In this document: piece after piece, positions 1 to 64,000 of the stretch
How the letters are laid out: the number at the start of each line of letters is the position of its first letter
How positions within the stretch are numbered: position 1 is the stretch's first letter
DNA from: a virus
DNA length: 64,000 nt
Reading direction: 5' to 3' (one strand)
Virus record (IMG/VR): IMGVR_UViG_3300036985_007703
Location: 104,533 to 168,532 of that record
The notes under the pieces: generated by a model
Seen by the model: the letters and a program-made list of their open reading frames with translations, nothing else
Database searches by the model: none
What the model was told of the DNA's origin: nothing
Translations under genes and position numbers: made by a program

Positions 1-141
1 CAGCTCCACGCTGACCGTCTTCGTGGGCTTCGCCACCAGCTTCACGTCCGGGCCAAAGCTCGCGTTGCCCAGCTTTTCCGGCTTGAAGATGAACCGATAG
101 CGCCCCGTGAGGCGCTCTAGCAACATGCGCATGGTGCCCAT
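1..141 (-). CDS. Hypothetical protein, C-terminal part outside window
   Basis: The first 47 codons of a gene that runs off the left edge. It starts 2 bases after the stop of the gene before it. Met codons in frame at 141, 132 and 126 are all possible starts. The N-terminus contains MRMLLERL, which matches the leader MRxLLxRLEE found on several other proteins in this window (for example at 2208, 2441, 38488 and 38889). No family is recognised from the visible part. Confidence 0.75.
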   Translation of the reverse strand, partial: MGTMRMLLERLTGRYRFIFKPEKLGNASFGPDVKLVAKPTKTVSVEL

Positions 142-143
142 GG

Positions 144-716
144 TCACGCCCCTTCGATCCGCTGCGCGGCGACCACCTGCTCCTCGGCCGTCTCCAGATC
201 GCCCGCCCGCAACGCCTTGAGCGCCACGAGGGCCGCCCCCTGCGCCTTGGGGCTCCACTCAGCCATCCAGTTGTCCCCCGCGGCCACGTGCCCATGGAAC
301 TTCCGCATCGCGTTGAGCGCCTTAGCGTCCGCCGCCGTGAGGACCCATGCCTTATCCGCTGGCCCCATCCGGCCGCCCCACTTATTCCCCTCTGCCTCAA
401 TCATCGCGCGCATGCCAGCATAGTCCTGGCTCTCGCCGAAGGCCCGCGCAAGCCCCTTTGAGGAGTGCCGCTGGGCCGCGGGGACCTTCACCAAGATCCC
501 CTTGGGGGACCGCATGACCTTGAACTTCGGCTTTTCCGCTGCAGCCTGCCGCTTGATCCGCTTGCGCATGCCCTTGCTGGTCTTTACCCACTTGCCAAAG
601 ACCATCTTCTCGTCTGCGCCATGCTGCGCCAGCTCCTCGGGCGCGTGCTTCTGCGCCACGTCCCGCAGGGTCATGGCCTCTTGGAGATCCTCGATCAATC
701 GCCTCATGCTTCGCAT
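144..716 (-). CDS. Hypothetical protein, basic centre
   Basis: 190 residues. The start at 716 is chosen because AGGAGA lies a suitable distance upstream and overlaps the stop region of the previous gene; a longer frame to 755 would overlap that gene. The N-terminus MRSMRRLIEDLQEAM is a loose form of the MRxLLxRLEE leader seen elsewhere. Residues about 35-70 are rich in Lys and Arg, which could bind nucleic acid. No family is recognised. It sits in the cluster of small genes downstream of the tail tube genes, so a virion or internal-protein role is possible but unproven. Confidence 0.8.
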   Translation of the reverse strand: MRSMRRLIEDLQEAMTLRDVAQKHAPEELAQHGADEKMVFGKWVKTSKGMRKRIKRQAAAEKPKFKVMRSPKGILVKVPAAQRHSSKGLARAFGESQDYAGMRAMIEAEGNKWGGRMGPADKAWVLTAADAKALNAMRKFHGHVAAGDNWMAEWSPKAQGAALVALKALRAGDLETAEEQVVAAQRIEGA

Positions 717-729
717 CGTCGTCTCCTGC

Positions 730-1185
730 TCACACGGCCTTGAGGCCGCTCGCAAAGGCGCGGTCCCGCGCCGGTTGTACCCGCTCCGTCCGGTAGGCCC
801 GGTTGAGGCTCTTGCGGATCACGCTCCGGTCCACGCTGCGCCCCACGTCCGCGAGGGCCGCGCGCATCCGGCCGTCGTCCGCCAGGGCCTCCGCGTCCCG
901 CAGGCGCCAGCGCGCCGTCCACCAGTAGCCCAGGGGGCTGCGCGTCCACCGCAGGAGGACCCACGGGGTCCCGCCCGCCCAGCGGGGGGCCCGCACCGTG
1001 AGGCGCACCTCGCCCCCGCCCAGGCGCCCCCGGATCGGGGCCCGCAGCCGCCCCTGCACCCAGCCCGCCGTGCGCTCCAGGGGCGCCGTCCACCGCGCAG
1101 GCGCATTGGGCCGCACACGCCCCCCGTGCGTCAGCACGGTCAGCACGTGGTCCAGGGCCAGCTGCACGGCGTCATCGGGGGTCAT
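730..1185 (-). CDS. Hypothetical protein
   Basis: 151 residues, rich in Arg and Trp (a WTRSPLGYWWTARWRL stretch about residues 80-96). It starts in an ATGA overlap with the gene before it, which indicates translational coupling. The first residues, TPDDAVQ, are encoded by a 23-base stretch that recurs exactly inside the RecB-like nuclease gene (36974-36996). No family is recognised. Confidence 0.8.
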   Translation of the reverse strand: MTPDDAVQLALDHVLTVLTHGGRVRPNAPARWTAPLERTAGWVQGRLRAPIRGRLGGGEVRLTVRAPRWAGGTPWVLLRWTRSPLGYWWTARWRLRDAEALADDGRMRAALADVGRSVDRSVIRKSLNRAYRTERVQPARDRAFASGLKAV

Positions 1186-1586
1186 CGGCGGCGCTTGTCC
1201 CGCATGCTATCCGGTGGCCAGTCCATGCGATCCGCCGGGTCGCTCGGCTGCTTGGGCTCCTCATGGCGCACGTCCACCGTGAGGCCGTCGCGCCCCGGCA
1301 GCGTGATGCGCTTGCCCAGCTTCCCGGCCAGCATCTTCTGGACCTTGGCCGCGGGGACGTCCGCGCGCTCCAGCGCGGCGCGGAGGTCATCCTCGTCTAC
1401 CGGCCACTGCTCGATGGCGCCCTCGCTGACATCGTAGATCTCCTCGTCGCTCAGGTCGGCCACCCACCCCTCGTCCGGGTCCAGCACGAAGGCCGTGACC
1501 TTGACCCGCGTGTGGCTCGTGACCGTCTCCATGCGCCCCGCGCGCCCCTCGACCAGCGCCCGCAGGCGGCTGCTCAGCGTGCCCAT
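1182..1586 (-). CDS. Hypothetical acidic protein
   Basis: 134 residues, with a strongly acidic middle (DLSDEEIYDVSEGAIEQWPVDEDD) and a basic C-terminal end (MRDKRRR). The N-terminus MGTLSSRLRALVEG is a weak match to the leader found on neighbouring proteins. ATG start with AAGGAGG a few bases upstream. It overlaps the next gene by 4 bases. No family is recognised. Confidence 0.8.
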   Translation of the reverse strand: MGTLSSRLRALVEGRAGRMETVTSHTRVKVTAFVLDPDEGWVADLSDEEIYDVSEGAIEQWPVDEDDLRAALERADVPAAKVQKMLAGKLGKRITLPGRDGLTVDVRHEEPKQPSDPADRMDWPPDSMRDKRRR

Positions 1587-1599
1587 CGTCGCCTCCTTG

Positions 1600-2208
1600 C
1601 TACATCCCGCGGCGGTCGCCCGCTGCGTTCTTGCCCGCCGTCGTCAGGCTCAGCGCCCCCGCCTTGTTCTTAGCCAACATCTTCTTGGCCACCAGGGCAT
1701 CGATCTCGTCCGAGGTCACCTTGTTGTCCGCCAACAGCTCCTTCCGGTACGCCGACGTGAAGCCCATCATGGCCAGGATGCGCGCCTCGCGCTCCGTCAC
1801 GTCCGCGTTGCCCGGCAGCAGGGGCGCCAGCGCGCTCGGGTGCACGTAGATGCTCGCCGAGGTCCCGTGGTAGCCCGTGGTCCCCACGATCGCCGCCCCG
1901 TCCGGCGGCAAGGGATAGCGCTCCTGCACGGTGTCGATCGACCGGCTCGTAAACATGTTGGCCCCGCCCCAGGAGCCCTCGGAGGCCTTGTAAACCCCGG
2001 TCGCCAGGTTGACGACCACAGCAAAGCCCTTCTGGCCGTCCCCCGCGTAGGGGTTCAGGTCGACATCCGTGCGCGCCGACACGTGGATGTCCCGGCGCCC
2101 GTAGCCCACGCTCTTCAGGGCCTTCTGCAGGGGCGCCGGCAGCTCCTTCACCGCCACCGCCGTGCCGCCGCTAAGCCCCTCTTCCAGTCGCTCCAACAAC
2201 GCTCTCAT
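1600..2208 (-). CDS. Leader-tagged hypothetical protein
   Basis: 202 residues. The ATG at 2208 is chosen because it forms an ATGA overlap with the previous stop and is preceded by GAGGAA; longer frames run through the upstream genes. It begins MRALLERLEEGL, the clearest copy of the leader shared by several proteins here. The body (about residues 25-150) looks like a compact globular domain with alternating hydrophobic strands. The C-terminal 60 residues are helical and Lys/Ala-rich. No family is recognised. If the leader is a head-targeting signal, this would be a packaged internal protein; that is inference. Confidence 0.85.
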   Translation of the reverse strand: MRALLERLEEGLSGGTAVAVKELPAPLQKALKSVGYGRRDIHVSARTDVDLNPYAGDGQKGFAVVVNLATGVYKASEGSWGGANMFTSRSIDTVQERYPLPPDGAAIVGTTGYHGTSASIYVHPSALAPLLPGNADVTEREARILAMMGFTSAYRKELLADNKVTSDEIDALVAKKMLAKNKAGALSLTTAGKNAAGDRRGM

Positions 2209-2441
2209 GGCTTCCTCACCACGCGGTCCATCCGGCCGCGCCGCTCCAGCTCCGCCAGCATCTCGTCCTTCGCCGCCCCCACCCAGACCTGGCCCGTGCT
2301 CGGCGACCACAGGATCTCCTCGCCCGCCGCGTAGGCCCCGCCGATCCCCGTGCCCGCGCGGGGCGCCGGTTTTAGCTCCATGGGCAGGCCCTCGCGGCGG
2401 ACCCGGAAACCCTCCTCCAAGCGGGTCAGCAGGGCGCGCAT
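2205..2441 (-). CDS. Small leader-tagged protein, paralog of next gene
   Basis: 78 residues, beginning MRALLTRLEEGFRVRR. The body (AGTGIGGAYAAGEEILW and AAKDEMLAEL) aligns with the body of the adjacent gene at 2447-2713 (AGTDAKGLAYKKGEEVLYY, ANKDKAWREF), so the two are tandem paralogs. The start at 2441 is supported by GAGGGC upstream and by the leader; a frame from 2504 would overlap the neighbour. Function unknown. Confidence 0.85.
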   Translation of the reverse strand: MRALLTRLEEGFRVRREGLPMELKPAPRAGTGIGGAYAAGEEILWSPSTGQVWVGAAKDEMLAELERRGRMDRVVRKP

Positions 2442-2446
2442 CGCCC

Positions 2447-2713
2447 TCAGTAGCCCCCGCCCATGAAGGCCTCGTCGTCCCGCGCCGCCTGGAACTCGCG
2501 CCACGCCTTGTCCTTGTTGGCGCCCGCCAGGATGAGCTTGTCGTTGGGGTAGTAGAGGACCTCCTCGCCCTTCTTGTAGGCCAGGCCCTTGGCATCGGTC
2601 CCCGCGGCCTTCGCCTTCATCAGGTAGGGGTCACGCCCGCGCCCGCCGCTGCGCCCCCCCCACTCCACGATCGTCCGCAGGTCCGCCGCCAAGGCCCGTA
2701 GGTTCCGTGCCAT
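2447..2713 (-). CDS. Small protein, tandem paralog of 2205-2441
   Basis: 88 residues. There are two in-frame ATGs at 2719 and 2713; AAGGAG is 8 bases from the second and only 2 from the first, so 2713 is preferred. The first residues, MARNLRALAADLRTI, are a divergent form of the neighbour's leader, while the rest (GEEVLYYPNDKLILAGANKDKAW) matches the neighbour well. One copy of the 18-bp palindrome sits 13 bases upstream of the start. Function unknown. Confidence 0.85.
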   Translation of the reverse strand: MARNLRALAADLRTIVEWGGRSGGRGRDPYLMKAKAAGTDAKGLAYKKGEEVLYYPNDKLILAGANKDKAWREFQAARDDEAFMGGGY

Positions 2714-2726
2714 CGTCATCGCTCCT

Positions 2727-2744
2727 TGCGCATGCGCATACGCA
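2727..2744. repeat. 18-bp palindrome copy 1 (intergenic)
   Basis: TGCGCATGCGCATACGCA on the plus strand, between a stop at 2754 and the start at 2713. On the transcribed strand it can fold into a 7-bp stem with a GCGC loop that contains one U-G pair. The AAGGAG ribosome binding site begins immediately downstream of it. Confidence 0.9.
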
Positions 2745-2753
2745 GCGCCGTTG

Positions 2754-3185
2754 TCACTTGTCCTCGACCAGCAGCCCCGGCTTGGGGCCGTCGACCACCG
2801 TGCGGTCCGCCGAGGGGCTGTCCTCACGGTCGGCCGCCTCCTGGTCCGCCACGTCCATGGCGCTCGTGTCCGCCCACTGGGGCTGCGCCGCATCGGGGTC
2901 CCCCGCCGGCGCCGCCACCGGCGCCCGGCTGAGGGCCGCCGTGACCGCCATGGCCACGGCCTCGCCCTGCTTGGCCGCCCGGCGCACCGCGATGGCCGCG
3001 CCCTGTTGCCCGTGGTCCGCGATGCCCTGCGCGAGGAGCCACGCCCCGACGAGCCCAAGGACCGTCAGCATGGTCTCCTCGTCGATGCGCTTTCCCGTCA
3101 GCGCGTTGGTCAGGTACGCCGCCACGCTGATGAGCATCACGATCAACTTCCGGCTCTCGATCTTCAGCTTCGCCAGCCACGTCAT
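2754..3185 (-). CDS. Small phage membrane protein, holin-like topology
   Basis: 143 residues. There are two predicted membrane helices near residues 14-30 (LIVMLISVAAYLTNAL) and 38-56 (MLTVLGLVGAWLLAQGIA), followed by an Ala/Pro/Asp-rich soluble tail. The pattern of SRK before the first helix, then a glycine-containing helix ending in QGIAD, is typical of a widespread family of short phage membrane proteins often annotated as holin-like. Placement next to tail genes is also common for that family. Lysis function is not shown by the sequence. The start ATG is preceded by GAGGTGATCC. Confidence 0.75.
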   Translation of the reverse strand: MTWLAKLKIESRKLIVMLISVAAYLTNALTGKRIDEETMLTVLGLVGAWLLAQGIADHGQQGAAIAVRRAAKQGEAVAMAVTAALSRAPVAAPAGDPDAAQPQWADTSAMDVADQEAADREDSPSADRTVVDGPKPGLLVEDK

Positions 3186-3193
3186 GGATCACC

Positions 3194-3850
3194 TCACGCA
3201 GTCTTGACCAACGCCGCGATGCCCAACCCGATGGGCGCCGCTGCCGCCATCATATCCGACTTGCTGGCCCCCAGCACGATCTCCTCGATCGCGTGGGGCT
3301 GCAGCTCCAGCTCCATCATGCTCACCTCGGCGCTGTTCGCGTCGAAGTCCGTCCCCGCCTTGTACCGCGTGGGGAGGCAGTCCCAGAGGACCCAGACGCG
3401 CCCCGGCACGAACGAGGCGCCCTCCCAGGTCTCCAGGGGGGCCGGGAGGTCGAGGTTGTAGCCCCCCGCCTCCTGGAAGGCGTTCACGCCCGTGTAGTGG
3501 ATGAGGAGCAGGGTGCGCTGCACCATGTCGGAGCCGCGCATCGCCCGCTTCACCCAGTCGTACAGCGTGTCGTCGTTCATGCGGGCCCCGCGCGTCAGCG
3601 AGATCGGCCCGCAGCCGCCCCCCTCGTAGGCCACCGTGGTCCACATGGAGTTGAGCTGCTTGATCTCCCGCGTCTGCAGGGTGATCTCCGGGGCCGTGAT
3701 GCTCGCGAACCCGTACATGGGCGAGCCCAACACGAAGAAGGGGAAGGTCGTCGAGGGGATCAGGTCCAGCAGCCAGAAGCGGTGCGCCTGCAGCAGGTCG
3801 AACATGCGACTCTTGCTGACCGCCTTGAGCGTGTTCCGCACATCGACCAC
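3194..3850 (-). CDS. Second tail-tube-fold protein
   Basis: 218 residues, GTG start. The central part (EITLQTREIKQLNSMW, then ISLTRGARMNDDTLYDW) follows the gp19-type tail tube pattern also seen in the next gene upstream (VTLTRGITALDSDFWRW). In this family the LTRG strand and the following D-x-x-x-W helix are diagnostic. Two tube-fold proteins in a row are usual in contractile phages, one forming the tube and the other initiating or ending it (like gp48/gp54 or gp3). It is longer than the main tube protein and has a hydrophobic C-terminus (MAAAAPIGLGIAALV). Role as tube initiator or completion protein is inference. Confidence 0.7.
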   Translation of the reverse strand: MVDVRNTLKAVSKSRMFDLLQAHRFWLLDLIPSTTFPFFVLGSPMYGFASITAPEITLQTREIKQLNSMWTTVAYEGGGCGPISLTRGARMNDDTLYDWVKRAMRGSDMVQRTLLLIHYTGVNAFQEAGGYNLDLPAPLETWEGASFVPGRVWVLWDCLPTRYKAGTDFDANSAEVSMMELELQPHAIEEIVLGASKSDMMAAAAPIGLGIAALVKTA

Positions 3851-3862
3851 TGCCTACCTCAT

Positions 3863-3886
3863 GGCCCCGCGCCCCCCGCCGCGGGG
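3863..3886 (-). other. GC-rich hairpin between tube genes
   Basis: CCCCGC (3865-3870) and GCGGGG (3881-3886) form a 6-bp stem with a 10-base loop in the 48-base gap after the tail tube gene. There is no U-run, so it is more likely an mRNA-stabilising or attenuating hairpin than a terminator. Confidence 0.35.
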
Positions 3887-3898
3887 AGGCCGCAGGGA

Positions 3899-4417
3899 TC
3901 AGACCGTCTCACCGTTGATCTTCAGCTCGACCGACTCGACCGCGAGGCCGAACTCGGCGATCGACACGTCGCCGCTCGTCGCGTCCATGTCCGCCGCGAG
4001 CTTCACGCGGATCGGCACGCACTCCCGGCAGATGTACTCGCGCGTCGCGCCGCTGGCCGCCACGAGGTTGGCGCCGAAGGCGTCCTCGCGGCTGAAGTGC
4101 AGGATCTGGAGGTCGGCGCGGTACTCGCCGCCCTTCGCCGCGCTCTGGCCCCAGCGCCAGAAGTCGCTATCCAGGGCCGTGATGCCGCGGGTCAGGGTGA
4201 CCTCGCTGAACGTCGGGATGCCGCTGAGCTTCTTCGTGAAGATCGTCGTGCCCTCACGGTACTCCACGGCGTCCATCGTCAGCTCGGGGATGCTCAGCGT
4301 GTTGAAGCCCGCCTGGACCTTGAACACGTCCCCCTGCGACCCGATGGGCGAGCCGTCGATGACCCGCGCGTGGTAGCGGAAATTCTGAAAGAAGTCGGTC
4401 GTGATTGCCCGTGCCAT
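3899..4417 (-). CDS. Tail tube protein (gp19-like)
   Basis: 172 residues, close to the size of T4 gp19 (163). It carries the family signature: VEYREGTTIFTKKLSGIP, then FSEVTLTRGITALDSDFWRW (about residues 70-90), then a C-terminal strand region AEFGLAVESVELKING. Hexamer rings of this protein stack inside the sheath to form the DNA channel. It lies downstream of the sheath gene, as in many contractile phages. The ATG at 4417 has GGAG five bases upstream. Tube assignment is firm; the choice between this and the neighbour as the main tube rests on the stronger match here. Confidence 0.88.
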   Translation of the reverse strand: MARAITTDFFQNFRYHARVIDGSPIGSQGDVFKVQAGFNTLSIPELTMDAVEYREGTTIFTKKLSGIPTFSEVTLTRGITALDSDFWRWGQSAAKGGEYRADLQILHFSREDAFGANLVAASGATREYICRECVPIRVKLAADMDATSGDVSIAEFGLAVESVELKINGETV

Positions 4418-4448
4418 ATCTGCTCCTTTTGTCCTTCTAGCCCGGCCC

Positions 4449-4904
4449 TCAGCCCGGCAGCGTTTCCGTCCCGATGACGCCCGGCAGCGTCTGCGGCCAG
4501 CCCCTGAACGCGCACACCACCACGCGCCCCAGCGCGGTGCAGGCGAGCGAACTCTCCACCTTGAGCTTCCACCCCGGCGGCACGAGGACCCCGTTGCTGC
4601 CGAAGCGCAAGGAGCCCGTCCCCGCCGCGAGGCTCTCGACCTTGTAGACGTTGTTGGTGCCGTCCACGAGGCTCACCGTGATCGTCGGGGATCCCCCCGT
4701 GGGGAGGTTCCACGCCACGTACTCCACCCGCATGCCGACGCGCGCGTGGGCCGGGAAGAGCCCACCCTTGGTCCCCGCCGTGAAGACCTGGATGCGCCCG
4801 CGCTCGATCGTCTCCTCCGAGCTGACGCCATCCGTGGCCGTCCCATCGATGTGGCCCGAGGTCGCCACCTCATGGATTTTCATCACCGCAAATACATCCG
4901 TCAT
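4449..4904 (-). CDS. Putative virion protein between sheath and tube
   Basis: 151 residues, mostly predicted beta strands, with GTKGGLFPAHARVGMRVEYV and GWKLKVESSLACTALGRVVV segments. A strong GGAGGCGGCG precedes the ATG. It is located between the sheath and tube genes, so a structural role such as a tail-surface or decoration protein is likely. No family is recognised. Confidence 0.75.
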   Translation of the reverse strand: MTDVFAVMKIHEVATSGHIDGTATDGVSSEETIERGRIQVFTAGTKGGLFPAHARVGMRVEYVAWNLPTGGSPTITVSLVDGTNNVYKVESLAAGTGSLRFGSNGVLVPPGWKLKVESSLACTALGRVVVCAFRGWPQTLPGVIGTETLPG

Positions 4905-4945
4905 CGCCGCCTCCTCTGGCTGCGCCTACCGCCCGCCGCGCTCGC

Positions 4946-7495
4946 TCACACCAGGGCCTTCTGCGAGAAACGGAACACTATGAACTCCGCGGGCTTGTTC
5001 GACGCGAGGCCCACGTCAACGAACATGAGGCCCTGGTCCACGGTGTTCTGCGGGTTGTTGGTCTTGTCGCAGATCACGAAGAAGGCCTCCTTGGGCGAGG
5101 TCCCCGCGAAGTACCCTTGCTGGAAGAGGCCGAGCAGGAACGTGTCGAGCTGGAGCTTCACGCGGCCCCACAACTGGGGCCCATTGTTCTCGAAGACATG
5201 CACGTGAGTCGCGTTGAACACGCTCTTCTCCACGAACTGGAACAAGCGCGTCATCTGGATGTAAGGCCAATCGCCGCCCGCGATGTCGAGGGTCTTGGCG
5301 CCCCAGATCACGCGGCCCGTCTGCGGCCAGCTCACGAGGCAGTTGAGCTTGTCCTGGTAGCAGATGCCCACCTGCAGCGGGGTGAGGTCGCGCTCCAGGC
5401 CGATCTGCCAGCTCAGCGCGCCGTCGCCCGTGCCGGCCGGCGCCTTGCCGACGTTCTTGTTGATGTCGGTCGTCGCGTAGCGTCCCGCCACGTGGCCGCC
5501 GCAGGGCAGGTTGATGGCCGCCTGGGTCACGGGGTCGATCACGCGCACGTGCGGGTAGTACACCGCGGCGTACTTCGTGAAGCGGCCCAGGGTGAACTTC
5601 TTCCAGTTCACGGCCTCTTGCGGTTCCAGGCCCTCCGGCGCGGTGAAGATCGCGAACTTGTCCTTGCGGAGCATGGCGTAGTCGATGACGTCCGTGCAGA
5701 CCAGCTCGTCGGTTTGGAAGTCGGCGACCACGACGCTCATCATCGCGTCCACTTGGTCGAGGGCGTAGAGGCCCTTGTAGTCCGCGACGAGCGTGGCGCC
5801 CGTCACGTCGCTGCGGTCGAGGGCCGAGCCGTCGGCGCCGTCGAAGAACTGCACGACCACGGCCGCGCCGGGCTGCGTGTAGTAGGTCGCGGTCTGCGGC
5901 TTCGTGATCGGGGCCTGGGCGGGGTAGGTGTCCGCCGTGGGGCCCGCGGCCGGGTTGCCCGCGATCTTCCACGTCAGCGTGCAGGCGCCCGTGGTGTAGT
6001 CCACGCGGTTCGTGCCGTTGCTGTTGAGGGCGTAGGCGCCGCAGGGGCGCTGCAGGCTGAGGTTGCCGTTGCCGTCGTCGATCACGACGGGCCCGTAGTA
6101 AAGCTGCGTGATGCGCACCGCCGCCACCCCGTCGAACGTGTCGGCGAGCCCGCTCACATCGAGGGCCAGGGCCCCTGTCAGGTAGTTCACGGTGCCCACG
6201 GTGGTGCCCGTGCAGTTGCCGGCCACGACCAGCTTGAGGTTGCCCGCGCCGTCGTCGCCCGCGATCTTGGCGCCGTCCCCGTCCAGGGTAAAGCTCACGA
6301 GCACGCCCGCGGCCACCGAGGTCTTCGCGGTCGAGGTGTTGGGGTGGAGCTGGGTCGGCGTCGCCGGGGTCCATGCCCACGTGGTGTCCGTGACGAGCGG
6401 GATCGTCGTGATGATCGGCAGCGGGCTGTGCTTGAAGCCGAACTGCATCGCCAGGGTGGTCTTCGCCACCGATGTGCCGATCTGGTACACGAACTCCTTG
6501 TTGGCGCCGTTGTAGGCCGGGGAGTTGCTGACGTCCCTGGACGCGTAGTGCGTGCCCGCCAGCTCGGGGGGCAGCTCGCGGTTGAAGGCCACGACCGCGG
6601 CGATGTCGGAACCCGCGTTGAGGTCGTTCAGCACCGTGGCGATGAACTGCGGGCTGCTCGCGTCATCGAGCACCACGCCCTGATAGGTCTCGAACGTGTT
6701 CCAGCCCTGGATTTTCTCGATGTACTCATCGATGGTCACGTCGAAGCGCGTGTAGCTCGCCGTGGCGGCCACGTAGTAGTCGGGGGTCCCGCTGACCACG
6801 GCGCGGTAGTTGTTGCCCGCGAGGCCCGGCCACTTCAGGTCGAAGCGGAAGGTCTCGTAGACCCAGCTTGCCGTGAGGAACTGGCCCGCCGGGAAGTCGG
6901 CCGGCGTGCCGAAGGTGAGGTGCACCTCGCCGGTCTCGTAGTCGATCGAGCCCGTGGTGTCCACGCCATCGTCGAACCCGCCCGTGCCCGTGACGGTGAA
7001 GGTCCCATCGCCGTTGTCGGTGAAGGTGCCGATCTTCGGCACGACCTCGCCATCCGTCGTCGTCAGCACCAAGGAGGCGGCCAGCGTGTAGGGGCTGGGG
7101 CCGTAGCTGCCGTGCGGGACCACCGGGGTCTTGGGCAGGCTGAAGCTGTAGCTCGCCGCGCTGTCGCCCTCCACCACGTCCATGCCCTGGACGTCTTTGG
7201 TGAGGAAGCAGCGCGCCTTCACGGCGTCGACCTCGTGGACCACGCGCACGAAGTACAAAGTGGTGCCGCCGTTCTGGAAGAACGCGTAGGCCTCGGTCGG
7301 GGCCAGCGAGGCCGCGGTGAAGTCGCCGAACTTGGCCGTGAACTCCTGGAAGGAGGTCACGATAGTCGGCTTGTTCGTCGGGCCTTTCTTGGAGAACCCG
7401 ATCAGGCCGAGGTTGCTGGTGCTCACGCCCTGGATGGGGCCCGGCCCGCTGCTGCGCTCCTCGATGTACACGCCCGGATAGTTACGCTCTGGCAT
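4946..7495 (-). CDS. Contractile tail sheath protein
   Basis: 849 residues. The N-terminus PGVYIEERSSGPGPIQGVSTS and the following GLIGFSKKGPTN match the start of phage sheath proteins (gp18 family). The C-terminus GLMFVDVGLASNKPAEFIVF is the conserved sheath beta-strand/arm that links neighbouring subunits. The length exceeds T4 gp18 (659), and the extra sequence lies in the middle (roughly residues 190-560, rich in Gly, Thr and Asp), suggesting an extra surface domain. It assembles around the tail tube and contracts on infection. The gene is followed by the tube genes. The ATG at 7495 has GGGAGGATC upstream. Confidence 0.93.
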   Translation of the reverse strand: MPERNYPGVYIEERSSGPGPIQGVSTSNLGLIGFSKKGPTNKPTIVTSFQEFTAKFGDFTAASLAPTEAYAFFQNGGTTLYFVRVVHEVDAVKARCFLTKDVQGMDVVEGDSAASYSFSLPKTPVVPHGSYGPSPYTLAASLVLTTTDGEVVPKIGTFTDNGDGTFTVTGTGGFDDGVDTTGSIDYETGEVHLTFGTPADFPAGQFLTASWVYETFRFDLKWPGLAGNNYRAVVSGTPDYYVAATASYTRFDVTIDEYIEKIQGWNTFETYQGVVLDDASSPQFIATVLNDLNAGSDIAAVVAFNRELPPELAGTHYASRDVSNSPAYNGANKEFVYQIGTSVAKTTLAMQFGFKHSPLPIITTIPLVTDTTWAWTPATPTQLHPNTSTAKTSVAAGVLVSFTLDGDGAKIAGDDGAGNLKLVVAGNCTGTTVGTVNYLTGALALDVSGLADTFDGVAAVRITQLYYGPVVIDDGNGNLSLQRPCGAYALNSNGTNRVDYTTGACTLTWKIAGNPAAGPTADTYPAQAPITKPQTATYYTQPGAAVVVQFFDGADGSALDRSDVTGATLVADYKGLYALDQVDAMMSVVVADFQTDELVCTDVIDYAMLRKDKFAIFTAPEGLEPQEAVNWKKFTLGRFTKYAAVYYPHVRVIDPVTQAAINLPCGGHVAGRYATTDINKNVGKAPAGTGDGALSWQIGLERDLTPLQVGICYQDKLNCLVSWPQTGRVIWGAKTLDIAGGDWPYIQMTRLFQFVEKSVFNATHVHVFENNGPQLWGRVKLQLDTFLLGLFQQGYFAGTSPKEAFFVICDKTNNPQNTVDQGLMFVDVGLASNKPAEFIVFRFSQKALV

Positions 7496-7580
7496 CTGTC
7501 GATCCTCCCGTCGCCCGCGCCATCCGGGCGGGCCGTCTTGCTAGTTCCCCGCGCCTCACGCGCGCGCTGTTGCCCGTCGT

Positions 7581-8024
7581 CTACCGCTTGCGCCGCCGCC
7601 CCCCCTCGGGGCTCTCCGCAGCGTCCCCCGCCTCCGCTGGCTGCTCCTGGTCCACCGTATCACCGGACGGCGGGGCGATCACCTTTTCCCCCGCCGCCAC
7701 GGCCCGCTCCAGGGCCGTGGGCTCGACCACGCCCACACTCACGGGGGGAAGATCGGGGTTGCGCGTGACGCCGCGCTCCGAGAAGTAACCCGCGAACTTC
7801 GTGGGGGTCAGCGCCGTGCCGCCCCCCTCCACCTGCATGGGGTGCACGCCGGGCTTCGCGTCCGCGGGCCGCCCGCAAGGGCGCAGGACTCCGCGCTTCA
7901 CCATGGACTCCGTGCTGGGCACGAGCTGGTGGACCTCCACCTTGCCGTACGGCGGCACCGCCACCGTGTTGCCCATGCCCGTTGCGACCGACTGCACCCG
8001 ACTGCCCGTATAGAGGTACCACAT
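7581..8024 (-). CDS. Hypothetical virion-region protein
   Basis: 147 residues. The ATG at 8024 overlaps the previous stop (TAATG), which selects it over a longer frame. The N-terminal half (YLYTGSRVQSVATGMGNTVAVPPYGKVEVHQL) is probably a small beta domain. The C-terminal third is Glu/Ala/Pro-rich and ends GGRRRKR. It sits just upstream of the sheath gene. No family is recognised; a tail or head-completion role is possible. Confidence 0.75.
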   Translation of the reverse strand: MWYLYTGSRVQSVATGMGNTVAVPPYGKVEVHQLVPSTESMVKRGVLRPCGRPADAKPGVHPMQVEGGGTALTPTKFAGYFSERGVTRNPDLPPVSVGVVEPTALERAVAAGEKVIAPPSGDTVDQEQPAEAGDAAESPEGGRRRKR

Positions 8025-8740
8025 TAGAACTTCGCTCCTTGCCCGCCCACCGCAGGCCGGTAGTTGTACATCGCCAAATCCACGACCTGCAGCGCCGGCC
8101 AATTCTCCGACTCGCAGAGGTCGATCTCCGCCCGCACCGTCCACGACACCGTGAAGCCCACCGAGCGGTTCGCGATGTCCGTGAGGTCGGACACGTCCGA
8201 GATGTTCAGGTCGCCCGTGTCGTAATGCCGCACGTCCCCCTTGCTGTCGGTGACGGCCAGGGGGAACCACGGCGGCTTGCACGCCCGCAGGATCTGCATG
8301 AGCATCCGCGTGGAGTCCGTGCGCAGGCGCGCGAAGCCCTGCACGTCATAGGCGAAATTGAAGGGGTGCGCGTTCCAGCGCTCCGCATACTGGTCATAGC
8401 CGCGCTCGCCCGTGGGGAGGACCACGGGGCGCGCCCCCGGCGCCGCGATGCGCTCGGTGCCGTACCACGGCGCCCGGTCGTAGGCCACGTCCAGGCTGTT
8501 CCGCTTGATCACGTACGCCGGCAGGATGTGGTGCTGGTAGGCGTCGTCCGGCGCGCCCCAGAAGATGGGCACGCGCCCCCCGAGGTGGGCGAGGTCCGTG
8601 GGGAGGTCGCGCACGGTCACCGCATAGGCCTGGCGCTGCGTGCCGTCCACGGCGTAGCTCACCAGCTCGCCGCCGAAGGCCCGCATCACGCCCTCATCAA
8701 AGGCGCGGATGCCCACGGTGCTAAACGCGCTCTCGACCAC
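8024..8740 (-). CDS. Putative tail-completion or neck protein
   Basis: 238 residues, GTG start with GAGGAG upstream. The central part (FNFAYDVQGFARLRTDSTRMLMQILRACKPPWFPLAVTDSKGD) and C-terminal part (VSDLTDIANRSVGFTVSWTVRAEIDL) have the layout of tail-terminator-type proteins of myophages, as I remember them. Position before the sheath gene fits such a role. I cannot confirm the family from sequence alone. A palindrome copy lies 20 bases upstream. Confidence 0.7.
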   Translation of the reverse strand: MVESAFSTVGIRAFDEGVMRAFGGELVSYAVDGTQRQAYAVTVRDLPTDLAHLGGRVPIFWGAPDDAYQHHILPAYVIKRNSLDVAYDRAPWYGTERIAAPGARPVVLPTGERGYDQYAERWNAHPFNFAYDVQGFARLRTDSTRMLMQILRACKPPWFPLAVTDSKGDVRHYDTGDLNISDVSDLTDIANRSVGFTVSWTVRAEIDLCESENWPALQVVDLAMYNYRPAVGGQGAKF

Positions 8741-8760
8741 CTCGGCTCCTCACCGCGGGC

Positions 8761-8778
8761 TGCGCATGCGCATGCGCG
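8761..8778. repeat. 18-bp palindrome copy 2 (intergenic)
   Basis: TGCGCATGCGCATGCGCG, between the stop at 8781 and the GTG start at 8740. Only the last base departs from the perfect palindrome (a transition). Confidence 0.9.
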
Positions 8779-8780
8779 GC

Positions 8781-8963
8781 CTACTCGTCGTCGTCATCGG
8801 GGGCATCGTCCCCCTCGTCGTCATCGTCGTCGTCGTCATCCTCGTCCCCCTCCTCGCCGGTCGCCACCGCGAGCGCCGTCTGCAGCGCGCCGTTCTGGCG
8901 CCGCAGCAACTCCGTCTCGATGTCCCCGAGCGTGCGATTCAACTGATCCAGCTTGTTCGGCAT
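8781..8963 (-). CDS. Small protein with polyaspartate tail
   Basis: 60 residues. ATG at 8963 has AAGGAG six bases upstream; a longer frame would need a TTG start. The N-terminal half is helical (LDQLNRTLGDIETELLRRQNG). The C-terminal 24 residues are almost all Asp and Glu, encoded by a run of GTC/ATC-type trinucleotides on the plus strand. Function unknown; such acidic tails often mimic DNA or bind basic partners. Confidence 0.7.
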   Translation of the reverse strand: MPNKLDQLNRTLGDIETELLRRQNGALQTALAVATGEEGDEDDDDDDDDEGDDAPDDDDE

Positions 8964-9002
8964 GATGCTCTCCTTGGCTGTGCAACCCGACAACAGTCCG
9001 CA

Positions 9003-9929
9003 TTAGAACTTCCGACGCGGCGCAAACGGCGCGATGCGCCTGGTGAAGGCCTCCGCCGCCCCGCCCAGATCACTTATACCGAGGGAATCCGCCTCCGGCA
9101 ACGAATGGCCCGTCCAACGCCCCGTTTCTACATAGCGCACGTAGGCCTTCAGCAGCTTCGGGATGGCCTTCCCCAGGGCCTCCAGCGCGGGGCGCCAGTG
9201 GGCCTTGCCCTCGCCCCCGCCCAGCCCGAACTCGGCCCGCAGGACGGCCCACGCCACGTCCTGGTGCACCTCGGCCCCCACGCCCTCGCCCGGCGGCGCC
9301 ACCTGCGCGTTGATCACCCCCATCGCGCGCAAGCTCGACTCGATGAGGTCGGCCTCGCGCCGGCGCTCCGCCACGAAGTACGCCACCTCGTCGGGGCGCG
9401 CGGCCCGCGCCACGAGCGTCGCATCCTGGGGGTCCGGCCGGATCGGCAGCCAGTCCGGCGGCCACGGGCTGTACCGCGCCAGCACCTCGACGAAGGGCCG
9501 CGCGCCGGGCCGCGGCACCACGAACAGCAGCGTGGTCCCCACCTGCTGCTCCGTGAGCCCCTCGGGCTGCCCCTCGAAGTACACCGCGACGCCCTCCCCC
9601 GCGTCGACGCCCTCCAGCAGGGCGATCTGGAGCTGCTCCGCATAGGGGATCGTCCCGAGGCTCGGCGCACGGGCGCGCACCTCCTCGCGCAGCACGTCGG
9701 CCAGCGCCAGCAGGAACAGCTCGCGCCCCTTCGCCATGCGCTTGGGGTAGAGCGTGAAGAACCGCTTGATGTCCCGCCCCGTCTGGGGGGCCCACCCGAA
9801 GACCGGCACCGGCGAGGCCTGCGCGCGCGGGGCGTTCCCCGCCTTGGTCCCCGCCGGGGGGCGGACGCGCTTCAGGGGGACGTTGCGCCCCTTGAACCGC
9901 TGTCCCGTGCCCGTGAACGCCTTGCCCAC
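9003..9929 (-). CDS. Hypothetical protein
   Basis: 308 residues, GTG start 1 base after the previous stop. Basic N-terminus (GKAFTGTGQRFKGRNVPLKRVR), a helical middle with LALADVLREEVRARAPSLGTIPY, and a basic C-terminus. No family is recognised. The position among neck and tail genes suggests a virion or assembly protein. Confidence 0.75.
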   Translation of the reverse strand: MGKAFTGTGQRFKGRNVPLKRVRPPAGTKAGNAPRAQASPVPVFGWAPQTGRDIKRFFTLYPKRMAKGRELFLLALADVLREEVRARAPSLGTIPYAEQLQIALLEGVDAGEGVAVYFEGQPEGLTEQQVGTTLLFVVPRPGARPFVEVLARYSPWPPDWLPIRPDPQDATLVARAARPDEVAYFVAERRREADLIESSLRAMGVINAQVAPPGEGVGAEVHQDVAWAVLRAEFGLGGGEGKAHWRPALEALGKAIPKLLKAYVRYVETGRWTGHSLPEADSLGISDLGGAAEAFTRRIAPFAPRRKF

Positions 9930-9930
9930 G

Positions 9931-10623
9931 CTAGGCGCCCTGGGCCTGCCCCTGGGGCTTGCGCTTGGTGGGCACCTGGGCCTGCGCCTTCAGCGCCCGC
10001 CGCGTCTCGTGCCCCTTCTTTGCCGCCGCGCTGCGCTTGGCCGCCACCTGCTGCACCGCCAAGGCCTTGGCCGCCTTCTTCTGCGTGCGCTGCGCGCTGA
10101 TCAGCTTCGCCGCCATCGTGACGCGGCCCTCGCGCTGCTTCTCGGCCGGCTTCAACCGCTCCATCCCCATACGCCGCGAGGCGCCCTTGAGGTGCTGGCG
10201 GATGCCCTCCATCATGCTCTGGCGCTTGGTGCGCTTGGGCCGGAAGCCGTAGTGGCGCTTCACCTGGTTCTTCCAGAAGCGCATGGCCTGCTCGTAGTTC
10301 GGCTTGCCCTTGGCCACGATCCGCCCCTCGGTCGCCATGCGCGCCACCGCGCTCCACCAGAAGGCCGCGGAGTCTGGGAACGGGATCTGCGCGGGGTCGA
10401 TCAGGTACCACGGCGGCTGCAGGTAGCGCCCGTACTTGGCCTTGGCCTGCTCCATCGTCAGCTTCTCGGGCCGCGGGTTGCGCGTCGGCATGCGGGGCTG
10501 GATCGCGCGCTCCTCCAGCAGGGCCGCAAGGCGCCCCGCCAGCCCCTCGTTGCGTACGCGCATACGCAGGGGAGAGCCCGTGATCGCCCGCAGGGCCCCC
10601 GCGAGTTGCCCCGCCGTCCTCAC
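9931..10623 (-). CDS. Hypothetical basic protein
   Basis: 230 residues. GTG at 10623 forms a GTGA overlap with the previous stop; longer frames run into the upstream gene. The C-terminal half is extremely Lys/Ala/Gln-rich (AAKKGHETRRALKAQAQ). The N-terminus RTAGQLAGALRAITG is a weak echo of the shared leader. A palindrome copy (10551-10568) lies in frame and encodes LRMRVR. Possibly DNA-binding; no family is recognised. Confidence 0.8.
   Translation of the reverse strand: MRTAGQLAGALRAITGSPLRMRVRNEGLAGRLAALLEERAIQPRMPTRNPRPEKLTMEQAKAKYGRYLQPPWYLIDPAQIPFPDSAAFWWSAVARMATEGRIVAKGKPNYEQAMRFWKNQVKRHYGFRPKRTKRQSMMEGIRQHLKGASRRMGMERLKPAEKQREGRVTMAAKLISAQRTQKKAAKALAVQQVAAKRSAAAKKGHETRRALKAQAQVPTKRKPQGQAQGA
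10551..10568. repeat. 18-bp palindrome copy 3 (inside a gene)
   Basis: TGCGTACGCGCATACGCA, in frame near the start of the gene 9931-10623. On the transcribed strand one stem pair is U-G and the rest are Watson-Crick. Confidence 0.9.
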
Positions 10624-10994
10624 AACTGCACCGCCGGCATCGGCACGTGCGCGAGGGCCGGGCGGCCGTCCGCCATCCCCTTGGGCACGTACTGGTGCAC
10701 GAGGGGCTCGTGCCCCGCGCAGACCCCGATGAGGCCGGGCTGGCCCGCCACGCGGATCCCCGCATGCGAGGCCGCCCCGCACAGGAAGCAGTAGCCCGCG
10801 AGGTGCCCGAGGAGCGGCCCCTTATACCAGGGGTAGGTGCCCCCGCCCCAGGGCCCGCAGCAGGCCTCCCCGCGCGCCGTGGCCTCGCAGTAGGGGAGGC
10901 CGCGCTCGCGCCCCCACCAGTAGCGGTCGCACATCGCGCACGCCCAGACGACGCCCTCCCGGAGCGCCGCCCCCACGTCCCGCGCCGCGCTCAC
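10620..10994 (-). CDS. Cysteine-rich hypothetical protein
   Basis: 124 residues, GTG start in a GTGA overlap. It contains CAMC near residue 20, CC near residue 45 and CFLC near residue 75, followed by CAGHE, so one or two metal sites are likely. The ends of both neighbours overlap it by 4 bases. No family is recognised. Confidence 0.75.
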   Translation of the reverse strand: MSAARDVGAALREGVVWACAMCDRYWWGRERGLPYCEATARGEACCGPWGGGTYPWYKGPLLGHLAGYCFLCGAASHAGIRVAGQPGLIGVCAGHEPLVHQYVPKGMADGRPALAHVPMPAVQL

Positions 10995-11293
10995 GCGAAC
11001 CTCGCGCTCACGCGGAACCGCGTGGTGTCCCCGTGCCCCCGCCAGCCCGCCATCTCCACGTAGGCCTGCACGCGGTAGTCCCCGGCCTGATCCCAGTCCC
11101 CCGCCTGCACGAAGTAGGCGATGCTCGTGGTGCCCTCCAGGGCCCCCACCCACGTCACCAGCGTGCCGTCCGGCTTCTGCACGTGCAGCTCGCGCGTGGT
11201 CGCCGCCGTGATGTCCACGCAGGCGTCCACGACGATCTTCGTGCCGATGTCGCCGACGTAATACTTCGAGATGCCATCGCAACAGTCAGCCAT
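10991..11293 (-). CDS. Putative Ig-like virion protein
   Basis: 100 residues. The pattern HVQKPDGTLVTW, GTTSIAYFV, AGDWDQAGDYRVQAYVE, GWRGHGD is that of a small phage beta-sandwich protein (often found next to tail-fibre and neck genes) in which a polymer-like D-x-x-G-x-Y/W-x-x-Q strand is typical. Likely structural. ATG at 11293 overlaps the previous stop by 8 bases. Confidence 0.75.
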   Translation of the reverse strand: MADCCDGISKYYVGDIGTKIVVDACVDITAATTRELHVQKPDGTLVTWVGALEGTTSIAYFVQAGDWDQAGDYRVQAYVEMAGWRGHGDTTRFRVSARFA

Positions 11294-11474
11294 CGGCCGG
11301 ATCCTCCTCTAGCCCGAGCTTCGAGCACATCGCCAGCGTGCGCGCCACGCACCCCACCAGCGCCAGCCCCGGCGCCGCGGGCCCCCGCAGCGCCACCAGC
11401 GTAGCGCAGGGCGAGCACGCGGCCAAGGTTTGCGCCACGCACGAGGTCAGGCACAGGCGGTCCTCGTCAGCCAT
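11286..11474 (-). CDS. Small Cys-containing protein with internal repeat
   Basis: 62 residues. It has two similar segments, SCVAQTLAACSPC and GCVARTLAMCSKL, so it is an internal duplication with paired cysteines. GGAGGA lies upstream of the ATG. It overlaps the next gene by 8 bases. Function unknown. Confidence 0.65.
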   Translation of the reverse strand: MADEDRLCLTSCVAQTLAACSPCATLVALRGPAAPGLALVGCVARTLAMCSKLGLEEDPADG

Positions 11475-11475
11475 C

Positions 11476-11640
11476 CTAGCAGTCCTCCGTCCGCTTGGGC
11501 GCGCTGATCAGGCCCAAGCGCAGCGCGATCCGCGAGCACAGGCGCACGATCTCCCGCAGGTGCCCCACCCAGGCCCCCGCGTAGCCCTGCGTCGCCATCA
11601 AGCTCTTGGGCCCGAGCCCGCGCGTCACGATGCGGTTCAC
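11476..11640 (-). CDS. Small hypothetical protein
   Basis: 54 residues, GTG start in a GTGA overlap with the gene before it. It includes an amphipathic helix (GHLREIVRLCSRIALRLG). Function unknown; the overlap supports it being translated. Confidence 0.6.
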   Translation of the reverse strand: MNRIVTRGLGPKSLMATQGYAGAWVGHLREIVRLCSRIALRLGLISAPKRTEDC

Positions 11641-12110
11641 GCGGGCACCCGCTCGAAGACGTTCTCCATCGTGGGGAGCCCCGCCTGGTCCTTCAAATCG
11701 AACGTCAAGATCGGCGTGGTGTCGTCCGCCCCGTAGAAGATCATCTGGTCGCCGATGATGCGCCAGCGCCCCGTCTCCACCTGCCGCACGAGCGCGAGGT
11801 CCGCCTGGAGCGCGAGGTCGTGCACCGTCACGTCCTCGACCACCACGCACAGCACGCCATTGGCGTCGACGAGCTGGTACTCCGCCACGTACTGCTCCAC
11901 GGGGAGCGCCGGGGGGAGCCACACGAGGCGCCACGTGCTCGATGCCCCCACCTGCGCGAGGTCCGTCAGGGGGAGGTCCTCGACCTCGCCGCCCCCCGCC
12001 ACGTGGTATACGCGCACCGCGGCCCCCGCCACGTCGAGCTTGGGCGTCCCGTCCAGGTCCACCGCGAGCACCTGGAGCACCACCTGCGCCGGGTTCGGCC
12101 GTAGCAGCAT
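11637..12110 (-). CDS. Putative beta-sandwich virion protein
   Basis: 157 residues. The N-terminal part (VAVDLDGTPKLDVAGAAVRVYHV) looks like an Ig-type beta domain; a later section (GRWRIIGDQMIFYGADDTTPILTFDLKD) is a common motif in phage fibre-associated proteins, where FDLKD strands are followed by G-x-P. Likely structural. ATG start with GGAGGCGGG upstream. Confidence 0.7.
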   Translation of the reverse strand: MLLRPNPAQVVLQVLAVDLDGTPKLDVAGAAVRVYHVAGGGEVEDLPLTDLAQVGASSTWRLVWLPPALPVEQYVAEYQLVDANGVLCVVVEDVTVHDLALQADLALVRQVETGRWRIIGDQMIFYGADDTTPILTFDLKDQAGLPTMENVFERVPA

Positions 12111-12119
12111 CCCGCCTCC

Positions 12120-12602
12120 TCAGCGCGTCAGCGCCAGCCCCGTGACGATCGCCCCGAGCACCACGGCGGCCCCCGCCGCGACGCCCGCAAGGATGCCCAT
12201 GCGCTTGGCCCGCGCGCGCTCCGCCTCCGTCTTCCCCAGCGCCTCGCGCGCCCGCTCCTCCGCCAGCGCCTCGCGCGCGAGGGCCGCGTCCGTGGCGCCC
12301 TTCTGCACCTCTGCCTGCGCCTCGTTCAGCGCGGTCCGCGCCACCTGCGTGGCGTACAACGTCTCCGCACGGGCCGCCCAGTCGAGCAAGGCGCGGTAGT
12401 CGAGCACGATGTGCCCGAGGTCCCGCCACTCATCGAGCGTGAAGCACTTCTGGTCCGCGCTACCGATGTGGCAGATCGCCCCCGGCGGGAGCGCGCGCTC
12501 CACCATCGGCCGCGGGGGCAGCTCCTCCGCCCACGCCGGCATGCTCACGGCCATACAGCACAGCATCCACAGCCCCAAGGCTCGTCGCGCCATCAATCGC
12601 AT
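12120..12602 (-). CDS. Signal-peptide protein with coiled coil and C-terminal TM (spanin-like)
   Basis: 160 residues. There is an N-terminal signal peptide (MARRALGLWMLCCMAVSMPAWA, probable cleavage after AWA), a periplasmic part with a long Ala/Glu/Arg coiled coil (about residues 85-135), and a C-terminal membrane helix (ILAGVAAGAAVVLGAIVTGLAL). A secreted coiled coil anchored at the other end is a topology found in unimolecular spanins and related cell-envelope proteins. There is no clear lipobox. Its 5' end overlaps the preceding gene by 143 bases in another frame, which is reminiscent of Rz/Rz1 pairs. Spanin role is inference. Confidence 0.7.
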   Translation of the reverse strand: MRLMARRALGLWMLCCMAVSMPAWAEELPPRPMVERALPPGAICHIGSADQKCFTLDEWRDLGHIVLDYRALLDWAARAETLYATQVARTALNEAQAEVQKGATDAALAREALAEERAREALGKTEAERARAKRMGILAGVAAGAAVVLGAIVTGLALTR

Positions 12603-12864
12603 CGTGTCCTCCCTGCGTGTCCGCCGCCACCGCCGCGCCCCCCGCCCGCGTCGCCGCGTCCGCGGCGTCCAGCGCCCCCTCCGCGACCTTGATCGGCCCC
12701 AGGGCCGGCGTGGGGTCGGGTAGGGGCCCCGGCGCGGGCTGAGGTGCCACGGGCACCTTGGTGCGCCGCACGCGCACCGCGATCAGGATGCCCATCACCA
12801 GCCCCATGACTGCCGAGGTGAGCACCTGCCAGTGGTCCTTCGCCCAATCCCATACCGCGCTCAT
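12460..12864 (-). CDS. Single-pass membrane protein, out-of-frame overlap with next gene
   Basis: 134 residues. Near the N-terminus there is a membrane helix (LTSAVMGLVMGILIAV), then Arg-rich RVRRTK, then a Pro/Ala-rich stretch. The start at 12864 forms an ATGA overlap with the previous stop. The first open stop in this frame is at 12460, so the last 47 codons overlap the spanin-like gene in another frame. This resembles the nested arrangement of Rz/Rz1 genes, although here the second protein is not an obvious lipoprotein. Holin or i-spanin are alternatives. Confidence 0.6.
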   Translation of the reverse strand: MSAVWDWAKDHWQVLTSAVMGLVMGILIAVRVRRTKVPVAPQPAPGPLPDPTPALGPIKVAEGALDAADAATRAGGAAVAADTQGGHDAIDGATSLGAVDAVLYGREHAGVGGGAAPAADGGARAPAGGDLPHR

Positions 12865-13217
12865 GCGTGTCTCTTTCTGGGGGGGATCGGCCCGGTCTGC
12901 CCCACGTTCCCCCGCCTGCGTAGCAGCCACCAGATCGCGAGCCCCCCGAGGGTGTTGGCGATCATGTCGCGCCAGCTCGCCCCGTACCGGAAGCACCCGT
13001 CCCAGAGGACCTCCCAGAGCCCCATCATCGCGGCCCACGCCACGAGAGGCCCCCACCACTTGCCAAGCCAGCGGCTCAGCAGCCAACCGAGGAAGAACAC
13101 GATGAGGAAGTGCATCAGCTTGTCGGGCAGCGCCACGTTCCACGCCTCTGGGAGCCCCAGCTCGTCGAGCCGCAGCATCTCCCACCAATAGTCCTCCCCC
13201 TCCCAGCGAAATTGCAT
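12861..13217 (-). CDS. VanZ-like multi-pass membrane protein
   Basis: 118 residues. The pattern LPDKLMHFLIVFFLGWLL, then GLWEVLWD, then SWRDMIANTLGGLAIWWLLRR has the D-K-x-x-H-F, E-x-x-D and D-x-x-A-N-x-x-G motifs of VanZ/YfiM-type small membrane proteins, with about three helices. The ATG at 13217 is chosen because AAGGAGG is 7 bases upstream; a GTG at 13223 is too close to it. The place within the lysis/envelope cluster suggests a role at the host membrane. Confidence 0.75.
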   Translation of the reverse strand: MQFRWEGEDYWWEMLRLDELGLPEAWNVALPDKLMHFLIVFFLGWLLSRWLGKWWGPLVAWAAMMGLWEVLWDGCFRYGASWRDMIANTLGGLAIWWLLRRRGNVGQTGPIPPRKRHA

Positions 13218-13219
13218 CG

Positions 13220-13726
13220 TCACGCCTCCTTGCCCATCGCCTCAAAGTCCGCCCCGTGCGCGCGACAGAAATCCCGGATGTCCTCGGGAGTCGTCAGCTC
13301 GGGCGGCAACTCCCCCTCCACCGCCACCCCGGCCGCCCGCAGGAAGATCGCGATCAGCTCGGAGCACTTCACCGACGAGGTCTGCCACCGGATCCGCGTC
13401 ACCTTCACGCGGAACCACTCCTTGAGCATGAGCGCCCACGCGATCACGAGGAGGCCCTCGTAGTCGTAGCGCGCCCCCATCTCGTCGGAGATCGCCGCGA
13501 GCCCCGCCCGCGCCCCAAACTTGCACCGATACTCCGCCACGACGTGGTGCCGCGCCCGGATCGACGGCACCATGCGCACGCCCCCGATGCGCGCCTCCGC
13601 CACCATGCGGCGCCCCCACACCGGGAACTCGATCATGCAGTGCGAGACCGGGCTACGGGTGATCCACCGGATCACCGCACCCAGCGGCGTCTTGGAGGCA
13701 GTCAGCACGATGCGCACGTCGTCCAT
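13220..13726 (-). CDS. Permuted NlpC/P60-like (YiiX-type) cysteine hydrolase
   Basis: 168 residues. The order His (H29 in SPVSHCMIEF) then Cys (C121 in SVKCSEL) is that of the permuted NlpC/P60 or LRAT-like fold, with YDYEGLL and LKEW between them as in YiiX-type proteins. Such enzymes cut amide or thioester bonds; in phages they occur as cell-wall peptidases. It is in a cluster with three membrane or secreted proteins, so a lysis or entry function is plausible. There is no signal peptide. The family assignment is from motifs only. Confidence 0.7.
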   Translation of the reverse strand: MDDVRIVLTASKTPLGAVIRWITRSPVSHCMIEFPVWGRRMVAEARIGGVRMVPSIRARHHVVAEYRCKFGARAGLAAISDEMGARYDYEGLLVIAWALMLKEWFRVKVTRIRWQTSSVKCSELIAIFLRAAGVAVEGELPPELTTPEDIRDFCRAHGADFEAMGKEA

Positions 13727-13734
13727 GCCACTCC

Positions 13735-14682
13735 CTAGTTAAGCGCGTTGGCCCGCGCCCGGTAGAGCGTCGCCGCCACCTGGATCAGCTTCGCGCTTGT
13801 GTTGTGCAACGTCACCTTGAACCGCCAGTGCGCGAGCACGCGGATCGGCTTCACGGCGGGCACGATCAGGGGGTAGTGGTCCGTTCCGAGCAGCGGCAAC
13901 TTGGTGACGAACTCGTTGAGGGCCACATCCGCATCGAAGAGGTGATACCCCCCCGTGCCCGCCGCGTTGAGCGTCACGGCCTCGGTCACGGGATCCCAGT
14001 CAAAGTAGCCGTGCCCCCCCGGCGCGGGCACCGGCCGCACCTTAGTGAACGCCACGTTCGCGTTCTCCTTGGCGGTCAAATCGAGGTCCCAGTTGCCCGT
14101 CCCTGGGGTCGCCGGGACGAACACATGCGCCCCGCCCCCCACCGCCACCTTGTTGTAATTGCCCGCCCCCAGATGCTCCGTCCCCGCCGTTGCAGGGCAG
14201 TACACCGTGAGCGAAACATGATCGCCGAGCGCGAACCCCGTGTGGCCGAGGTGCCCGCCCGCGAGGTACGACCACTGCACGAACTGGAACTCCTGCACGT
14301 CGGCCCCCTGGGCGTCCGCCTCGAACGCCAACAGCTCCGTGCCGATGGTCCCTGCCGCCACGTCATCGCTGGCCCCGCAGAAGTTCGTCAGCACGCCGAG
14401 CGGGAAGAGGTTGGGCGCCGTGTACTTGCGCCCGTCCACGTCCTGGGGCTCCACGAGCGCCGCCAACGGCACCCCGCTGTGCGCCGCCACCAACGCGGCC
14501 AGCACGCCGACTTCCCCCTCGCTGAGCGTCGCCTTGAACCACAGATCGCAGGCATCTCCCGCGGTGTCGATCCGCGCTAACGCCACCGTGATCGCGCTGG
14601 TCCCCACCTCTTGGGCAAGCCGATCGGGCGCCACGCAGTGATTAAGGAAATCGCCTGAAATAGAAAACTCGTACTTCTGCAT
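13735..14682 (-). CDS. Putative tail or fibre-associated virion protein
   Basis: 315 residues. The N-terminal part (SISGDFLNHCVAPDRLAQEV, GDACDLWFKATLSEGEV, VAAHSGVPL) is a pattern I know from phage structural proteins, in which a D-x-W-F-K-A strand and a V-A-A-H-x-G-x-P-L segment recur. The remainder is beta-rich and ends in LIQVAATLYRARANAL. Likely a virion surface protein, as it lies next to fibre genes. ATG at 14682. Confidence 0.7.
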   Translation of the reverse strand: MQKYEFSISGDFLNHCVAPDRLAQEVGTSAITVALARIDTAGDACDLWFKATLSEGEVGVLAALVAAHSGVPLAALVEPQDVDGRKYTAPNLFPLGVLTNFCGASDDVAAGTIGTELLAFEADAQGADVQEFQFVQWSYLAGGHLGHTGFALGDHVSLTVYCPATAGTEHLGAGNYNKVAVGGGAHVFVPATPGTGNWDLDLTAKENANVAFTKVRPVPAPGGHGYFDWDPVTEAVTLNAAGTGGYHLFDADVALNEFVTKLPLLGTDHYPLIVPAVKPIRVLAHWRFKVTLHNTSAKLIQVAATLYRARANALN

Positions 14683-14713
14683 GAATACGCTCCCTCTGCC
14701 CCACCGGAACCGA

Positions 14714-15346
14714 TCAGATCTTGCGATCTTCCACCAACAGCGACCCGTGATAGATCGCTGGATTCGTCACCGCCGAGATGCGCGCCGTCCCGCCCGTGGT
14801 CTTCCACTGGATCTTCACCGTGTGCGAAGCCGCCGTCGCACTACGCCGCAACACAATCGACCCCGACTGGAGCTGTCCCGTTGTGACACGCATCTGGATG
14901 CCCCGCTGCACCGCCCCATCAATCAACACCTGGAAGGCGATGTCCTGGAGCGCCGAGGCATCCGCACCTACCGAGAACCAGATGTGCAGGTATCCCGCTG
15001 TCGCCACCGTCAACGTCACGCTGAGCGCCGTCAAATCTACGAACGACGTGGAAGTCGTCGTGACATCCGTCGTTACCTCGGCGAACCCCACCTGCCGGAT
15101 CTCCGGCGCCGCGAGGTGGGCGTCGATCTGGGCGTGCGTGTTCGTCCCCCGATCGGCGATGTTCAGATGCGAGAGCTGATCCGATGCCCCCTGGGAGTGG
15201 CTCGCCGCATGCGCCGTCGCCAGCGTCTCCTCGGTCCCGTCGTCCTTCTTCGAGTACCAGACGCCATCCAGCTTGGGATAGAGCTTCTGGAACCCCGTCG
15301 AAGGCGTGGCGTGCGTGTCGCTCTTGCTGATATTCAACTCACCCAT
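14714..15346 (-). CDS. Putative tail fibre protein
   Basis: 210 residues. The ATG at 15346 has AGGAGG 7 bases upstream. The N-terminus (LYPKLDGVWYSKKDDGTE, ATAHAASHSQGASDQLSHLN, THAQIDAHLA) contains short His/Ala/Asp repeats common at the joint of phage fibres. The C-terminal domain (HIWFSVGADASALQD, HTVKIQWKTTGG) is a beta sandwich such as receptor-binding tips have. Receptor role is inference. Confidence 0.75.
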   Translation of the reverse strand: MGELNISKSDTHATPSTGFQKLYPKLDGVWYSKKDDGTEETLATAHAASHSQGASDQLSHLNIADRGTNTHAQIDAHLAAPEIRQVGFAEVTTDVTTTSTSFVDLTALSVTLTVATAGYLHIWFSVGADASALQDIAFQVLIDGAVQRGIQMRVTTGQLQSGSIVLRRSATAASHTVKIQWKTTGGTARISAVTNPAIYHGSLLVEDRKI

Positions 15347-15357
15347 CGTGCCGCCTC

Positions 15358-15738
15358 CTACAGGATGAACACGCGCCCCTCGACGCGTAGTTCCCCCTCC
15401 AACGTCAACTGATCCGCGATGATGAACTGATACGGAATCCGCACCCACGCCACTTCATCCGCATAGACCCACTCGCGCATGTAGGCGAGCCCCGTCCCCC
15501 CGTGCGCCAGCTCCTTGAGCGTCATGGGCTCGGGCACCGCCACGTCCTGGAACGTCAGGTTGTCGTCCGCATCCCGCGTGACGAGCACCTGGGCATCGTT
15601 CGAGATGTCGCTCTGGATCGCCACGCCCCGGCAATCGAGGAAGTCCTCGTGCACGTCGATCTCGGACGGCGACAGATCCGTCTCTGTCCCCCCGTGGGTC
15701 GGATCCTCCCACTTCAGCGCCTGTGTACGATCTACCAT
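15358..15738 (-). CDS. Small virion protein next to fibre genes
   Basis: 126 residues, beta-rich. It contains MTLKELAHGGTGLA and a C-terminal half with IADQLTLEGELRVEGRVF, a short repeated-strand stretch common in fibre shafts. ATG at 15738. Probably a fibre accessory protein. Confidence 0.7.
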   Translation of the reverse strand: MVDRTQALKWEDPTHGGTETDLSPSEIDVHEDFLDCRGVAIQSDISNDAQVLVTRDADDNLTFQDVAVPEPMTLKELAHGGTGLAYMREWVYADEVAWVRIPYQFIIADQLTLEGELRVEGRVFIL

Positions 15739-15777
15739 AGGCCCAGCCTATCACCGGGCGGGGATCAACTCCAAGGT

Positions 15778-16662
15778 TCAGGCGAGGGATGATGTCGACT
15801 CATCCGCGATGTGCTGGTGCGTGCGACGGTTGATGACGTTATAAATAGTCACCGTCGTCACCCCAAAGATTTGCGCCAACTCGACCACGGAATGGGAATC
15901 GCAAAGTCTAGCTTTTCGGATAAACAGAACATCCCCGTCATCAAAAATTGAATTTCTCGCTCTAAATTTAACGACCATGTCCCGTGCATTGTCCACGTGC
16001 GTTCCCAAAAACAGATGTTCTGGGTTCACACACGCCGGATTGTCACACCGATGCAGGACGTTCTGTCCCTCTAGGATCGCCCCGTGATGGATCTCCCAAG
16101 ACACACGGTGTGCCATCACCTTCTCCTTGTGCGCCACATCGTAGATCCGCCCATACGTCACCCCCTCCACCGCCCCCTTCCATAGCCAACACCCATCCGT
16201 CTTCTCCACATACTTCCAAAACCGCTCCTCTATCGGCACCGGCACCGGGCCATTACGCGACCCCATCCTAATCTTGGATGCCTGTGTCTTCTGAATACGC
16301 TCCTCAGACTGCCTAACCCCCGTGTTCCAGTGCCGATCCCCACTGTAGGTCCGATGCTCCTCGTAGATCCCCTGACGCCGCAACTGCGACACAATGCGCC
16401 GCTGTGTGGTCCCAAAGTGCTCCGCCAACAATTGCGGAGATCCCCCCGCTTGATACACTGCCGCCAACTCCTTGGCATCCACCTCCTGCTCACGCGCAAC
16501 AAGCAACTGTGCCTCCCCTCGTGACCGCACTGGGATCCCCACCTTGGCCAACCGAGCCCGTATTGTGTTTGGCTTCAACCCCACCTCGTTGGCAATCTCC
16601 ACCGAGGTCTTCTTTTCCACCACATACCGCATCCACAAAAACTCACGCGTCAACTCCAGCAT
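15778..16662 (-). CDS. HNH homing endonuclease, free-standing
   Basis: 294 residues. There are N-terminal helix-turn-helix segments (about residues 15-45 and 64-97), then an HNH_3-type nuclease domain (about 145-232) with H185-R-V-S-W and the metal/catalytic block LHRCDNPACVNPEHLFLGT (H204, C206, C211, N213, H216), then a C-terminal helix-turn-helix (258-280). It makes a cut in DNA lacking the gene and so spreads itself. The gene is visibly less GC-rich than its neighbours and separates two fibre genes, so it is a recent insertion. AAGGAGGAAGCG precedes the ATG. Confidence 0.9.
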   Translation of the reverse strand: MLELTREFLWMRYVVEKKTSVEIANEVGLKPNTIRARLAKVGIPVRSRGEAQLLVAREQEVDAKELAAVYQAGGSPQLLAEHFGTTQRRIVSQLRRQGIYEEHRTYSGDRHWNTGVRQSEERIQKTQASKIRMGSRNGPVPVPIEERFWKYVEKTDGCWLWKGAVEGVTYGRIYDVAHKEKVMAHRVSWEIHHGAILEGQNVLHRCDNPACVNPEHLFLGTHVDNARDMVVKFRARNSIFDDGDVLFIRKARLCDSHSVVELAQIFGVTTVTIYNVINRRTHQHIADESTSSLA

Positions 16663-16692
16663 CGCTTCCTCCTTGGGTTCGTTGCCGGATCC

Positions 16693-16721
16693 GCCGTATC
16701 AATTTTTGTGTGTAAAGTAAA
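16693..16721 (-). promoter_or_regulatory. Weak candidate promoter for the HNH gene
   Basis: On the minus strand TTTACT, 17 bases, TACGGC, in a 74-base AT-rich gap upstream of the homing endonuclease. The match is modest; the AT-richness itself may only reflect the foreign origin of the insert. Confidence 0.3.
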
Positions 16722-16736
16722 GGCTGGATTTAAACC

Positions 16737-18134
16737 TTACGCCAATTTTCGCCCATAATCCGCGATGGCCACGTCGAGGTCCGTCGCGTTCTTGGCGTAG
16801 CCCACGCGGATGACCTGCCCCGGCTTGGGCACGTTCGCGTAGGTCACGAGGGCGCCCGTGGTGCCGAGGTAGTAGGGCTCGCCCACGGTCGCGCCGGTCA
16901 GGCAGCCCGTGCACACGCCGCTCTTCACGACCTCGGAGGTGCCGGGGTTCGCCGCGCCGCCCGTGCGGGCCACGCCGATCGCGCGCCCGTGCGGGGCCGT
17001 GTCGTTGTCGGCGACGGCGATCTCGTTATTGGTGCCCGCCCAGCGGACCACCTTGCCCGTCGCCACGACCTCGGTGTTGAGGTGCGTGTCCTCGACGCGC
17101 TTCGCCTCGTCGACCGCCGTCACGGAGTGCGTGTGCAAGGCATCCGCGTTCGAGCTGCTGCCCGCCGTGAGGGTGCCGAGGTTGGTCGCCGTCACGTTCG
17201 CCGACACCGCGCTGTCGTTGATCTTGAACAGCGAGGGGAGACCCACGACTCGGAGGCCATCGCCGTCCACGTCGAGGGTGTCCGGCGTGTCGTCGATCTT
17301 GACCGAGACACCCGCTGCGACCACTTGCAGGCCGCCCAACGGCGCCGCGAGCACCGACACGACCTTCGTCGGCGAGGTACCCGTAAGCTGGAGGCCCGGA
17401 TCGGTCCCGAGCGCCAAGCTGATCGCATCCGACGCAATCGCGATACCGTCACCCGCGCCCACGCCGATGAGGTTGCCGTCCTTGTAGAGGCCGGGCCCCG
17501 CGTTGATCTGGCCCGCACCGGAGAACTGGACCCACGTCGTGTTATTGTAGGTCCACGCGGTATCCGCCCACATCCCCGCATCGCCGTTGATGAGCGCGGC
17601 CCACCCGTCCGTGGGCACCTCGAACGACCATGTGTTCAACGTGGCATTATAGGTCGCGATCTGGTTGGCCTTCGCACTGAAGGACCCCGTGGCGCCCGAC
17701 GCCTTCACGATCACGCGCGTCCCGTTGGCGGGCTCGCCCGCCGTGTTCACCTGCACGATGGTCCACGCGGTGCCCGACCACTCCACGATGTCGCCATCGG
17801 TGTAACCCACGCCCCACGTGTTCACCACATAGCAGTCACCCTTTGTCGGCGTAGCTGGTGGGGCTCCAGATGGCGTGGGAACCGCATCGCTGACCATATT
17901 GAGGACGAGGGCAGGCGCCCGCCACGTGAGCCCGCTGACCGCGTTGTCGAGGTACTGCTTGGTCACCGCGTCCTGCGGATTGTCAGGATTCCCCAGACCC
18001 GTGATCTTGTGGGTGGCCATGGCGATGTTGCCGCCCATGGTGAGGCCGAACAGCGTCATGGTGTCGGAGAGGGTGTCCTGCTCCTCGTGGTAGCCGTAGG
18101 TCGGGTTGAAGAAGATGAATTTACGCTCGGTCAT
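16737..18134 (-). CDS. Large virion protein, tail fibre or head decoration
   Basis: 465 residues. The N-terminus KFIFFNPTYGYHEEQD is shared with the next gene. There follow GDCYVVNTWGVGYTDGDIVEWSGTAW (fibre-shaft type, as in DUF2793-like modules), repetitive beta sequence with many Gly, Asp and Thr, and a C-terminal domain (GRAIGVARTGG, GEPYYLGTTGALVTY, GQVIRVGYAKNATDLDVAI) of a type found in phage surface proteins. Likely a trimeric fibre or a head fibre. ATG at 18134, AGGAGG upstream. Confidence 0.78.
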   Translation of the reverse strand: MTERKFIFFNPTYGYHEEQDTLSDTMTLFGLTMGGNIAMATHKITGLGNPDNPQDAVTKQYLDNAVSGLTWRAPALVLNMVSDAVPTPSGAPPATPTKGDCYVVNTWGVGYTDGDIVEWSGTAWTIVQVNTAGEPANGTRVIVKASGATGSFSAKANQIATYNATLNTWSFEVPTDGWAALINGDAGMWADTAWTYNNTTWVQFSGAGQINAGPGLYKDGNLIGVGAGDGIAIASDAISLALGTDPGLQLTGTSPTKVVSVLAAPLGGLQVVAAGVSVKIDDTPDTLDVDGDGLRVVGLPSLFKINDSAVSANVTATNLGTLTAGSSSNADALHTHSVTAVDEAKRVEDTHLNTEVVATGKVVRWAGTNNEIAVADNDTAPHGRAIGVARTGGAANPGTSEVVKSGVCTGCLTGATVGEPYYLGTTGALVTYANVPKPGQVIRVGYAKNATDLDVAIADYGRKLA

Positions 18135-18188
18135 CGTGATCCTCCTGGGTTGGCCCGTCGCACGCGGCGTGGGCCTCTAGCGCCGGCC

Positions 18189-18668
18189 TCAGCCGACGAG
18201 CGTGCCCTCTACCGTGATCATCACGCGCGCCGTCGCGGTGGTGTCCGCACTGGTCACCGTGCCGTGCAGCGTCGCGTTGCCCGCGATAGCCGGCATGACG
18301 CCGCTCACCGGCGCCAGGGGCAGGCTCTTGCCCGCCGCCGTGACGCCCGTCAGCGCCGTCGCCGCGAGGAGGTCCACCCCGCTGACCGTGGTGCCCACGG
18401 AGACCTCGGCATCGCCCGTCCCCGCGGTCAGGCCCGTGGCCACGATGCGGCTCGGCACGAACTTGCGCGTGCCCTCGCCCTTGAGGGTGAGCGTGAAGGC
18501 CCCGGTGCCGCCCGTGAGGACGCTGGCCGCGACGGCCGCGACCTCGATGGCCATCTTGCCGCCCACGCTGGGGACCTCGAACAGCAGCTTCTCCGCCGCC
18601 GCCGTGGGGTCCGCGTCGTCGCTGAAGTGGTGCGTCGGGTTGAAGAAATTAAACTGCTTGTCTGGCAT
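18189..18668 (-). CDS. Virion protein sharing FFNPT N-terminus
   Basis: 159 residues. MPDKQFNFFNPTHHFSDDAD aligns with the start of the neighbouring large protein (FxFFNPT, then acidic residues, then a GG-x-(I/M)-A segment). The remaining beta-rich, Thr/Ala/Gly-rich domain differs. A shared N-terminal segment on two surface proteins suggests a common docking site on the particle. GGAGGCATCC precedes the ATG. Confidence 0.75.
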   Translation of the reverse strand: MPDKQFNFFNPTHHFSDDADPTAAAEKLLFEVPSVGGKMAIEVAAVAASVLTGGTGAFTLTLKGEGTRKFVPSRIVATGLTAGTGDAEVSVGTTVSGVDLLAATALTGVTAAGKSLPLAPVSGVMPAIAGNATLHGTVTSADTTATARVMITVEGTLVG

Positions 18669-18705
18669 GGATGCCTCCTTCGCCCCCGACGCCCGCGACG
18701 CCGGG

Positions 18706-19104
18706 TCAGTTGTTCGTAGGGGCCGGCACGAGCCGCCCCGAATCCTGCACCAAATACTCGTCCAGGCTCACGCCCAGGCGCCCTTGGATGCGCTCCCGCA
18801 GCGCGTTGTACTCGCCTCGGATCCGCTCGATCGACGCCGTGTTCTCCGTCTGCTGCTTGCGGAACTGGTCGCGCTTGGCCTGGTACTCGATCATGAGCAG
18901 CTGCTCCTGCACCGCCAGCTTGTCCCGCACCGCCACGTTCATCTCGATGCGCGCCGTGTGCAGCTCCAACAGGGCTATCTCCTCGCCCGTCATGTACAAG
19001 GCATCCGCTTCTGGGCCCTCAGGAGCCGCGGGGGCCGCCGCTGCCGTCACTGCCTTCAACGCCTTCGCCGCCCGCCGCACGCCTTTTTTCATCTCGTCGC
19101 TCAT
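18706..19104 (-). CDS. Coiled-coil protein
   Basis: 132 residues. After a Lys/Ala-rich N-terminus there is a long heptad-like helix (about residues 40-110; LHTARIEMNVAVRDKLAVQEQ, YQAKRDQFRKQQTENTAS). The start at 19104 is preferred to a GTG at 19107 because of spacing from GGAGGA. Function unknown; position among virion genes suggests an assembly chaperone or structural rod. Confidence 0.75.
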   Translation of the reverse strand: MSDEMKKGVRRAAKALKAVTAAAAPAAPEGPEADALYMTGEEIALLELHTARIEMNVAVRDKLAVQEQLLMIEYQAKRDQFRKQQTENTASIERIRGEYNALRERIQGRLGVSLDEYLVQDSGRLVPAPTNN

Positions 19105-19127
19105 CACAGCTCTCCTCCTTCAGCTCG

Positions 19128-19559
19128 TCACGTCTCAGCCATGGCCCGCTTCGTTAAGGGGCCGATTTCACCCGTCAAAAATAGCACATCAGCCGCGATC
19201 GGCGCACCAAATCGCTGGATAATTACCGCGCCAGCGTCAGACCAGGGGCAGGTCTGCGTGGGCCGCCCATCGAGCCCCACCCACACGGGGCGCGCCGGGT
19301 TCAGCCCCGCGAAGAGCCCGCGCACGAGCCCCACGCGCTGCATCAGCCCCGTAGTCGGGGTGTCCTTGCGCACGAGCACGCCCAGGGCCGGCATCCGCGC
19401 GTCCAGCGCGGGGTCCGCCCGCGTCACGCGCCAGCGCCCGGTCCCCGTCGCCCCGTCGCGCAGCGCCAGGCAGTCCCCCACAGCGTCGCCCGCGAGGCAC
19501 GCCACTGGGATGGCCTCCTCCGCGTCGGTCCCGAAGCCGAAGCGCGCAACAACCGCCAC
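19128..19559 (-). CDS. Putative DUF2190-like capsid/tail surface protein
   Basis: 143 residues, GTG start. The run PALGVLVRKDTPTTGLMQRVGLVRG, GLNPARPVWVGLDGRPTQTCP, VIIQRFGAPIAADVLFL follows the small barrel pattern found in phage decoration proteins and at the C-terminus of some fibre proteins (including the large one at 16737-18134). The fold similarity is by eye. Confidence 0.68.
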   Translation of the reverse strand: MAVVARFGFGTDAEEAIPVACLAGDAVGDCLALRDGATGTGRWRVTRADPALDARMPALGVLVRKDTPTTGLMQRVGLVRGLFAGLNPARPVWVGLDGRPTQTCPWSDAGAVIIQRFGAPIAADVLFLTGEIGPLTKRAMAET

Positions 19560-19583
19560 ACTGCGCCCCTATCCGCGCCCGCC

Positions 19584-20087
19584 CTACGGCAGGCGGCGCT
19601 CCGGCGCGAAGTGCTCGCGCCGCTTTACGTTGATCGTCCACGCCACCGTCGTGGGGGTGTCCAGGACGTTCCCACTCCGTCCCACCTTCACGACGTCCCA
19701 GTAGTGCTCGAACACCGCCACCACGTCGTCCTCCTTGGGGACCGCGCCCGCGGGGGCCGCCTGCTCCCACGCGAGGGCCGCCACGCGCATGATCGCGTCG
19801 TACTCGACCTCCTGGCCCTCCTCGCGCACGCTGGGCTCGCGGTTCTCGCTCTCCTGGTACTCGATCAGGCACACCACGTCGAAGGGCGCGAACCAGCCCC
19901 AGGCCTCGCGGCCCGGCGCGGGCCCCCCGCCGTACACGGGGTCGCTCGGCTCGTTGTAGAGCGCGTCCACGTTGGCCCCGCGGTTCAGGCGGTAGTACTC
20001 CGCCGTCGGGCCCACCATGGCCTGCCGCTCGGCCTCCAGCCGCTTGAGGTAGGCCGCGTCCTCTGCGCCCCTGCACTTGATCGGCAC
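19584..20087 (-). CDS. Neck / head-completion protein
   Basis: 167 residues. AEYYRLNRGANVDALYNEPSD near the N-terminus and CLIEYQESENREPSVREEG in the middle, then HYWDVVKVGRSGNVLDTP and VKRREHFAPERRLP at the end, follow a layout of phage neck proteins that I recognise from many myophages (YY-x-L-N-R ... D-x-L-Y-x-E-P). Located with other neck genes upstream of the capsid gene. Exact position in the neck is not known. Confidence 0.75.
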   Translation of the reverse strand: MPIKCRGAEDAAYLKRLEAERQAMVGPTAEYYRLNRGANVDALYNEPSDPVYGGGPAPGREAWGWFAPFDVVCLIEYQESENREPSVREEGQEVEYDAIMRVAALAWEQAAPAGAVPKEDDVVAVFEHYWDVVKVGRSGNVLDTPTTVAWTINVKRREHFAPERRLP

Positions 20088-20096
20088 GCCGGCCCC

Positions 20097-20546
20097 CTAT
20101 GCGTCGATCAGGTCTTTGGCCAACCCGGTCAGGCGCTGCACCACGTCGGGGCGGTCCCGCAGCACCGCCGGCATCACGTGGACCGAGTACTGCTCGCTCT
20201 CCGGCACCAGCGACAGCTGCACCTCGCCCGGCAGCAGCCAGATCAGGGCCGTGCTGTAAAGGGTCTCGGCCTGCACCGCCGCGGGGAAGCGGAAGACCAA
20301 TTCGCCGTCCGCCCACTTGCCCTGCAAGTTCGGCATCGGCTTGGCCTGCACGAGCTTGTTGTCGCCGTGCCAGAACTGGTCGCTCTGGGGGGCATCTGCC
20401 ACCTCCTGCAGGAGGCGCCCCGGCCCCCCGCGCTCCGCACGCGCCTCGGGGGCCCCGCTCCCGCCCAGCGCCGCCCGGACGTCCGGGGGCAGCGCCGCGT
20501 AGGTGGCCTCCACGTCGCCCATCCAATCATGCACCGGCAATACCAT
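20097..20546 (-). CDS. Putative neck protein
   Basis: 149 residues. The ATG at 20546 has a suitable spacing from GAGGTG; a GTG six bases upstream is too close. The C-terminal half (VFRFPAAVQAETLYSTALIWLLPGEVQLSLVP) is beta-rich. A palindrome copy ends 15 bases upstream of the start. No family recognised; order suggests head-tail joining. Confidence 0.7.
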   Translation of the reverse strand: MVLPVHDWMGDVEATYAALPPDVRAALGGSGAPEARAERGGPGRLLQEVADAPQSDQFWHGDNKLVQAKPMPNLQGKWADGELVFRFPAAVQAETLYSTALIWLLPGEVQLSLVPESEQYSVHVMPAVLRDRPDVVQRLTGLAKDLIDA

Positions 20547-20561
20547 GGTCACACCTCGCTC

Positions 20562-20579
20562 TGCGCATGCGCATGCGCA
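20562..20579. repeat. 18-bp palindrome copy 4 (intergenic, perfect)
   Basis: TGCGCATGCGCATGCGCA, perfectly self-complementary and flanked by C and G that extend it to 20 bp. Lies between the stop at 20586 and the ATG at 20546. Confidence 0.95.
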
Positions 20580-20585
20580 GCGTCG

Positions 20586-21296
20586 TCATCCCATAAAGAG
20601 CGGGATCGGCGGGGCCAGCTGGCGCGCCTTCTCCTCGCACTTGTCCATGAGCTGCTGCGCGTTGCTCAGCAGCGTGTCGCCGTTCATGCTCGTGGTCCCG
20701 CTCGCCGTCGGGATCTCCGCGAACTTCGTGCGGATGTACCCGAGCGTCTCCATGCACTGCGCCAGCGCGTAGTCCAGGAGCAGCTGCTGCTCGTAGCCCT
20801 TGAGGTAGCTCAGCGCGATCGTCGTGGCGAGGTAGAACACCATCACGCGCTCCCCGCTCGCCGGGGCCGGGCTCACGATCAGCTTGCGCCGCGCCCGGTC
20901 GTAGTCCCACGCGCGCTCCGCGCTCAGTAGCCGCTTGCCCAGCTCCAGGTACTGCATGCGCTGCGCGATGTCGACGTAGCCCTGGTTGGGGGACAGCGCC
21001 ATGAGGTCTGTCGCGTTCACCTCCACCCCCGCCCACCTAAACATATCGAACAGGCTGTCGCTCTGCGCCTCGAACACGACCTCCACGGGGACCTCGCAGT
21101 CCGCGGGGAGGTCCACCTCCGACCCGTTGGTGAAGGTGATCACCGTCGCCTTCTGGTGCCCCACCCACTGCTGGAGCCACAGGGAGGCGCGCATCACGGC
21201 GTCCGCGAGCTGGTCGTCGGTCAGCTCCACGCAGACCACGCCGTCGCCGAGCTTGCGCTTGATGTAGTCGTGTACGGCCTGCTCGGTGAGTGCCAT
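20586..21296 (-). CDS. Neck protein / head-tail connector component
   Basis: 236 residues. VHDYIKRKLGDGVVCVELTDDQLADAV at the N-terminus, LMALSPNQGYVDIAQRMQYLELGKRL in the middle and QLLLDYALAQCMETLGYIRTKFAEIP near the C-terminus match a common myophage neck or head-completion protein pattern. ATG at 21296 with AGGAGCCGCC upstream. Confidence 0.75.
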   Translation of the reverse strand: MALTEQAVHDYIKRKLGDGVVCVELTDDQLADAVMRASLWLQQWVGHQKATVITFTNGSEVDLPADCEVPVEVVFEAQSDSLFDMFRWAGVEVNATDLMALSPNQGYVDIAQRMQYLELGKRLLSAERAWDYDRARRKLIVSPAPASGERVMVFYLATTIALSYLKGYEQQLLLDYALAQCMETLGYIRTKFAEIPTASGTTSMNGDTLLSNAQQLMDKCEEKARQLAPPIPLFMG

Positions 21297-21308
21297 GGCG
21301 GCTCCTTG

Positions 21309-21965
21309 TTACTGGGCGCCCAGCGCGTCCATCGCTGCGGCGGCATCGGCCACGGCGCCCTCGGCATCCGTGTCCTCCGCATCGCTCGCCTCTTCGGCAT
21401 CCGCCTCCTCGTCCCCGGCCGCATCCGCCGCGGCCTGCGCCGCCTCGTCCGCGACCTTGGCCGCCTCGTCCGCGTACTTGCCCACGACGCCCATCACGGC
21501 CTGCTGGATGGCGTCCACGATGCCGTAGAGGTCCTCGGCCGGCGCGCCGCCCCGCTTGAGGGCGCTCATCGCCGCCTCGCCCACGGCCGCGAGCACGAGC
21601 TGCACGCCATCCGCGCCGAACTGCGCCTGCGGGGAGACCGCCTGCTGGATGTCGGGGGGGAGGTCCTCCGCCGACACGGGGCTATCCCCCGGCAGCGTGT
21701 CCTTCGCGGCCTGCTCGCGCAGCACCGCGCGGTCCACCCAGAGGTGGCGCGGGACCTCGCCCTCGGGCGCGCGCGGCAAGAACAAGTAGACGTCCTCCCG
21801 GAAGAAGGCCGCCCCGTTGCCGCCCCGCACCACGAGGCCCACGGGCGAGGACATCTCGACGATGCCCTCCGCCACGGGGTGCCCGAGGCGCGTCACCACG
21901 GTCACGCGCTCGCCCGCGCCCAGCGTGGCCGCCGCCGCCGCGCCATCCATGCGCCTGCGCCCCAT
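21309..21965 (-). CDS. Hypothetical protein with acidic Ala-rich C-terminus
   Basis: 218 residues. The N-terminal part (GAGERVTVVTRLGHPVAEGIVEM, VGLVVRGGN) is a small barrel. The C-terminal 70 residues are nearly all Ala, Asp and Glu (ADEAAQAAADAAGDEEADAEE). An in-frame ATG at 21950 is a possible alternative start. Function unknown; position suggests a head or neck role. Confidence 0.7.
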   Translation of the reverse strand: MGRRRMDGAAAAATLGAGERVTVVTRLGHPVAEGIVEMSSPVGLVVRGGNGAAFFREDVYLFLPRAPEGEVPRHLWVDRAVLREQAAKDTLPGDSPVSAEDLPPDIQQAVSPQAQFGADGVQLVLAAVGEAAMSALKRGGAPAEDLYGIVDAIQQAVMGVVGKYADEAAKVADEAAQAAADAAGDEEADAEEASDAEDTDAEGAVADAAAAMDALGAQ

Positions 21966-21968
21966 CGG

Positions 21969-22337
21969 TCAGCGCCCGCGCCGCGCGGCCCGCGCCGCCG
22001 CCTTCGCCAGGGGGGCCGCATCGCCGCCCTCGCCGGAGGCCTCGGGCTCCGCGCTCGGGGCCTCGGGCTCCTCAGCCGGCCCCGGCTCCGGGACGGGCGC
22101 CGGCAGGGGCTCCGCCACCGGGAGCGCCGCCTTGAACTTCGCCGCCGCGTCGAAGACCTCGACCACAAGGCCCTCCTTGATCCACGGACTCAGGTCGAGG
22201 TCCGTGTCCACCACCTCGCCGGGGCGGATGAGCACGTCCTTGCGTACCGTCACCGCATACGGGAGCCCCGGCCGCCGCTCCGGCACGTGCACCGCGAGCG
22301 ACTGCATCTTCACCCCCTCCGCCAGCTTGTACCTCAT
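21969..22337 (-). CDS. Small protein with Pro/Ala/Glu-rich tail
   Basis: 122 residues. The N-terminal part (MQSLAVHVPERRPGLPYAVTVRKDVLIRPGEVVD) is a short beta domain. The rest is a Pro/Glu/Ala-rich linker ending in AAARAARRGR. It is the first gene after the promoter at 22385-22413. GGAGGAGCAGCG precedes the ATG. Function unknown. Confidence 0.75.
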   Translation of the reverse strand: MRYKLAEGVKMQSLAVHVPERRPGLPYAVTVRKDVLIRPGEVVDTDLDLSPWIKEGLVVEVFDAAAKFKAALPVAEPLPAPVPEPGPAEEPEAPSAEPEASGEGGDAAPLAKAAARAARRGR

Positions 22338-22384
22338 CGCTGCTCCTCCTCCGTGCGGCCCGCATGGGGCCTGCGTCTCGCCCC

Positions 22385-22413
22385 ACTATAGCCGCCCCCG
22401 CGCGCCTTGTCTA
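22385..22413 (-). promoter_or_regulatory. Sigma70-type promoter for the neck operon
   Basis: On the minus strand TAGACA (22413-22408), a 17-base spacer and TATAGT (22390-22385). Each box has five of six consensus bases. It lies in the only sizeable gap between the capsid gene and the neck genes, so it should start transcription near 22378, 40 bases upstream of the ATG at 22337. Confidence 0.72.
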
Positions 22414-22433
22414 ACAAGCACACAGCGCTGCCG

Positions 22434-22451
22434 CGCCCCCTCGCGGGGGCG
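22434..22451 (-). terminator. GC-rich hairpin after the capsid gene
   Basis: CGCCCCC (22434-22440), loop TCGC, GGGGGCG (22445-22451): a 7-bp stem about 57 bases after the capsid stop. No U-run follows on the minus strand, so it would be a weak terminator or protect the 3' end of capsid mRNA. A second small hairpin (CTTGT/ACAAG) overlaps the promoter downstream. Confidence 0.4.
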
Positions 22452-22508
22452 GGCTCTCAGGCTGGATCGATCGGGGAGGGGGTCACGCCGCTAGGGCGTG
22501 GGGATGGC

Positions 22509-24101
22509 TCAGAAGGTCGAGGAGACGCTCGGGAGCCCGCTGACGGTCACGACGCCGTAGTACTCCGGGCGGAGCAGCTTGGTGGCGAAGCGCGACGCGA
22601 AGCCCTTCTTGAAGGTGAAGGTGTGCGGGTCCTGCCAGGTCGGGGTGACCTGCAGCGGGATGTACGGGGCGAACACGTAGCCCGCGTCGAGGAAGTTCGA
22701 GCCGCGGAGCCCGACGAGCACCTTGTTGTCGTCCAGGAACGGATCCTGGTAGACGGTGAACTTCCGCATCATGGTGCCGACCATCTGGATGCCGTAGTCG
22801 CTCGTGAGCGGGCCGTAGCTCGGGGGCACGACCTGGCTGGCGCCCATGTCGAAGTCCTTGTGGCTCGTGAGCTGGCTGAGCAGCGACACGACGGCCGGGC
22901 TGGCGACGATGAAGTTCGCCGGGGCGCGCAGCGTGGTCTTGTGGATCTTCGCGGCCACCGCGTCGATCTGGGTCAGCAGCTCGCGGATGCTCTCGATCTC
23001 GCCCGGCACCGTCGGGCTGTAGCTGTAGGTCGCCTGGTGCGCAGCGCCGGCCACGAGGTCCGTGATGACCTTGCGGTCGATTTCGAGGGCGATCTCGTTG
23101 GAGAGGCCGGCGACCAGCTCGGCCTCCATGTTGAGGCCGTGGAGGGCGCGGAGGTCGTCCATGGCCTCCTGCGACCACGAGGCGCGCAGCTTGTAGGGCT
23201 CGGCCGTCACGGTCGACATGGCCATGTCCATGCTGATGCCCGGCACCGCGGCGCCGGAGGTCGTGTTCACGAGTTCCCAGTTCACATAGTACTGGGCGTA
23301 CACGACGTGGTTCGCGCTGAAGTTGCAGGGAGCGCCCGCAGCGGTCTGGGGCGTCAGGGTCCAGGCGCCCGTGGAGGCGGTGAAGGTGCCCACGGCGTGA
23401 CCGTGGTTGTCCGTGAGGGTCGTGGTGGCGCCCGTCGGATCGAGCGTGGCGACCTTGTTCTCGGAGCCCGCCTCGACCGTGCGGTAGTAGAGCTTCACCG
23501 AGAAGGTGCGCTGGCCGCTGGTGCCCGGCGTGCGGATCGGCTTCCAGGCCGGGATGCGGCAGTTGCCGGCGCCCTGGTTCAGGGTGCCGGTGGCCGCGCC
23601 GGTGTCCGTGCAGAGCACGTCGTAGTCGACGTACTCGGAGGCGTAGTTCTTCGCGAAGTTGCGGATGAGGGCGTCGCCCGCGCTCAGTTCGCCGTCGTAG
23701 CCCTGGCTGTAGGGGTAGTCCGTGATGCCGTTGGCCGGGATCTTGACGCCCTTGCGGCCCTCGTACTTGTAATCCCAGGTGAAGACCGCGCCGACCGGGG
23801 CCGACAGCGGCTGGACCGACGTGATCTGGTTGGCGATCAGGTTGGGGAACACGCGGCGGAGCACCGGGAAGATGTACTTGGTGAACGAGCCGACGTTCGT
23901 GCTCAGCGCATCCTCGCTGAGGTTCTTCATGTACGTGGCCTGGTTCTCCAGGAGGATGGCGGCGACGCCCTTGGTGTAGGCGTGGCGCACGCCGTCGGTG
24001 CCCTCCAGCAGTTGGCCCCACTTGCGGCTGAGCTGGGAGACGTAGGACTTGTCGGCGACGGTCTTCGCGCCGCTCTCGGTCAGGATGTTGCGAGCTTCCA
24101 T
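22509..24101 (-). CDS. Major capsid protein (gp23-like)
   Basis: 530 residues (T4 gp23 has 521). Family signatures: LLENQATYMKNLSED, VFPNLIANQITSVQPLS, VFTWDYKYEGRKGV near the N-terminus, and LNMEAELVAGLSNEIALEIDRKVI in the second half. HK97-fold shell protein; in T4 the N-terminal segment is removed by the prohead protease. The gene follows the protease-scaffold fusion, as expected. ATG at 24101, GAGAGGAACTG upstream. Confidence 0.95.
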   Translation of the reverse strand: MEARNILTESGAKTVADKSYVSQLSRKWGQLLEGTDGVRHAYTKGVAAILLENQATYMKNLSEDALSTNVGSFTKYIFPVLRRVFPNLIANQITSVQPLSAPVGAVFTWDYKYEGRKGVKIPANGITDYPYSQGYDGELSAGDALIRNFAKNYASEYVDYDVLCTDTGAATGTLNQGAGNCRIPAWKPIRTPGTSGQRTFSVKLYYRTVEAGSENKVATLDPTGATTTLTDNHGHAVGTFTASTGAWTLTPQTAAGAPCNFSANHVVYAQYYVNWELVNTTSGAAVPGISMDMAMSTVTAEPYKLRASWSQEAMDDLRALHGLNMEAELVAGLSNEIALEIDRKVITDLVAGAAHQATYSYSPTVPGEIESIRELLTQIDAVAAKIHKTTLRAPANFIVASPAVVSLLSQLTSHKDFDMGASQVVPPSYGPLTSDYGIQMVGTMMRKFTVYQDPFLDDNKVLVGLRGSNFLDAGYVFAPYIPLQVTPTWQDPHTFTFKKGFASRFATKLLRPEYYGVVTVSGLPSVSSTF

Positions 24102-24162
24102 GGGTCAGTTCCTCTCGTTGCGATCAAGGTCGTTGTTGTGATGCCGCGCCCCGCGCCTGCCC

Positions 24163-25767
24163 TCATGACAGACCGGAGAGCTGCCGCATCATTGCGGGGT
24201 CCAGGCCGAACTCGGCCAAGTCGCCCGCGCCCGCCGTGCCTGCCCCGCGTGGGGCCACGGCCTCCTCCTCCAGCGTCGACGGCCGCGCCTGGGCCCGCGT
24301 CAGCTGCGCGCGCATGCGCTCCAGCTGCCCGTCGCCCATCGTCGTCCGCCCCCGCTGCCGCACCAGCCGATCGACCTCATCTGTGTTCGCAACGCCCTCT
24401 AGCAACCCAATCAACTCGCGCCCGTTCGTCAACCCTGCGACGCTCTCGGCCTTGTACGCCGCGAGGTCCGCCGCGGCCCGCGCCTCGGCTAGATCCCGCT
24501 GTAGCGTGGCGACGCGCTGCTCGGATCCCCGTGCGCGCGCCTCCAGGCCCTCGCCGCCTTCAACAGCCAGCTTCAACTGCATCTGCTTCTCGGCCAGTCT
24601 CTCGTGCAATTCCTGCGACTCCGCGAGGAGCCGCTTGCGCTCGCCCTCCCACCGCCGCGTGGCCTCGGCCAGCGGGTTGGGGGCAGGGGGGAGCTTCTCT
24701 AGCTGCCGCAGCACGCCGCGCACGCGCGTGCGCACCTCGGCCTCGTCCTCCAATAGCCCGGCGTCGGCCAGCAGCTCGCGCGCCATCGCCGCGTGGGGGT
24801 GCCCCGCCACGAGGCGCTCCGCGAGGAGCTGGTAGCCCGCCTCGCGGGCCACCCCGCGATAGGCCTCCGCCTGCTCGCGCAGGCCCGTGATCTCCGTGCG
24901 CTGCGCCTGCAGGGCCGCCGCCACGTGGTCCTCAGGGACCGCCGGCAGGTAGGGCCGCAGGAGCTGCGCCACCGTGGCCAGCACCGCGCCCGCGCCGTCC
25001 GCCTCGGCCTCCTCGCGCAGCTCCGCGCGCACCTCGGCCCGCAGCCCCTGCAGGGCCTCGACGAGCCCGCGCTCGAAGCGCTCGCGCTCCTCCTCGCGGG
25101 CCGCCGCCACGGCCGCCTCGACGTCCGTGCTCGCCGCCGCCTGGAGTTGCGCCTGCGCCCGCGCCATCGCCTTGTCCATCAGGCCCTCCTCCAGGGCCGC
25201 GAGGGCCTCGGGGATCTGCGCCTGCAGGGCGTCGGTCGCGTAGGGCGTGTTCACATCCTCGTTGAAGATCTCGGGGTACGCCGACTTCATCGCGGGGTCC
25301 GCCACGAAGTCCCAGGTCTTGAGGTTGTAGTCCTCGCACACGTCCTCGCCGTCCCCGCTCTCGCTCGGCTTCGTGCTCCCGAAGCCCCGCGAGCTGACGC
25401 CGATCTCCACCCCGTGGCGGATCAGCGCCGCGAGCGTGCGGCCGTTCGGCGTGTCGAGGATCTCGGCGGCCCCCAGCACGCGCCCATCGTCGGCGATGGA
25501 CGCCTCGGTGATCAGCGCCGCCGCGCGCGTCAGCTTGGTCTTCCCGTCGTCCGGGTGGTCCAGCTCGGCCAGCACGCGCCGCCGCTTGATGTCCTCCTGG
25601 AGCTTCTTGACCTCGCGCTCATAGATCGCGCGGGGATAGCGCCGGCCGTTCTGCGTCGGGGTGTCGTAGCGCCCAAACTCGCCGCGGGCCACGAGCTTGC
25701 CCGTGCCCTTGTCCTCGGTCAGGGTGAACGTCGTGGTGATCGTCTCAGTCAGCAGCTTGCCGCTCAT
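24163..25767 (-). CDS. Fused prohead protease and scaffold (gp21 + gp22 type)
   Basis: 534 residues. The first 170 form a gp21-type serine protease (herpesvirus-assemblin fold): AELDHPDDG with H71, GVSSRGFGS with S126 and DFVADPAM with D153/D157 are the expected catalytic positions. Residues 180-480 are a long charged coiled coil typical of scaffold. The conserved-looking end EFGLDPAMMRQLSGL may bind the shell. T4 has separate genes for the two; here cutting of the scaffold would be by the attached protease. Start shares ATGA with the previous stop. Fusion is seen directly. Confidence 0.9.
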   Translation of the reverse strand: MSGKLLTETITTTFTLTEDKGTGKLVARGEFGRYDTPTQNGRRYPRAIYEREVKKLQEDIKRRRVLAELDHPDDGKTKLTRAAALITEASIADDGRVLGAAEILDTPNGRTLAALIRHGVEIGVSSRGFGSTKPSESGDGEDVCEDYNLKTWDFVADPAMKSAYPEIFNEDVNTPYATDALQAQIPEALAALEEGLMDKAMARAQAQLQAAASTDVEAAVAAAREEERERFERGLVEALQGLRAEVRAELREEAEADGAGAVLATVAQLLRPYLPAVPEDHVAAALQAQRTEITGLREQAEAYRGVAREAGYQLLAERLVAGHPHAAMARELLADAGLLEDEAEVRTRVRGVLRQLEKLPPAPNPLAEATRRWEGERKRLLAESQELHERLAEKQMQLKLAVEGGEGLEARARGSEQRVATLQRDLAEARAAADLAAYKAESVAGLTNGRELIGLLEGVANTDEVDRLVRQRGRTTMGDGQLERMRAQLTRAQARPSTLEEEAVAPRGAGTAGAGDLAEFGLDPAMMRQLSGLS

Positions 25768-25910
25768 CGCGTCCCCTTCTTCAGCCCGGCCTCGCGCCGG
25801 AGCGCCATCCGTACCACCTGCCCGAACCGCACCCGCCGGCTGGTCTTACGCGGCCCGCGGTCGGTCAAGCGAAGGGCACGGTCAGCAGGCCGCACTCCCA
25901 TGAGCGCCAT
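25764..25910 (-). CDS. Small basic protein, possible prohead core component
   Basis: 48 residues, rich in Arg (GPRKTSRRVRFGQVVRMALRREAGLKKG). Its stop overlaps the start of the protease-scaffold gene (ATGA), which supports translation. No good ribosome site precedes the ATG at 25910; an ATG at 25901 is an alternative. By position it resembles the small core genes 67/68 in T4, but there is no sequence match that I can see. Confidence 0.5.
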   Translation of the reverse strand: MALMGVRPADRALRLTDRGPRKTSRRVRFGQVVRMALRREAGLKKGTR

Positions 25911-25966
25911 CCGCTGACCGGCCGTCCGTCCCTTCCACTGCGGGCCCTCTAACAGGCCAGCCCGCG

Positions 25967-27034
25967 TCAGTTTCCCGACTCGTCCTCGTCGTCCTCGTCG
26001 TCCTCGTCGATGTCCTCGCCGAGGTAATCGAAGTCGATCTCGCCGTCCTCGATCGACTCCATGATGCGCGTCACGAGGTTGAAGCACGGGGCCAGCGTGG
26101 CCACGAACTCGTCCTCGTTCAGGGCGTCCTCGACCAGGGTGCCCGCGTTGGCGCGATCGATCACGGGGATCAGGGCCTCTTCGAGCACGGCGTCAACCTC
26201 GGGGGAGCCGTACATCTCGCTCATGAGGGCGAAGATGTTGTTCAGGCGCTCGACGATCTCCGCCCGGCTGCCGGCCTGCACGCGGCTCTCGTGGAGCACG
26301 CTGCGGAGGTCGTTCGCGATCTCGCTGTCGGCCGAGGCCCCGAGGCTGCTGAAGCCACGGACGGGCCCGCGATTGCCGGCGCCGAGGAGCTTGCGGATCG
26401 GCTTGGCCGCGATCCGGGCCGCGAGCTTGTTGCCCTTCGCGCCCATCTTGGCCGCGCGGACCTTCTGCACCTTCTTGTACCAGGCCTTGGCCTGCATCTT
26501 CTTGGTCGAGCGCTTGATCTGGCTCTTGTGCGTGCGGCGGTACTGCTTCGCTAGGAGGCGGGCCTTGCGCCCCTTGGTGTCCGTGCGGCGGTGCTTCGTG
26601 ACCATCTTGCCGCTCTTCGCCCCGAAGGTGCGGAAGGCCGAGCCCTCTTCGAGCCGGCCCTTGGCCCGCAGGAGCATCTCCACGACCTCCTGCGCACGCG
26701 CGGTCAGCGCGGCGTCGCCCTCGGGGAGGTCCTTCTTGCCCAGCTCCTCGAGGAGGGCGTCGATGTCCCCGGCGTCCATGCTCTCGAAGGGGAGGGCCGC
26801 GATCCGGTTGAACAGCTCGCGCGTCACCACGGGGCCGTCGATCGGGTCATGGTCCTCGGTCTGCGTTGTGCCGCTCACCGCGATGGTGTCGAGGCGCTTG
26901 ACGCCGCCGCCCACCACGCTGTCCTCGGTGAGGACGTTCATCCCCGCGAGGGTGCGCTGGTCCTCGACCATCGTCGAGAGCCCCAGGGCCGCCATATCCT
27001 GCTCGAACGTGCTGTCAATGATCCGCTGTGCCAT
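25967..27034 (-). CDS. Putative prohead core protein
   Basis: 355 residues. Middle section (about 145-215) is very basic (KHRRTDTKGRKARLLAKQYRRTHK), the C-terminal 25 residues are almost all Asp and Glu. Position between portal and protease genes is that of the T4 core proteins gp67/gp68, and opposite-charge halves fit a scaffold or internal protein that may be cut by the protease. Unrecognised family. Its 5' end is preceded by an overlap with the next gene upstream (27015-27034). Confidence 0.7.
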   Translation of the reverse strand: MAQRIIDSTFEQDMAALGLSTMVEDQRTLAGMNVLTEDSVVGGGVKRLDTIAVSGTTQTEDHDPIDGPVVTRELFNRIAALPFESMDAGDIDALLEELGKKDLPEGDAALTARAQEVVEMLLRAKGRLEEGSAFRTFGAKSGKMVTKHRRTDTKGRKARLLAKQYRRTHKSQIKRSTKKMQAKAWYKKVQKVRAAKMGAKGNKLAARIAAKPIRKLLGAGNRGPVRGFSSLGASADSEIANDLRSVLHESRVQAGSRAEIVERLNNIFALMSEMYGSPEVDAVLEEALIPVIDRANAGTLVEDALNEDEFVATLAPCFNLVTRIMESIEDGEIDFDYLGEDIDEDDEDDEDESGN

Positions 27035-27902
27035 CGTCGCCGTCTCCTTGTTCGTTGGGGTCGCGGCCCCGCAGTGCGAGGTAGCCCGCGACGATCACCA
27101 TGTGCCTGGCCCGCTCCGCGCACGTCCCATGCGCCCTTGCCATCCGCGCGACATCCCGTGGGACGTCCTCCAGCATCAACCGTTCGGCACGTGTGAGCGC
27201 GGCCACCATGGCCTCCGCCTCGCCGATCAACGAACTCCTGATGGCGTCCAGGTCCGCTTCGCCCTTATCAAATCGCACGGATCGGCCCTCGTCAAGGATT
27301 TGGGCGTACGCCGCCTTGAGCCCCTCGACGGCCATCCGCAATTCGCCCACTGGGATCCCCGTGTCGGGGCGCCCCGCGAAGGTCGCGGGATCGGGGACGC
27401 GCGCCTCGCGCGCCCGCACCTCGCCCCACATGCGCCGGCGGATGCGCTCCGCGTCCGCCAGGTACCAGCGCTGCCACGCCGCGTCCTGCGCGGCCTCGAT
27501 CTCCGCCACCGCGTCCACGAGCCAATAGCGCTCGCCCGCCTCGATCAGGTGGGCGAGGTTGCGCATGCGCATGCGCGAGGCCTCCCCCGCGCACCGCCCC
27601 TCCGCGACGTCCCGCACGAGGGCCCGCACCTGCCCCGCCACGTAGCGCGGGACCTCGGCCTCGCCGATCGCCGCCACCGCGTAGGGCCCGTGCCCCTGCA
27701 GGGCCACCGCGCCGCCCACGCAGTCGTAGTCCACGCGCTCGAAGCGCTCCTCGTCGTCGACCACCACCGCGCGGTCCACCCACGTCGCGACGGCCCGCAC
27801 GGGGCGCTGGAGCGCCGCGCTCGCCGCCCGCTCGATCTGGTCGATCAGCGCCTCGTAGCTCCCCGCCCGCATCTCCGCGAGCTGCGCCTCGGTGATGTAC
27901 AT
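27015..27902 (-). CDS. Hypothetical protein between portal and core genes
   Basis: 295 residues, mostly helical and charged, with FDKGEADLDAIRSSLIGEAEAMV and a His/Asp-rich C-terminus. A palindrome copy (27560-27577) lies in frame and encodes RMRMR. Position argues for a role in head assembly. No family recognised. Confidence 0.75.
   Translation of the reverse strand: MYITEAQLAEMRAGSYEALIDQIERAASAALQRPVRAVATWVDRAVVVDDEERFERVDYDCVGGAVALQGHGPYAVAAIGEAEVPRYVAGQVRALVRDVAEGRCAGEASRMRMRNLAHLIEAGERYWLVDAVAEIEAAQDAAWQRWYLADAERIRRRMWGEVRAREARVPDPATFAGRPDTGIPVGELRMAVEGLKAAYAQILDEGRSVRFDKGEADLDAIRSSLIGEAEAMVAALTRAERLMLEDVPRDVARMARAHGTCAERARHMVIVAGYLALRGRDPNEQGDGDDGTADH
27560..27577. repeat. 18-bp palindrome copy 5 (inside a gene)
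   Basis: TGCGCATGCGCATGCGCG within the gene 27015-27902, where it encodes RMRMR. One end base differs from the perfect palindrome. Confidence 0.9.
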
Positions 27903-27905
27903 CGC

Positions 27906-29762
27906 TTAATCCCTCCGCCCATGGCCCGCCGCCCGCCGATCCCGGCGCGCTTGCCGAGCCTGTGCCTCTAGCGTCCGATCGATCCCTTCGACCCGCGCCG
28001 CCATGCGCTCCGTGAGCCGCGTGACGCGCCCGTGCTCGCTCAGCAAGCGGTCCAGCCGCGCCTTCACCGCCGCGTCGCCCTCCAGGGCGCGCCCGCGGGG
28101 CTCCTCCGCCTCGGGGACCGCCCCCTCGGCCGCCCCCATCTCCGGTGGGAGCCCGCCCTCGGCGCCCATCGGCCCCATCACGGTCTCCGGGTACTCCCGG
28201 ATGATCTCCGCCTGCGTCGCCGCGTCGCCCTTCATGGCCCCGCGCTTGTCCTTGCGCGCCTCGTCCGTCACGTAGATGGCCTCGTCCTGCGAGAAGCCGA
28301 ACACGTGCTGGAGGATCCAGGGCTGCGGCACCAACTCGCCGAGGCCCTGCGCGAGCTGCGCCTGCTGCAGCCGCACCTCCAGCTGTGCCAGCTCGAAGAT
28401 GTAGCTCGGCACCGTCATGTGGAGATCGAAGGCCACCGCGTCGGGGTCGATCCCCAGCGCCGCGAGGTGGACCCGGCAGATCTGCTTCACACCGTTGCGC
28501 ACCTCGCGCTGCACCCGCATGGCCGCCCGCGCGAACCGCACGTCGTCCCCGCTCGCGATGCGCCCCGTGGTCTCCTCCATCCCGAGGAGGCGCTTGGGGG
28601 TCTGCGCCGCGGCGAGCACCTTGTTGCGGAAATACTCCAGAATGTCGAGGTCCTGCGAGTCCACGCCCTGCAGCACGTCGACGCGCGTCGAGTCCTTGCC
28701 CCCGCGCGTCGGCAGCCAGAGGTCCTCCAGCTGCCCCTGCACGTTGTAGCGGAAGTCCAGCTGCCCCGTGCTCGGGTTGAAGACCTTCTTGCGCGTGTAC
28801 TGCTGCTGGATCTTCTTGACGTGCGCCCAACCCTCGGTTGGGGGCATGTCCCCGGTATCAATATAGAATGCGTTGCGCGAGGGCCCGCGCGTCAGCTTGG
28901 TGACCAGCGCGGTGTCCTCCATCATCATGAGCCGCTTCCAGGCCCAGCGCCCGCCGTCCAGCACGCTCACGCCGTAGACCGCCGTGGTGTCCTTCTGCCG
29001 CAACCGCCAGTGGACGATCTCCCAGGGCTCGAACACCACGCACCCGTTGACGGGCTTGCGCTGGTCGCGCGCCACCTTCAACGCCGCGTCGAACTCGCGC
29101 TGCGTGAGCTTGAACTGCCCCGTGGGGTCCTGGATGAAGCCGAGGGTCGTCCCGTGGTTGTCCTGCACGCGCCGCATCGTGGGGGGCGCCAGGAAGTTGA
29201 TCCCGACGACGCCCATCTTGCCCACGAGGACCTCGCCGAAGCGGTTGCCGTACTTGCCCAGCGTGCGGGCGAGCCCGTGGACGTCGTCCTCCAGGCGCAG
29301 GCGCCGCGTGAGGAGGTCCTCCAGCACGTCGCGCACCAGCTTGTCCTTCGAGGAGGCCCAGATGCTGCGCCCCGTGTTGCTGTCCGGGATCGAGGCGTCG
29401 TCCGCGTAGAGCGTGAAGATCGACGAGGTGAGGTCGTAGTCGTCCATGTCCTCGGCGTCGCGGTACCGCTGCATGAGGTCGTCGGAGAGCTGGAGGGCCT
29501 GCGCGACGGGGCTGTTCGCGTCGAAGTTGCCGCCGGTCTGCAGGGCCAGGGCCCCCACGTAGCCGTCCTTGGCAAGGAGCGGGTTGTCCTGGTGCTTGCC
29601 CGCGATCTCGGCGCCCTGGGTCACGCCGCGGGGCGCCGTGGGGCCCTCGTGGGCCGGTCCGCTCCCGCGCCCCAGCCATCCCCGGATCTTGTCCCAGAGG
29701 CCCCCGCCCTTGTCCCCGGCTCCGGTCGGCTGCTGCTGTTGCTGCTGCTTGGGATCCGCCAT
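27906..29762 (-). CDS. Portal protein (gp20-like)
   Basis: 618 residues (T4 gp20 has 524). Family features: SSIFTLYADDASIPDS in the first third, VFEPWEIVHWRLRQKD, NAFYIDTGDMPPTEGWAHVKKIQ, RGGKDSTRVDVLQGVD, and IASGDDVRFARAAMRVQ. The dodecameric ring is the DNA entry channel and binds the terminase. A Gln-rich, disordered N-terminus (about 20 residues) and a 90-residue charged C-terminal tail extend beyond the family core. Located between the terminase and core genes. Confidence 0.92.
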   Translation of the reverse strand: MADPKQQQQQQPTGAGDKGGGLWDKIRGWLGRGSGPAHEGPTAPRGVTQGAEIAGKHQDNPLLAKDGYVGALALQTGGNFDANSPVAQALQLSDDLMQRYRDAEDMDDYDLTSSIFTLYADDASIPDSNTGRSIWASSKDKLVRDVLEDLLTRRLRLEDDVHGLARTLGKYGNRFGEVLVGKMGVVGINFLAPPTMRRVQDNHGTTLGFIQDPTGQFKLTQREFDAALKVARDQRKPVNGCVVFEPWEIVHWRLRQKDTTAVYGVSVLDGGRWAWKRLMMMEDTALVTKLTRGPSRNAFYIDTGDMPPTEGWAHVKKIQQQYTRKKVFNPSTGQLDFRYNVQGQLEDLWLPTRGGKDSTRVDVLQGVDSQDLDILEYFRNKVLAAAQTPKRLLGMEETTGRIASGDDVRFARAAMRVQREVRNGVKQICRVHLAALGIDPDAVAFDLHMTVPSYIFELAQLEVRLQQAQLAQGLGELVPQPWILQHVFGFSQDEAIYVTDEARKDKRGAMKGDAATQAEIIREYPETVMGPMGAEGGLPPEMGAAEGAVPEAEEPRGRALEGDAAVKARLDRLLSEHGRVTRLTERMAARVEGIDRTLEAQARQARRDRRAAGHGRRD

Positions 29763-29781
29763 GCCGTCACGCTCCTCGCGC

Positions 29782-32736
29782 CTAACCCATCAGGAAGGGC
29801 AACATGGGGACCTCGGCCTCGCCCTCGGGGCCCGGCTGCCCGGTCACCCACGCGAAATCCTCGGCCTCGGCGCGCCCCTCGCCTGGTTGTAGCACCCCGA
29901 GGGGCACCCTCGGAACTTTTTTCAGGAGCCCCGCCACGACGCCCGCCACGGCGTCCGCGCAGTCCTTGGAATTGTGCACAAACACGCCCGCAGACAACGC
30001 AAAATTGTTCCACACGTCGACCTCCAGGTCGTACACCGGCACAGGATCGGCCAACTGCACGGGGATGACAGCACGCACCTTGTGGTTCAAACCGTGGCGC
30101 GCCAGCAGGTCACTCCATGAGGAAAACCCATGTTCGCGCAGCACCCGCATCACGGTATTGCGACCACATCCGATAGCACGGGACGCGGCATTGGCATTGT
30201 CTACAGATGGATTACGGGCGGCCTCCAACACAACACCAAGATCCACGTCAGATCGGAACGCGCCACTCTTCCGAGCACGGGCACGTCGCTGCTCAGGCGT
30301 CATAGAAGCTATCATGCGGCTCATCGCCTCGGCATGGATGGCTCGCCCACGCGCACTCAAATTAAACGCCTGCAGACCATCGCGCACATGCTGCTCATAC
30401 ACAGCATCCTCTAGGTGCCGTTGGATCGTGTGCTCTCGCGAGTGGTCCTCTCGTCGAATGATCTCAATGTTGTCTGGCCTATTGTCGGTCTTTACCCCGT
30501 TGCGATGATGCACGATCTCATCCTCGCACACAGGACGCTGGAAGTGCTCAGCCACAAGATAGTGGGTGAGTGTCCTGTGACCGTGCGCATCGGTCAGGCG
30601 CTCATACCCACCATTGACAGGCCAAACCTGACTGATAGGCATCAGACGATCTACCCCAGGCACAAGATCGCTTGCTGGCTTGTAAGATCCATCCCGAAGC
30701 ATCCACGGATGCTCTGGCGTGCAACGGACGACGGCCCCGCTGTCAAGCACAACATCCAATAGGGCACTCGTCGTTTTCGTAAGGCGCCCCCGCGCCAGCC
30801 CCGGCACAATCGTCCCATCATTCCGCGCAGAATAAACCCACACCTCGCGCCCGCATAGCTCCGCTATCGTAGGCCGCGTGCCATCCATCAAAGGAATGCG
30901 CGTCTCCCCCACAAAACATCCCGCCATCGGGTGGTCAATTTTTCCTCGCATACGATCGTGCTCCAGGGCCCGCAGCTCCCCGAGCAGGGGCGCGTGGTCG
31001 TACAGCTCGATGCGCCGCTCGTAGATCGCCGAGCGCAGGGCCTCGTAGGGCACCATCGTGACGTCCACGCTGAGGATCTCCGAGGCCACGCCGCGCCGGC
31101 GCATCGCCTGCAGGGTGTCGGCGCTCTGGTACTGGTCGCACGAGAACCCGATCAGCGAGAACCCGTGCGCCTGGAGGTCGTAGACCACGGCCCGGATGTC
31201 GGCGAGCTGGATCTGCTCCCCCGGCGGGGGCCGCACCTGCAGCACGAGGTCGAGCACGAAGGCCGGGGCGAGGTCCGTGTAGTGATCGCCCTCAGGCGTC
31301 CGCCGCACGACCTCCACCCAGCGCTCGATGTGCCCCATGGCGATCCCCGTGCAGTCCCCCGACAGCGAGGTGTCGATGTGGACGTAGCGGAAGGCCTTGG
31401 GGTTGCGGAGGGGCGTCCAGGCCTCCTCCTCGAACCCGCCCGGCAGGCGCCGCACCGAGGACTTGGCCAGCTGGTGCCAGTGGATCACGAGGGGCTCCCC
31501 GTACTGCCAGGTCTGGCGGTGCGCGGGGTGGCGCCGCGCGGGGTCCACGGCCTCCTGGATCTTCTCCGTGCGCTGGATGAACACGCTGATGGCCGTCGTG
31601 GGGACGCCCGCGATGTCGCGGATCGCATCCTCCAGGTTGGACTCGAAGTCCACGCGGTACTCCTCGGGGACCGCGATCACGCGCGCCTCGTCGGGGAGGG
31701 TCGCGAGGTTCACCTCCTCGCCGGGGGGCAGGATGCGACTGCGCAGGGAGCTTCCCCCGCAGAGCACTTGGAAGGTGCGCCCGCTGAAGCTCCCCGGCGG
31801 CTTGACCTCCCACGTGGCCATCTCCATCGCGTAGATCGAGGGGTCGTGGTGGGCCGCCGCGAGGCGCCGGTCGATGAACGACCCCACCGTGTTTGCGCTC
31901 GACACCATCACGATCATGCCGGGGAGGTCCCCGCTCGCCTGCACGAAGCGCGACTTGATGCGGCGCTCCAGGGAGCGGTACGTGACCTCGGCGTGGTCGT
32001 AGTGCGCGAGGCTCTTCTGCTGGCCGTCCGCCGTGCGGATCTTCTGCTTGGTGGAGCGCACGAAGTTGGTCTCGTCGAGGGCCGCGGCGAAGGCGTTGGT
32101 GCCCATGGAGCGCTCGGCGAGGTAGCTCGCGACGATCATCTGCACGTTGTAGGGGAAGTACGTCGCCTCGGTGTGGACGTCGGGCTTGAAGTGCTCCTGG
32201 AAGTACGGGCTGATCGCGAGCTTGTTGTCGATGGCCGACTTGAGGACCTGGCGCGCAAGGACCAGGTTGCGGCTCACGAGCACGATGCTCATCTCGGAGC
32301 CCGGCGACATGCCGTAGGAGGCCTGCGGGTTCACGAGGCAGCTCAGCTCGTAGAGGAGGCGGCACATGGCGATCGAGAGGGCCGTTGTCTTCCCCCACCC
32401 CGTGCTGCCCCCCAGGATGACCTCGCGGTAGTGCGCGCCCGGCTCGAAGATCTCGATGAGCTTGCGCCGCAGGACCGGGTAGAGCGTCTGGCAGGATTCC
32501 CCCAGGTAGTAGGGATCATCGATAAAGGTCGCCATGTCGACAGGGGCCACGCGGTACCGCTTCGCGTAGCACTCGTTGGCGATCTCGGGGCGCCCCGCCT
32601 GCTCCTCGTACAGGAGGGCCTCGAAGAGGCGCCGCTCGTCGGGGGGCAGCGCGCCCAGGCGCCGCAGGAGGGCGGCCCGGCGCTCGGCCGGCGTGCGGAC
32701 GGTCCGCGTGCGCCCCTCGGGGGTGCGGATGATCAC
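29782..32736 (-). CDS. Terminase large subunit with intein
   Basis: 984 residues; without the 316-residue intein (607-922) it is 668, a normal size. ATPase domain: Walker A GSTGWGKT (110-117), Walker B FAAALDE with D221/E222. RNase H-like nuclease: D455 in HIDTSLSG, D534 in FSCDQ, and the third acidic motif DHPMAG...SKDCADAVAG, which the intein splits just before S923. It packages and cuts DNA at the portal. Splicing restores GSKD. The nuclease cannot be complete until the intein is removed. ATG overlaps the previous stop. Confidence 0.93.
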   Translation of the reverse strand: MIIRTPEGRTRTVRTPAERRAALLRRLGALPPDERRLFEALLYEEQAGRPEIANECYAKRYRVAPVDMATFIDDPYYLGESCQTLYPVLRRKLIEIFEPGAHYREVILGGSTGWGKTTALSIAMCRLLYELSCLVNPQASYGMSPGSEMSIVLVSRNLVLARQVLKSAIDNKLAISPYFQEHFKPDVHTEATYFPYNVQMIVASYLAERSMGTNAFAAALDETNFVRSTKQKIRTADGQQKSLAHYDHAEVTYRSLERRIKSRFVQASGDLPGMIVMVSSANTVGSFIDRRLAAAHHDPSIYAMEMATWEVKPPGSFSGRTFQVLCGGSSLRSRILPPGEEVNLATLPDEARVIAVPEEYRVDFESNLEDAIRDIAGVPTTAISVFIQRTEKIQEAVDPARRHPAHRQTWQYGEPLVIHWHQLAKSSVRRLPGGFEEEAWTPLRNPKAFRYVHIDTSLSGDCTGIAMGHIERWVEVVRRTPEGDHYTDLAPAFVLDLVLQVRPPPGEQIQLADIRAVVYDLQAHGFSLIGFSCDQYQSADTLQAMRRRGVASEILSVDVTMVPYEALRSAIYERRIELYDHAPLLGELRALEHDRMRGKIDHPMAGCFVGETRIPLMDGTRPTIAELCGREVWVYSARNDGTIVPGLARGRLTKTTSALLDVVLDSGAVVRCTPEHPWMLRDGSYKPASDLVPGVDRLMPISQVWPVNGGYERLTDAHGHRTLTHYLVAEHFQRPVCEDEIVHHRNGVKTDNRPDNIEIIRREDHSREHTIQRHLEDAVYEQHVRDGLQAFNLSARGRAIHAEAMSRMIASMTPEQRRARARKSGAFRSDVDLGVVLEAARNPSVDNANAASRAIGCGRNTVMRVLREHGFSSWSDLLARHGLNHKVRAVIPVQLADPVPVYDLEVDVWNNFALSAGVFVHNSKDCADAVAGVVAGLLKKVPRVPLGVLQPGEGRAEAEDFAWVTGQPGPEGEAEVPMLPFLMG
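29971..30918 (-). mobile_element. Intein with HNH homing endonuclease in the terminase
   Basis: Residues 607-922 of the terminase frame. Block A starts C607-FVGETRIPLMDG, block B is TPEHPW (673-678), block F is VYDLEVDVWNNFAL (901-914), block G is GVFVHN with the C-terminal N922, then Ser+1 of the extein. An HNH-type nuclease (HYLVAEHFQRP, then VHHRNGVKTDNRPDNIEII, 726-760) and a helix-turn-helix DNA-binding part (about 845-885) lie between B and F. Codons are less GC-rich than the flanking extein. All residues needed for splicing are present, so it should be active. Confidence 0.93.
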
Positions 32737-33503
32737 GGGGCGGGGGCCTCAGCCTGCCCCTCAGCCCCCGTGATGTCGATGGTCTCGCTCCCGTAGAGGT
32801 CCCCGTCGTCGTCCGTGGCCAGGGTCTTGAACTCCTCCAACAGGGCGAGCACGCGCCCCCGCGCCGCGGGCCGCTGCAGCACGGCCGCCACCTCGTCCCC
32901 GAAGCGCTGCTGCACGTTGACCACGACGCTCTGGTTCATGACCACGCTGGCGCCCTTGCTGCCGTGGTTGAAGCCGTAGGCCTCCTTGACCATGTGCATG
33001 CGGCAGATGGTGTCGACCACCTGCTGGGCCGCCTGCCCCACGGCCGGGATGGGGACGCCCACCTGCTGCTCGTAGGCGAGGCCCATGTCCACCCGGCTCT
33101 TCAAGATGCGGTACATCTCCTCCAGCCGGCTGAACTCCAGCTCCTCGTCCTCCATGCGCTTGCGCAGCCACCCCGCCATGCGGAGCTGCGCGGCCCCCAC
33201 GAACATCGCGCTCGGCATGTAGTTGGTGCGATAGGACAGGAGCTGGTTCTCCAGGACCCCGCGCGTGATCTCCGTGCGCTCCTGCGCCTCATTCTGGATA
33301 AAGGCCGCCGTCGCCGCACAGGAGTAGCCCTCCGACAGCATGTCCCGCACCTGGGGCCAGCACGTCAGGGACTCCAGCTTGCGCGCCACCGCCGTCTTCG
33401 TCTTCCACCCGCTCTGGGGGGGCAACGTCGGCTTGTTGCGCTTCGAGATTGTAGGTTTGGGCTTCTGAGCCCCCTTCTTACCAACCACTCCGCCTGTCCG
33501 CAT
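32733..33503 (-). CDS. Putative terminase small subunit
   Basis: 256 residues. Location directly upstream of the large subunit, with a 4-base overlap, is the main evidence. The N-terminus is Lys-rich; a helix-turn-helix-like segment (VRDMLSEGYSCAATAAFIQNEA, about 52-73) could recognise the packaging site; then a long helical region, and a C-terminal acidic tail. No direct motif match to known small subunits. Confidence 0.65.
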   Translation of the reverse strand: MRTGGVVGKKGAQKPKPTISKRNKPTLPPQSGWKTKTAVARKLESLTCWPQVRDMLSEGYSCAATAAFIQNEAQERTEITRGVLENQLLSYRTNYMPSAMFVGAAQLRMAGWLRKRMEDEELEFSRLEEMYRILKSRVDMGLAYEQQVGVPIPAVGQAAQQVVDTICRMHMVKEAYGFNHGSKGASVVMNQSVVVNVQQRFGDEVAAVLQRPAARGRVLALLEEFKTLATDDDGDLYGSETIDITGAEGQAEAPAP

Positions 33504-33548
33504 CGCTCCGCTCCGCTCGCAACATCAGCTGTCTGCCATCAACCGGGC

Positions 33549-33566
33549 TGCGCATGCGCATGCGCA
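33549..33566. repeat. 18-bp palindrome copy 6 (intergenic, perfect)
   Basis: TGCGCATGCGCATGCGCA in the 75-base gap between the stop at 33579 and the start at 33503. Confidence 0.95.
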
Positions 33567-33578
33567 ACGCGCTCCTCG

Positions 33579-34133
33579 CTACTCGCCACGCCCCCCCGCG
33601 ATCCCGAGCTTCTCCCGGATCGCCGCGAGGTCCGAGCGCAGCCCGCTGAGCTGCTCCCGCAGCCCATCCAACTGCGGCTGGATGCGGTCGCCCGCCAGCC
33701 GCAGGGCCGTCACGTGCTCCTGCATCACCCGCGCATCCGAGGCCATCGCGCTCACGCGATCCGACACGAGGCGCACCTGGTCTTCCAGGGCGTCTTGCCG
33801 CGCCACCGTCGCCTGCAAGTTGAAATACAGGGTCCCTGCCATGAAGACCAAGGGCACGATCCAGATAATGATCCGCACCCAGGTGTCCCGCGTGAGCCCC
33901 CCCGGCGTCGCGGGCGGGGGGGGCGGCGGGGGGGCATAGCCCTGCACCGGCCCATAGTACGCGGGCCCCTCGGGCAGCGTGAACTGCCCCGTCACGTCCT
34001 CGTAGGCCCCCACCTGGCCGGGCCGCCCCGCGGGGTGATCGGGCCCACCCGAGTTGGCAGGGCCCGGCCCGTAGCCGCCCGGACTTGGGGGCGGGGCCAT
34101 GTGCGGGGGACGGGGGTTGCGGCGGTCCATCAT
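33579..34133 (-). CDS. Membrane-anchored Pro-rich coiled-coil protein
   Basis: 184 residues. A long Pro/Gly/Tyr-rich N-terminus (about 1-85), one membrane helix (WVRIIIWIVPLVFMAGTLYF, 91-110), then a coiled coil with heptads (QDALEDQVRLVSDRVSAMA ... LDGLREQLSGLRSDLAAIRE). Topology suggests an envelope protein, perhaps related to lysis or host takeover. An ATG at 34130 is an alternative start. It is the first gene after the terminator at 34202-34268. The frame remains open upstream through the terminator, so a longer form cannot be excluded. Confidence 0.7.
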   Translation of the reverse strand: MMDRRNPRPPHMAPPPSPGGYGPGPANSGGPDHPAGRPGQVGAYEDVTGQFTLPEGPAYYGPVQGYAPPPPPPPATPGGLTRDTWVRIIIWIVPLVFMAGTLYFNLQATVARQDALEDQVRLVSDRVSAMASDARVMQEHVTALRLAGDRIQPQLDGLREQLSGLRSDLAAIREKLGIAGGRGE

Positions 34134-34139
34134 GCCGCC

Positions 34140-34168
34140 AGCGTACCGAACGCCCTGCACATCTGCAA
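34140..34168 (-). promoter_or_regulatory. Weak candidate promoter for the late operon
   Basis: On the minus strand TTGCAG, 17 bases, TACGCT. It would start transcription almost at the ATG at 34133, leaving little or no leader. It is only of interest because a strong terminator lies just upstream, so some source of late transcripts is needed. Confidence 0.28.
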
Positions 34169-34201
34169 GGATCGCGTCGATCGCGCCGCGCGGACGCGGG
34201 C

Positions 34202-34268
34202 AAAAAAAAGGGGCCGGCGACAAGCTAGGACCAGGGGGGGTGGTCGCGTCGCTCAAGTCGCCGGCCCC
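34202..34268 (-). terminator. Strong intrinsic terminator
   Basis: On the transcribed strand GGGGCCGGCGAC (34268-34257) and GTCGCCGGCCCC (34221-34210) form a 12-bp stem with a 35-base loop, followed by eight U (34209-34202). It is the only classical hairpin-plus-U-run in the window. It ends the transcript of the gene at 34337-35365 and lies before the late genes. Confidence 0.88.
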
Positions 34269-34296
34269 ACAAGCCATAATGGGAGCCAACGCCATC

Positions 34297-34326
34297 ACCG
34301 TAGCGGGCCACCCCCGCTGCTGTCAA
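34297..34326 (-). promoter_or_regulatory. Promoter directly in front of the terminator
   Basis: On the minus strand a perfect TTGACA (34326-34321), an 18-base spacer and TACGGT (34302-34297). It begins just after the stop of the gene 34337-35365. Transcripts would start near 34290 and meet the strong terminator after about 90 bases. Confidence 0.65.
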
Positions 34327-34336
34327 GGGAGAAGCG

Positions 34337-35365
34337 TTAGGGCTTCGCGTTGCCGATGTCGGCCAGGGTGGTCTCGCCGAAGAGAATCTCCGGGGCGCCC
34401 CCCGCGAAGGCCACGATGCGGACCTGCGTGAGGTCCTGCAGGGCCTTGAGGTGCCCCGCCAGATCCAGCGTGGGATCGGGCAGCGCCGCGGCCGGGGCCT
34501 CCGGGGCCTCCGCGCCGGCCTGCTCCGCCGCCTCCAGCAGGGCCCCGCCGTAGAGCACCTTGCCATCCTTGGGGTCGACCGCCACGATGCGCCAGCCCGT
34601 CGCGTGCTCCACCTGCGCGAGGTACTCCGCGGGCTCGTTGCGGTTCATGTTCGTCGCCAGGAACTCCGTGCAGATCATCGCCAGGGCGTGCGGCTCGCTC
34701 TCCGAGGCCGCCATGTCGCACGCCTTCTTGATCGCCCGCTCCACCGTGTCGACTTGCGACCGCATGAGGTTCCGGCTCCACTTGACGGGCTTCTGCTGGA
34801 TCTGGAGCTTCTCCTCGTCCTCGTCCGCCGCCGCGCCAGTCGGGAGGCCGTTGAGGCGCTCTTGCTCCGCGTCGACCTCACCCCGCACGAGCTTCTGCAC
34901 GTCGCGCGTGCTCAGGCCCTCCACGCGGCCCAGCCAGTGCTCCGCGTTCTCCGCCGTGACCACCGGCGCGAGGTCGCGCGCCTTCGAGGCCCCCAGGCGG
35001 TCGATGCGCTCCTGCAAGGGCGCCGGGAGGCTGCGCCGCCACGCCCAGATCTGCACGAGGTACTGGGCCTTGCGCAGCTCGAAGTCGACCTCCGATTCCA
35101 CGTACTCCTTCCACGAGGCGAACCCCCACGTCTGGTACAGCACCTTGTCGTACACGTGCCAGAGGGCCTCGCTCAGCTTCCAATAGTTGCTCTCGACGTT
35201 CGCCCGCAGGCGCTTCACGTCCTTGCGCACCTTCTCGGGCGCCCACTCGGCGAGGCGATCCTCGATCCCCACCTCCGCCGCGGGTTCCCCCACGCACGCC
35301 AGCTCCGTGTGCAGCCGCTCCGTCAAGACCTCCGGCACCGCCAACTCATCCTGCTTCTTCGCCAT
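34337..35365 (-). CDS. Phage protein with conserved W-G-F-x-S-W-x-x-Y-V motif, possible DNA-binding
   Basis: 342 residues. The segment NYWKLSEALWHVYDKVLYQTWGFASWKEYVESEVDFELRKAQYLVQIW (about 60-107) resembles a family widespread in phages, in which helices recall DUF3102/ParB-type DNA-binding proteins; KARDLAPVVTAENAEHWLGRV follows. The C-terminal third is Pro/Ala-rich. ATG at 35365. Function unknown; a regulator or partition-like DNA-binding role is possible. Placed at the end of the early operon, before the late promoter/terminator. Confidence 0.75.
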   Translation of the reverse strand: MAKKQDELAVPEVLTERLHTELACVGEPAAEVGIEDRLAEWAPEKVRKDVKRLRANVESNYWKLSEALWHVYDKVLYQTWGFASWKEYVESEVDFELRKAQYLVQIWAWRRSLPAPLQERIDRLGASKARDLAPVVTAENAEHWLGRVEGLSTRDVQKLVRGEVDAEQERLNGLPTGAAADEDEEKLQIQQKPVKWSRNLMRSQVDTVERAIKKACDMAASESEPHALAMICTEFLATNMNRNEPAEYLAQVEHATGWRIVAVDPKDGKVLYGGALLEAAEQAGAEAPEAPAAALPDPTLDLAGHLKALQDLTQVRIVAFAGGAPEILFGETTLADIGNAKP

Positions 35366-35383
35366 CGTTCTGCTCGCTTTCCC

Positions 35384-35401
35384 TGCGCACGCGCGTGCGC
35401 A
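35384..35401. repeat. 18-bp palindrome copy 7 (intergenic, perfect)
   Basis: TGCGCACGCGCGTGCGCA, perfectly self-complementary though it differs from copies 4 and 6 at four bases, which are paired changes. C and G flank it. It lies 18 bases upstream of the ATG at 35365. Confidence 0.95.
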
Positions 35402-35420
35402 GCCCGCCGTCTGCGTTCTG

Positions 35421-35969
35421 CTAGAACAGCTTCTCTTGCTTCCACTCAAACGATCCTACGTCGACCGCCCCGCCCGTCAACCTGTGAAGGTGGAGGGCCG
35501 CCACCGCCCAGGCGTCCGCCTGATTGTGGTCCGCCACGGGCACCCCCAGCTTTATCACGTGGGGCAGGATCTTGTCCTTCTTGAGGTTCCCCTTGCCGAA
35601 GATCTCCTTGCGGATCTGGCTCACGATGTAGAGCGCGGGCTCCACCCGGCACGCCAGCCACAGTTGCGTCTTCACGACCCCATGCAGCTCCCCGAGGTCG
35701 TTCTGCGCCCCACGCGCCCCCCAGGCGAACTGCTCGATGGCCACCCCGCAGGGGGCCGGTGCCGCCCGGTAGGCCCGCACCACCGCCGTCGCGATGTCGA
35801 GCATGCGCTCCACACGCTCCCGCGTCGTGGCCGTGCGCTTCAGCGCGTACCCCACGGTCTCCGCCGCCCAGACAGAGCCCGTGGCCCCGTCAAGCGTTAC
35901 AAGTCCGGCCCCCCGATCCGAGAGATCGAGGCCGAGCACGCTCCCGAGATCTATTTTATGCTCCTCCAC
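35421..35969 (-). CDS. RuvC-like Holliday junction resolvase
   Basis: 182 residues. RNase H fold with the four-acid set of RuvC: D15 in VLGLDLSDRGAG, E79 in GVAIEQFA, and D147/D152 in VADHNQADAWA, with KKDKI before them. It resolves branched DNA before packaging. The start GTG at 35969 is chosen because GGAGGAA is 6 bases upstream; a longer frame to 36017 is open but lacks such a site. A partner of the nucleases and ATPase upstream. Confidence 0.85.
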   Translation of the reverse strand: MEEHKIDLGSVLGLDLSDRGAGLVTLDGATGSVWAAETVGYALKRTATTRERVERMLDIATAVVRAYRAAPAPCGVAIEQFAWGARGAQNDLGELHGVVKTQLWLACRVEPALYIVSQIRKEIFGKGNLKKDKILPHVIKLGVPVADHNQADAWAVAALHLHRLTGGAVDVGSFEWKQEKLF

Positions 35970-36026
35970 GAATACTTCCTCCGGTGGATTTCGCCCAGAC
36001 CGCCCCCTGGGGACCACTTTCCATGT

Positions 36027-37037
36027 TCATGGCGATGGTTTCTGCATAGATCCATCACCCGCGCACGCCTTGGCGATGTCCCGCGCGAAGCACGCCGCGC
36101 GCTGCGGGCACAACTTGGCCTTCCGATCCCCCTTGTAGCGGCACCCCGGCACGCAGCGCGCGGGCCACGGGGGGCGCTCCCCCGCGCATCCCACCGCCCA
36201 CCAGGCCTCATGCCCGGCCAGAGCGGCCCGCACATCCGCCACCGTCGCGTGCACCTCGGCCACCACGTTAGGGTCCGGGCGCACGAGGTGCTCCGCGAGG
36301 GCCCCCACCGCTGCGTCGGCCTCCTTGCGCACGTAGATGAGGCGCCCGCGCGCGAGCCCCGCCCAGTGCATGTACATCTGCACCTGCAGCGTGTGCTCGC
36401 GGAACGGGGCCCCGCCCACGGCCGGGTCGATCATGGCGAAGGCGCGGGGGCTCACCGTCTTCAGCTCCACAACCTCTAGGGCCCCATCCGCCCACCGCAG
36501 GACCCCATCGCAGTGCCCCGTAAGGCCGTGGACGCGGTCCTGGAAGGCCAGCTCCACGTAGCGCCACCCCTCCCCCGCCGGCCGGGGGATCCAGCCATGG
36601 GCTAGGGCGGGCACCGGGGCCCTAGCGCCCACCACCCGCTCGACCGCGCGGTATTCTGGGCCCCCCTTGACGATGGGCACGTCCCGCTCCCACCACCCCA
36701 ACAGGGTGACCCCCGGCAGCAGGGGCAGCAGCTCCTCCTGCCACGCGCGGTGGTAGGCCGTGCCCACCGCCGTCGCCCACACGTCCTTGGCGTCGTCCTC
36801 GCGGACCACCATGGGGGGCTCATCGGGCAGCAACACGGCGTGCGCCCGCCGCGCCCCCTCGGCCGCGATCACGGCCCCGCGCGGGCAGAGCCGCCCCAGG
36901 CCGCTCGCGCGGAAGGGCCCGTCGCTCGTGGGGATGGGGTGCCGCTCGCGCCGCACGACCCCCGCGAGGGCGCGCTGCACGGCGTCATCGGGGGTCGTGG
37001 GGCGGGCCCACGCGTGGTCGGTGAAGGTCGCGAGCAT
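36027..37037 (-). CDS. RecB/Cas4-like PD-(D/E)XK nuclease with Fe-S cluster
   Basis: 336 residues. Nuclease motifs: H96 in GTAYH, D177 in GLTGHCDGVL, E191 and K193 in VVELKT, and Q218/Q220 in HTLQVQMYMH. One Cys (C51, GRLCPRG) precedes the core and a cluster follows it (C295, C299, C310, C316), the arrangement of the 4Fe-4S cluster in Cas4, AddB and related exonucleases. Likely trims DNA ends in recombination. ATG at 37037 with GGGAGG upstream. No helicase domain. Residues 15-24 (TPDDAVQ) share a 23-base DNA stretch with the gene at 730-1185. Confidence 0.87.
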   Translation of the reverse strand: MLATFTDHAWARPTTPDDAVQRALAGVVRRERHPIPTSDGPFRASGLGRLCPRGAVIAAEGARRAHAVLLPDEPPMVVREDDAKDVWATAVGTAYHRAWQEELLPLLPGVTLLGWWERDVPIVKGGPEYRAVERVVGARAPVPALAHGWIPRPAGEGWRYVELAFQDRVHGLTGHCDGVLRWADGALEVVELKTVSPRAFAMIDPAVGGAPFREHTLQVQMYMHWAGLARGRLIYVRKEADAAVGALAEHLVRPDPNVVAEVHATVADVRAALAGHEAWWAVGCAGERPPWPARCVPGCRYKGDRKAKLCPQRAACFARDIAKACAGDGSMQKPSP

Positions 37038-37051
37038 GGCCTCCCCCCCGC

Positions 37052-37426
37052 CTAGCGCTTGAAGACCTCGTCGATGCGCATGGTGAGGCGGTGGACGGGC
37101 GTCATGTCGTTCATGGGGCCGTACATCTGCTGGAAGTGCACGTACCAGGCCTTGGCGTTCTCGAACCCCTCCAGGATGGCCTTGCGGTCGTCCTGGCGGC
37201 GCTCCCCGAGGCCGGACTTGTCCACGGTGGTGATGGTGGCGCGGGCGATGGGGTGGTCGGGCCCGAAGGTGACGCCCGGCACGGGGCTCGCGTGGGGGCT
37301 CGCCAGCATGACGACGGTCCCCGGCGTGTGGGGGCAACCGTTGTCTTTGTCGTAAAGGCGTGAGAGCGCGGTGGCTTCGCCGGCGAGGATCTTGCCGGTC
37401 TCAAAGCGGTCGAGGGTCACGGGCAT
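37052..37426 (-). CDS. Putative ASCH/PUA-like small protein
   Basis: 124 residues. ETGKILAGEATALSRLYDKDNGCPHTPGTVVML followed by ARATITTVDKS resembles the ASCH fold, in which a strand with P-G-x-x-V follows a loop that binds RNA or nucleotides. The C-terminal helix region (KAWYVHFQQMYGPMNDMTP) is less typical. ATG at 37426, AGGAG upstream. First gene after the promoter at 37531-37560. Assignment is tentative. Confidence 0.55.
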   Translation of the reverse strand: MPVTLDRFETGKILAGEATALSRLYDKDNGCPHTPGTVVMLASPHASPVPGVTFGPDHPIARATITTVDKSGLGERRQDDRKAILEGFENAKAWYVHFQQMYGPMNDMTPVHRLTMRIDEVFKR

Positions 37427-37530
37427 TGGGGGCTCCTGCGGGGGGAGGGGATCTGGGGGCGGCGCGGTCCTGGGCTCCCCCCGTGGGGCCGCGGGCCCGC
37501 CCGCCGCGCGCCATGCGCGGGGGCACGGGG

Positions 37531-37560
37531 ACCATAGCGCGCCCGCGGGGGATTTGTCAA
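37531..37560 (-). promoter_or_regulatory. Sigma70-type promoter
   Basis: On the minus strand a perfect TTGACA (37560-37555), an 18-base spacer and TATGGT (37536-37531) in the 130-base gap upstream of the ATG at 37426. The -35 box overlaps the previous stop codon. Expected start near 37524, so transcripts would carry the small protein, the RecB-like nuclease, the resolvase and the gene ending at 34337. Confidence 0.72.
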
Positions 37561-37847
37561 CCGTTTGCGAGGGCGCGGCGGAGGGCGGCGACGGTGGCGT
37601 CCCAGGCGGCGCCGTGGAGGTCCAGGGGGACGGCCACGGCATCCGCGGGGGTCAGGGGGTGGACGCGGACCCCGCCGGGGGCCTCCGCCACGAGGGCGGC
37701 GCGGCCGTCGAGAGTGACGAGGGCGGTGGCGTGGCCGTCCATGGGGCCGCTCCACTGGACGGTGGCCCCGGCGGCCTTGAGGACGCTGGCGAGGGTGGGG
37801 GCGTGCAGGGCGCGCTCCGTGAGGGCCTGGATCGAGGGGATCGTCAT
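37557..37847 (-). CDS. Hypothetical protein
   Basis: 96 residues. ATG at 37847 forms an ATGA overlap with the previous stop. Two-part sequence with SIQALTERALHAPTLASVLKAAG at the N-terminus, and a beta-rich centre. Function unknown. Its stop overlaps the -35 box of the downstream promoter. Confidence 0.75.
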   Translation of the reverse strand: MTIPSIQALTERALHAPTLASVLKAAGATVQWSGPMDGHATALVTLDGRAALVAEAPGGVRVHPLTPADAVAVPLDLHGAAWDATVAALRRALANG

Positions 37848-38488
37848 GGGGGAGCCTCCGTCTTGATGGTCTGTGCAACCTCTGCGAGCCACGCACCGAG
37901 GGCCGCGCCGACCGCCGACGGGGCCAGGGGCCAGCGGTCCACACCCGGCAGGGCCGCGGGCGCCGGCTGGGGCAGGGCCGCCCCGTCGATGCTCACCTTG
38001 AGCTTGGGCGCGCCGCTCCCCGTGCGGGGCAGCGCGAGGGCTGCGTCGACGCGGATGCGGGCGGCCCCCGCGTACCACGCGGCCATCACGCTGAGGCGCC
38101 GGGTCAGGTCGTCCTTGCCCAGCTCGACCTCGCCGACCACGCGCACAGCGCCGCGCGGCCCGACGGCGGCCTCCAGGACCCGCCCGGCGACGGCCGCCGC
38201 GACCTCCATCTGCCCGTCGTCCCACTCGCGGGCCATCCCCGCCTGCAGGGCCGCCTCGGCCGCCTGCGCCTCGGGGTGCTGATGGCGCCACGCCGCGTTG
38301 CCCTGGCGGTCCGCCTGCTCGCCCCCGAGATCCGCTACGCGATCGAGGTAGCTGGTGTAATAGAAGTCCCCGCGCACGGGGTCGGTGGGCGCCTTGGCCG
38401 CCGCCGCCACGAGGGCGCGGGCCACGGCGCGCTCCACGCTCCGCCGCATGCGGTAGGCCTCCTCCAGACGCTGCAAGAGCGTGCGCAT
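37844..38488 (-). CDS. Leader-tagged hypothetical protein
   Basis: 214 residues, beginning MRTLLQRLEEAYRMRR. The second of two adjacent ATGs (38488) is chosen because it is better spaced from GAGG and gives the same start as other leader-bearing proteins. The body contains FYYTSYLDRVADLGGEQADRQG, an Ala-rich middle, and a C-terminal segment WPLAPSAVGAALGAWLAEVAQ similar to the end of the next gene upstream. No known family. Confidence 0.82.
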   Translation of the reverse strand: MRTLLQRLEEAYRMRRSVERAVARALVAAAAKAPTDPVRGDFYYTSYLDRVADLGGEQADRQGNAAWRHQHPEAQAAEAALQAGMAREWDDGQMEVAAAVAGRVLEAAVGPRGAVRVVGEVELGKDDLTRRLSVMAAWYAGAARIRVDAALALPRTGSGAPKLKVSIDGAALPQPAPAALPGVDRWPLAPSAVGAALGAWLAEVAQTIKTEAPP

Positions 38489-38889
38489 CATGCGGCCTCA
38501 AAGCCTTTCTGCGCGGCCTGCGCGAGGGCCTGCTGCACCGCCGCCCGCACCGCGTCGGCCGCCGCCTGGGGCGCCACCGGCCACCCATCCCCCACCGGCA
38601 CGCGCGCCATCAGCGGCGCGGGACGCACCCCGTAGCGGCCCACCCACGCCTCGGCCACCCATGGCCCGTCCGGGGCCATGCGCACCTGCACCACGAGGGT
38701 CGAGCGCTCCCCGCGCGAGCGCGCCAGGCGCGTCCCCACCTCGCCGCCCGCCCGCGCCTTGATCTCCACGCGCACCTTGCACAGCGCGGGCTCGTCGACC
38801 ACCACCTCCACCGCCCCCACCGGGACAGCGCGCTGCAGCGCCGCCTCGATCCCCATCGCCTCCTCTAGCCGTCGCAGCAAGGTGCGCAT
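38488..38889 (-). CDS. Leader-tagged hypothetical protein, partial paralog of previous
   Basis: 133 residues, beginning MRTLLRRLEEAMGIE. A beta-rich middle (VVDEPALCKVRVEIKARAGGE, RSTLVVQVRMAPDGPWVAEAWVG) is followed by WPVAPQAAADAVRAAVQQALAQA, which aligns with the end of the gene at 37844-38488. The start at 38889 rather than 38892 follows the spacing from GGAGGA. Function unknown. Confidence 0.82.
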   Translation of the reverse strand: MRTLLRRLEEAMGIEAALQRAVPVGAVEVVVDEPALCKVRVEIKARAGGEVGTRLARSRGERSTLVVQVRMAPDGPWVAEAWVGRYGVRPAPLMARVPVGDGWPVAPQAAADAVRAAVQQALAQAAQKGFEAA

Positions 38890-38900
38890 CATGTCCTCCG

Positions 38901-39122
38901 TCACTCGCCGCGCGGGGCGGCCTCGATGTCCACCTCGGTGTACCAGCACGCGCAGAGCCGCTGCCCGTTCGGGGCCGTCCCCACCGGGGCACTCCCCGTC
39001 AGGGTGGGGTGCGCCCGCGCGCAGGCCACCCGGCATTGATCCGCCCCGCGCGGGGGAGGCATCGCCCCGCAGGCCCCCGCCAGCAGCCCCCCCGCGAGCA
39101 GGAGCCCCCAGCGCTCACGCAT
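38901..39122 (-). CDS. Small putative lipoprotein
   Basis: 73 residues. Hydrophobic signal segment ending in LLAGAC (LLLAGGLLAGACGAM), a near-lipobox followed by Cys as the likely lipidated residue. The rest is Cys-rich (CRVACARAH, CACW). A small outer-membrane lipoprotein would fit an o-spanin or superinfection-exclusion role; two genes downstream in position (39470-39763) is a single-TM protein that could be a partner. Inference only. Confidence 0.65.
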   Translation of the reverse strand: MRERWGLLLAGGLLAGACGAMPPPRGADQCRVACARAHPTLTGSAPVGTAPNGQRLCACWYTEVDIEAAPRGE

Positions 39123-39462
39123 GCGGGATCCCCTCCTCGACGGTCGCCAGGGCGCTCTCCGCCGCCATGAGCGCCTTGGCCAACCGCCCCGCCTCGGGGT
39201 TCGCGAGGAACCCGTTGTCGCACACCGGGCAGATCGGCTCGCAGAGGCGACACCGGGGATCGTGGACCTGCGGGGGGCCCTCCACGCACTCCATGCACCC
39301 CACGCACCCATGCGAGGCGTCCCGCAGGGGGCCCGTGTAGCCGCACTCCTGGCAGGTCCCCGGCTCCGTGGTCTGCCCATCGGGCTCCTCGCCCCGCAGG
39401 TGGCCGATCACCTCCCGCAGCGCGCACCCCACGATCGCCAGGCGGTTCGTCGCGTCGTCCAT
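39115..39462 (-). CDS. Cys-rich zinc-ribbon protein
   Basis: 115 residues. Four CxxC-type knuckles: CQECGY, CVGCMEC, CRLCEP and CPVCDN, so two or more zinc sites are likely. ATG at 39462. It overlaps the lipoprotein start by 8 bases. Function unknown. Confidence 0.75.
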   Translation of the reverse strand: MDDATNRLAIVGCALREVIGHLRGEEPDGQTTEPGTCQECGYTGPLRDASHGCVGCMECVEGPPQVHDPRCRLCEPICPVCDNGFLANPEAGRLAKALMAAESALATVEEGIPHA

Positions 39463-39469
39463 CCGGCCC

Positions 39470-39763
39470 TCAGCGCCGCTTCCCGTCGTGCGGCTCGATG
39501 ATCGCCTGGACCCGCGCCTGGAGCTGCCGCTCCTCGGCCGGGGTCCACCCGCTGGCCCGCGCGACCGGCGTCGGGGGGGGCGCCTTGCGTACGCGCGTAC
39601 GCAGCTCCGCGTCGCAGGCCTGCTCCTGGTGCAGGCGCCGCGTCAGCTCCGCCGCGACCCCCATGGCCTCGTGGCTCACCACCACGAGGAGGGTCGCCAG
39701 CAGCACGACGAGGCCGCTCATCACCGCGATCCAGATGCTCCGCACGTACACGCTCGTGTTCAT
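39470..39763 (-). CDS. Single-pass membrane protein, i-spanin-like
   Basis: 97 residues. N-terminal membrane helix (SIWIAVMSGLVVLLATLLVVV) then a charged periplasmic-type part with EAMGVAAELTRRLHQEQA. A palindrome copy (39586-39603) lies in frame and encodes LRTRVR. ATG at 39763 in an ATGA overlap. Topology fits an inner-membrane spanin subunit or other envelope protein. Confidence 0.68.
   Translation of the reverse strand: MNTSVYVRSIWIAVMSGLVVLLATLLVVVSHEAMGVAAELTRRLHQEQACDAELRTRVRKAPPPTPVARASGWTPAEERQLQARVQAIIEPHDGKRR
39586..39603. repeat. 18-bp palindrome copy 8 (inside a gene, perfect)
   Basis: TGCGTACGCGCGTACGCA, perfectly self-complementary. Compared with copy 4 it has changes at four positions, each with the matching change on the other arm. 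Confidence 0.95.
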
Positions 39764-40128
39764 GGCCGGGGCACCCCCTCGATCGTGGCGTAAAAGGCCG
39801 CCACGCCGCGGTGCGCCGTGCAGGCGAGCCCCCACCCCGGTATCTGCACCACCTTGTCGTCGCCCACCTGCGGGGCGTCCGTGGTATCTCCTAGCCGCAC
39901 CACGCGCCCGCAGATCCGGCAGGCCCCCACCCGCATCGCGGGGTCCGCGGGCCGCGGCGCGTAGGCCTGGTCCTCCCAGAAGGTCGCCCCGCAGGGGCAT
40001 CGGTAGGCCAGCGTGGTGTTCCCGTTGGCCAGCAGGGACTGCCCCACGTCCGCCGGGATCGCCCAGCGCCCCGTGTCGGGATCCCGCACGGGGATCCCGC
40101 AGACGCTGCAGGTGCAGGGCTCCGTCAT
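39760..40128 (-). CDS. Protein with two zinc ribbons
   Basis: 122 residues. Cys pairs CTCSVCG, CPCG, CRICGR and a later C. ATG at 40128 overlaps the previous stop. Function unknown; like its neighbours, probably a small metal-binding host-takeover or DNA-interacting protein. Confidence 0.75.
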   Translation of the reverse strand: MTEPCTCSVCGIPVRDPDTGRWAIPADVGQSLLANGNTTLAYRCPCGATFWEDQAYAPRPADPAMRVGACRICGRVVRLGDTTDAPQVGDDKVVQIPGWGLACTAHRGVAAFYATIEGVPRP

Positions 40129-40577
40129 GGCGCCGGGGGCATCCAGGAGCCCGTCTCCAGGCGCGCCCCGAGGTAGCGCGCCACCGCGTCCAGGGGGCTG
40201 CTCACGATCCCCGCGACCTGGGGGCAGACCCCCGAGGGCTCGAACTTGGTGCCCCGCCACGCCGCCGTGAGGTCGTCGAGGCCCCACGCCCCGAGCTGCA
40301 GGAGCGTGCTCGCCTGCCGGCAGATCACCTCCAGCTGCGCCCGCGCGTCGTCCACGATCTGCGTCGCCAGCTCGTCCGCCACGGGGTCCGCGTAGCCCTC
40401 CGCGTGGGCCCCCCGGCTGATCGTGATGTTGATGTAAATGGGGCGATCCCCCGAGAACGCCACCTTGGTATAGAGGTCGTGCGCGCCGATCGTCAGCTTC
40501 GCAGTGCGCCCCACCGCCCCCTTCCCCAGACAGGCCTCGCCCTGCGCCCAGACATCGCGATGTGGATACGCTTCCAT
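40125..40577 (-). CDS. Hypothetical protein
   Basis: 150 residues from the ATG at 40577; a GTG at 40613 in the same frame is an equally possible start and neither has a strong ribosome site. It has a beta-rich N-terminal half (AKLTIGAHDLYTKVAFSGDRPIYINITIS) and a helical second half. No family recognised. Confidence 0.68.
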   Translation of the reverse strand: MEAYPHRDVWAQGEACLGKGAVGRTAKLTIGAHDLYTKVAFSGDRPIYINITISRGAHAEGYADPVADELATQIVDDARAQLEVICRQASTLLQLGAWGLDDLTAAWRGTKFEPSGVCPQVAGIVSSPLDAVARYLGARLETGSWMPPAP

Positions 40578-40633
40578 GCGGGCAGTTCTACCACGGATCG
40601 CCGCCCAACTCACGCTTCACCACGCCCCATCGC

Positions 40634-40885
40634 TCACTCGACCGACACGGCCCCCACGGTCCACCGGAGGTCCGCACAGTCCGCGTGAGGGCGCTCGCTC
40701 GCGTCATCGGTCGCCAGGAACTCCACGGCCCCATCGGGCTGCTCATTCCAACGCACGGGAGCCCCCGTGTCGCCCTCCCACATCCGAAAGCGATCCCCCC
40801 GCCGGATGTCCCGCAGCTCCACCTCTGCCCACTGCCCATCCGCCCCCAACCGCTCGATGCGCCGCAGCAGTTTATCAGTCGCCAT
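40634..40885 (-). CDS. Small hypothetical protein
   Basis: 83 residues. LRRIERLGADGQWAEVELRDIRRGDRFRMWEGDTG is a small barrel of a type often seen in phages (protein-cargo or OB/SH3-like). ATG at 40885. Function unknown. Confidence 0.7.
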   Translation of the reverse strand: MATDKLLRRIERLGADGQWAEVELRDIRRGDRFRMWEGDTGAPVRWNEQPDGAVEFLATDDASERPHADCADLRWTVGAVSVE

Positions 40886-41246
40886 GGGGATCCTCCGCCG
40901 TGATCTCCGACGCCACGCCGATCCGCGTCTTCTGCAGCTCCGCCCGGATCGCCATCAACTCCTGGAGCGTCCCGTGGAGCACCAACTGCCCCCGCCGATC
41001 CTTGTTGTGGTGGTCCGCAACGGTCATCTTTAACTTGAGGATCGCCGCCTGCCACCCCTCCTGAAACGCCTGCGCGACGAAATCCCGAGCCTCCTCCTCG
41101 GTCTTGCGGGTGATGTCGGCCTGGTAATGATTCACATACACCCCCGCCGCCCGCTTGGCAGCCATGGCGACGGTGTAGTCGATGCTCTGCGAGGCGGCCT
41201 CTGCGGCCACCCAGCGCACGTCCTCGGGGGTCATCACCTTGCCCAT
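40875..41246 (-). CDS. Hypothetical protein
   Basis: 123 residues, mainly helical. TPEDVRWVAAEAASQSIDYTVAMAAKRAAG and a C-terminal half that has Lys/Asp-rich turns (VADHHNKDRRGQ). It overlaps the next gene by 11 bases. No family recognised. Confidence 0.7.
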   Translation of the reverse strand: MGKVMTPEDVRWVAAEAASQSIDYTVAMAAKRAAGVYVNHYQADITRKTEEEARDFVAQAFQEGWQAAILKLKMTVADHHNKDRRGQLVLHGTLQELMAIRAELQKTRIGVASEITAEDPHGD

Positions 41247-41247
41247 G

Positions 41248-42756
41248 TCAATCCTCCTTGCCCAACAAGACCGCCAGGTACTCGTCCGCAATCGCGCGGT
41301 CGCTGGCCTGCTCCGCCGCGGGCAGCTCCGCATACGGGGTCTTGGCCTGGCGGTACCACCGCGCGATGGCCTCGTGCCCCCGCGCGAGCCCCGCCCCACC
41401 CTCGGCGTCGGTCGTCAGCGCGATGAGCCCCGCGTGCTCCCCCTGCCACGCCATCCAGCGCGCCCACACCATGTGGACGTGATCCGCGAGGGCCTCCCGC
41501 CGCTCGCGCATGCGCATACGCAGGGCCGCGTCCGCATCGGTCAGGATCCCGATGGCCCACCCCACGTCCGCCCGCAGGAGGGATTCCAAGATCCGCTGCG
41601 CCCACGCCTCTATCTGCTCCGGGGCCACCCGCAGCCCCGCCTCGCCGGTCAACAGGCACAGCGCATCGAACACGGCGAAGGCCGCGGTCTCCTGCGCATC
41701 GGCCCGCAGCGCCTCGGCCGGCGGGGCCCCCGCCGTCAGCTGGGCCCGCTCCGCCTCGCGCTCCTGCCGCTGCTTCGTCAGCAGGAAGTCGTGCATGGCC
41801 ATCATGGCGTTGGCGAACCAGCCCCGCATGAGGTCGAGGTCCGCCGTGGGATAGTGCGCGCAGTAGAGGCGCGCCCAGGCGTCCGCATCCGGGTTGAAGT
41901 GGATGCTGTGGTCGTAGTCGGCCACATCGACCGCGTCCTCGGGCTGGCCCTCGGCGGGCTGGTCGGGCGTGTCGTCACAATACGGCGCCACGGGGCCCAG
42001 GCACCGCGCGGCCAGCCCCTGCGTCACGCGCACCCCGTGCCCGCCCTCGTCGGTCCAGAGGCCCCCGCTGCCGTCCCGCACCACGCGGCGCACCACGCGC
42101 TTCTCGGCGCCATCCGCGCAGTCCTCCTCGAACCAGAAGTACCCCTCCACGCCCGGCTGCACGCCCTCGAACGTGGCCAGCAGGGCCCGGTCCACGGCCG
42201 CCGAGATCGCATCGCTCAGCGCATCGTCATGGTAGCTCCGCGAGCCATCCGGGTGCGTCGTCCACCCCTCCGCGGGGCCCAGGGCGTCGATCGTCCGGTC
42301 CAGCTGCTCGGAGAACGCCTCCAGGGCCTCCGCCACCTGCGCCCCGGCCGCCGTCACGCTGCCCCGCACGCGCAGGTCCTCGATCGGCTCGGGGGCCTGC
42401 GTCAGCACCACGTCCACCCCCAGCACGTCGCCCTCCTTCATCTCGATCCTCGCAATCTCGGCCGCCATGCTCGCCGCGGCGACCGCCTCGTTGTGGCGCA
42501 CCATCCGGTCCGCCGTCTCACGATCGCACACCATCGGGGACGCCGGGGGCATCAGCTGCACGTCGATGATCCGGGGCGCTACCGCCACGTAGTCCACGCG
42601 CCCCAGCGCCGCCCGCGCCCAAGGCGCCAAGATCCCCCGCGGCGCCTGGTAGGTCGGCGCCTCGGCCTGCATGCGCCGGATGCGCTGCCGGACCGCCTCG
42701 GGGTCCCACTGGAACGCGTCCCCGTTGGCGTTCCCCTTGGGATCGTCGTCACCCAT
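41248..42756 (-). CDS. Large hypothetical protein
   Basis: 502 residues. ATG at 42756. Acidic, mostly helical, with no motif that I recognise; contains WFEEDCADGAEKRVVRRVVRDGSGG, HYPTADLDLMRGWFANAMMAMHDFL and a C-terminal AIARWYRQAKTPYAELPAAEQASDRAIADEYLAV. A palindrome copy (41505-41522) lies in frame, encoding LRMRMR. It is the longest gene without a recognised function in this region. Confidence 0.75.
   Translation of the reverse strand: MGDDDPKGNANGDAFQWDPEAVRQRIRRMQAEAPTYQAPRGILAPWARAALGRVDYVAVAPRIIDVQLMPPASPMVCDRETADRMVRHNEAVAAASMAAEIARIEMKEGDVLGVDVVLTQAPEPIEDLRVRGSVTAAGAQVAEALEAFSEQLDRTIDALGPAEGWTTHPDGSRSYHDDALSDAISAAVDRALLATFEGVQPGVEGYFWFEEDCADGAEKRVVRRVVRDGSGGLWTDEGGHGVRVTQGLAARCLGPVAPYCDDTPDQPAEGQPEDAVDVADYDHSIHFNPDADAWARLYCAHYPTADLDLMRGWFANAMMAMHDFLLTKQRQEREAERAQLTAGAPPAEALRADAQETAAFAVFDALCLLTGEAGLRVAPEQIEAWAQRILESLLRADVGWAIGILTDADAALRMRMRERREALADHVHMVWARWMAWQGEHAGLIALTTDAEGGAGLARGHEAIARWYRQAKTPYAELPAAEQASDRAIADEYLAVLLGKED
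41505..41522. repeat. 18-bp palindrome copy 9 (inside a gene)
   Basis: CGCGCATGCGCATACGCA, in frame (LRMRMR). On the transcribed strand both departures from a perfect stem are U-G pairs. Confidence 0.88.
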
Positions 42757-42758
42757 CG

Positions 42759-43166
42759 TCAGTCCTCCTGATAGGTCTCGTACCACTCCAACTGGTCCGC
42801 CGCCGGCCAACAGATGCACGTGTCCGCAGGCAGGGCCACCCCGCCCCGTGCATCGCCCCGGATCTGCTTGGCCAGCTCCGCCGCCAGCTCGTTCGCCGCA
42901 TCCTCGTCCGGCGCCTCGACCCGGAACTCCAGGTCCACCGTCGCCGTCGCGCGCACCTTAAATTTCGCCATGATCCGCTCCTTCTGTGGCGTCCTCGCCA
43001 CGTAGCACTCGCAGTCCGCCGCGCCGGGGTCCGAGGCCCGCTGAAAACGGGCATACCCAGCGTGCTTCTCAAACGCCCAAAATGGCGCTGTTGCCCGGCA
43101 CTCGCCATGGTTGGCATCCGTGGGGAGACACCGCCGCCAGTGCCCGCACGTCCCGCACGTCCTCAT
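42759..43166 (-). CDS. Zinc-ribbon protein fused to a small second domain
   Basis: 135 residues. N-terminal MRTCGTCGHWRRC motif with more Cys (about 1-50), then a second domain starting at M66 (MAKFKVRATATVDLEFRVEAPDEDAANELAAELAKQ), a ferredoxin-like small unit. ATG at 43166 overlaps the previous stop (ATGA). The internal ATG at 42971 has a strong AAGGAG at good spacing, so a 70-residue short form may also be made. The two parts may have been separate genes whose stop was lost. Confidence 0.72.
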   Translation of the reverse strand: MRTCGTCGHWRRCLPTDANHGECRATAPFWAFEKHAGYARFQRASDPGAADCECYVARTPQKERIMAKFKVRATATVDLEFRVEAPDEDAANELAAELAKQIRGDARGGVALPADTCICWPAADQLEWYETYQED

Positions 43167-43786
43167 CGCGTCACCCCATGCCACGCTACCGCGATGGCGT
43201 CGTAGATCACCTTCCGCTGGGCATCGGTGAAGGCCCACCGCACCCCCACGTTTGCGTCCGCCCACTCCACCGGAGACCCTCCACGCTCCTCGCTCACCGC
43301 GCACCAGTCCGCGACCATCTCGTACAGGTAGAGGTCGAGCATCCGCGTCGCATCCACGATCTTGGCGGGCGGCGCATCTCGGTCCTGCAGGTTGATGCAC
43401 GCCGCGCGGATCCGCACGTCGGGATCCCAGTGCTCGGGGTGGTGCGGGTTGACCCGCACGTGCAGCTCCGTCGCTGCCCGCATCCGCCCCTCCATTCCCG
43501 GAGGCGGATCGAAGGGCACCCCGAGGTCCCGGCAGCGGTACTGCCACGTCACCCAGATATAGGGCTCGCGCTCGGGCTCGCGCAGCTTGCTCTGGTCGTG
43601 CACCTCCATCCGGCATATCAGCTGCCCCGCCATTATGTCGGAAAGCGCATCCGCCAGCCGCCGGCAATACTTCTGCACGAGGTCGATGTGCCGGTAGGTG
43701 CGCCGCTCGAAGTGCGCCACCATCTCGTCCACCCGCTGCTGCCACGCCAGCGTCGGCACGTTCACGCCATTCACGTCAATCGGCAT
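43163..43786 (-). CDS. DUF5662-like phage protein
   Basis: 207 residues. RRTYRHIDLVQKYCRRLADAL then HDQSKLREPEREPYIWVTW (about 75-95) match the H-D-x-S-K and E-P-Y pattern of the DUF5662 family, found in many phages. The family function is unknown; His/Asp groups suggest metal binding. NPHHPEHWDPD and DATRMLDLYLYEMVADWCA follow. ATG at 43786. Confidence 0.75.
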   Translation of the reverse strand: MPIDVNGVNVPTLAWQQRVDEMVAHFERRTYRHIDLVQKYCRRLADALSDIMAGQLICRMEVHDQSKLREPEREPYIWVTWQYRCRDLGVPFDPPPGMEGRMRAATELHVRVNPHHPEHWDPDVRIRAACINLQDRDAPPAKIVDATRMLDLYLYEMVADWCAVSEERGGSPVEWADANVGVRWAFTDAQRKVIYDAIAVAWHGVTR

Positions 43787-44381
43787 CACGCTTCTCCTCC
43801 GCGTAGGCCAGGGCCTGCACCAGCGCCCGTCGCCGCACATAGCGGAAGTCCGGCTGTTGGTATCCTTTGTCGTGCGTCCTCAAGACCACGAACCCGTAGC
43901 AGCGCAGGTTCATAAAAATCGCGCCATCCCAGCCCGCCATGGGCTCGCAGCAGGCGTTGCGCACCGCCACCCGCACATACCACGCGATCTCATGCTCCGG
44001 CACCGCCGCCGTGGCCTCCCGCACCGCCTCGCGCACCTCCCGCAGGCGATCCGCCGACGCCTCCCCCTCCGCATAGGCCCGCACCACCCGCAGCGCCTCG
44101 GCACAGGCGGGGTGCTCGTCTTTCGCGCTCTCCCGCGTCCACTGCGCGAGGTCGGCCGCCAGGTGGCGCCGCCGCCGCTCATCCAACACGTGCTCCACGA
44201 GCAGCCACGTGAGGTCACGGATGTCCACGTCGGGGTCCTTCGCGAGGGCCGCCACCTCGGCGGGGGCCAACTCCACGCGCCCCCGCCAGAGCTTGGCCAC
44301 CCGCTTGGGGGTCCATACCCCGCTGGGCCGGCGGGCCAGCACCATCGCCTCCGTGAGGCCCGTCGGGCGCTCCGCGCTCAT
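43776..44381 (-). CDS. Hypothetical protein, helical
   Basis: 201 residues. RPSGVWTPKRVAKLWRGRVELAPAEVAALAKDPDVDIRDLTWLLVEHVLDERRRRH at the N-terminus resembles a helical repeat protein; EHEIAWYVRVAVRNACCEPMAGWDG and VRRRALVQALAYAEEK follow. Overlaps the next gene by 11 bases. No family recognised. Confidence 0.72.
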   Translation of the reverse strand: MSAERPTGLTEAMVLARRPSGVWTPKRVAKLWRGRVELAPAEVAALAKDPDVDIRDLTWLLVEHVLDERRRRHLAADLAQWTRESAKDEHPACAEALRVVRAYAEGEASADRLREVREAVREATAAVPEHEIAWYVRVAVRNACCEPMAGWDGAIFMNLRCYGFVVLRTHDKGYQQPDFRYVRRRALVQALAYAEEKRDAD

Positions 44382-44545
44382 CGCGGCTCCCCCGCCTGCT
44401 GCGCCCCCGCCTGCCAACGCTTTTCCATGCAGTGTACGCAGGGATGCAGTTCAAGGATGACCTTGCTCTTCCACTCCTCGCGCCGGGCCACCATCAGGGG
44501 CGCCCCACAGCTTGCGCACTTCGCCTCAATCTCCTTCGACTTCAT
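44378..44545 (-). CDS. Very small zinc-ribbon protein
   Basis: 55 residues. CASCGAPLMV (Cys pair) and CVHCME (second pair) make one zinc ribbon. ATG at 44545; stop overlaps the next start. Function unknown. Confidence 0.7.
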   Translation of the reverse strand: MKSKEIEAKCASCGAPLMVARREEWKSKVILELHPCVHCMEKRWQAGAQQAGEPR

Positions 44546-44795
44546 GCTGCCCCTCCCAGCGGAACGCCGGTTCGCGCACGGCCCACTCGTGGCCAGCCGC
44601 GCATGTTGCAATCAGGCGCTCAGTCAGCCCCTTGTCGGCCTCGATAAACCCAGCATGCCGCGCGTCGACCACCCCTCCAGCACAGTGCGGACATGTCCCC
44701 CGCTGCAAGGCATCCTCGATGTCCGCCACCTTCTTCGCCTCAATCTTGCCCATGACTGCGCTGATCTCGCCCAAGAGATCCTTAATCTCGCTCAT
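44526..44795 (-). CDS. Small protein with zinc knuckle
   Basis: 89 residues. Helix (SEIKDLLGEISAVMGKIEAKKVADIEDAL) then CPHCAGG and a lone C. ATG at 44795 in an overlap; it overlaps the next gene by 20 bases. Function unknown. Confidence 0.7.
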   Translation of the reverse strand: MSEIKDLLGEISAVMGKIEAKKVADIEDALQRGTCPHCAGGVVDARHAGFIEADKGLTERLIATCAAGHEWAVREPAFRWEGQHEVEGD

Positions 44796-45052
44796 CCCTC
44801 GTGCTCCTTCCCCAACAACGGGGGCGCCCCGCACCCCGGATAGCGGTACGCGACCATCCGCTCGATGTACTCGTCGCTCGTCCAGGCCTTGTCCTCAAAC
44901 AGCCCAGGGCACTCGCGCAGGGCGATGTGCGAGGCCCGGAGAAACCGCTCGCGCGGGGTGGCGGGCCGGGTGCTCTTGCCCACGCCCTTGTGCATGTTGA
45001 CCGCCCGCCGCAGCTCCGTGCGGTAGGCCTTCGCGCCATCCCAGTCGATCAT
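44792..45052 (-). CDS. Small hypothetical protein
   Basis: 86 residues. DGAKAYRTELRRAVNMHKG, then PRERFLRASHIALRECPGLFEDKAWTSDEYIERMVAYRYPG. ATG at 45052. Conserved-looking Trp/Tyr/Asp pattern; no family recognised. Confidence 0.7.
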   Translation of the reverse strand: MIDWDGAKAYRTELRRAVNMHKGVGKSTRPATPRERFLRASHIALRECPGLFEDKAWTSDEYIERMVAYRYPGCGAPPLLGKEHEG

Positions 45053-45387
45053 GGCGTCACCCCCACCATCCTGCCAAAACACGGCATGGAGCACGCGGGA
45101 TGCACCCCGCTCCAGTGCGCCTCGATCTCGGGCACCTGCCGCCCGCACTGCTCGCAGACCACGCACTCCCCCAACGGCACGTAGTCCCCGTGCCCCTGCG
45201 TGGGGAACTGCGCCGCGGTCGGGTCATCGACCGTCCCGTCCGGGCGCACGCACCACCAGTGGGGTTGTTGGCCCCACGCGGCGTCATGGTAGTGGCCCCG
45301 CACAAGCCGCAAGGTAGGATCCGCCTGGCACCGCGCCTCGGCCAACTCCCGGCAGCGCCCGCGCAACGCCCGATCAACTGAGGTCAT
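45049..45387 (-). CDS. Small Cys-containing protein
   Basis: 112 residues. CVVCEQCGR and CSMPC, so a metal site is possible; HYHDAAWGQQPHWWCVRPDGTVDDPTAAQFP makes a compact loop domain. ATG at 45387. Function unknown. Confidence 0.7.
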   Translation of the reverse strand: MTSVDRALRGRCRELAEARCQADPTLRLVRGHYHDAAWGQQPHWWCVRPDGTVDDPTAAQFPTQGHGDYVPLGECVVCEQCGRQVPEIEAHWSGVHPACSMPCFGRMVGVTP

Positions 45388-46331
45388 GGCTTGATCCTCT
45401 TGAGCTGCTCGACGATCCACCGCGCCGTCGTGGCCGTGTCTTCGGACATACGATCCCCGTGAGCAAAGTTGTTCTCCACCATGTCCACCGCCTCGACGAT
45501 GGCCGCCGCCCGCCCCGAGGCGATCCCCTCTGTTCGCGCCACCGCTTTTTGCGCATACGCCGTCCGCAGGATCGCGACTAACGCCGTGATCTTCTCGGCC
45601 AAGGTATCGCCCGCTGGGCCGCGCGGGACCATCTCGTTCGCGGCCTCTAGCGCCCGATACGCCGCGTCAATGCGCTCCCGCAAGGCCCCCGCCTCCCGCC
45701 GCGCCGCATCCCGCTCCATGAGCAGCTTCTCCACCGCCCCCGGCAGCAGCTTCTCATCGAGCTTGTCGAACTCGACATGCTTGGCCGCCGCGTGGATGAG
45801 CTGCCACCGCTCGTTCGACCGCTTCCGCTCTCGTTCGAACCCCTCGCGCAGGGCCTCCACCTCCCGCTTCCACCGATCCAGCGCCACCTCCAGGTCCCGG
45901 CGCTGCCCCAGGAGCGACTCCGCGAAGGTCCCCAGCCGCTTTGGCAGGGTCTCCAGGTCCCCCATCTCCCCGCCGTACCCGAGCGCCCGGAACGCCTCGC
46001 ACACGGCGTGGACGATGCCCTTGTAGGCATGGGCCTTCGCCCACCAGTAGTCGACCGAGTTGCCCTTGTAGATCATCGACCGCGCGAGCGGTTCCATCTG
46101 CGCCTCGACCGCCTCCAACTCCTCGCGCACCGCGTCCCGCTCGGCGGTCAACCGCGCGACCACCGTCCGGTGCAACAACTGGGGGACCGTGGGCGCAGGG
46201 GGATCGAGCGGCCGGGCCACCGGCAAATCCGCCGCATGCAGGTGGTGCCCGCAGTCGAAGCACACTTCTTGCGAGATGTTCACATGCCCCGACCCGCAGA
46301 TCGGACACGTCACCCAGGCACTTGTGCTCAT
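45384..46331 (-). CDS. Zinc ribbon plus long coiled coil
   Basis: 315 residues. N-terminal zinc ribbon (CPICGSG and CFDCGHH, about 8-30), then Pro linker, then long charged helices (about 60-300) with DRWKREVEALREGFERERKRSNERW and AARREAGALRERIDAAYRALEAANEMV. Position in an operon of zinc-ribbon proteins. A structural or tethering protein, or a host-factor binder; unrecognised. Confidence 0.72.
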   Translation of the reverse strand: MSTSAWVTCPICGSGHVNISQEVCFDCGHHLHAADLPVARPLDPPAPTVPQLLHRTVVARLTAERDAVREELEAVEAQMEPLARSMIYKGNSVDYWWAKAHAYKGIVHAVCEAFRALGYGGEMGDLETLPKRLGTFAESLLGQRRDLEVALDRWKREVEALREGFERERKRSNERWQLIHAAAKHVEFDKLDEKLLPGAVEKLLMERDAARREAGALRERIDAAYRALEAANEMVPRGPAGDTLAEKITALVAILRTAYAQKAVARTEGIASGRAAAIVEAVDMVENNFAHGDRMSEDTATTARWIVEQLKRIKP

Positions 46332-46525
46332 TGCGTGGCCTCCTCCTCCAGCAGCGCCACCACCCACCCGAACAGGGCGAGCTGCTCGTCGAGGTCCGCC
46401 TCGCCGTACCAGTCGGCCAGCACCTCGGAGTGCGCCCGCAGGGCCGCCTCGAACCCCACCAGCGCCGCGTAGTGCCCCTGCTCGGCCTCGTGCGCCTGGA
46501 TCCAGCGGTCAATCACCGTCGACAT
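46328..46525 (-). CDS. Small helical acidic protein
   Basis: 65 residues, nearly all helical (IDRWIQAHEAEQGHYAALVGFEAALRAHSE, then DLDEQLALFGWVVALLEEEA). Acidic helical peptides of this size are often inhibitors that bind one host protein, but nothing here shows that. ATG at 46525. Confidence 0.65.
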   Translation of the reverse strand: MSTVIDRWIQAHEAEQGHYAALVGFEAALRAHSEVLADWYGEADLDEQLALFGWVVALLEEEATQ

Positions 46526-46832
46526 CGCGCGCCTCCTTGGGATCCAGGCCGTACCGCCCCAGGATCTCCCGGCGCAGGGCCCGCGCCTCCCGGATCTGCC
46601 GGTTGACCTCGACCAGGACCGCCCAGTCCGCCGCCTCTGCGCGGGGTGGATCCTCCACCTCATCTGGTGGGCAGATGCAGTAGGAGTCCCGGCGCGTCCC
46701 CTCAGGCCACCGATCCCGGCAGGCGGGGCACTGGCGCTCGTAGGGCCACCCCACCGCGCAGAAGCACCTGGAGACGTGCTTATGGCAGTACGCCCCCTCC
46801 GCGGCCAGCCGCTCGTCAATCTCTACCGTCAT
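46509..46832 (-). CDS. Cys-rich small protein
   Basis: 107 residues. CHKHVSRCFC and CPACRDRW, then CICPPDE make a zinc-finger arrangement; C-terminal helix (LRREILGRYGLDPKEARD). ATG at 46832, overlap with previous gene. Function unknown. Confidence 0.7.
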   Translation of the reverse strand: MTVEIDERLAAEGAYCHKHVSRCFCAVGWPYERQCPACRDRWPEGTRRDSYCICPPDEVEDPPRAEAADWAVLVEVNRQIREARALRREILGRYGLDPKEARDVDGD

Positions 46833-47173
46833 AACGTCACCTCGCGCTCCAAGTAGGCCGCATCGCTCTCGATGTGTTCCGCCCGGTAGCGGTCGTGTCC
46901 CTCCTCGTGCCCCACGTAGCGCTGCGCCCGGTCCCGCAGGGCCGCCGCGCACGCCGCGAGGGCCTCTGCCCGCCCCGCCCGGCGCTCCCGTTGGCACGCC
47001 GCCTCCAGGGCCTCGCTGCGCGCCCGCTCCTCGGTCAGGGACTCGCACTGCTCAGCCCACTGCCGGTTCTGGCTCTCCGCCGCGCGCTGCCACCCCGCCG
47101 CGCTCGCCCACACCTCCTCCAACTCGACCTTTAGGCGCGCGTTCTCCAACTTCAGGTTCTCAAGCTCGCGCAT
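46829..47173 (-). CDS. Coiled-coil protein
   Basis: 114 residues. LENLKLENARLKVELEEVWASAAGW and further heptads to residue 70, then a His/Tyr/Asp segment YVGHEEGHDRYRAEHIESDAAY. The second of two ATGs (47173) is preferred by spacing from GGAGGAG. Function unknown. Confidence 0.7.
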   Translation of the reverse strand: MRELENLKLENARLKVELEEVWASAAGWQRAAESQNRQWAEQCESLTEERARSEALEAACQRERRAGRAEALAACAAALRDRAQRYVGHEEGHDRYRAEHIESDAAYLEREVTL

Positions 47174-47175
47174 CA

Positions 47176-47445
47176 TCACTCCTCCCCCGAAAACAGCAGA
47201 TCGCATCCGCTGGCCGACATGCTCAGGCCCACTAGCGTCGCCAGGTCGCGCCGGCGGTTCTGCCGATGCCGCTCCGTGCGCCGCACCGACTCCCGCTGCT
47301 CCTCGGTGAGGCCCTCCCACCAGGCCGCCCGCTCGATCGCGTTGCGCTCCCGCAGCGCCTCCTGCTGCGCCCGCAGGGCGGCATCCCGCTCGAACGCCTG
47401 CGCCCGCCGCTGCCCGAGGTCGCCCCGTCGCCGTGCCTCGCCCAT
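47176..47445 (-). CDS. Small basic helical protein
   Basis: 89 residues. GEARRRGDLGQRRAQAFERDAALRAQQEALRERNAIERAAWWEGL, rich in Arg and Ala. ATG at 47445 has AAGGAG 8 bases upstream. Function unknown. Confidence 0.65.
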   Translation of the reverse strand: MGEARRRGDLGQRRAQAFERDAALRAQQEALRERNAIERAAWWEGLTEEQRESVRRTERHRQNRRRDLATLVGLSMSASGCDLLFSGEE

Positions 47446-47666
47446 CAGGGGTGCTCCTTCCAAAACCGCCGCAGCTCATCGCTCACCGTGGCGAGCCCCC
47501 AGCGCTCCCCCTCGTACACCTCGGGGCGCTGGGTGGCCTCAGCCATGCGTGCCTTCAACCATGTCCGCACCTCATCGCGTGCCACCGCCCGTCCCTTCTG
47601 CTCTGCCGCACGCAGCGCCGCCGCCACGTCCATGCACATCTCCTTGGCTGTCGTGTCCTTGTTCAC
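47445..47666 (-). CDS. Small hypothetical protein
   Basis: 73 residues, GTG start in a GTGA overlap. DVAAALRAAEQKGRAVARDEVRTWLKARMAEA is helical. Function unknown. Confidence 0.65.
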   Translation of the reverse strand: MNKDTTAKEMCMDVAAALRAAEQKGRAVARDEVRTWLKARMAEATQRPEVYEGERWGLATVSDELRRFWKEHP

Positions 47667-48154
47667 TTCAACCTCCCCATCGATCCTATCGAAGCCGTAT
47701 AGCTCTCGTCATATCGCCCACGCAGGTATGCATCGCGCAACGCCGCCGCCACCCGCATCGCCACCGTCTCCACGGGCGGTTCCTCCTCGGCGGTCGTGCG
47801 ATCGTTCGTCCGTAGCGCGACCTCCACCCCGTCCAACCACGCCGACAGCGCCCGCACCCGATCCCGCATCTCCCGCCATTCCGCATGCAGATCCCGGATC
47901 TTGTGCCGCAGGGCCGCGACCTCCGCCGCCTCCCAGCAGCGCTCCCCGCAGGGGAACCCCGCCAGCACCGGCAGCGGCAGCTCCCCGACCTGCACCCAGA
48001 GCGCCCCGTCCTGCGCGCGGGTCACCTGGTAGGCGATCCGCGTGTTGTCCGACAGGCCCTGGATCCCCTCGGGGGGACAATGCCAGTACCAAGCCCGCTG
48101 CCCCGGCGCGAGGTCCGCATACTTCTCCTGCCAGGCGTCCATCTCGATGCTCAT
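47663..48154 (-). CDS. Hypothetical protein
   Basis: 163 residues. Beta-rich start (YWHCPPEGIQGLSDNTRIAYQVTRAQDGALWVQVGELPLPVLAG), then helices (VAALRHKIRDLHAEWREMRDRVRAL), then charged tail with RYDESYTASI. ATG at 48154. No family recognised. Confidence 0.7.
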   Translation of the reverse strand: MSIEMDAWQEKYADLAPGQRAWYWHCPPEGIQGLSDNTRIAYQVTRAQDGALWVQVGELPLPVLAGFPCGERCWEAAEVAALRHKIRDLHAEWREMRDRVRALSAWLDGVEVALRTNDRTTAEEEPPVETVAMRVAAALRDAYLRGRYDESYTASIGSMGRLK

Positions 48155-48450
48155 GGCTTCTCCCCGCGCCGCACGCTCATCCGCTCGGGCGGCAGCTTGA
48201 ACCCCCATCTGGCCGCCTCCGCCTTCAGGGGGCCCCAATGGTGGTGGTTGTCGCACCGCTCCCAGAGGTCCAGCATGCGCGCGTAAAGCACCTCGACGGG
48301 CTCCTCGATCATCTCGACCGTCACGCGCCACCGCCGCACGCTCACCTCACCGCTGCAGCAAGAGGGCAACTCCTGCCGGAGCTGATCCAGAACGTGCTTC
48401 GAGGGGCGGTGGTAGGTCTCGAACATCACCAGATCCGGCACTCTCGTCAT
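48151..48450 (-). CDS. Small hypothetical protein
   Basis: 99 residues. VMFETYHRPSKHVLDQLRQELPSCCSGEVSVRRWRVTVEMIEEPVEVLYARM followed by HHHWGPLKAEAARWGF. ATG at 48450. Function unknown. Confidence 0.65.
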   Translation of the reverse strand: MTRVPDLVMFETYHRPSKHVLDQLRQELPSCCSGEVSVRRWRVTVEMIEEPVEVLYARMLDLWERCDNHHHWGPLKAEAARWGFKLPPERMSVRRGEKP

Positions 48451-48698
48451 GACAACCCCTCGTCCGTATCCACCAGCGCCCGCCACCCCCACACGGTGAT
48501 CGCGAACGCCGGCCCCTCGTGGGTCTGCGCACACGTCTGGCAGTCCGCCCAGTCGTTGCACTTATCGACCAGCTGCTCCCGCTCTAGCCGGCGGATCGCC
48601 GTCCAGTCAGCGGACCCATGGGGCATAATCCCCTCCCATGTTTCGAACGCCTTCGCCGCCGCCTGGAGCACCCGCCGGTCGTTCACCGTCAACCGCAT
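48447..48698 (-). CDS. Small winged-helix-like protein
   Basis: 83 residues. RRVLQAAAKAFETWEGIMPHGSADWTAIRRLEREQLVDKC looks like the helices of a DNA-binding winged-helix domain, with CNDWADCQTC inserted before a C-terminal strand AFAITVWGWRAL. ATG at 48698. Assignment by eye only. Confidence 0.6.
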   Translation of the reverse strand: MRLTVNDRRVLQAAAKAFETWEGIMPHGSADWTAIRRLEREQLVDKCNDWADCQTCAQTHEGPAFAITVWGWRALVDTDEGLS

Positions 48699-49048
48699 GG
48701 ATCCCCCGGCGGATCGAACAGCAGCTTGCCCCGTGGCTCGATGTACATGTCCGACCCGCGCTCGTAGTACATCTCGCACCCCTGGTGCAGATACTCGACG
48801 CCGTCCGGGTGCTGGACCTCCACGGCTGTCATCTCCTTGATCTTGTCCCCGCACCCCGGCGCCGAGCAGCGCCACGTGCGGACCGTCGGATCCCCCAGAC
48901 TCGTATTGGGCACGATCCGCGCCCGGCAGGTGGGCACGGCGAAGGAATCGATCCACGCCTGCTCGCGCCGCCGGCTCTCCTCCTCGTGCTTCGAGGTGGA
49001 GTGGGGCACCCAAATCACGTCCAACCCTGCTGGTGTCTTCTCGCTCAT
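48689..49048 (-). CDS. Cys-containing hypothetical protein
   Basis: 119 residues. TCRARIVPNT, CSAPGCGDKI and GCEMYYERG, so a zinc site is likely. ATG at 49048. Function unknown. Confidence 0.68.
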   Translation of the reverse strand: MSEKTPAGLDVIWVPHSTSKHEEESRRREQAWIDSFAVPTCRARIVPNTSLGDPTVRTWRCSAPGCGDKIKEMTAVEVQHPDGVEYLHQGCEMYYERGSDMYIEPRGKLLFDPPGDPCG

Positions 49049-49266
49049 GGCCGCACCACCCCGTGCTCCCGCGCCGTCCGCTCGTGGACCGCGTCCCCCG
49101 TCACGTCCTCGCAGAGGGGGTCGCCGGGGTCCTCACCCGCCAGGCGCCAGAAGTAACAGTCGCTCTCGGGGTGCAGCCACAGCCGGTACGCCCCAGAGAT
49201 TACGACCTCCCACCCGCGCTCCCGCAGGTCGTCCTTAATTTTCGCGATCAGCTTGCTGTGATCCAT
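49045..49266 (-). CDS. Small hypothetical protein
   Basis: 73 residues. IAKIKDDLRERGWEVVISGAYRLWLHPESDCYFWRLAGED, a possible beta-alpha unit. ATG at 49266; overlaps next gene by 32 bases. Function unknown. Confidence 0.65.
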   Translation of the reverse strand: MDHSKLIAKIKDDLRERGWEVVISGAYRLWLHPESDCYFWRLAGEDPGDPLCEDVTGDAVHERTAREHGVVRP

Positions 49267-49426
49267 CGGTCATCCTCGCTTGCTCGTTCAGGGGGTAGAT
49301 GCACTTGGCGACCGCCCACGAGAGGTGCCAGTCCATGCGGATGCTCTCGTACGGGCGCCAAACGATGCTCGCGAACAACCGCAGGCGCTTGAGCCACTCG
49401 GGTTGCAGGTTCCACCAGTCGATCAT
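49235..49426 (-). CDS. Small hypothetical protein
   Basis: 63 residues, Trp-rich (DWWNLQPEWLKRLRLFASIVWRPYESIRMDWHLSWAVAKC). ATG at 49426 in an overlap with the previous stop. Could be membrane-associated. Function unknown. Confidence 0.62.
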   Translation of the reverse strand: MIDWWNLQPEWLKRLRLFASIVWRPYESIRMDWHLSWAVAKCIYPLNEQARMTDGSQQADREN

Positions 49427-50004
49427 GGCTTCACCACCATCTCGGCGAGGCGGTCCATGGCCTCCCCGACCACGTCCGCGGGGCCGAACTTCCCGAGCAC
49501 GCGGTAGGCCTCCGCGCGCTTCTGCAGCACGGCCAGGGCCTCGGCCAGCAGGGCCTCGCGCCCCCGCTGAAAGGCCCCTTGGACCACCGCCTCGTGCAAC
49601 GCGAGGGGCACCCACCCCGCCTCCAGGAAGGCCGCCGTGCGGGCCGAGCGCCGGAGGGCCCCCAGCTCACGGCAGACCTGCGCGTCCAGGTCCTCCCGCG
49701 CCTCCGGCACGAGTTCCCCCATGATCCGCGCGTCCACATGCGCCGCCATCGCCCCCACGGTCTGCGCCCACATCACCTCCATGACCCCCGAGCGCGCCCG
49801 CCGCTCCGCGTCCTTGATCAGCAGGCGGCGGCACGTCGCGCAGGTGTGGTCCGGCGTCAGCGTCGGCGCCCCGCCCTCGACGTGGCCCATGCCGCACCAG
49901 CTCCGCGCCGTGAGGTCCTCCGTGCCGTCGAGCCCCACGCGGCGGTCGTGCCAGTGCGCAACCCCATAGCGGTTCACCATCCAAATCCCGGAGGGTGCGC
50001 TCAT
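49423..50004 (-). CDS. Hypothetical protein with CxxC
   Basis: 193 residues. N-terminal WHDRRVGLDG, SWCGMGHVEGG and HTCATCRRLLIKDAERRAR (Cys pair with a preceding His) form one zinc knuckle; the rest is helical with ALAVLQKRAEAYRVLG. ATG at 50004. Confidence 0.7.
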   Translation of the reverse strand: MSAPSGIWMVNRYGVAHWHDRRVGLDGTEDLTARSWCGMGHVEGGAPTLTPDHTCATCRRLLIKDAERRARSGVMEVMWAQTVGAMAAHVDARIMGELVPEAREDLDAQVCRELGALRRSARTAAFLEAGWVPLALHEAVVQGAFQRGREALLAEALAVLQKRAEAYRVLGKFGPADVVGEAMDRLAEMVVKP

Positions 50005-50384
50005 GGCGCGTCCCCCTCTAGCATCTCGCCCACTAACTCCTCGAGGAGCAGCTTCGTGTTGCTGGACAGCGGCGTGAAGGCCCCCTCCTTGCGCTGCACG
50101 ACCCCCACGCACGCGATGACCCCGCGCGTCCGCCCCCAGAAGGCCCCCTGCACCCAAGCCGTGGCCACCGCCGTGATCGCCTCGCGATCCACCCCCGCCG
50201 GCACCACGACCTCCTCCCCACAGCCCGGCCACACCGGGGCGACCTCCCAGGCGATGGCCCGCGTGGGAGGCAGCGTGGTCTGGCGGATCACCACCGCACA
50301 CCCCCGCTCCGGCTGCGGCTCCGCCACGAAGACCCCGTGCCGCAGCACCCACGTGATCTCCTCCCCCGGTTCACGGCAGCTCAT
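50001..50384 (-). CDS. Hypothetical protein
   Basis: 127 residues. Beta-rich N-terminal half (TWVLRHGVFVAEPQPERGCAVVIRQ), then RTRGVIACVGVVQRKEGAFTPLSSNTKLLLEELV. ATG at 50384; overlaps next gene by 14 bases. No family recognised. Confidence 0.68.
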   Translation of the reverse strand: MSCREPGEEITWVLRHGVFVAEPQPERGCAVVIRQTTLPPTRAIAWEVAPVWPGCGEEVVVPAGVDREAITAVATAWVQGAFWGRTRGVIACVGVVQRKEGAFTPLSSNTKLLLEELVGEMLEGDAP

Positions 50385-50721
50385 AGTCAAAGTCCCAGGT
50401 GCCCCGCGCATCCTCCGTGATGTTGCAGAGGACCTTCCCCAGCCGCAGGGCCTCGCCCTGCTCCGCCAGCTGCCCCGCCGTGAGGGCCGCCCCGCGGCGG
50501 AAGATCCACACCTCGTCGCAGGCCCCCACGAGGTCCAGACACAGGGCCATCGCCCGTTCCCGCTCCGTCGCGTCGTCCATGAACTGCGGCAGATAGAGCT
50601 GCGGGGGGACCGGGTTGTGCCCGATGCCCACCACGCGCCGGCAGACCTCCCGGATGGCCCGCACGTTCCCCTCGGGGTCCGCGCTGAAAGGGTGGCAGAT
50701 GTACACGCGCTTCATTTTCAT
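50371..50721 (-). CDS. DUF4406-type protein, nucleoside deoxyribosyltransferase-like fold
   Basis: 116 residues. RVYICHPFSADPEGNVRAI, HNPVPPQLYLPQFMDDATERERAMAL and CDEVWIFRR match the DUF4406 pattern: a Rossmann-like domain related to nucleoside 2-deoxyribosyltransferases, common in phages. Possibly acts on modified nucleotides or NAD-like ligands. ATG at 50721 or 50715; ribosome site is GGAGGG. Family firm, activity unknown. Confidence 0.8.
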   Translation of the reverse strand: MKMKRVYICHPFSADPEGNVRAIREVCRRVVGIGHNPVPPQLYLPQFMDDATERERAMALCLDLVGACDEVWIFRRGAALTAGQLAEQGEALRLGKVLCNITEDARGTWDFDYELP

Positions 50722-51233
50722 GGTCCCTCCGCATAGGCGCGCTCGACCTCAGCGCCCATCTCTAATCGCATCTCGCCCGCGAGGCTCTCCAGGAGCCCCC
50801 GCAGGTCGTGAAAGTGCCCCGGCGCGATCCGCGCCGCACGGGCGTCCAGCCACGCCGCGCAGGCGCGCACCGCGTGCCCCGCCGCCGCATGGGAGGCCCC
50901 CTGCACCGCCGCCCGCAGCTCGTTGTCCGTATAGGTCCGCCGCGGCTCCAGCAGCTCCAAGGGGACCCGGCGTTCCCGCGCCGGGGTCAGCGTCACGCGC
51001 CCCGTCTCCTCGCGCCACAGGGCGTGGCAGCGCGGGCAGAGGTCCGCGACCTCCTCGGTGGTGCTCCCGTCGCTATCTTCCAAGGTGAAGGCCACGTGGT
51101 GCGTCGCGGGCGCCACGCACCCGTGCCCCACGGGGTCCCCGTCGATGGTGCGCCCCTGGTCGACCAGGGCGTCGCACACCACGCGGGTGAGGCTCGTGCC
51201 GCCCCCCGGCATCATGACCGTCACGCGGCTCAT
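50718..51233 (-). CDS. Hypothetical protein with zinc knuckle
   Basis: 171 residues. The N-terminal half (VGHGCVAPATHHVAFTLEDSDGSTTEEVADLCPRCHALW) has a Cys pair and His typical of a short zinc finger seen in phage host-interaction proteins. The second half is helical. ATG at 51233. Confidence 0.7.
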   Translation of the reverse strand: MSRVTVMMPGGGTSLTRVVCDALVDQGRTIDGDPVGHGCVAPATHHVAFTLEDSDGSTTEEVADLCPRCHALWREETGRVTLTPARERRVPLELLEPRRTYTDNELRAAVQGASHAAAGHAVRACAAWLDARAARIAPGHFHDLRGLLESLAGEMRLEMGAEVERAYAEGP

Positions 51234-52078
51234 GGCCGCACCACGCGCTCCAGGTAATCCGCGTCGTCCAGCATGATCCCCCCGCCCTCCGTGGGCGCCA
51301 TGGTCCCCCGGCGGCGCAGGGTCGCCACGCACACCGCGATGGCGTCCGCCCGCCCCCGGTCGTAGGCCTCCTGCCGCCCCTGCGCCCCGTCCTCCCGCTG
51401 GTAGCAGGCACACGCGCACTCCGCCGTGTTCAGCGCCCGCGCGAGGCTTCGGATGCGCTCGACGATGGGGCCCGCCGCGACGCCCCGCGCATCCAGGAGG
51501 CAGTGCGCCCTGGCCAGCTCATCGACATGCTGGATGACGTGCTCCGCCTGGCCCACCCCGCGCGCCGTCCACCCCTGCTGGTAGCAGGCATCCGCGAGGG
51601 TCTGGATGTGATCCGCCAGCGCCCCGTCCGGCAAGATCTCCCGGCGCCCCGGCATGGCCATGGCCACCGCCGCGTAGCCCTTCCTGAGGGCCTCCTGCGC
51701 CGCCACCTCCCGCGCCTGCCCCTGGAGGTCCTGCTCCCGCGCCGCCAGCCACCCCGCATCGTAGCCCACCCGCTGGCTGGTCCGCGCCAGGGCGTCGATG
51801 CGCTCCGCGAGGGACAGCGTCGTGTTGGCGTCGGGCTCCGCCCCCGTGGGGAAGTTCCGCGTCACCGCGCGGTGGGCGTCCATCATGCGCTGGTGGTCCG
51901 CCGTGCTCGCCCCGAGCGCGCGCTGGCAGTCCTCCAGGAGGCACGCGAGGCGCTCGGTGAAGGAGGCGTGCTCCCCCACCCCCGCCTCCGAGAGGGCCAA
52001 GTTGGCCTGCAGCAGCACGGCCGCGAGGTCATCGTACTTATCCTTCAGGTCCTCGTACTTATCCTTCCAGTCCGTCAT
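51230..52078 (-). CDS. Hypothetical helical protein
   Basis: 282 residues. N-terminal repeat WKDKYEDLKDKYDDLAAVLLQ (KYEDLKD/KYDDLAA), then helices with Cys scattered through (CLLEDC, CACACYQRED). ATG at 52078 with GGAG upstream. Function unknown. Confidence 0.7.
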   Translation of the reverse strand: MTDWKDKYEDLKDKYDDLAAVLLQANLALSEAGVGEHASFTERLACLLEDCQRALGASTADHQRMMDAHRAVTRNFPTGAEPDANTTLSLAERIDALARTSQRVGYDAGWLAAREQDLQGQAREVAAQEALRKGYAAVAMAMPGRREILPDGALADHIQTLADACYQQGWTARGVGQAEHVIQHVDELARAHCLLDARGVAAGPIVERIRSLARALNTAECACACYQREDGAQGRQEAYDRGRADAIAVCVATLRRRGTMAPTEGGGIMLDDADYLERVVRP

Positions 52079-52490
52079 GGCTGACTCCTTCCTTACTCAA
52101 AACGCGCACGCCCCCGATCACCCGCATGAGGCGCTGCTGGACCTCCAGCGGCATGTCCTCCACGCGCGCCGCCGTGAGGCGCGCCAACCACTTGCCCGCC
52201 TCGTGGGCCCGCCGGCAGAGGATCTGCGCCGCGATGGTGGCCCGCACGGCCTCCGTCACGGGCTTCAGCATCCGCTTGTTGTCCCCCACCTCCCACCCCG
52301 TGCGGCGATTGAAGCGCTCGGGGGTCGCCATCTCGTTGAAGGGCTCCAAGATGATCTGCGTATTTGTGAGCCGCGCCACCCGGCGCACGATGATCCCCCC
52401 GTAGGGATACGTGCTATCCGCATAGACCTCGTCGCCCGGCTTCAGCGCGTCCATCCACATCGCATGCTCGTCCTTGCGTAACGGTTCCAT
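52059..52490 (-). CDS. Phage small-barrel protein (LKPGDEV type)
   Basis: 143 residues. ALKPGDEVYADSTYPYGGIIVRRVARLTNTQIILEP followed by RFNRRTGWEVG is the start of a small barrel unit seen in many phages (L-K-P-G-D-x-V ... R-V-x-x-x-T-x-T-Q-I ... R-F-x-R-x-x-G), of unknown role. The C-terminal 80 residues are helical. Related to the N-terminal part of the second domain of the gene at 52759-53391. Confidence 0.68.
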   Translation of the reverse strand: MEPLRKDEHAMWMDALKPGDEVYADSTYPYGGIIVRRVARLTNTQIILEPFNEMATPERFNRRTGWEVGDNKRMLKPVTEAVRATIAAQILCRRAHEAGKWLARLTAARVEDMPLEVQQRLMRVIGGVRVLSKEGVSHDGLEG

Positions 52491-52505
52491 GCTTCCCCCT
52501 CCTCT

Positions 52506-52769
52506 TCACACAGGGCTGCGGTTCAGCGCCCACAGCATGCGCGCCCCCTCGGTCTCCCCGACCGGGCGCAGGACCTGGATCTCGAACCGCGGCAGGCGCT
52601 TCCGCGTCAGCCACGGGTCGGCCTGGCGCTGGCGCTCCTGATACTCGGCCCGCATGTGCCGCGCGTAGGCCTCGGCCTCCGGCCGCGTCGCGAACGCCTG
52701 CCAGTAGTGGCCCTCGATCGGGGCGTCGTCGTCCCGCCAGCGCACCAAATAGTAGGGCCTACTCGCCAT
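52506..52769 (-). CDS. Small hypothetical protein
   Basis: 87 residues. YLVRWRDDDAPIEGHYWQAFATRPEAEAYARHMRAEYQ, a possible small ferredoxin-like unit. ATG at 52769. Overlaps next gene by 11 bases. Function unknown. Confidence 0.68.
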   Translation of the reverse strand: MASRPYYLVRWRDDDAPIEGHYWQAFATRPEAEAYARHMRAEYQERQRQADPWLTRKRLPRFEIQVLRPVGETEGARMLWALNRSPV

Positions 52770-53391
52770 CGGAGGCCCCCTCGGATTCAAAGTCATATAG
52801 CTTGCGCGGCTCGCGCACGGGCAGCACGGCCACCAGGGCCCGCACCGCCGCCTGGATCGCCTCCATCTGCACCAGCGACGCAAACGTATTCCGCATCAGG
52901 GCGCTATGCCCCGCCTCGATCTGGTCCGTCAAAGCCTCCAACACCGCCGACAGATCCGCACGCGCCTGCAGGAGCCCCGCAAGCTCCACGTGCTCCGCGC
53001 TCCCCGGCTGGATCAGCCGCTGCTTGATGTCGTACTCCCACAGACAGCCATGCCCCGTCGCCACATCGAAGTTCCAGCGGTCCCAACGGTCATAGTTGCC
53101 CGTCGTGTAAATCTGCCCCTTGCGCCGACTCGTCATGCGGCGCTCACAGAGCGCGGCGGGATGATGGTCGAAGATGATCACGGGATCCCCTGCCTTGAGC
53201 CCCGCGAGCCACGCCTGGTACTGCGCGTCCCTCATGACGCCACCCTCCGCTCGCTCCCCCGCGGGGATCCGGGGCACCCCCATCTGGCAGAGCACGCACC
53301 GCTCCTCCCCCGCATGCGCCCCCGCGACGAGGGGCCGCGCCGCAACAACGCGGTGCAGGTAGAAGCCGTCAATCTCCGTGGGCTCGCTCAT
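52759..53391 (-). CDS. Zinc-knuckle protein fused to a LKAGDPV-type unit
   Basis: 210 residues. N-terminal part with CVLCQMGVPRIP (about 1-50), then a second domain from M53 (AWLAGLKAGDPVIIFDHHPAALCERRMTSRRKGQIYTTG), which resembles the barrel unit of the gene at 52059-52490, then a C-terminal helix region. The ATG at 53391 overlaps the previous stop. An internal ATG at 53235, with GGAGGGTGGCGTC upstream, could give a short form. As at 42759-43166, it looks like a fusion of a zinc-knuckle module with a formerly separate gene. Confidence 0.7.
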   Translation of the reverse strand: MSEPTEIDGFYLHRVVAARPLVAGAHAGEERCVLCQMGVPRIPAGERAEGGVMRDAQYQAWLAGLKAGDPVIIFDHHPAALCERRMTSRRKGQIYTTGNYDRWDRWNFDVATGHGCLWEYDIKQRLIQPGSAEHVELAGLLQARADLSAVLEALTDQIEAGHSALMRNTFASLVQMEAIQAAVRALVAVLPVREPRKLYDFESEGASDGE

Positions 53392-53714
53392 GCGCGCTCC
53401 CGCTTCTCCATCTCCACGATGGCCGTATCGCGCCGCACCCGCAGGGCCTCCTGCACGGCCCGCTGGCACCCTGGGCAGATGGCCGCGAGGGCCTCCGCCG
53501 TCCACGCGCCCTCCGTGAGCCCCACCGTCGTGTGCATGAAGCCGTGGGCCGTGCCGTAAGGCCACGACACGCAGACCGCCGTCAGCGGGGTCAGCCCCGT
53601 GGCGAGGCGCGGGAGCTGGAAGACCGCCCGCTCGCGCCGCTCGTAGCCCCCCTCCGCGGAGAACTGCTCCCCGCACACGTCGCACAGGTAGGTCGTCGCC
53701 AGGGGGGCGCTCAT
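53388..53714 (-). CDS. Zinc-ribbon protein
   Basis: 108 residues. CDVCGEQF near residue 11 and CPGCQRAV near residue 80 make a split zinc ribbon; between them are beta strands. ATG at 53714. Function unknown. Confidence 0.72.
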   Translation of the reverse strand: MSAPLATTYLCDVCGEQFSAEGGYERRERAVFQLPRLATGLTPLTAVCVSWPYGTAHGFMHTTVGLTEGAWTAEALAAICPGCQRAVQEALRVRRDTAIVEMEKRERA

Positions 53715-54052
53715 GACGCCACCCGGATACGCGCGGGGCGCCCGTCCACGACGTCCCGCAGGGGGTGCAGGGGGCTCACGTCCACGAGCTTCACGAGGTG
53801 CCCCAGGCCGCCCCGCCGATCCCCATAGTCCCCGTTGGCGAGGTCCACGTGGGCCAAGATGTGGTCGTCAAAGACCACCACCACCGCGCCATCGCAATCG
53901 ACTCGCATGGTGCGCAGCCCCCGCGCGTGCCCGTCCTCCTCCGTAACCCAGACCGCGAACGTCTGGGCCTCCCGCAAGAGAAGGGCCGCCCCGCGCAGCC
54001 GCTCGATGACCATCCGTAGATCCGCCCACGATGCCGTCGTCTGTTGTGTCAT
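53711..54052 (-). CDS. Hypothetical protein
   Basis: 113 residues. ADLRMVIERLRGAALLLREAQTFAVWVTEEDGHARGLRTMRVDCDGAVVVVFDDHILAHVDLANGDYG is an alpha-beta domain. The ATG at 54052 has GGAGGA 4 bases upstream. First gene after the promoter at 54115-54144. Function unknown. Confidence 0.72.
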   Translation of the reverse strand: MTQQTTASWADLRMVIERLRGAALLLREAQTFAVWVTEEDGHARGLRTMRVDCDGAVVVVFDDHILAHVDLANGDYGDRRGGLGHLVKLVDVSPLHPLRDVVDGRPARIRVAS

Positions 54053-54114
54053 GTCGTCCTCCGGGCGCAGCGCCCACCGGCCGGGGGCGCGCCATGCGCA
54101 CCGGGCCTCCTGGA

Positions 54115-54144
54115 AACATGCGCACGATCGCCCAGGTTTGTCAA
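54115..54144 (-). promoter_or_regulatory. Sigma70-type promoter, weaker -10
   Basis: On the minus strand a perfect TTGACA (54144-54139), an 18-base spacer and CATGTT (54120-54115). It lies in the only 100-base gap of this part of the genome. The 8 bases TTGACAAA are shared with the promoter at 37531-37560, as is a later GCGCATGGCGCG. Transcript would lead into the ATG at 54052. Confidence 0.55.
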
Positions 54145-54154
54145 CACAAAAGCA

Positions 54155-54895
54155 TCACCCCACCCCGTCGATGGGGTGCAGGCGCAGCGCCCGCCCATCC
54201 TGCTCCAGGCGCACCCCCGGCACCTTGCCCTTCTGGATCCACGTCCGCAGGCTGCCGATCGCCGTGGCCTCCGTGCGGTAGTGGTGCTTGATGCCCGCGA
54301 AGCCGATGTCGGTGAGCGTCGGGACCCGCCCCCCGATGGCCTCCTTGAGCGTGCATCCGGGGTGGGCCCGCACCACTTGGGCGAGGTTGCGGCAGGTCTC
54401 CTTGAACGGGGTCCAGCCCCCGCCGCAGGGGCTCCCCGCCGCAAGAAAGGTCTTCTGCTCCTCACAGAGCCACCGCCGCAGGTGGACCGCGCGCCCATGC
54501 CGGTGGAGGCGCGGGGGGTAGTGCGTGTTGTCCACGAGCTTGTCGATCGCGCTGCCCCCGTAGAGGGCATCCAGGGGCCGCACCCCGATGACCCCGAGGC
54601 CCCACGCGCGCACGATGTGGTTGAAGGCCGGCCCCAGGTGCAAGTAGTGGTAGGGCACCGCCACCGAGGCATAGTGCGCGTACTGCCGCCACCACTGGGC
54701 CTGCTCCAGGACCTCGACGTTGAGGCGGACCTTAGCCTCGACCACCCACACGAGGGGGCCCCGCGTGGCCACGATGTCGCAGCTCCGCTCGCCGCCCTTG
54801 CCGTTGCGGACCTCCTGGTACACATCCCAGCCCCCCGCGCGCAGCCAGGCCACCACGGGGGCCGCCACGTCGACCTCGGCGAGCCGGGGCTTCAC
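54155..54895 (-). CDS. PD-(D/E)XK nuclease-like protein
   Basis: 246 residues. AEVDVAAPVVAWLRAGGWDVYQEV, then GGERSCDIVATRGPLVWVVEAKV: D40 and E53-A-K55 are the metal-binding triad of the restriction-like fold. The GTG at 54895 makes a GTGA overlap. The C-terminal half (IGFAGIKHHYRTEATAIGSLRTWIQKGKVPGVRLEQDG) resembles a helix-turn-helix with a wing, so DNA-binding. Could be a phage nuclease against host or rival DNA. Confidence 0.75.
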   Translation of the reverse strand: MKPRLAEVDVAAPVVAWLRAGGWDVYQEVRNGKGGERSCDIVATRGPLVWVVEAKVRLNVEVLEQAQWWRQYAHYASVAVPYHYLHLGPAFNHIVRAWGLGVIGVRPLDALYGGSAIDKLVDNTHYPPRLHRHGRAVHLRRWLCEEQKTFLAAGSPCGGGWTPFKETCRNLAQVVRAHPGCTLKEAIGGRVPTLTDIGFAGIKHHYRTEATAIGSLRTWIQKGKVPGVRLEQDGRALRLHPIDGVG

Positions 54896-55104
54896 GGGCC
54901 ATCCCCGTCGAGACAATCACAGATGTAGTCAAGCCGCCTGGCATCCACTTGGTATCCGTGGGCCCGCGCCTCATCTCGCAGAAGAACCACGCGCTCCCGC
55001 AAGTCCGCCAAGGACCCCGCCCAGCGCCGCACCCGTTCCTCCTCCTGCTCTGCCGCAGACAAGGGCGCCGGAAGGTCGGGAAAGATCACCATCTGCATGC
55101 TCAT
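54892..55104 (-). CDS. Small helical protein
   Basis: 70 residues, Glu/Arg/Ala-rich (LSAAEQEEERVRRWAGSLADLRERVVLLRDEARAHGYQVD). ATG at 55104. Function unknown. Confidence 0.65.
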   Translation of the reverse strand: MSMQMVIFPDLPAPLSAAEQEEERVRRWAGSLADLRERVVLLRDEARAHGYQVDARRLDYICDCLDGDGP

Positions 55105-55526
55105 GGCTGGGCCTCCCAGTGCCCGTGGCTCCCGTCCTCGACGCCCACGTAGCCCCGCCCGCAGTCCGGGCACACCAGGGGCCATCCCGCCCGCACCACG
55201 AGGGGGGCCCGCACGCGCTCCCCGCAGGCGCACTCCATCTGGCCCCACCCGTGGTGGGGACAGGGGTCGTCACAGAAATCATCGCAGGTGCAGCGCCCCG
55301 CGACGGCGAGCGGCACAGGGGCCTCCGGGGGCCGCACCACCCCCGCCAGCGTCCGCCACGCCCCCTCGACCCAAGGCGCAAGCGTCTCCCGGACCGCCAT
55401 GGTCAGCGAGGCCTGGGGGCACGGCACGAAGGCCCCATCGTCGTCGACCTCCCCCGTCACCGCGAGCAGGGCATCCGCCGCCGCGCGCACCCGCACCAGC
55501 TCCGCCCGCAGGGCCTGCTCGCTCAT
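55101..55526 (-). CDS. Cys-rich zinc protein
   Basis: 141 residues. CTCDDFCDDPCPHHG, CACGERV and CPDCGRGYVG: two zinc sites likely. N-terminal helices (EQALRAELVRVRAAADALLAV). ATG at 55526. Function unknown. Confidence 0.72.
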   Translation of the reverse strand: MSEQALRAELVRVRAAADALLAVTGEVDDDGAFVPCPQASLTMAVRETLAPWVEGAWRTLAGVVRPPEAPVPLAVAGRCTCDDFCDDPCPHHGWGQMECACGERVRAPLVVRAGWPLVCPDCGRGYVGVEDGSHGHWEAQP

Positions 55527-56194
55527 GGGGCCTCCGCCGGCGAGGCCGGCAGGGGTTCCGCCCCGCCCCCGCGCCCCGCGCTGCGCAGCCAGCTCCAGTA
55601 CACCGCCTGCAGGACCTCGCCGGCCTCGGCCAGCAGGTCCGCCCCCTCGCCGCAGCACACGGGGCATGGCTCCACGCCCACCTCGCGCTGCCCCGCGCCC
55701 TCCACGCCCGTCTCGTACTCGACCCCCCCGCGCCCCGCGCAATGCGCGCAGGGGCAAAGGCGCAGGCAGTCCGAGACGTGCAGGCGAAAGCTCACCACCG
55801 GCTTCAGCCCGTCCGGCATCGTCGTGCTCAGCTCACACAGCAGCCACTCCGCCTTGCCGCTGTGGCCCTCCCCCTCATCGTCAAACTTGTACGCGTCCTC
55901 CTCGCGGGAGAACCACTCCCCCTCAAAGAGGATCTGCACATCCAACCGGGGGCGCCGCGGATGCTCCGGCGCCGCCACCATGGCCCAGTCATCGCGATGC
56001 CACTCCAGGGGCTCCGACGGCCGCAGGGCCGCCAGGGCCTGCACCCGCAGGCGCTCGTTCTCCGCCCGCAGGCGCTCCAGCTCCTCCGCTAGCGCCCCCG
56101 CGATGGACCCGTCCTCGACCAGTGCCATCACGCGGTCCACCGCCGGCTGGGCCAGCCACCCGCGCACCACCCGCTCGTGCGTGCTCGTGCTCAT
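55523..56194 (-). CDS. Coiled coil plus Cys-rich protein
   Basis: 223 residues. N-terminal helices with AEELERLRAENERLRVQALA, a central beta domain (LDVQILFEGEWFSREEDAYKFDDEGEGHSGKAEWLL), and a Cys-rich section CLRLCPCAHCAGRGG ... CPVCCGEGA that recalls the DnaJ-type CxxCxGxG knuckle. ATG at 56194. Palindrome copy 10 lies just upstream. Function unknown. Confidence 0.72.
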   Translation of the reverse strand: MSTSTHERVVRGWLAQPAVDRVMALVEDGSIAGALAEELERLRAENERLRVQALAALRPSEPLEWHRDDWAMVAAPEHPRRPRLDVQILFEGEWFSREEDAYKFDDEGEGHSGKAEWLLCELSTTMPDGLKPVVSFRLHVSDCLRLCPCAHCAGRGGVEYETGVEGAGQREVGVEPCPVCCGEGADLLAEAGEVLQAVYWSWLRSAGRGGGAEPLPASPAEAP

Positions 56195-56445
56195 GGCTTC
56201 TCTCCTTGCGCACGCGCATGCGCAGCGTGGACCTCGCGGAAGGCCGCCCCCACGCGCCCCATCCACGCCGTCTCGTCCGCATTGAGGGGCCAGACCTTGA
56301 TCTCCACCTGGACGCCCCCCACGCGCTCGATCAACTTGTCGAGGGCCGCCTGGACCTCCGTGATGGCCCCCTCGGGGACCCCCGGCCACGGCGTCACGAC
56401 CCCGTGCGCCGAGCGCCGCTTGTTCCAGCCCCGCTCCTCACTCAT
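56191..56445 (-). CDS. Small hypothetical protein
   Basis: 84 residues. PWPGVPEGAITEVQAALDKLIERVGGVQVEIKVWPLN is an alpha-beta unit; the C-terminus HAAHARAQGEK is encoded by a palindrome copy (56207-56224). ATG at 56445. Function unknown. Confidence 0.65.
   Translation of the reverse strand: MSEERGWNKRRSAHGVVTPWPGVPEGAITEVQAALDKLIERVGGVQVEIKVWPLNADETAWMGRVGAAFREVHAAHARAQGEKP
56207..56224. repeat. 18-bp palindrome copy 10 (end of a gene)
   Basis: TGCGCACGCGCATGCGCA, at the 3' end of 56191-56445 and 13 bases upstream of the ATG at 56194. One pair is U-G on the transcribed strand. Confidence 0.9.
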
Positions 56446-57742
56446 GGGGCACCTCGCGGATCGCGCCGTCCTCGATGATCACGGCCCCCGGCCCCCGGTC
56501 GCCGACGACCTCGATCCAGACCTGGGCGTCCGCCTGCTCGGCCATCGCGACCACGGCCGCCAGCGAGGCATCGTCGAGCAGCGCGCCCTCCCGCAGCAGC
56601 ACGACGCGGATCTGGGGGTTGGACGCGAAGCCCAGCCCCACCGCCACGCGGAGCTGCTCCGCCGAGGAGCACTGCGCCAGGGGGATGCCGCCCCACGTGA
56701 CCCCGCGCTCGTCGAGGCCGAGCCCCACGAGCCCCACCTCGGCCACCGCCGCGGCGACCTTGGCCTCCCGCGCCGCGTCCATCGCCGCGAGCTGCGCCGT
56801 GAGGTCCCCGCTCGCGGCCTCCGCCTGGGCGAGGGCCGCCTGGCTCGCCGCCCACGCCGCATGCGCGTCCCGCTTCCGCACCACCTCGTTGGCCGCCCGG
56901 ATCTCGTCCTGGATGTCCCCCACCGTCCGGCGCCCGCGCAACCGCTCCTGCGCCTCTGCGACGGCCAGCTTCTTCTGCTCTGCGACCTCGCGCAGCCGAT
57001 CCGCCTTGGCCCGCGCCTCCCCCAGCTTGGCCTGGAGCTGCGCGATCTCGGCCTCCAGCTCCCGCACGCGCGTGGCCATGGCGTCGGCCTCCCACCGCGT
57101 CCGCCCCGCCTCGGCATCGGCAGCCTTCACCATCTCCGTCGCGGCATCGAACGTCCGCAGCTCGGCCAGGAGGGCCTCCGTGTCGCGCCCCTCCGCGGGC
57201 ACCACGGGCTCCGCCCCGAGCGCCGCCCGCAGCCGCCCGACCTCGCGGTTGACCTCGGTCCGCTGGTCGAAGGCCCGCTTGCGCTCCGCGTCGAGGGCCG
57301 CCACGTTGGTCCCGAGGATGCCCTCCAGCTGCTTGACCTGCCCCTTCACATCCGCCCGCACGAAGTCCAAGGGGTCAAAGGTGAGCGCCCCCACCATGCG
57401 GTCGAGGATCTTCTGGGGCGACTGCAGGGCGTCCCCTTCCGCGTTGCGGACCACCAGCGTGGCCCCGCCGGGCTTGATCACGCGCTCGACGGTGAGTCCC
57501 CCGAGGTCTACGCGGATCGTCGCGCGCTCCTCCCCCGCGCGGATCGGCATCTCGGGCAGCGCCCGGCCCCCGCCCAGGGCGTAAAACAGCGAGTCGAGCA
57601 GGCTGCTCTTCCCCTGCGCGTTGGCCCCCCCAATGATCACCGCGTGCTTGGCGGGGTCGAAGGCGACCGCCCGCAGGCGCTTCACGTTCTCCGCCTCCAG
57701 CCGCACCACGCGAAACGTCTTGTCCGTCTGCTCAGATTCCAC
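56438..57742 (-). CDS. SbcC/RecN-like coiled-coil ATPase
   Basis: 434 residues, GTG start with AAAGGAG upstream. N-terminal Walker A GANAQGKS (39-46) in the VIIGGANAQGKSSLLDSLFYAL context of SbcC/Rad50 type proteins, then a coiled coil (about 155-335), then a C-terminal half with CSSAEQLRVAVGLGF (a divergent ABC signature), VVLLREGALLDDASLAAVVAMAEQADAQVWIEVV. The arm is short. A matching SbcD-type nuclease is not in the window; the RecB-like nuclease may be the partner. Likely in DNA recombination or repair. Confidence 0.83.
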   Translation of the reverse strand: MESEQTDKTFRVVRLEAENVKRLRAVAFDPAKHAVIIGGANAQGKSSLLDSLFYALGGGRALPEMPIRAGEERATIRVDLGGLTVERVIKPGGATLVVRNAEGDALQSPQKILDRMVGALTFDPLDFVRADVKGQVKQLEGILGTNVAALDAERKRAFDQRTEVNREVGRLRAALGAEPVVPAEGRDTEALLAELRTFDAATEMVKAADAEAGRTRWEADAMATRVRELEAEIAQLQAKLGEARAKADRLREVAEQKKLAVAEAQERLRGRRTVGDIQDEIRAANEVVRKRDAHAAWAASQAALAQAEAASGDLTAQLAAMDAAREAKVAAAVAEVGLVGLGLDERGVTWGGIPLAQCSSAEQLRVAVGLGFASNPQIRVVLLREGALLDDASLAAVVAMAEQADAQVWIEVVGDRGPGAVIIEDGAIREVPHE

Positions 57743-57754
57743 GCGCCACTCCTT

Positions 57755-58021
57755 TCAACGGTCAGCCCCCAGCGTGAGGCCATCCGCCCACTGCTTATCA
57801 GCCCTCTGTTGGTCTACAAGCGCATACCAGCCCGCGTCGATCGCCCGCACCGACGCCAGGTAGGCGCAGTCCTCCGCGTGGCGGTTCAGGTGGGCCTCGG
57901 CCAGGCCGCACGTGCAGGCCCGCAGCTCCCCGTGACGACGCGCGCAGTAGGCCTCGTAGGCCGCCAGCTCCTCCGCCGACCACTGCGTGTGCAGGCGGCC
58001 GTCATCGCTCTGTGTTTTCAT
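57755..58021 (-). CDS. Small Cys-containing protein
   Basis: 88 residues. WSAEELAAYEAYCARRHGELRACTCGLAEAHLNRHAEDC: Cys/His set for a zinc site. ATG at 58021. Function unknown. Confidence 0.68.
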   Translation of the reverse strand: MKTQSDDGRLHTQWSAEELAAYEAYCARRHGELRACTCGLAEAHLNRHAEDCAYLASVRAIDAGWYALVDQQRADKQWADGLTLGADR

Positions 58022-58289
58022 CGTCTCGCTCCTTCTCCGCGCCGGGGGCCCGCTTGACGCCCCGGCCCGCCAGGTCCCGGTGCCCCGACCACCCCACGTG
58101 GCCGCAGTCCAGGCAGCGGTACTCCCGCGCGTGGGGCGTGGTGCGCAGGCCGCCGCCCGTCTTCTGGCGCTTGCGCATGCGCCCCGTCAACTCCACGCGG
58201 TCCCACGCCCCGCGGTGCCCCGGCCCCGTCTTGCGGCACTGCGAGCAGCGGAACCACAGGGGGATGCCCGGCCCGCTACTGCGGCCCAT
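58002..58289 (-). CDS. Zinc-ribbon protein
   Basis: 95 residues. CSQCRKTGPGHRG and CLDCGHVGWSGHRDLAGRG make one zinc ribbon with a basic body. A degenerate palindrome copy lies within (58165 region). ATG at 58289. It may bind nucleic acid; function unknown. Confidence 0.7.
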   Translation of the reverse strand: MGRSSGPGIPLWFRCSQCRKTGPGHRGAWDRVELTGRMRKRQKTGGGLRTTPHAREYRCLDCGHVGWSGHRDLAGRGVKRAPGAEKERDDENTER

Positions 58290-58584
58290 TGAACACCTTA
58301 GGATCGCGCGAGGCCAAGACCGCCCGCACGTCCCGCTTGCAGCCCTCGCAGACCGCCACCCCATACAACGGGTTGGGCTGCCCTGCCATCGTGTCAAACG
58401 CCCGCAACCCGTCCGCCAAGAACACGTTCCGGCGCAACCGCATGAAGATCGCCACAACGATCCCCTGGTCCGTCTCCGCGTGATCGGCGACCGGGATGGA
58501 GCACTTGCTCTCGCTCGCCAGGTGCTCCAGGCGGAACTCCGCCCCGCAGATCTCGCACGCGTAAATCTGTGCCTTGAGCGTCAT
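58276..58584 (-). CDS. Cys-containing hypothetical protein
   Basis: 102 residues. YACEICGAEFRLEHLASESKC and CEGCKRDVR: two Cys pairs, one zinc site. ATG at 58584 overlaps the previous stop. Function unknown. Confidence 0.7.
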   Translation of the reverse strand: MTLKAQIYACEICGAEFRLEHLASESKCSIPVADHAETDQGIVVAIFMRLRRNVFLADGLRAFDTMAGQPNPLYGVAVCEGCKRDVRAVLASRDPKVFNGPQ

Positions 58585-59333
58585 GCCCCCTCCTTCCCGA
58601 AGCTCGCGATGTCGAAGGAAAACGGCAGGCACGGCTGCACCTGCCCCTCCTCGCACCACGCCCGGATCGGGCACGTCCCGCACCGCGGCATCCGCGCCGT
58701 GCAGACGTAGTGCCCGAGGTCCATGAGGTGCGAGGCCAGCTCGTAGCGCACGGGGCGCCCGAACTGCGGCGGCAGGCCGCCCGCCTCGCCCTCGTTCATG
58801 CAGGCCGCAAACACCGCCGCCAGCCAGCGGTCCCCGTCGCCGCCCGCCGCCGCGCGGTCCCCCACACGCCGCAGGTTGGCGTCCACCGGGGGCACCCCGT
58901 CCTCGCCGAGGAGCAGGGCCACCATCGCGCTCGTGTAGGGCCCCACGCCGGGGTACTGCTGGAGCGCCCAGGCCAGCGTGCCGATCCCCATCCCCTTGTG
59001 ATGCTGGGGGTCGCCCGCCAGGTGGTGCGGCCGGCGCTCCGCGAGGAACATCGCGATCCCCGACATGGCCGCGACCTTGAGGCGCGGGAGGCCCAACGGC
59101 TGGACCCGCGCGTGGCGCGCCCCCTCCGGCAGGCGCAGCCACTCGGCCCCCGTCCGCACGCCATCGAAGATCAACTCGTAGCCCGCGCTCACCGCCTCGG
59201 CCCCCGTCTGGGCCGTCAGGCCCTCGACCATCGCCAGGCGGTCCACGGGCTCCTCGGGGGCCCGCCACGCGAGGGCCCGCTGCCCCCAGCTCGTCCGCCC
59301 CCACGCCCGCAGGGCCTCTACTATCTCGCGCAT
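58581..59333 (-). CDS. MutY-like DNA glycosylase (HhH-GPD with Fe-S cluster)
   Basis: 250 residues. Glu in the first helix (E37 of EGLTAQT), helix-hairpin-helix PGVGPYTS (129-136) with Tyr at the place where Nth has Lys, D151 in VDANLRRVGDR, and a 4Fe-4S loop C211-X6-C218-X2-C221-X5-C227, which is exactly the MutY/Nth spacing. Tyr instead of Lys and the Glu point to the monofunctional, adenine- or thymine-removing MutY branch. It lacks the NUDIX-like C-terminal domain of MutY (about 100 residues shorter). The ATG at 59333 is chosen by spacing from AGGAGG. Confidence 0.87.
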   Translation of the reverse strand: MREIVEALRAWGRTSWGQRALAWRAPEEPVDRLAMVEGLTAQTGAEAVSAGYELIFDGVRTGAEWLRLPEGARHARVQPLGLPRLKVAAMSGIAMFLAERRPHHLAGDPQHHKGMGIGTLAWALQQYPGVGPYTSAMVALLLGEDGVPPVDANLRRVGDRAAAGGDGDRWLAAVFAACMNEGEAGGLPPQFGRPVRYELASHLMDLGHYVCTARMPRCGTCPIRAWCEEGQVQPCLPFSFDIASFGKEGA

Positions 59334-59343
59334 CGTCATCCTC

Positions 59344-59631
59344 CTACTTCATCCACAGCAGCCCGCGCCACGGGGCCCAGGGTCCGACCCCCGCCATCCC
59401 CAAGGCGCACATCGCCACCTGGCACAGCATCAGCGCCAGCATCCCGATCTCCCACGCCGTCAACACGATCAGCAGGACCCGCCGATAGCGCGGCTCCTCC
59501 GCCAGTATCTCAGGGCGCTCGATGGCCACGCGCGCCCGCAGCTCCCACAGATCGCCCGTCGCGCGCAGCTCGTAGATGAGCTTGCGCGCCCAATAGGCAG
59601 AACACGCCGCGATCACCACGAGCACCACCAC
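59344..59631 (-). CDS. Small membrane protein
   Basis: 95 residues. GTG start. N-terminal hydrophobic helix (MVVLVVIAACSAYWA) and a C-terminal one (VLLIVLTAWEIGMLALMLCQVAMCALGMAGV), with a basic-acidic loop between. Two-helix topology; holin-like or superinfection-related roles are possible. Confidence 0.65.
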   Translation of the reverse strand: MVVLVVIAACSAYWARKLIYELRATGDLWELRARVAIERPEILAEEPRYRRVLLIVLTAWEIGMLALMLCQVAMCALGMAGVGPWAPWRGLLWMK

Positions 59632-59632
59632 G

Positions 59633-60025
59633 CTAGCCTTGCCCGCCCGGCCCCAACAGGGGCCTCGGCGTCACGTTCACGGGGCCCGTCGCCGCCGCGA
59701 GGGCCCGGCGCAGGCCCCGTTCCAGCTCGGTCACCATCTCACGCACGTATTGGGCGTCGTAGCCCGCCGTGCGCGAAGTCAGACCGATGCCGGGAATCTT
59801 GCGGCCCACCTCGACGTGCTCTCCGCCCGGCGCCCACGCCCCGAGGATGAAGATCGCCTGCTCATCGGTCACGTCCTCGAAGCGCAACTCCGCGTGGGGG
59901 CGCTCCGCACGCCCCGCCCGCACCAGGTCGTGGAGCTGGCTGATGGCCTGGAGCAGGAGGCCGCCCACCAGCTCGCGCGCACGCCCCGCGTCGTGATCGT
60001 TCGGGTGCAGCAGGCGGTTCCTCAT
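59633..60025 (-). CDS. Hypothetical protein
   Basis: 130 residues. HDAGRARELVGGLLLQAISQLHDLVRAGRAERPHAELRFEDVTDEQAIFILGAWA, then PGIGLTSRTAGYDAQYVREMVTELERGLRRAL. ATG at 60025. Alpha-beta; unrecognised. Confidence 0.7.
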   Translation of the reverse strand: MRNRLLHPNDHDAGRARELVGGLLLQAISQLHDLVRAGRAERPHAELRFEDVTDEQAIFILGAWAPGGEHVEVGRKIPGIGLTSRTAGYDAQYVREMVTELERGLRRALAAATGPVNVTPRPLLGPGGQG

Positions 60026-60396
60026 GCGCCCCCCGCGTCGGCCTCGAAGAGGCGCCCCAGGTTGGCCACGATCTGGGCCACGCTCGGCACGGGGTGCAGC
60101 GCCGCGTACAGCTCCTCGGGGCGCTCCGCGTGCGCCACAAGGCCGTCCAGGGCGAGGGCCCCGATCCGCACCAGGGCCTCCACCAGCACGCCCCGCGCCG
60201 CCTCATGCGCCAGGGTGCCCTCAGCATCGCGCATCACGCTCATGCGCCAGAGCTGCGTGCAGGCGTCATCCAGGGCCGCGCGCGCCGCCTCCACCCACAG
60301 GAGGTCCTCCGCCGCGGCGTCCATGGGCTGATGCACCGCAGCCGCCGTGTACTGCGCGAAGATCGCGACTAGGGCCTCCTTCGGATTCACCGCCAT
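60022..60396 (-). CDS. Hypothetical helical protein
   Basis: 124 residues, almost fully helical, Ala-rich (ARAALDDACTQLWRMSVMRDAEGTLAHEAARGVLVEALVRIGALALDGLVAHAERPE). ATG at 60396, 14 bases after palindrome copy 11. Function unknown. Confidence 0.7.
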   Translation of the reverse strand: MAVNPKEALVAIFAQYTAAAVHQPMDAAAEDLLWVEAARAALDDACTQLWRMSVMRDAEGTLAHEAARGVLVEALVRIGALALDGLVAHAERPEELYAALHPVPSVAQIVANLGRLFEADAGGA

Positions 60397-60410
60397 CCTG
60401 CACCTCTCGC

Positions 60411-60428
60411 TGCGTACGCGCGTACGCC
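60411..60428. repeat. 18-bp palindrome copy 11 (intergenic)
   Basis: TGCGTACGCGCGTACGCC between the stop at 60442 and the ATG at 60396. Only the outermost base breaks the palindrome. Confidence 0.88.
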
Positions 60429-60441
60429 ATATCGCCCGTCG

Positions 60442-61050
60442 CTAGAACGGGATGTTGTCGTCTGGATCGCCCGCCCACGCCCCGGCCGTGCCCGCAGGGG
60501 GCTCCGCCGCAGCCGGGCCCCAGCACGCCGCGGCCTCCCCCGCCGGGGCGAAGCCCGGCAGGGCCGCCTGGGCCGGGGGCAGCGCGGGGCGCACCGCGCG
60601 CCCCACCACGGTCGCCTCGCTCGGGGGCGGCGCCACATCCATGGGGCCCCAGTCGCCCCAGTTCACGATCCCCCGGCACTCCGGGAAGCTCGCGCAGCCC
60701 CAGAAGGGCTTGCCGTCGACCTTGCGCGCCCGCCGCTTCATCTCGCCCGCGCACACGGGGCATGGCGGGCCCACGATCTCCCCCTCGGGCGCCTCGCGCG
60801 CGGGCCGCGGCGGCGTCCGCATCACCGGCGGGGGGGGCGTCCGGGAGGCCTCCGCCCTGGCCGGGGGCGCCGTCCGCTGGGCCGCCTCGGGGTCGCGCTC
60901 GAACACGCCCACGATCACCACGCCATCCGCGCCGTACGCGCAGCCCAGCGCCCCGATCGGGTCCCAGCCCTCGGCCACGAGGGACTGCAGGCGCCGTTCC
61001 ACGAGCACCGCCGTGTCCGGCCCCAGCACCACCGCGCGCCGATCACGCAT
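60442..61050 (-). CDS. Topoisomerase-type zinc ribbon protein with SSB-like C-terminal tail
   Basis: 202 residues. N-terminal domain (VVLGPDTAVLVERRLQSLVAEGWDPIGALGC), then a Pro-rich linker, then CPVCAGEMKRRARKVDGKPFWGCASFPECRG (about 108-138), the topoisomerase I C-terminal zinc ribbon that binds single-stranded DNA, then an Ala/Pro linker and the end GDPDDNIPF. This ending is nearly the DDDIPF tip by which bacterial SSB recruits repair enzymes. I see no OB fold. It may stand in for or compete with SSB at recombination intermediates. ATG at 61050. Confidence 0.8.
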   Translation of the reverse strand: MRDRRAVVLGPDTAVLVERRLQSLVAEGWDPIGALGCAYGADGVVIVGVFERDPEAAQRTAPPARAEASRTPPPPVMRTPPRPAREAPEGEIVGPPCPVCAGEMKRRARKVDGKPFWGCASFPECRGIVNWGDWGPMDVAPPPSEATVVGRAVRPALPPAQAALPGFAPAGEAAACWGPAAAEPPAGTAGAWAGDPDDNIPF

Positions 61051-61699
61051 CGTGCTGCCCGTCGCGCACCTTGTTGAGCATGGCAATCGCCTGCGTCATC
61101 TTCGTGCGGTGCTCGCACTCCTTGTCGCAGGTCTCGCACGCGCAGGCATGCCCCGGATCCCCGTCCGTGCGCACCATGCGCAGGGGCATCCCGAGCGCCC
61201 GCTCCGCGTCATCGAGGATCGCCTGCTCCGCCAGCGAGAGATCCGCGGGGTCGACCACTTCCTCGTCGTCCACGTCCGCCTCGTCCTCGCCGTACTCGCA
61301 GGTCATGCACTCCGGGCTCTCCCCGCACATACCATCGCACGCGTAGGGGCAGTCCACGCCCCCCGCATCGAACCCCGCGCGGTAGGCCTCGATCACGTGC
61401 GCGACCAACGCGGCCCCATTGGCCTCCTCGGAGCCCACGTCCGCCGCCTCGACCTGCTCCGCGGCCGAGATCTCCGCCAGCTTGAGCCCGACGGTCACGC
61501 CGAACGCCCGCTTCGCCGCAGCGAACGCCGCCTCCCGCTGCCACCGCCCCAGGTTCGCCTCGTCGATCGCATCGGGCCCCTCGACCGCCGGGTGGTCTTT
61601 GGAGTACTCCACAAACGCCGCGGCAAACGCCGCCGCGAAGACCAGCTTGTCCCCCATCGCCATGGGCTCTACCGACGCCTTCTCATGATCGCGTGTCAT
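61043..61699 (-). CDS. Hypothetical protein with Cys clusters
   Basis: 218 residues. Helical N-terminal half, then CPYACDGMCGESPECMTC and later CACETCDKEC: a zinc- or iron-sulphur-type cluster pair. EDEADVDDEEVVDPADL between them is acidic. ATG at 61699 with GGAGTGAG. Function unknown. Confidence 0.7.
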   Translation of the reverse strand: MTRDHEKASVEPMAMGDKLVFAAAFAAAFVEYSKDHPAVEGPDAIDEANLGRWQREAAFAAAKRAFGVTVGLKLAEISAAEQVEAADVGSEEANGAALVAHVIEAYRAGFDAGGVDCPYACDGMCGESPECMTCEYGEDEADVDDEEVVDPADLSLAEQAILDDAERALGMPLRMVRTDGDPGHACACETCDKECEHRTKMTQAIAMLNKVRDGQHDA

Positions 61700-61701
61700 T
61701 C

Positions 61702-61932
61702 TCACTCCACTTCTCGCAACTGCTTCCGCAGCCCCAATAGGCGCGCGTGGATGCGCTCCCGCGCGCGACGCACCGAAGGGTCTGGCAACCACCTGGAATA
61801 CCGCCCCGTAAAGCGCACCCTCCGCTCCTGGTCCACATCGCGGTCAATCGCCGCTTCCGCGTCCTCCAGGAGCGCAATCCACGCCCGCAGACGCACCATG
61901 CGCTGCTTGTTCGTTTCGAGACGCTTGCTCAT
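61702..61932 (-). CDS. Small basic helical protein
   Basis: 76 residues. RMVRLRAWIALLEDAEAAIDRDVDQERRVRFTGRYSRWLPDPSVRRARERIHARLLGLRKQLREVE: an Arg-rich helical hairpin. ATG at 61932. Its first 30 codons overlap the gene at 61844-62137. Function unknown. Confidence 0.65.
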   Translation of the reverse strand: MSKRLETNKQRMVRLRAWIALLEDAEAAIDRDVDQERRVRFTGRYSRWLPDPSVRRARERIHARLLGLRKQLREVE

Positions 61933-62137
61933 CCGCTAACACTTCCTCCACCCACGCAGGAGGGAAGGACACGAACCCGTCCTCCCGCTCCCAGTAGATG
62001 CGAAGGGTCTTCCTGAAGTCATCGTTCACCGCAAAGCAGATCCCCTCGTCCCCCTGGTGGGGTGTCGGAGCGTTCGTGCTCAGCGGCCAACTCGGCTCAC
62101 GCACGAGCCGCACACGCTTCCCGATCCACTGCTTCAT
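61844..62137 (-). CDS. Small hypothetical protein
   Basis: 97 residues. WIGKRVRLVREPSWPLSTNAPTPHQGDEGICFAVNDDFRKTLRIYWEREDGFVSFPPAWVEEV is a compact barrel type (KOW-like), then a 30-residue tail that overlaps the next gene by 89 bases in another frame. ATG at 62137 (an in-frame ATG at 62155 is an alternative). The structured region 62138-62330 is its 5' leader. Confidence 0.68.
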   Translation of the reverse strand: MKQWIGKRVRLVREPSWPLSTNAPTPHQGDEGICFAVNDDFRKTLRIYWEREDGFVSFPPAWVEEVLADEQASRNEQAAHGASAGVDCAPGGRGSGD

Positions 62138-62330
62138 CGCACACCTGCAATCCATCGGTCGGAGCGGCCGGCCTCGAACCGGCCCCCCGCGGGCGCCAGA
62201 GGAATGGCGCGTGGTCGTGTATCCGACGCCCGCGGGCGGGTCCCAACCCCGCCCCGAAAGCCCATGCCGCCCATCCACAAGGGTTTGGCCATTAGTGGTC
62301 GAACGCTATAAACGGCATGGGCACGAACTC
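62138..62330 (-). other. Structured non-coding leader region
   Basis: 193 bases without a convincing gene, on the 5' side of the ATG at 62137. On the minus strand there are three stem-loops in a row: GGGCGGG/CCCGCCC with a 7-base loop; CCCGCGGGCG/CGCCCGCGGG, a perfect 10-bp stem enclosing another 6-bp hairpin (GCGCCA/TGGCGC); and GGCCGG/CCGGCC with loop TTCGAGG, just like a tRNA T-arm. No full tRNA fold closes around it. Upstream there is an AT-rich TTTATAGC. May be a regulatory leader or a small RNA. Confidence 0.5.
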
Positions 62331-63020
62331 CTACTGCGGATCGCCAGCCCCCAGTTCGGCCTCCGCCTCGCGCACAATCAACTCCAGGGGGCGTCCCCCC
62401 AGCAGCGAAAACAGGTACACCGTGCTCGCCACGCCGAGGCCCCGCCCCGCGCGCAGCGCCAAGCGGGCCTCCTCGCGCATGCGCACGCACGCCTTGTCGG
62501 GCAAGCTCACCGTGCCTTCCCCCGGCAACACCAGCGGCAACTGGCGGGTCGCCTCCGGGGCCTCCGGCATCGCCGGCGCAAAGGGTATCCCCATGACGGC
62601 CTCGATGGCCCGCCGTAGGGGCAGCGTCCACACCTGGGCCCCGCCCAACTGCCGCGACAGGGTGGCATGGCTCACCTTGAGGCCACTCCGATCGACCTCG
62701 TCCCGCAGCCGCTCGTACGTCCACTTGCGCCGCTTCAGCTCCGCGCCGACCGCCGCGCGGAACGCCACCCCCTCCGCGGTCTCGCCCCGGCGCAGCATCG
62801 CGCGGTCATAGCGGGACCGCCACAGCACCACGTCCCCCGTGATGTCCTCCCACCCAGGGATGCTGTTGAGCCGCTCCACCGTGGCATCCCAAGTGACCTG
62901 GCGCGCCGCATCCTCGTCGCGCATCGTGATCATCGTCGCCATCCGGGGATCGCTGGGGAGCAGGTGGTCCGCCCGCCGTGGGGCAGCTCCCCGTCCATTA
63001 TTCGTCTTGCTCTTGCCCAT
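62331..63020 (-). CDS. Putative helix-turn-helix regulator
   Basis: 229 residues. Helix-turn-helix-like segment ELKRRKWTYERLRDEVDRSGLKVSHATLSRQLGGA (about 90-125), typical of Cro/CI-type repressors, followed by LRRAIEAVMGI. The C-terminal part has VLPGEGTVSLPDKACVRMREEARLALRAG. The ATG at 63020 has AAGGAG upstream; a frame start at 63056 has none. Could control the early genes. Confidence 0.65.
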   Translation of the reverse strand: MGKSKTNNGRGAAPRRADHLLPSDPRMATMITMRDEDAARQVTWDATVERLNSIPGWEDITGDVVLWRSRYDRAMLRRGETAEGVAFRAAVGAELKRRKWTYERLRDEVDRSGLKVSHATLSRQLGGAQVWTLPLRRAIEAVMGIPFAPAMPEAPEATRQLPLVLPGEGTVSLPDKACVRMREEARLALRAGRGLGVASTVYLFSLLGGRPLELIVREAEAELGAGDPQ

Positions 63021-63065
63021 CGCCTTCAGCTCCTTACCGCAGCACTCAGCTGTCATCCGAGGCCA

Positions 63066-63437
63066 CTAGGCCTGGGGCATCGTCCCCAGCATGGCCCGCA
63101 GCCAACCCCCAAAGGCGCGCGCCTCGGTCTCCGAGAGCCGCGCCCCGTGGCCCTCCACGTTCAGGCGAAGGGTCAGCTCGTCGCACGCGATCCCGAACCC
63201 GCACGTCACGGCCCCGTCATCGGAGGCCCACCCCAGCGCATCCACGAGCTGGAGCGCCTGGACGTGCTCCTCGCGCTGCTTGCGGGCCGCCTGCGCCGCG
63301 CGGTCCGCCGCGCGCCCCTGCGCCGCCACGTCCCGCAGGGCCTCGACCGCGATCCCGCGCCGCGCCTCGGGGGCCGCCTTCGGGGCCACGCTCGCTAGCT
63401 TGCGCACCTGCGCCACCTTCTTCTTGCTACTGCCCAT
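63066..63437 (-). CDS. Hypothetical protein
   Basis: 123 residues. Lys-rich N-terminus (MGSSKKKVAQVRKLA), helical middle, then a small beta domain (GAVTCGFGIACDELTLRLNVEGHGARLSETEARAFGGWLRAML). ATG at 63437. Overlaps next gene by 11 bases. Function unknown. Confidence 0.7.
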   Translation of the reverse strand: MGSSKKKVAQVRKLASVAPKAAPEARRGIAVEALRDVAAQGRAADRAAQAARKQREEHVQALQLVDALGWASDDGAVTCGFGIACDELTLRLNVEGHGARLSETEARAFGGWLRAMLGTMPQA

Positions 63438-63858
63438 CGTTCATCTCCTGCTGCTCGCGCCGCGTTAGCGCCGTGAAAATCGAGAGCGGCATCAGGACCC
63501 AGTCCGCCTCGACGTCCGCCGCGGGCGCCCCCCCGGCGATTGCCACCGCCAGCGCGGGCCGCTTGCCCTGCACGAGGGCCTCCCGCGCGACCTTCACCAG
63601 CCAGGCGCGCTTGAGCGCCAGGCTGGCCTTCTCCGTCCGCTTGCACTCGAGCAGCCACCCCACGCCCCCGCCGTGTGCCTCGGCCACGACGTCCCCCTTG
63701 GCGTAGGGCGAGCACCCGCTTCCCTTGACGCGCCGCCCCCGCATGGCCGCCGCCACGCGCCGCTCCTGCGCCTTGGGTGCCCCCACGTGCGCGTGGTCCC
63801 GCCCCCGGTCCTGGCGGTCCACGGCGTCCTCCGCATAGCGCTGAGGCAGGTGCCGCAT
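63427..63858 (-). CDS. PD-(D/E)XK-type Holliday junction resolvase-like nuclease
   Basis: 143 residues. GRRVKGSGCSPYAKGDVVAE (basic, then D56) and WLLECKRTEKASLALKRAWLVKV with E71-C-K73: the two-part active site of small resolvase-like nucleases (VRR-NUC/Hjc-like). The KGS...GDVV pattern is typical of phage versions. ATG at 63858 with AAGGGGG upstream. Confidence 0.75.
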   Translation of the reverse strand: MRHLPQRYAEDAVDRQDRGRDHAHVGAPKAQERRVAAAMRGRRVKGSGCSPYAKGDVVAEAHGGGVGWLLECKRTEKASLALKRAWLVKVAREALVQGKRPALAVAIAGGAPAADVEADWVLMPLSIFTALTRREQQEMNDGQ

Positions 63859-64000
63859 CAGACCCCCTTGGCCACGCCGTCGATCATGGCAGCCAGCAGG
63901 GCCTCGCGCACGCGCCACCGCGCGCCCTCCGCAAAGAGCTTCTCGGTGGCCGCCGTCTTCGTGGGGCAGCGCACCGTGTCCTCACCAGGGAGCCGCACAA
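63858..64000 (-). CDS. Hypothetical protein, N-terminal part outside window
   Basis: The last 46 codons of a gene that starts beyond the right edge. The visible end reads VRCPTKTAATEKLFAEG, then RVREALLAAMIDGVAKGV. Its stop (63860-63858) shares one base with the ATG at 63858 (TGATG), so it belongs to the same operon. No family is recognised. Confidence 0.7.
   Translation of the reverse strand, partial: VRLPGEDTVRCPTKTAATEKLFAEGARWRVREALLAAMIDGVAKGV

Follow-up and report, generated by a model that had tools for sequence, protein, structure and literature searches.

A predicted small RNA with a C-rich hairpin loop upstream of the packaging operon in a group of GC-rich T4-like phages

A promoter that is directly followed by a strong intrinsic terminator, with the packaging and head genes beyond it, raises the question of whether the two signals form a late switch operated by read-through, as in phage lambda, or delimit a short RNA. 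The original prediction for this locus offered both readings. The 64-kb window analyzed here (GC 70%) lies at the end of a virus contig of 168.5 kb, and nearly all of its genes are carried on the minus strand. Its head genes are T4-like, with a gp20 portal, an S77 protease and a gp23 capsid. Terminase, portal, protease and capsid genes all lie downstream of the promoter and terminator; terminase, portal and capsid had been placed there before, and the S77 protease and the gp23 identity of the capsid are now added. On the upstream side, the locus is bound by the last gene of an operon with exonuclease and RuvC genes (34337..35365, minus strand; phrog_17202, unknown function), and on the downstream side by the first gene of the next operon, which encodes a proline-rich protein with a single transmembrane (TM) segment (33579..34133, minus strand). 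The ATG of the latter was fixed by the conserved N-termini of its homologues.

Little is known about the small RNAs of virulent T4-like phages, and the majority of those described were found in transcriptomes of phages in culture. From the comparisons below, we consider it probable that the locus is an independent small-RNA gene of this phage group, about 90 nt long, in which the terminator is built into a functional hairpin.

Promoter, terminator and fold of the predicted RNA

The -35 hexamer, TTGACA (34321..34326, minus strand), is identical in three related viral contigs, L004, L005 and L007, and the -10 hexamer, TACGGT (34297..34302, minus strand), reads TAGGGT in L007. The spacer is 18 nt, so the coordinates 34326-34297 of the original prediction are exact. 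Only 3 of the 6 bases of TACGGT agree with TATAAT, which makes it a weak -10 and explains why a standard scan missed this promoter; its conservation makes it credible. Between the window and L005, both hexamers are identical (6/6 each) and the spacer is identical at 11 of 18 positions. A fourth relative, L008, has TTGACA at the corresponding place.

Promoters of this type are rare. The pattern TTGACA-N16-19-TANNNT occurs at 2 sites in the 64-kb window, against 0.06 expected from shuffles, and TTGACA-N16-19-TAYGGT at 2 sites in the whole 168.5-kb contig (0 in the reversed control). Whole-record pattern searches for TTGACA-N-TANGGT-type sites returned exactly two per contig for the window's contig, L004 and L005, one at the small RNA and the other before the exonuclease/RuvC operon. 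In the window's contig, this only other TTGACA-N18-TAYGGT promoter lies at 37531..37560 (minus strand), ahead of the operon formed by gene 37052, the exonuclease and RuvC genes and gene 34337.

A sigma70-type promoter of this kind, presumably read by host RNA polymerase, would start an RNA near 34290, and a single hairpin followed by a U-tract would end it near 34202. The predicted RNA (34202..34290, minus strand, with the start placed from the -10) is about 89 nt by coordinates, in keeping with the approximately 90 bases proposed earlier, and folds at -41.7 kcal/mol with a z-score of -4.4 (0 of 200 shuffles). It is present in a single copy in the contig. The hairpin occupies 34210..34268 (minus strand), as supported by a covariance model and by pair counts, and is completed to an intrinsic terminator by a tract of eight T (34202..34209, minus strand). 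When hairpins followed by T-runs were ranked, this one was the strongest in the window (-35.1, compared to -30.4 for the runner-up), confirming the rank given before to the terminator at 34268-34202. Standard scanning missed it because the loop region is too large.

Four sequences, those of the window, L004, L005 and L007, were folded independently and gave a shared fold. An outer stem of 12-13 pairs is followed by a UU bulge and a 4-bp helix GAGY/GCUY (GAGC/GCUU in the window), above which lies an asymmetric internal loop with GACGC or GAC opposite CUA or CA. The top of the apex is a 5-bp helix closed by a 7-nt loop, YCCCCCC, and a U-tract follows the hairpin. The loop of the window is CCCCCCC (34234..34240, minus strand), a candidate pairing seed. 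This conserved apical structure was not part of the original prediction, and neither was a second promoter, described below.

Conservation and covariation of the hairpin

Relatives were gathered in searches that started from the upstream gene and from the terminase. In L004, L005 and L007, whose upstream proteins are 98, 83 and 68% identical to that of the window, the same promoter type and hairpin are found between the homologue of gene 34337 and the membrane-protein gene. Comparing the window with L005, the apical core is identical at 32 of 35 positions and the stretch after the terminator at 18 of 33. A covariance model was built from three sequences, leaving out L007, the most distant one, and this model recovered L007 with E=2.9e-8. 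Since MAFFT misaligned L007, it was placed with the three-sequence model. In the model-fitted alignment, which leans to the model although L007 was not used in building it, every one of the 84 base-pair cells is canonical, and changes on both sides are seen at nine pairs among four sequences that, two of them being nearly identical, amount to effectively three lineages. Aligning by hand likewise left no non-canonical pair. None of 500 shuffles reached this level, and slid controls paired at 33-46%. The stem varies by compensatory pairs and by insertions and deletions, unlike coding sequence. As expected of a stand-alone small RNA, the locus has its own conserved promoter and terminator and no conserved reading frame. 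The conservation and structure of the promoter, the hairpin and the second promoter are established computationally.

A palindrome near terminase genes could also be a DNA element with dyad symmetry (a site where packaging starts, for example, or a protein operator) that acts without being transcribed. We regard this as extremely improbable. Six of the 84 pair cells are G-U, which would be A-C mismatches on the opposite strand, and their retention is more readily explained by an RNA read from the minus strand than by a palindrome acting as DNA; moreover, the bulges are one-sided, and the promoter before the hairpin and the T8 tract after it lie on the same strand.

The same comparison bears on a simpler explanation, in which the hairpin serves only to terminate the exonuclease/RuvC operon and the promoter goes unused or is fortuitous. 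A terminator does not require its own promoter, and distant relatives have a plain terminator directly 3' of the homologue of gene 34337. In the window and its close relatives, however, the two promoter hexamers have been retained although the spacer between them has changed, and the bulges, internal loop and C loop of the apex are conserved beyond what termination needs, which makes the simpler explanation unlikely. Rather, we conclude that the apex (UU bulge, GAGY/GCUY, internal loop, helix and YCCCCCC) is kept by selection. The plain terminators of the distant relatives suggest that the small-RNA gene of this clade arose from an ancestral operon terminator. The terminator of the putative small-RNA gene would still insulate the upstream exonuclease/RuvC operon from the operon downstream. 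Six distant relatives (L006, L020, L021, L022, L026 and L039) have additional genes that separate the terminator from the terminase block, judged by eye to be a short cysteine-rich ORF and a ParB-like gene; in the window, their place is taken by the small RNA and the membrane protein.

The distribution of the RNA is narrow. In L008, whose neighbouring gene product is 46% identical, the hairpin is not the same one and its U-tract is weak, which indicates that only a narrow clade carries the RNA. Widening the search by terminase gave 59 loci, with the RNA in the three known relatives only; widening by the TM protein gave no further phages, and the terminase had no match in the bacterial genomes searched. 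A looser pattern returned five more viral contigs, and a genome scan two bacterial contigs, none of them a convincing match to the model. By model and pattern searches, the small RNA was therefore not found outside the window phage, L004, L005 and L007.

A second promoter and the late-switch reading

The packaging and head genes could be under a lambda-like switch if transcription from the upstream promoter stopped early at the terminator and later read through under an antiterminator. The order of elements fits: as at lambda pR', a polymerase leaving the promoter would soon meet a terminator, and only then the late genes, here those for packaging and the head. In this phage, however, the late operon appears to have a promoter of its own. 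TTGCAG-N17-TACGCT (34140..34168, minus strand) lies 3' of the terminator, its -10 ending 6 bp before the homology-confirmed ATG of the operon, and is conserved in L004, L005 and L008, with the variant TTGCAA-N17-TAGCAT in L007. A conserved promoter so near a fixed ATG indicates that the packaging operon probably has its own start, and its mRNA is likely leaderless. We infer that the packaging and head genes would be transcribed separately from 34168-34140.

Several other observations weigh against the switch. Neither antiterminator Q (PF03589, PF06530) nor NusG, sigma70 region 2 or RNA-polymerase domains had a match in the 168-kb contig, which is possibly incomplete and might encode an unfamiliar Q-like protein. 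A lambda-type qut site lies partly between the -35 and the -10 (PMC6266700), and in these phages that interval is poorly conserved (11/18, against 6/6 for each hexamer), although such sites can co-diverge. The expected transcription start of L007 lies almost at the base of the hairpin, leaving almost no leader and hence no room for a nut/put-like antitermination site in the RNA. The conserved C loop would also be left unexplained. On this evidence the lambda-type reading was set aside as very unlikely, and pR'/tR'-like control, the first of the two readings originally offered, is not supported. The second, a short abundant RNA, holds as far as a discrete, conserved and structured RNA is predicted from these comparisons. 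The observation behind the original prediction was thus sound, and its interpretation survives in part. A promoter and terminator before late genes do not by themselves imply a Q-type switch.

Some neighbouring genes differ by insertions. The terminase gene (29782-32736) encodes an intein that includes an HNH domain; in L004 and L005 the terminase has additional inserts near residues 116 and 215-229, and the portal genes of L004, L007 and L008 have an insertion at about residues 340-373 that resembles the terminase insert.

Known RNA families and candidate function of the C loop

No Rfam family reached its gathering score in the window. Sub-threshold matches to suhB, fluoride, Xoo2 and others were rejected; they were not common to the homologues. 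For example, suhB/mmgR (RF00519), an alphaproteobacterial sRNA, matched the window weakly (23.3 bits, E=0.0052, against a gathering score of 41), sharing with it a GC-rich terminator hairpin and a CUCCC stretch upstream. It had no match in the RNA region of L005 or L007, so this match does not track the conserved RNA. We conclude that the predicted RNA is new to Rfam, a viral small RNA not listed there. Many described phage sRNAs are still without a known function (PMC12197685). The RNA predicted here resembles stand-alone phage sRNAs in being short and phage-encoded, and differs from them in belonging to uncultured T4-like phages and in having a promoter, structure and synteny conserved across several levels of divergence. 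Comparative sequence alone was thus sufficient to define a promoter, a compensatory structure and a narrow clade for an RNA outside Rfam.

The closest functional parallel is found in actinobacteria, where 6C and B11 are small intergenic RNAs, about 100 nt long, whose hairpin loops contain at least six C (PMC10470900, PMC4046766). In M. abscessus, an mRNA whose 5' UTR contains a six-G tract can be repressed by either of the C-rich loops of B11 (PMC10470900). The phage RNA is likewise small and intergenic, with a hairpin loop of six or seven C. It differs from 6C, which has two stem-loops with about six C in each loop, in having a single C-loop hairpin fused with the terminator, and in being a phage gene; its 5' leader contains no C-loop hairpin and is nearly absent in L007. 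The Rfam 6C model had no match at gathering score in the window, nor any with E up to 10 in the RNA regions of the window, L005 and L007. By analogy, we tentatively propose as the most likely function that the C loop pairs with G-tracts, as RNAs of the 6C/B11 type do. Such tracts would lie in the leaders or around the translation starts of mRNAs from the phage or its host. Like transcription from the promoter and termination at the hairpin, target pairing is inferred.

The hairpin might instead be a protein-binding or structural RNA that does not act by base-pairing, for instance a component of the packaging machine or a decoy bound by an RNA-binding protein of the host. The UU bulge and the asymmetric internal loop are as conserved as the loop itself, and the gene adjoins the packaging genes. 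However, it has no known RNA-binding partner, T4-type packaging is to our knowledge not known to use RNA, and the invariant Cs of the loop fit pairing equally well. We therefore hold a protein-binding or structural role to be somewhat unlikely.

For the tentatively proposed pairing through the C loop, there is one candidate target. The leader of the 37052 operon (37531-37427, minus strand), which starts from the same promoter type, contains a G6 tract (37477..37482, minus strand), G7 in L004 and L005, that can pair with a C6 or C7 tract beside an AGGAG ribosome-binding site. The lengths of the G- and C-tracts match in all three phages. By pairing with the G6-7 tract, which would otherwise pair with the C6-7 tract, the C-loop RNA, made from the same type of promoter, could control the recombination operon. 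Because 46 G6 tracts occur on the coding strand of this genome, this target is only a hypothesis, and we consider such control rather doubtful. If true, phages would have their own counterpart to the riboregulation by 6C/B11. The G7 ribosome-binding site of the exonuclease gene was rejected as a target, its G-tract not being conserved in L004 and L005. The comparison thus supplies a concrete seed, the C6-7 loop, together with a candidate target.

Within the same upstream operon, the gap between the exonuclease and RuvC genes is about 1.3 kb longer in L004 and L005 (about 4014-5400) than in the window (35421-36027). The RuvC start region of these two phages is unlike that of the window and L007, and together these differences look like the gain or loss of a segment. 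Additionally, a repeated palindrome, roughly TGCGCAYGCGYRTGCGCA, was observed just 5' of several start codons in the window (35401, 33566, 20579, 8778 and 56224, minus strand). The copies before genes 34337 and 32733 were also found in L004, L005 and L007, and the palindrome may serve as an operator or fold into a hairpin in the mRNA.
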